Below, in pieces: positions 1 through 10,212 of a stretch of 10,212 nt of DNA (within the stretch, counting starts at the first letter, position 1; each line of letters begins with the position of its first letter). Below the pieces are notes generated by a model, which was given only the letters and a program-made list of their open reading frames with translations, made no database searches and had not been told where the DNA came from. The position numbers were made by a program, and so were the translations under genes. The stretch comes from Bacteroidaceae bacterium (GTDB lineage: Bacteria; Bacteroidota; Bacteroidia; Bacteroidales; Bacteroidaceae): positions 1 to 10,212 of the forward strand of contig JAGCWG010000021.1 in NCBI GenBank assembly GCA_017961965.1, in the 5' to 3' direction.

Positions 1-199
1 AAGGTTTATACACACTGTATTTATCTGAGCCTTCCGATTTGAAATTGCATATTTTGACATTGTTAGCGTTGGAACGATAATCTATCATTCCAAAGATAGT
101 GTCATTCTGATTAGTAATGATGTAACCATGTTCTGGGTTTTCTCCTGCAAAAGCGATTACGGACAATAATACGGAGAATAATAAAATAACTCTTTTCAT
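1..199 (-). CDS. Secreted protein of unknown function, N-terminal part only
   Basis: This gene is cut by the left edge; about 66 codons from the ATG at 197-199 are visible. The translation begins MKRVILLFSVLLSVIAFAG, a typical Sec signal peptide with probable cleavage near residue 18. The mature part contains GYIITNQNDTIFGMIDYR. A pattern of the type GYI-x(3-4)-(G/N)DTI-x-G-x-IDY is common at the start of secreted or outer-membrane Bacteroidota proteins of unknown role; that is recollection of a family pattern, not a search result. A TAnnTTTG element at 235-242 lies about 36 nt upstream of the start, so the gene probably has its own promoter and is not only read through from the regulator gene upstream. 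No function can be assigned from this fragment. Confidence 0.75.
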   Translation of the reverse strand, partial: MKRVILLFSVLLSVIAFAGENPEHGYIITNQNDTIFGMIDYRSNANNVKICNFKSEGSDKYSVYKP

Positions 200-234
200 T
201 TGAATTGTTAGTTATAAGATTGTAAAAACATGTG

Positions 235-242
235 CAAAGGTA
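235..242 (-). promoter_or_regulatory. -7 element for the truncated secreted-protein gene
   Basis: The minus strand reads TACCTTTG followed by CA, a perfect match to the Bacteroidota TAnnTTTG -7 consensus, 36 nt upstream of the ATG at 199. A TTG at 269-271 is 26 nt away, which is too far for a normal -33 box, so only the -7 half is convincing. Confidence 0.55.
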
Positions 243-270
243 GAAAAAAAATCGCATAATAAAGATAACA

Positions 271-343
271 AGTAAAAAGTTAATTGAAAAATTTTAATTG
301 TCGATTATACTTAACGACATAATTTTTCAATTAACTTTTTACT
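271..343 (-). terminator. Long AT-rich inverted repeat, possible terminator
   Basis: Bases 271-293 (starting agtaaaaagttaattg) are the exact reverse complement of 321-343, giving a 23-bp perfect stem. Inside it, 299-303 (tgtcg) can pair with 315-319 (cgaca). The repeat begins 22 nt after the stop codon of the TPR/AraC gene, in the position of a terminator. It has no separate U-run after the stem, is almost all A/T, and ends 28 nt before the -7 box of the next gene. It could therefore equally be an operator or a small repeat element. Confidence 0.5.
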
Positions 344-365
344 CGATAGTTTGGGGAACTATTAC

Positions 366-2078
366 CTACTGTGCCCTATACGAGCTTGGGGCGATACCGA
401 AGTGGCGTGTGAAGTTACGGTGGAATGTCACATAGCTTGCTATTCCACATTCCATTGCGATAGCTTCAATGGTGTATTCTGGATGTTCCTTGATGAGCTG
501 GGCTGCATATTCAAGGCGGAGCGCTGTGATGTACTCCTTGAAACTGTTGCCTGTGTATGCCTCAAACTTCTTGGTAAATGTTCGTTTCTGTATGTGCAGT
601 TCGTCGAGGAGTGTGTCACGGTTGAAGTTTATGTCTGTGAAGAGCTTGCGTGAGGTAAGCTCGTAGATGAAACGCTCGATGCAAGTGAGGTCTTCTGCTA
701 CGGCTGTCTCGGTTGGTGCTTCGACATTCTTCTGCTCTTCTTCTGTTTCACCATTGATATCATCATCTATATACTCAAGTTCATCGTTGAGCGATGGAAT
801 AGGGCGTTTGCCATACTTCTCGTTTTCAAGCTCAAGCACTTTCTGCTTGTACTTGATGAGTTTGTCTATATTGTGAGCCAGAGCCTGATTCTTGTGCTTG
901 ACAGTTCGATAGCGCATCACTAAGATGATAGATGAGATGATGATGGCAAGGATGATGATGCACACGATAACCATGTAGAAGCGTTGGCGTATGAGAATCT
1001 CGTCCTTTTCCTTCACCTTGTAGAGGGTGTCAAGCTCGCCACTCATATCGGAAATCTCCTCGGAGAACATGGTGAGTGCAATGGAATCCTCGTAGTTGGA
1101 AATCGTCTCCTGGCACTCGTATGCCTTCTTCCAATTGTTCTGTGCTTTATAGAATGTAAGGAGACAGTACATCTGGTCGTCCTTTGCGCCTATGTTGTCA
1201 ATGTATGTCTTGGCTGTCTTATAGTCCTCGTCGGCTATGCTCAGGAGAGCCTTGATGACCTTGTCGTCTGTCGTGATGAAGAAATTGTTTTGTTCCCTCT
1301 TTGTCATATATGTCTTTGCAGATTCCTTGAAGTTAGGAATGTCCCCCATCTCGTAGTATGCTTTACTCAAGGTGTAGTACATGTCAGGAAGGGTGTTGTT
1401 GTATTGAATTGCAATCTTTATGTTCTTGATACAGTTCTCGTAGTCACGGACATTGAGATAGTTGATGGCAAGTTGGTTGTAAATATAAGCTTTTGAGTTG
1501 CTGTTTGGGTTCTCCATCATGTCCAGACATTCCGCTGCCTTGAGGCCATATTCGATGGCTTGCTGTGGCGAGCGCCTGGCTGTGTAGTAGTAGCACATTG
1601 ACATATATCCGAAGTAGATGCCTTGAATGTCATCGTTTTCTTTTGCCTCTTTGAGTATCTCCTGTACAGTTGTTAGGGCATGGTGCCAATGGCGGTTTAT
1701 GTGGTAGAACATTACCCTTCCCAATTTCTCTGTGTAGTAGAACTGCATGGCTTTGGCTTCCTTTGCCAATGTCATTGTACGGTTGTTGTGGTAAATGTAG
1801 CTTGCAGAGTCGTTTTTCGCAAAAGCATAGTGGCTTCTTATCTGTGAAGCAAACATTTTTAGGTACTGGTTATTGAGTGTTTGAGCTTTGATGTCCATTG
1901 AGTCGGCAAATTCCAATACCCAATTATCGCCAATCCTACGATTGGCTAACATATATCGTTCATACAATTCGTTTGGAACATTCTTCCAATACTTATCTAT
2001 TTCCTCGGCATTGGCGCCGAGCACTATTGATATAAACAATAGTTGAAGTAGGACGATTTTTTTCAATAATTCTTTCAT
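366..2078 (-). CDS. TPR-repeat, membrane-spanning AraC-type transcriptional regulator
   Basis: The product has 570 residues. Residues 1-24 form a signal peptide or first membrane segment. Residues about 30-345 are helical with TPR-like spacing (for example around 150-250), consistent with a periplasmic sensor region. Residues about 367-388 (FYMVIVCIIILAIIISSIIL) are a clear transmembrane helix, and 389-425 may be a coiled-coil linker. Residues about 465-570 are an AraC/XylS helix-turn-helix domain, including RTFTKKFEAYTGNSFKEYI and the second helix pair around GIASYVTFHRNFTRHFG. The inferred layout is an external TPR sensor and a cytoplasmic DNA-binding domain on one chain, a design well known in Bacteroidota. 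The ligand and targets are not visible; the neighbouring truncated secreted-protein gene is a possible target. The ATG at 2076-2078 fits the promoter 55-85 nt upstream. Confidence 0.88.
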   Translation of the reverse strand: MKELLKKIVLLQLLFISIVLGANAEEIDKYWKNVPNELYERYMLANRRIGDNWVLEFADSMDIKAQTLNNQYLKMFASQIRSHYAFAKNDSASYIYHNNRTMTLAKEAKAMQFYYTEKLGRVMFYHINRHWHHALTTVQEILKEAKENDDIQGIYFGYMSMCYYYTARRSPQQAIEYGLKAAECLDMMENPNSNSKAYIYNQLAINYLNVRDYENCIKNIKIAIQYNNTLPDMYYTLSKAYYEMGDIPNFKESAKTYMTKREQNNFFITTDDKVIKALLSIADEDYKTAKTYIDNIGAKDDQMYCLLTFYKAQNNWKKAYECQETISNYEDSIALTMFSEEISDMSGELDTLYKVKEKDEILIRQRFYMVIVCIIILAIIISSIILVMRYRTVKHKNQALAHNIDKLIKYKQKVLELENEKYGKRPIPSLNDELEYIDDDINGETEEEQKNVEAPTETAVAEDLTCIERFIYELTSRKLFTDINFNRDTLLDELHIQKRTFTKKFEAYTGNSFKEYITALRLEYAAQLIKEHPEYTIEAIAMECGIASYVTFHRNFTRHFGIAPSSYRAQ

Positions 2079-2132
2079 CTGAGGGTACGTTTTTAGAACA
2101 GTTGTTTTTTATTCCTTGTAAGGATTTATGGA

Positions 2133-2163
2133 CAAAAATACACATATTTTCATAAAACACCAA
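2133..2163 (-). promoter_or_regulatory. Promoter of the TPR/AraC regulator gene
   Basis: On the minus strand TTG (2161-2163) is followed after 20 nt by TATTTTTG (2133-2140), a full Bacteroidota-type -33/-7 promoter. It lies 55 nt upstream of the ATG at 2078, implying a leader of roughly 45-50 nt. Confidence 0.65.
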
Positions 2164-2301
2164 TTGAAAAGAAAAAAAAATGCAATAATTCGGAAATAAG
2201 TTGTAAAATGATACTGTTTCGGACAATTTCAATAGTATTTTGTTATTATTCAATTGATATGTATGATTTTTTTATTTTTTTAATCGTTTACGCACAAAAA
2301 A

Positions 2302-2337
2302 ACTGTTCCAAATACGATTACTCGCTTTTGGAACAGT
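2302..2337 (-). terminator. Rho-independent terminator after the 60-residue peptide gene
   Basis: Bases 2302-2312 (actgttccaaa) pair perfectly with 2327-2337 (tttggaacagt), an 11-bp stem with a 14-nt loop. On the minus strand the stem is followed at once by a run of T (complement of 2296-2301). This is the textbook terminator form for minus-strand transcription arriving from the small gene that ends at 2474. The rest of 2079-2473 is AT-rich and holds only the regulator's promoter; no gene was seen there. Confidence 0.75.
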
Positions 2338-2473
2338 ATTGGGATTTTAAAAATAGATGATAGAGATAGAAAAAGCTATTATAAGTGTATTAATGAAAAT
2401 TATCTGGTTTATTACAATCTTTTGTTATTACAATCTTTGGAAAGTGGGTGCATGCGCACCACATATATTTATA

Positions 2474-2656
2474 TCAATACATTTCAGACATTACCCATTT
2501 GTTTAGGGAATCTGTGTGTGTTGTGTACGATGTTTCTTTGTTTGATTTACGATCGACTTCAACTGAAGTGTCGTTGTCTGCTACATTGTCTTCTGGTATC
2601 ATTGAGATGAGAAAGATACATGAGTAGAAGAGAAGGAAGTAAATTAAAGCTTTCAT
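2474..2656 (-). CDS. Small secreted or membrane peptide, 60 residues, function unknown
   Basis: The product starts MKALIYFLLFYSCIFLISM, a strongly hydrophobic N-terminus that would act as a signal peptide or membrane anchor. A polar tail rich in D, E, S, T and K follows (residues about 21-60). A cysteine at residue 13 after FYS is a weak lipobox candidate. Short ORFs are often spurious, but this one has a TACCTTTG -7 element about 90 nt upstream and a strong intrinsic terminator about 137 nt past its stop in the same orientation, so the transcript at least looks real. No family is recognised. It could be a small secreted peptide, or a leader ORF on a non-coding transcript. Confidence 0.5.
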   Translation of the reverse strand: MKALIYFLLFYSCIFLISMIPEDNVADNDTSVEVDRKSNKETSYTTHTDSLNKWVMSEMY

Positions 2657-2744
2657 AATAATTTGCGTTTTTTTAGTTATGGTCCTGAAGAATTATGAAC
2701 ATTTATTATTCTCTATAAGTGACCCCAATTTTGTTTAACGTATG

Positions 2745-2752
2745 CAAAGGTA
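2745..2752 (-). promoter_or_regulatory. -7 element for the 60-residue peptide gene
   Basis: The minus strand reads TACCTTTGCA, matching TAnnTTTG and identical over ten bases to the -7 region at 233-242. No good TTG or TTTG occurs 19-21 nt upstream. The start codon at 2656 is 89 nt downstream. Confidence 0.45.
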
Positions 2753-2825
2753 GTAAGTCTGGAGAAAATAACATTTCATTTTCGACCCAATATGTTTCAT
2801 TTTTGAGATTTAAAACTTTTTCATC

Positions 2826-2858
2826 GTCTCATTTTGCGTTATAAATGAAAATCGAGAC
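2826..2858. other. Hairpin in the 2657-3062 gene-free stretch
   Basis: The stretch 2657-3062 (406 bp) holds no convincing gene. It contains the -7 element at 2745-2752, this hairpin (gtctcatttt at 2826-2835 pairing with 2848-2858, one bulged C), and the terminator-like hairpin at 2967-3007. The hairpin is only tentatively functional. Confidence 0.3.
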
Positions 2859-2966
2859 ATCTGAAATCTATTTAAAGTGTCAGAAACGGAATTGCGTGTT
2901 ACATTCACACCGTTTTTGTCTCTGTTTTAACTTTCATTATGAACGCTGACGTGGTGTGATTATAAT

Positions 2967-3007
2967 AATGGCATATCAACGGCCTCTGGGGCTTATGATA
3001 TGCCATT
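2967..3007 (-). terminator. Hairpin terminator downstream of the lipocalin-like lipoprotein gene
   Basis: aatggcatatca (2967-2978) pairs perfectly with tgatatgccatt (2996-3007), a 12-bp stem. An inner gcc/ggc pairing at 2982-2984 and 2990-2992 extends it. It lies 56 nt after the stop of the minus-strand lipoprotein gene. On the minus strand it is followed by ATTATAATC; on the plus strand by gttgttttta. It may work in both directions, but the only gene reading into it is the lipoprotein gene. Confidence 0.6.
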
Positions 3008-3062
3008 GTTGTTTTTACGGAGTTATGGCAATTGCCATTTCCTAAGTTTGCTTTAGTGGTGG

Positions 3063-3608
3063 TTACTCTGCGCTAATGCTGTCTGCCTCTGCACCTGTAC
3101 GTGGCTTTGCGTAGTAGTATGTGTCAATGTAGCTTTGGTATGTTCCCCAATCGTAGTTTTCGACTTTTGTCATTGTGAACTGGTTCATGGAGTCGCCGAT
3201 ACTTCCGTAGAAGCTGGTTCTGCTCATGTGGTAGTCATAAATGACTGTGTTAAGGTAAGGTCTGTCTTCATATACCAGAGTGATGTTGCCGTCGTTGATT
3301 TCCCACTTGAAATATGAGAACTGTTCTGGAATAGGACATCCACCGGGTCTTCCGTATGTGGAAGTGAAGTAATCAATCTGATAACCTTTTCCGTGATTAG
3401 TGAATGGAGTGTTAATAAATTCGAGAACAGTGTAGTCTGCACTCCATCTCTTTGTGTGAGTGTCATTCTCATAGAACATGAAAAAGTTGCCTTCCCATGT
3501 TCCGTCAAGGTTGGATGCTTTCATCTCGTCCTTATCACATGATGTAAGCGAAAGTGCGCTTACCATTACAAATATGAGCATTTTAGCCCAAGCATAAATT
3601 GATTTCAT
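3063..3608 (-). CDS. Lipoprotein with lipocalin-like N-terminal motif
   Basis: The product has 181 residues. Residues 1-23 are a lipoprotein signal peptide ending in the lipobox LTSC, with the acylated cysteine at residue 24 followed by DKDE; charged residues after the cysteine are common in surface-exposed Bacteroidota lipoproteins. LDGTWEGNFF (about 34-43) matches the G-x-W opening strand of lipocalin-like domains common in Bacteroidota lipoproteins. The rest is rich in aromatic residues and alternating strands (for example FKWEINDGNITLVYED), consistent with a small beta-barrel. Ligand and role are unknown. It stands alone: 283 bp separate it from tatC, and a terminator-like hairpin follows it. 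No clear TAnnTTTG promoter was found upstream, where the 11-nt repeat dyad lies. Confidence 0.75.
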   Translation of the reverse strand: MKSIYAWAKMLIFVMVSALSLTSCDKDEMKASNLDGTWEGNFFMFYENDTHTKRWSADYTVLEFINTPFTNHGKGYQIDYFTSTYGRPGGCPIPEQFSYFKWEINDGNITLVYEDRPYLNTVIYDYHMSRTSFYGSIGDSMNQFTMTKVENYDWGTYQSYIDTYYYAKPRTGAEADSISAE

Positions 3609-3677
3609 TTTGTTTTAATTAAATTAATAAAAATTGTGTTTATATTTTGGAAGAATGTTTTGTTCTGAATTCCAAAC

Positions 3678-3892
3678 ATTAATTTATTCAAGTTTAGCTT
3701 GTAGTTAAATTGAAGTTAAAATGGAGTTATATAGGAAGTTAAAAAGACGTTTGATCGTTTGCGGATTATCTTGTAAAACCACTTTGCGATTGACATTCGT
3801 CTTTTTACTCCACTTTAACTACTCTTTAACTCCTTTTTAACTCCTTGCAAGTAAAGCGTCAGCTGAACTTGTGAAACTTGAATTAATTTATT
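3678..3892. repeat. Inverted arrays of 11-nt AGTTAAA repeats, MITE-like dyad
   Basis: On the plus strand AGTTAAA-type units occur at 3703, 3714, 3725 (agttata) and 3737, spaced 11, 11 and 12 nt. On the minus strand the same unit (tttaact on plus) occurs at 3803 (degenerate, ttttact), 3814, 3825 and 3836, spaced exactly 11 nt. The arms share a dyad centre near 3772.5. taaaaagacg (3740-3749) pairs with cgtcttttta (3798-3807) around a 48-nt core. Outer ends attcaagttt (3686-3695) and aaacttgaat (3874-3883) are also inverted. An 11-bp direct copy, attaatttatt, lies at 3678-3688 and 3882-3892, abutting the tatC stop codon. Function is unknown: mobile remnant, terminator pair or protein-binding array. 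Confidence 0.6.
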
Positions 3893-4632
3893 TATTCCCT
3901 CATCCTGACGATTCCGATGCTTATCTCATAGAGCAACCATATCGGTAATGCTACGATGAAGAGGGTGATGATGTCGGTAGTTGGTGTGATTACAGCTGAT
4001 ACGATGAGTATTGCAACAATAGCATGGCGACGGTACCGTGACATCCATGATGACTTGAGAAGTCCGAAGCGTGCAAGCAACCATGAGAGGACTGGTATTT
4101 CAAAGACGATACCGAATGACACGGAAAGCATCATCAGGGTGTCGATGTACGAGCTGATGGTCAACATATTGTCTATGTCCTCACTTACTTGATATTGTCC
4201 GAGGAAACGGACGGTAAGTGGGAATATGAGAAAATAGTTGACGAGCATGCCTACGAAGAACATTGCGTATGCCGCCATGGTGAGACGTATGGAGTACTTA
4301 CGCTCGTTTTCATAGAGCGCAGGAGATATGAAGCCGAACAATACATATATAATATATGGTGAGGCTGCTATCACTCCTACGCACATTGCCACCTTGATGT
4401 GGATAAGCATCTGTTCTGCCAATCCTGTATTGATGAGGTGAAGCGAGAATTGTTCTGCCCCCAACAGTTTATAGATGATGAAGTCGCTATGGCATGGTGC
4501 AAGGATGATGTCGAACAGCGGTTCTTTGAGACAGAACGCCACTACACTTGCGATTGTTACTGATGCCACGATGCGCCATAGGCATCCCCTTAGTTCGTCG
4601 AGGTGATCCCAGAACGTCAGCTCATTGCTCAT
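3892..4632 (-). CDS. tatC: Sec-independent protein translocase subunit TatC
   Basis: TatC is the multi-spanning receptor of the twin-arginine pathway. It binds the RR signal peptide of folded exported proteins and recruits TatA to form the pore in the inner membrane. The product from the ATG at 4632 is 246 residues, normal for the family. Visible family features are the N-terminal FWDHLDELR motif, [21 protein letters not shown] around the first periplasmic/cytoplasmic turn, [10 protein letters not shown], and about six hydrophobic segments. A longer reading from a TTG at 4656 would add only ARRRRKK-like residues translated from the tatA 3' end. The ATG at 4632 is preferred because it gives [15 protein letters not shown], a normal TatC start, with AGGAG about 12 nt upstream. 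It overlaps the tatA stop by 11 nt, suggesting translational coupling. Confidence 0.95.
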
Positions 4633-4786
4633 CTTCTTTCTTCTTCTCCTCGCCAACTCCGTTCATTCCGTCCTTAAAACTCTTCACTCCTTTGCCAAGT
4701 CCGTGCATGAGTTCAGGTATCTTCTTACCTCCGAAGAGGAGAAGAATTATCACGACTATTGCTATAATCTCTGTTGTTCCAATCAT
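4622..4786 (-). CDS. tatA: Sec-independent protein translocase subunit TatA
   Basis: The product has 54 residues, beginning [20 protein letters not shown]. TatA supplies the oligomeric pore-forming component of the twin-arginine translocase. The short N-terminal membrane helix (residues about 4-18), the FGGKKIPEL hinge (18-26), the amphipathic helix [17 protein letters not shown], and an acidic/basic tail (EEKKKEDEQ) are all diagnostic. Family members are usually 55-90 residues, so this is a short but complete form. No TatB-like gene is present, and Bacteroidota usually work with TatA and TatC only. It lies 59 nt after rmuC and overlaps tatC by 11 nt, so the three genes probably share a transcript. 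Confidence 0.93.
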
Positions 4787-4845
4787 ATTGAGTCTTTTTT
4801 AAGTTACTATTAGGTGACTTTGCCGGCATCGACAAAGCGGTACGG

Positions 4846-6261
4846 TCATTGCTCTTGGCTTGTTTCTGGCTCTGATGGCAACATGGCTTCCTCCTCCACA
4901 AGTGGTATTGGATTCTTGTCGCTCTGCTTTGCACCAAGTTTGAGGAGCATATTTGCTGTGACGAGGATGCTCTGTCCCTGAGGTGCAAGTTTTTTCTCGC
5001 CATCGTCGTAAGCCTTCTGTGCGCTTTCGAGAGCCTTGCCTATGGCTTGGTAACGCTTAACGAACTGACCTACGCGGTCAATCATGTCGTTGGCAAGCTT
5101 GAATACCTTCTCGTGGTTCTGTGCCTGAGCTATCTGTGTCCACGTGAGGTTAATGATGCGAAGTGCGGCAAAGAGTGTCTGCTCGTCGGCTATGAACACA
5201 TTCTTCTCCATTGCCTTACGCCATAGATCGGGTTGTGCGTTGAGAGCCGTCCACAGGGCACCTGTGTTTGGCACGAACATGATTACATAATCCATCTTCA
5301 CCTTTGGTGCCTGTATGTAACCTGCATAATCTTTCTCGGACAGTTCCTTAACGTGTTTGTTTATGCTCTCTATATGTGCCTTTAATGCTCGCTGACGTTC
5401 TTCCTCTGTCTCGGCGTTCACGTAATCCATGTAGTCGGACATTGACACCTTAGAGTCGATGATGACTTCTCGCTTCTGGTCGAGGTGCATGATGATGTCT
5501 GGACGCATTGAGCTTCGCTCTTCTGTCTTGACGACATTACCCTTGGCATCTCGTATGACGGCTTGTGTCTCGTAGTGGACGCCCTTGGTCAGTCCTTGTG
5601 ACTGTAGTATCTCGTCGAGAACCGTCTCGCCCCAGTCGCCTTGCATCTTTGTGCCGTGTTTGAACAGGCGTGCAAGTTCGTCCGCGCTCATCTTGGCAGC
5701 CTCGCTTTGGCGCATCATGTGTTCGATACTAACCTTCATCTCGCTGCTCATTGCAGTTTGCTTCTCGGTTGTGTCGTTCATCGCCTGCTTCATCTTGTCG
5801 ATGGTCTCACGAAGAGGGTTGACAATCTGTCCGAGTGTCTCGTTGCTCGAATCGGCAAAGTCCTTCTGACGTTCCTTGAGCATCGTCTCTGTGGCAGCTT
5901 TCATCTCTGCAGTCACTTTGGCAATTGTCTCGTCAAAGCGTACCTGCTGTTCGTGCATAGCCTCAGCATGATGCTTCTCGTTTGCCTCCTTTAACTGGCA
6001 GATGGTCTGTTCGTATTGTGCCTTTGTATCTTCAAGAATCTTTTGGAATCGTTCTCTTTCAGCATTAACCATTATTTCTGTTTGGTTCTTCGCTTCTTCC
6101 AGTTCCTTGCGGAGACTCTGCGCTTCCCACTCATATTTATCCCTCTCTGATGTCAGTAGCTTGACCTCCTGAGTGAGCGACTGTATAGATGCCTCCTGCT
6201 TTTCCTTTTCCTCGACAAGACGTTTGTTGTCATTATCAAGCATTGCCATCTGTGACATCAC
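4846..6261 (-). CDS. rmuC: RmuC-family DNA recombination protein, start codon uncertain
   Basis: RmuC proteins have a membrane anchor, a long coiled coil and a nuclease-like domain; in Escherichia coli rmuC loss raises inversion at short inverted repeats. Here residues about 8-190 (numbered from GTG at 6261) form a Glu/Lys/Gln-rich coiled coil. The conserved RmuC domain follows: GDWGETVLDEILQSQGL (208-224), RPDIIMHL (253-260), VIIDSKVSMSDY (266-277; the PD and DSK residues fit a PD-(D/E)XK-like core), and FVPNTGALW. The C-terminus is a variable acidic tail. The frame stays open upstream to 6369 and encodes a membrane helix, SIIISISCIIAGAIIGYLFF, expected for the family. No ATG, GTG or TTG precedes it, so the protein either starts at a rare codon such as ATT (6330 or 6333) or has lost its anchor. 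It is the first gene of rmuC-tatA-tatC. Confidence 0.9.
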   Translation of the reverse strand: MMSQMAMLDNDNKRLVEEKEKQEASIQSLTQEVKLLTSERDKYEWEAQSLRKELEEAKNQTEIMVNAERERFQKILEDTKAQYEQTICQLKEANEKHHAEAMHEQQVRFDETIAKVTAEMKAATETMLKERQKDFADSSNETLGQIVNPLRETIDKMKQAMNDTTEKQTAMSSEMKVSIEHMMRQSEAAKMSADELARLFKHGTKMQGDWGETVLDEILQSQGLTKGVHYETQAVIRDAKGNVVKTEERSSMRPDIIMHLDQKREVIIDSKVSMSDYMDYVNAETEEERQRALKAHIESINKHVKELSEKDYAGYIQAPKVKMDYVIMFVPNTGALWTALNAQPDLWRKAMEKNVFIADEQTLFAALRIINLTWTQIAQAQNHEKVFKLANDMIDRVGQFVKRYQAIGKALESAQKAYDDGEKKLAPQGQSILVTANMLLKLGAKQSDKNPIPLVEEEAMLPSEPETSQEQ

Positions 6262-6366
6262 AGATGTGTTCTTGCTCTTGAAAAACAGATAGCCTATTAT
6301 AGCTCCTGCTATGATACATGATATGGAAATAATGATTGATTCTAAAAGAGTTAGTTTATAAGCAGA

Positions 6367-6403
6367 CCCTCACCCCATCCCTCCCCCTTTATGGGGAGGG
6401 TGA
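6367..6403. repeat. GC-rich REP-like hairpin upstream of rmuC
   Basis: ccctcccc (6379-6386) pairs perfectly with ggggaggg (6393-6400) around a 6-nt loop, preceded by ccctcaccccat. It is far richer in GC than its surroundings and resembles dispersed REP-type hairpins of the CCCTCACCCC...GGGGAGGG kind. It sits directly against the in-frame stop (6370-6372) that closes the upstream reading frame of rmuC. It may therefore have replaced the original start region, or may act as a processing or attenuation hairpin between the nitroreductase gene and rmuC. A second, weaker hairpin (acggtc/gaccgt, 6455-6471) lies in the same gap. Confidence 0.5.
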
Positions 6404-6495
6404 CTAATGCAAGAGGAGAGTAGTCTTTTTATGATAAATCTTAATTACTTTCCTACGGTCAGTGAGACCGTTTCGCTTAGTTCTTAATTCTAAAT

Positions 6496-7044
6496 TTACT
6501 TCACCCACACTACATAGTCGGCTTTGCGTGGTGACTGAGGTTTGAGGGCATCGTCAGCGGCATAACCCACGATGCAGTTTCCTATACCCTCATATTCGCC
6601 GTCGAGTCCAAGGTCACGGAGCAGTTGCTTGCCTTCTTCCGTCTCGAATGTCTCCTTGGCACGATGAATCCAACATGAACCAAGACCAAGGCTGTTGGCT
6701 GCAATCATCATGTTTTCCATTACAAGCGAACCGTCATACACCCTTGTGCCCACCTCTTTCTTGGCAAGTACAACGAGTACAACAGGTGCACCATAGAATG
6801 GGTCGGAATGACCAGACGAAGTATGCATGCCATTGCGGATAACCACGTCGAGGTTCATCCTGCTAAGACGGTCACGCATCTCCTTGTTTGTGATGGCAAG
6901 GATAACTGCCGCCTGCTTGTTCATTCCGCTCGGAGCGTATGTACCTGCGGTAACTATTTGTTCTACAAGTTCCATCTCCACTGGTTTGTCTTTGTATTTC
7001 TTCACGCTTCTGCGTGTGATGATGTCCTTTATCGTATTATTCAT
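6496..7044 (-). CDS. Nitroreductase-family flavoprotein
   Basis: The product has 182 residues, a normal length for the short nitroreductase subgroup. These are FMN-dependent, usually dimeric oxidoreductases that pass electrons from NAD(P)H to nitro compounds, quinones or unidentified substrates in the cytoplasm. The N-terminal motif DIITRRSVKKYKDKPV (7-22) holds the Arg/Ser residues that contact FMN phosphate. APSGMNKQ (37-44) is the second FMN-site motif, and MENMMIAANSLGLGSCWIHR (109-128) is the conserved core helix followed by the GSCWI strand. The substrate cannot be inferred. It has a strong promoter upstream, diverging from the outer-membrane protein gene. Read-through into rmuC across the 235-nt gap is possible but the gap contains two hairpins. 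Confidence 0.9.
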   Translation of the reverse strand: MNNTIKDIITRRSVKKYKDKPVEMELVEQIVTAGTYAPSGMNKQAAVILAITNKEMRDRLSRMNLDVVIRNGMHTSSGHSDPFYGAPVVLVVLAKKEVGTRVYDGSLVMENMMIAANSLGLGSCWIHRAKETFETEEGKQLLRDLGLDGEYEGIGNCIVGYAADDALKPQSPRKADYVVWVK

Positions 7045-7066
7045 GATTGGATAAATGTTTTGCGTG

Positions 7067-7097
7067 CAAATGTAGTAATATTATTTTATTATGCAAA
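7067..7097 (-). promoter_or_regulatory. Promoter of the nitroreductase gene
   Basis: The minus strand reads TTTG (7094-7097), 19 nt, then TACATTTG (7067-7074), 23 nt upstream of the start codon. Both boxes match the Bacteroidota consensus. Its -33 box lies 16 nt from that of the oppositely directed promoter at 7114-7144. Confidence 0.7.
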
Positions 7098-7113
7098 AAA
7101 ACTTCGGCTTTTC

Positions 7114-7144
7114 TTGTCAGTTTCAACAAATAAACTTACTTTTG
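7114..7144 (+). promoter_or_regulatory. Promoter of the GH97N-like/beta-barrel protein gene
   Basis: TTG (7114-7116), 20 nt, then TACTTTTG (7137-7144), 49 nt upstream of the ATG at 7194. The leader contains a small hairpin, gtccg (7159-7163) with cggac (7171-7175), whose role is unknown. Confidence 0.7.
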
Positions 7145-7193
7145 TGCACTAAACTATTGTCCGACATGAGCGGACGACAAAAGCAAATCAGAC

Positions 7194-8324
7194 ATGAAAA
7201 AGTATATTTTGCTTCTCTTGTGCCTTACATTCCCTATTATCATGAGGGCACAGTATTCAGTATCATCTCCTGACAAGAGGGTGTGGGTAAGCCTCAAGAC
7301 CAAATGGCGACGCAACCTCGATACTAAGATGGTGTCTGCCGATGGCATTCGTATGCAGGTGACGCATGATGGACATAGCATTGTAAAAGATAAGGAGGTT
7401 GGACTCGTGGTCAAGTCAGAGGGGCATCGCTACTCCTTTGCAAAATCAGATATTGATGACTTTACGATTACCAAAGAGCCTTCTTATCAGAGTGGCGACT
7501 TCGATGTGCGTTACCTTGGTCTTCAGGGCAAATACAACCGTATGACGCTACGTTCCGTGACAGGAATAACGCTTGACATCCTTGTGTTTAACAATGGTGT
7601 CACTTATCGTTATACCATTGCAGGATTCCCTTCTGATTACAAGATACTTGAGGTATGTAACACATTCCCGGATGACCGTCCAAATGCCATACTCGGAACG
7701 TTTACGGGAGACAAGGCTCTGCCTTGGCGCTTCCTGCTCTTTGACGGAACAAGCGAATGGACGGACGAATGGAACACAACATACCCGTCTAACAAGATAG
7801 TGTCGTGGAAGGATGCCCTCTCGTCCGTGTCTCTCGGTTTCACTACCAATTGGTATGCAGGTGACAGATGGGGAGAGGTGAGCCAGTCCAATGGAGTGTA
7901 TGCAGACTTTACGTACAAGTATTTGTACGCAGGACTTAGCTACACACCTTGTCACGAACTTCTCTACATATACTACAACTATGACTTTGATCCATTCCTC
8001 AACAATATTGGTGGTATTCACACGTGGGATATGACAGGACGACTGGGCTTCAACCTACCTATCCAGTATGGCTTTGACGTGTGGAGCTTCAGTCCGTATG
8101 CCACAGCCACATACCTCGCTCTTCTCCAGCATGGCAAGGTGCATCCTGGCTATAGTGAGGTCGCAAACAAGAAGCATTATCTCCTCGGCTTAGGTCTCAA
8201 GGTACAATACATGATGCGTGAACGCTTCTCCCTTGGTGTAGCCTATGAATACCAGATGTTCACAGGTAGCAAAGAACCAAAGGGCCGTAACTCCCTCACC
8301 TTTACTTTAGGTTATGGTTTTTAG
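7194..8324 (+). CDS. Outer-membrane protein with GH97 N-terminal-like domain and C-terminal beta-barrel
   Basis: The product has 376 residues with a signal peptide (1-19, ending IIMRAQ). Residues about 22-155 resemble the N-terminal beta-sandwich of GH97 alpha-glucosidases such as SusB: SSPDKRVWVSL at the start, VGLVVK at 69-74, and LDILVFNNGVTYRYTI at 127-142, where the FN-x-G-x-x-YR block is the most characteristic part. The catalytic GH97 barrel is absent. From about 205 the sequence shows alternating hydrophobic and aromatic strands (for example GVYADFTYKYLYAGLSY, HELLYIYYNYDF), ends in LTFTLGYGF with a terminal Phe, and looks like a small outer-membrane beta-barrel. By inference the sandwich is exposed on one side of the outer membrane and could bind a glycan; no enzymatic activity is expected. 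It has its own promoter and no operon partner. A diverged copy of its 3' end lies downstream. Confidence 0.75.
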   Translation: MKKYILLLLCLTFPIIMRAQYSVSSPDKRVWVSLKTKWRRNLDTKMVSADGIRMQVTHDGHSIVKDKEVGLVVKSEGHRYSFAKSDIDDFTITKEPSYQSGDFDVRYLGLQGKYNRMTLRSVTGITLDILVFNNGVTYRYTIAGFPSDYKILEVCNTFPDDRPNAILGTFTGDKALPWRFLLFDGTSEWTDEWNTTYPSNKIVSWKDALSSVSLGFTTNWYAGDRWGEVSQSNGVYADFTYKYLYAGLSYTPCHELLYIYYNYDFDPFLNNIGGIHTWDMTGRLGFNLPIQYGFDVWSFSPYATATYLALLQHGKVHPGYSEVANKKHYLLGLGLKVQYMMRERFSLGVAYEYQMFTGSKEPKGRNSLTFTLGYGF

Positions 8325-8352
8325 CGAACGTCATCTTCGATACGAGATTTCT

Positions 8353-8372
8353 ACGTAATCGTGTGTTTACGT
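8353..8372 (+). terminator. Weak hairpin after the beta-barrel gene
   Basis: acgtaa (8353-8358) pairs with ttacgt (8367-8372) 28 nt past the stop, followed by tattcaaag. The stem is short and the T-run poor, so this is only a candidate terminator. Confidence 0.25.
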
Positions 8373-8381
8373 TATTCAAAG

Positions 8382-8592
8382 TAGGACAAAACAAAACTTG
8401 ACAGAATCCGTAAAGAGCTTAATTTGGGCAATTCTCTGTGATTTCCTATGGGAACCAATTTTAACTTTATCGCGATGAAAAAATTTTTTTATCGCGATAA
8501 AAAAAATTAGTGTTCGTGAGAGCGTTTTGCTGTTAAGATACAAAAAAATGAAATTTGTATGGCGTAGGGATATAGGACAAAACGAAACTTGA
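8382..8592. repeat. Segment bounded by 20-bp direct repeats with a central palindrome
   Basis: taggacaaaacaaaacttga at 8382-8401 recurs at 8573-8592 with one mismatch. The 171-bp interior holds a 36-bp palindrome (8466-8501), is otherwise AT-rich, and has no gene I would support. The stretch 8325-8867 as a whole holds this segment, the pseudogene fragment at 8635-8766 and the promoter at 8807-8836. Direct repeats plus a palindrome suggest a small mobile or recombinogenic element, but no terminal inverted repeats were recognised. Confidence 0.5.
8466..8501. promoter_or_regulatory. 36-bp palindrome with two TATCGCGATA-type half-sites
   Basis: tttatcgcgat (8466-8476) pairs with atcgcgataaa (8491-8501), and the interior gaaaaaattttttt continues the symmetry with one G:T pair. 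The core of the right half, tatcgcgata (8490-8499), is itself an exact palindrome, and the left half repeats it with one change at its end (g at 8477). Two such sites sit about 22 nt apart. This could be a protein-binding site or cruciform-forming repeat; no cognate regulator is known to me and no promoter was recognised next to it. Confidence 0.4.
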
Positions 8593-8634
8593 TATTTTGT
8601 CATTGCTTGTATTTGCCAATCGCTCAATGGATGA

Positions 8635-8766
8635 GGTCTCAAGGTGCAATATATGATGCGTGAACGCTTCTCCCTTGGCGCCGCCTACGAATACCAGATG
8701 TTCACGGGTAGCAAGGAAGCAAAGGGACGAAACACACTTATCTTCACTTTAGGTTACGGACTCTAA
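8635..8766 (+). pseudogene. 3' remnant of a diverged paralogue of the beta-barrel gene
   Basis: These 43 codons plus stop encode GLKVQYMMRERFSLGAAYEY and onward to FTLGYGL, matching the last 43 residues of the protein at 7194-8324 with five replacements (V to A, P to A, S to T, T to I, F to L). About 20 of 129 bases differ and most differences are synonymous, so the copy diverged as a selected coding gene before being cut down; it is not a recent duplication. A TGA stands in frame at 8632-8634 directly before the match, and no start codon or upstream homologous sequence is seen. It is therefore a truncated gene end. Confidence 0.85.
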
Positions 8767-8806
8767 CGTTTTTTCTGTTCTGTTGAACTTTTTTGGACAA
8801 ATATGC

Positions 8807-8836
8807 TTGCCATTTCAAACTTAAGTTGTACATTTG
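8807..8836 (+). promoter_or_regulatory. Promoter of the first small lipoprotein gene
   Basis: TTG (8807-8809), 19 nt, then TACATTTG (8829-8836), 31 nt upstream of the ATG at 8868. It lies downstream of the alternative TTG start at 8793, which argues against that longer reading. Confidence 0.7.
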
Positions 8837-8867
8837 CATTATTATCTTTAATAACTATAAAAACGAT

Positions 8868-9413
8868 ATGACTATGATTACAAAAATTCTTAACAATGAC
8901 TATGTTTTAAACAAGATAATGTCTTTCCTTGGTGCTGTCCTTGTTGTTCTCGGATTCACAAGTTGCGGAGACGAAGAAGAAAAAGAATGGGATCCTAAAA
9001 GGGCCGTATTGCTTTATGGTGTTCCTACTGCTGGTTATGCTGTGAAGGGGGAGGTCGCAGGTCTTGTGACTGATTCTATCGGAAATCCAATCGAAAATAT
9101 CAATGTTCGTGTTGGTCTCGTAAAACAAGATGGAACACTTGGGATCGCAACTAGTAGTACTGGAGTTACAGGTCAAGACGGAAAATATAAAAGTTTTGTC
9201 TTGTATTTTTATGGCATGCCTGAAGGTACGGATGTGGCTGGCTTTAAGAACTATTTCCCTTCATATATGGCTATTGCTACTGATAGTACAGGCGTGTATG
9301 AGAATGATACATTATATATAGATTATGCGTTGGATAGGTTGGATGGAGATGAACATTTTAACTATACTTCAACTTCTACCGCTGATTTTGTGCTCCATAA
9401 GAAAAAGAATTAA
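8868..9413 (+). CDS. Putative lipoprotein of the radical-SAM/lipoprotein type, copy 1
   Basis: From the ATG at 8868 the product has 181 residues (an in-frame ATG at 8874 is also possible). A longer frame from TTG at 8793 is rejected because the promoter lies inside it. Residues 1-32 are a signal sequence ending GFTSC with the lipid-attachment cysteine at 33, followed by the acidic GDEEEKE. Then come LYGVPT (49-54), a short carboxypeptidase-regulatory-like strand pattern (GLVTDSIGNPIENINVRV, 65-82), and TGVYENDTLYIDYALDRLDG (141-160) leading to STADFVLHKKK. The LYG-x-P-x(n)-G-x-P-x-x-x-x-x-V layout and the closing lysines resemble what I recall as the Bacteroidota radical-SAM-associated putative lipoprotein family; this was not searched. 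Its modification and role are unknown. It pairs with the related gene at 9709, and the expected radical SAM enzyme is not in the window. Confidence 0.75.
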   Translation: MTMITKILNNDYVLNKIMSFLGAVLVVLGFTSCGDEEEKEWDPKRAVLLYGVPTAGYAVKGEVAGLVTDSIGNPIENINVRVGLVKQDGTLGIATSSTGVTGQDGKYKSFVLYFYGMPEGTDVAGFKNYFPSYMAIATDSTGVYENDTLYIDYALDRLDGDEHFNYTSTSTADFVLHKKKN

Positions 9414-9443
9414 TTAACTATGGTTTTACAAGAGTCTTTCTAA

Positions 9444-9648
9444 CCACGAATTACACTAATTTGCACGAAAATGTAATTCAAGACTTTTTATATTACACGA
9501 AGAATTGCTCGTGCAATTACGAATATCACGAATCTTTTTAGCTCGTCATAATCCGGATGGCATTCGTGTTATTCGCAGACAACACGAGTTGTTTTAGTGT
9601 AATAAAAATAACGGACTTGAAGTTCGTGAAAATTCGTGTAATTGGTGG
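9444..9648. repeat. 205-bp foldback (MITE-like) element between the lipoprotein genes
   Basis: The terminal 26 bases (9444-9469, starting ccacgaattacacta) match the reverse complement of 9623-9648 at 23 of 26 positions. The similarity continues inward: tattacacgaagaattgctcgtg on the left corresponds, with changes, to the reverse complement of about 9572-9605. CGAATAtCACGAAT (9519-9532) matches the complement of about 9563-9576. Almost the whole element is thus an imperfect palindrome. A nested hairpin, aattgc (9503-9508) with gcaatt (9513-9518), lies in the left arm. No transposase and no clear target-site duplication were seen. It fills most of the 295-bp gap between the two genes and may also end the upstream transcript. 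Confidence 0.7.
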
Positions 9649-9708
9649 GTGAAAACGTCGTGCATGCGAATAATTGTAAAATTTCAACAATAAACACATT
9701 ATATAATT

Positions 9709-10200
9709 ATGACAAAAAAACTTAACAACTATCTGTTGTCAAAACTGACACGTGTTTTTGGATGCCTGCTCGCTTTGATGGGCGTTACTGGTTGTGATTC
9801 TGACGAACCACCTTTGTACGGAATACCTACTCCTACAGCTGAGATTCTAAGTGAGACGACAGGTCTTATCCTTAATACCGAAGGCGAACCTGTGCCTAAT
9901 GTGCAAGTAGTGTCTTTCCCTACTGATGTTAATTATTATAATGTTAGAGGCGTGGAAAATGTGGCATCTGACGGTAATGGCAAGTACTTCTCAAACTCAC
10001 GTATCGAGAAGTATGGAAATAGTAGCGTAAGCGAGACATTCAAACAGCTTCAGGTGATTGCTTCCGACAGGTCGGGTGTGTATGAGAATGATACCATGTA
10101 CGTTGACATTCAGTTGGACAGCTTGGCTACGGATAAGTTCAAGGCTACTGCTACGGCTAACTTCACACTTCATAAGAAAGCAAGCGAAGCAAAATACTGA
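9709..10200 (+). CDS. Putative lipoprotein of the radical-SAM/lipoprotein type, copy 2
   Basis: The product has 163 residues from the ATG at 9709. The signal peptide ends in VTGC with the lipid-attachment cysteine at residue 29, followed by DSDEPP. LYGIPT (36-41), GEPVPNVQVV (59-68), SGVYENDTMYVDIQLDSL (122-139) and TATANFTLHKK (147-157) line up in order with copy 1, so the two are clear paralogues. The middle regions differ in length and sequence: copy 2 has VENVASDGNGKYF in place of the longer loop of copy 1. No good TAnnTTTG promoter was found between the genes (taaaatttc at about 9677-9685 is only a near miss), so the gene may depend on the copy 1 promoter through the foldback element. 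A partner enzyme might follow beyond the right edge. Confidence 0.75.
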   Translation: MTKKLNNYLLSKLTRVFGCLLALMGVTGCDSDEPPLYGIPTPTAEILSETTGLILNTEGEPVPNVQVVSFPTDVNYYNVRGVENVASDGNGKYFSNSRIEKYGNSSVSETFKQLQVIASDRSGVYENDTMYVDIQLDSLATDKFKATATANFTLHKKASEAKY

Positions 10201-10212
10201 TATCTGAAAGAA

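Follow-up and report, generated by a model that had tools for sequence, protein, structure and literature searches.

Two lipoprotein genes at the end of the window

The window (the whole 10,212-nucleotide stretch analysed here) closes with two lipoprotein genes in tandem and the first codons of a third gene (Table 1). The initial annotation had described tandem paralogous lipoproteins and had likened them to a radical-SAM-associated lipoprotein family. Both statements were borne out: the two open reading frames are present, the motifs listed for them can be read directly, the products are 31% identical (82.4 bits, E = 4e-25 in a single comparison), and an HMM search leads to TIGR04134, with lipoprotein 1 over the curated cut-off of 39.8 bits (54.7 bits) and lipoprotein 2 under it (31.2 bits). 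The orthologue of lipoprotein 2 in a close relative, L001, scores over the cut-off (43.7 bits).

Lipoprotein 1 is laid out as a signal peptide, a lipobox, a flexible YG segment and a beta-rich domain. In its structure model, residues 28-54, including YGVP, have a pLDDT below 50, and strands appear from residue 57 on. The tyrosine of LYGVP lies in this low-scoring segment, 17 residues past the lipobox cysteine; in lipoprotein 2, the tyrosine of LYGIP follows the lipobox cysteine by 8 residues. The two proteins end in FVLHKK and FTLHKK, respectively. In an 11-row alignment of both window proteins and nine homologues, conservation is higher at the ends than in the middle, as had been noted from the sequence, with few conserved columns at positions 80-99 and 107-130 of lipoprotein 1. 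The differing middles of the two paralogues would agree with exposure to changing partners. Pfam matches to the lipoproteins all fell under their cut-offs (e.g., CarboxypepD_reg), and Foldseek with the lipoprotein 1 model returned mostly intradiol dioxygenases at TM 0.3-0.4, to which we attach no functional weight.

Table 1 Coordinates of the features discussed in the text. Positions are those of the window unless a locus is named.
Feature	Position	Strand	Basis
Lipoprotein 1, TIGR04134 family, 181 aa from ATG	8868..9413	+	ORF and HMM
Lipobox Cys codon, lipoprotein 1 (FTSC)	8964..8966	+	direct sequence reading
LYGVP, proposed XYG site (X = Leu), lipoprotein 1	9012..9026	+	sequence, alignment, model, motif count
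GVYENDT, lipoprotein 1, residues 142-148, in the predicted folded domain	9291..9311	+	sequence, model
Lipoprotein 2, 163 aa, paralogue of lipoprotein 1	9709..10200	+	ORF and pairwise alignment
Lipobox Cys codon, lipoprotein 2 (VTGC)	9793..9795	+	direct sequence reading
LYGIP, proposed XYG site, lipoprotein 2	9814..9828	+	sequence, alignment, motif count
GVYENDT, lipoprotein 2	10075..10095	+	direct sequence reading
5' end of the TIGR04133 radical SAM/SPASM gene (xISER...)	10197..10212	+	match to L001 and L002
Full TIGR04133 gene, L001	L001:11068-12168		506.8 bits (cut-off 425)
Full TIGR04133 gene, L002	L002:8039-9139		510.2 bits (cut-off 425)

A TIGR04133 gene directly downstream in relatives

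A contig scan with an alignment of the lipoprotein family yielded two loci from 51 candidate stretches, both in rumen Bacteroidaceae MAGs. Over the two lipoprotein genes, L001 (sheep) shares 95% and 93% DNA identity with the window and L002 (buffalo) 77% and 82%. Both carry lipoprotein 1, lipoprotein 2 and a TIGR04133 gene in this order on one strand. The last 16 bases of the window match the start of this TIGR04133 gene and overlap the stop of lipoprotein 2. An off-window radical SAM/SPASM gene had been predicted, and it is found directly downstream in L001 and L002, the window ending inside its start; the flank beyond the window is thus taken from these relatives, the window itself showing only the first codons of the enzyme. 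At positions 10197-10199, the window reads CTG where L001 and L002 read ATG. In these two loci, the ATG of the enzyme gene overlaps or abuts the lipoprotein stop, and the same single change makes lipoprotein 2 one residue longer in the window than in L001.

The surroundings vary among the three loci. About 270 bases that separate the lipoprotein genes in the window (9414-9686) are unmatched in L001 and L002, whose two lipoprotein genes almost touch; this reflects either an insertion in the lineage of the window or a loss in that of L001 and L002. Upstream, the gene at 7194-8324 recurs in part: its 3' end (8187-8326) is found again, as an 84% copy, at positions 8629-8768, the leftover of a partial duplication. 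The N-terminal half of this ORF matches GH97_N (28.6 bits, cut-off 25.3) and its C-terminal half matches an outer-membrane barrel under the cut-off; in L002, the ORF list shows nothing similar between the nitroreductase gene and the lipoprotein genes. The nitroreductase side upstream is common to the window and L002, not to L001, whose upstream neighbour (L001:8272-9849) is by inspection an RNase E/G-like gene. A pyruvate-kinase-like downstream side is common to L001 and L002. Rfam models run over the window gave nothing above gathering scores.

The TIGR04133 enzyme

Pfam assigns Radical_SAM and SPASM domains to the TIGR04133 enzyme. We aligned 144 of the 148 enzymes from the loci described below, four being excluded as short or broken. 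The CxxxCxxC motif is present in 143 of these 144 enzymes from relatives, and the cysteines at positions 257, 275, 293, 333, 336 and 342 (L001 numbering) are kept in 143-144 of them. The structure model has a pLDDT of 90.5, and the folds closest to it are the peptide-modifying SuiB, 5why/5wgg (which we take to be CteB), the anaerobic sulfatase maturase anSME and ChlB. Identity to SuiB, 5why/5wgg, SkfB, ChlB and anSME is 15-19% in the compared structure rows. The alignment of the model with SuiB begins at SuiB residue 100; the first hundred SuiB residues, the RRE part of that protein, have no counterpart.

The enzyme locus yielded no RRE partner, either with PqqD (PF05402) in five genomes or among the ORFs of L001 and L002, a search that shorter or divergent RREs escape and whose ORF lists start at 80 aa (L001) and 90 aa (L002). 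All five genomes have PqqD matches, which lie on a contig other than that of the enzyme or, in G137, about 700 kb from it.

By HMM, the enzymes of L001 and L002 stay far below the cut-off of TIGR04103, the model of PlpX from the splicease PlpXY discussed below (127.8 and 129.6 bits against 725); we take the PlpX family IPR026482 to be this same model. The score is tied with those of TIGR04053 and the heme b synthase AhbD. Among 28 diverse TIGR04133 members, 27 match TIGR04103 at E ≤ 1e-20 and equally match nine other models, TIGR04053 and AhbD among them. Because of this tie, we do not place the enzyme nearest PlpX by sequence. A search for PlpX-like proteins at E ≤ 1e-100 found none in a draw of 198 Bacteroidota genomes and none in 14 control genomes either, so it shows no absence; none is named among the 60 listed of 313 plasmid records.

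YGxP is the element shared by TIGR04133 loci

We compared 148 radical SAM loci, comprising 146 further places plus L001 and L002, with 11 lower-scoring places of a 393-genome draw omitted. The partners differ greatly in type: some have a domain like that of the window proteins, and others are short, or long and rich in Glu and Arg, or carry CYGTP directly at the lipobox cysteine. A few in which no signal was found repeat YGPP or a similar motif three or four times. The element shared by these loci is YGxP and not the lipoprotein domain; YG.P is kept where the folded domain is absent.

Counted in same-strand ORFs of at least 50 aa within 1.2 kb of the enzyme, YG.P occurs at 124 of the 148 loci; the loci are not fully independent because near-duplicates are present (e.g., L092 and L093), and some of the 124 are chance occurrences, L112 and L114 being counted solely by virtue of a long YGRP-containing ORF. 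As controls, ORFs 2.5 kb or more from the enzyme, a set in which more residues were searched than in the near one, contain it at 13 of the 148 loci, and the opposite strand does so at 12. Among 8000 patterns of the form ab.c, YG.P is both the commonest and the most enriched, the next by near-minus-far difference reaching 43 vs 6, and at the same 148 loci HG.P, FG.P, YA.P and GY.P show no comparable excess near the enzyme. If YG.P must follow a lipobox within 75 residues, 109 of the 148 loci retain a match near the enzyme and none does so in the far ORFs, where a lipobox precedes YG.P twice, by 250 and 398 residues.

Of the loci lacking YG.P, 24 in all, seven (L101, L188, L189, L202, L209, L218 and L224) have XYG minus the proline at a comparable position of an adjacent secreted-type ORF, and in another (L214) the contig end cuts into a CYGTPQD partner. 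Neither YG.P nor a matching XYG neighbour is present at 16 of the 148 loci, which are orphans, contig ends or weak relatives. Seven TIGR04133-like genes without a nearby YG partner (L104, L105, L107, L108, L117, L118 and L120) each adjoin a gene whose product resembles, by inspection, a CBS-domain/GldE-type membrane protein. At L090:5905-7548 (G077), a radical SAM enzyme and a YGTP lipoprotein occupy one open frame of 548 aa; we do not use it as Rosetta-stone support because its lipobox would be internal and an assembly error is possible.

The initial annotation had singled out a different segment, GVYENDT, as a recognition or modification site. Leaving the signal region aside, it is indeed the longest block identical in the two window proteins. 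However, it occurs near the enzyme at 2 of 148 loci and in the looser form G.Y..D[ST] at 15 of 148, it falls within the folded part of the lipoprotein 1 model, and it is missing from the many TIGR04133 partners that lack the folded domain. We therefore give this site hardly any credence. Of the original interpretation, then, the lipoprotein family and the off-window radical SAM enzyme stand, whereas the proposed site is not supported. The YGxP that accompanies the enzyme had been mentioned there in passing, as LYG-(V/I)-PT.

A crude lipobox rule picks out 144 YG.P ORFs. In 26 of them the tyrosine directly follows the cysteine, and in 77 it is 6-15 residues further on. The rule is false for 6 of the 144 (motif at least 385 residues past the supposed cysteine) and also put some true lipoproteins under "other". 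YG.P is present two to three times in 18 of 149 secreted-type ORFs. Three hydrophilic partners adjacent to the radical SAM gene, with no lipobox found (L111, L115 and L192), have a (V/I)YGP-type motif at least three times. Across 170 sites, the tyrosine is preceded by Glu in 45 and by Cys in 26, and the residue after the glycine is Thr in 69, Ser in 26, Val in 25, Pro in 10 and Gly in 4, with a proline next at most sites. On a FastTree tree of the enzymes (126 labelled loci), the class of the pre-tyrosine residue changes 24 times against a shuffled mean of 66, which fits joint inheritance of the operons and is no proof of recognition.

Distribution of the system and loss of the tyrosine

An even draw from the order comprised 393 genomes, of which 86 have TIGR04133 over the cut-off (93 at E ≤ 1e-90) and 58 have TIGR04134 over the cut-off. 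By list comparison, 54 of these 58 are among the 93 with the enzyme, and a closer look added a 55th (G395), whose TIGR04133 gene had been scored in two pieces that reach 510 bits together. In a draw of 151 genomes of the family, 44 have TIGR04133 and 21 TIGR04134 over the cut-offs, with both in 19 of the 21. TIGR04133 was found in 2 of 296 genomes drawn from the phylum, G001 being one of them, and the system therefore looks largely limited to this order. Beyond these draws, two Bacteroidales plasmid records with TIGR04133 encode partner lipoproteins with EYGTP and EYGSP, and plasmid pTS1 of Treponema saccharophilum (L230:3613-5089) carries a CYGMP lipoprotein together with TIGR04133. The pTS1 pair adjoins a gene for an Mpi-type DNA invertase, pointing to transfer beyond Bacteroidota.

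Across the two draws, 78 genomes have TIGR04134 over the cut-off (21 and 58, with G001 common to both). In four of them (G080, G455, G517 and G377), a loose search found no TIGR04133 over the cut-off, the best match being 54.7 bits; assembly gaps could conceal an enzyme gene in such genomes, and a further one (G005, with the lipoprotein and no enzyme found) was left out of the count, its flanks reading N. At the motif position, these genomes read EHGTP (G080), GNGSP (G455), DNKTP (G517) and AQYGAI (G377), so that the tyrosine is absent in three of the four. In contrast, within genomes that have a TIGR04133-type match (E ≤ 1e-90), YG is kept in 13 of 14 family members whose contig is not that of the enzyme, the exception being a Tyr-less paralogue in a genome that has the enzyme (G280:C146). 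The difference gives a Fisher p of 0.019 on counts tallied by eye, and the independent loss events are few because G455, G517, G377 and G280 share one six-genome family.

These data bear on the possibility that YGxP is a structural or export feature that travels with the operon, with the enzyme modifying the lipoproteins elsewhere or not modifying lipoproteins at all. Operons are inherited as blocks, linkage alone could produce the 24 vs 66 label changes on the tree, and G377 retains AQYG without the enzyme. Yet the motif is common to unlike partners, the signal-less hydrophilic repeat proteins included, it persists in family members of the same genomes that are not on the contig of the enzyme gene, and its tyrosine is mostly missing from the enzyme-less genomes. 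We regard such passive linkage as improbable. From these sequence patterns, the TIGR04133 enzyme very probably acts at YG.

Proposed tyramine excision and its alternatives

A radical SAM reaction at such a site has been described for the splicease PlpXY of Pleurocapsa. PlpXY comprises a radical SAM/SPASM enzyme and an RRE protein and excises tyramine (C8H9NO, -135.0757 Da) at XYG, and formation of the ketoamide does not require the leader (PMC10533398). The natural sites are MYG and LYG, splice tags carry YGLP, several sites per precursor are possible and the enzyme works in whole proteins (PMC10533398, PMC11002830, PMC10373908). Among the FtsZ constructs listed in the first of these papers, two with LYGLP were not accepted and two with GYGLP were (PMC10533398).

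The sequences LLYGVP and PPLYGIP of the window lipoproteins share the form of the PlpXY site, and we therefore propose splicing. Like PlpXY, the system pairs a radical SAM enzyme that has a SPASM domain with a substrate that has an XYG site. Unlike PlpX, the TIGR04133 enzyme lies outside TIGR04103 by HMM (127.8 vs 725 bits), and no RRE was found at its locus in the searches described above. The window proteins have lipoprotein signal peptides, in contrast to the Nif11-like or nitrile-hydratase-like leaders of PlpXY precursors, and the substrates are predicted surface lipoproteins, unlike spliceotides. The residue before the tyrosine is often Glu or Cys at TIGR04133 loci, unlike the Met or Leu reported for PlpXY.

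Our main reading, to which we assign a probability of roughly 0.55, is that the locus is a protein-modification operon in which the TIGR04133 enzyme acts at X-Tyr-Gly-x-Pro and tyramine is excised. The two lipoprecursors would be made together with the enzyme, which would work in the cytosol, presumably ahead of Sec export and lipidation. Its target would be the flexible X-Tyr-Gly-x-Pro past the lipobox cysteine (LYGVP and LYGIP), where a piece of the tyrosine would be cut out of the protein backbone. The mature lipoprotein would then hold a reactive ketoamide beside its lipid anchor, with the variable folded domain outside. The ketoamide might, with low confidence, serve as a reversible covalent trap, e.g., for proteases; a surface ketoamide is a possible protease trap because beta-residues from this chemistry are reported in a review to confer protease inhibition (PMC10373908).

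Taken alone, tyramine excision as the chemistry of the enzyme is argued by analogy and is close to an even bet. Many radical SAM/SPASM maturases make crosslinks. The enzyme could thus act at YGxP by forming a C-C or ether crosslink from the tyrosine side chain (of the cyclophane kind, within Y-G-x) or a Tyr-Pro link, or by epimerisation. SuiB and the thioether-forming 5why/5wgg are among the solved structures nearest in fold, and the predominance of Thr, Ser and Val after the glycine, with proline next at most sites, would suit such a reaction. However, Gly, which lacks a beta carbon, and Pro also follow YG, and the form of the site matches that of the splice sites MYG and LYG published for PlpXY. 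A thioether to a cysteine is not favoured, since by eye no cysteine recurs beside the motif except that of the lipobox. On balance, we consider these other chemistries less likely and retain excision as the preferred reading.

A wider version of the excision proposal is more tentative, and we would put it below even odds. Tyramine splicing by TIGR04133 enzymes may be widespread on surface lipoproteins of Bacteroidales and of at least one Treponema plasmid, placing a ketoamide by the anchor. For lipoproteins of the CYGTP class, homologation would then affect the lipidated cysteine itself, giving an acylated N-terminal beta-amino acid. The carriers under this reading include rumen MAGs, Phocaeicola and Parabacteroides plasmid records, and many further genomes.

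Relation to earlier work and significance

NCBIfam already holds the two families as TIGR04134 (lipo_with_rSAM) and TIGR04133 (rSAM_w_lipo), the same families by HMM with the same adjacency. Both models are typed hypoth_equivalog, and their names and descriptions carry no mechanism. Beyond these models, our analysis adds YGxP as the shared element, the finding that partners are often unlike the window lipoproteins, and a proposed mechanism. Among the papers searched, we found none with TIGR04134, none with radical SAM together with TIGR04133, and none linking TIGR04133 lipoproteins to splicing, although an earlier publication may exist. The families were known without a function and the splicease chemistry was known in other bacteria; the link between them may be new.

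From a biological perspective, TIGR04133 and TIGR04134 are without a functional name although the enzyme is common (86 of the 393 genomes in the order draw). With a defined site and a defined mass change, the function of TIGR04133 becomes testable. If the proposal is true, the YG site could serve as a short splice tag for protein labelling, and backbone splicing would be a regular part of the maturation of surface lipoproteins in Bacteroidales.
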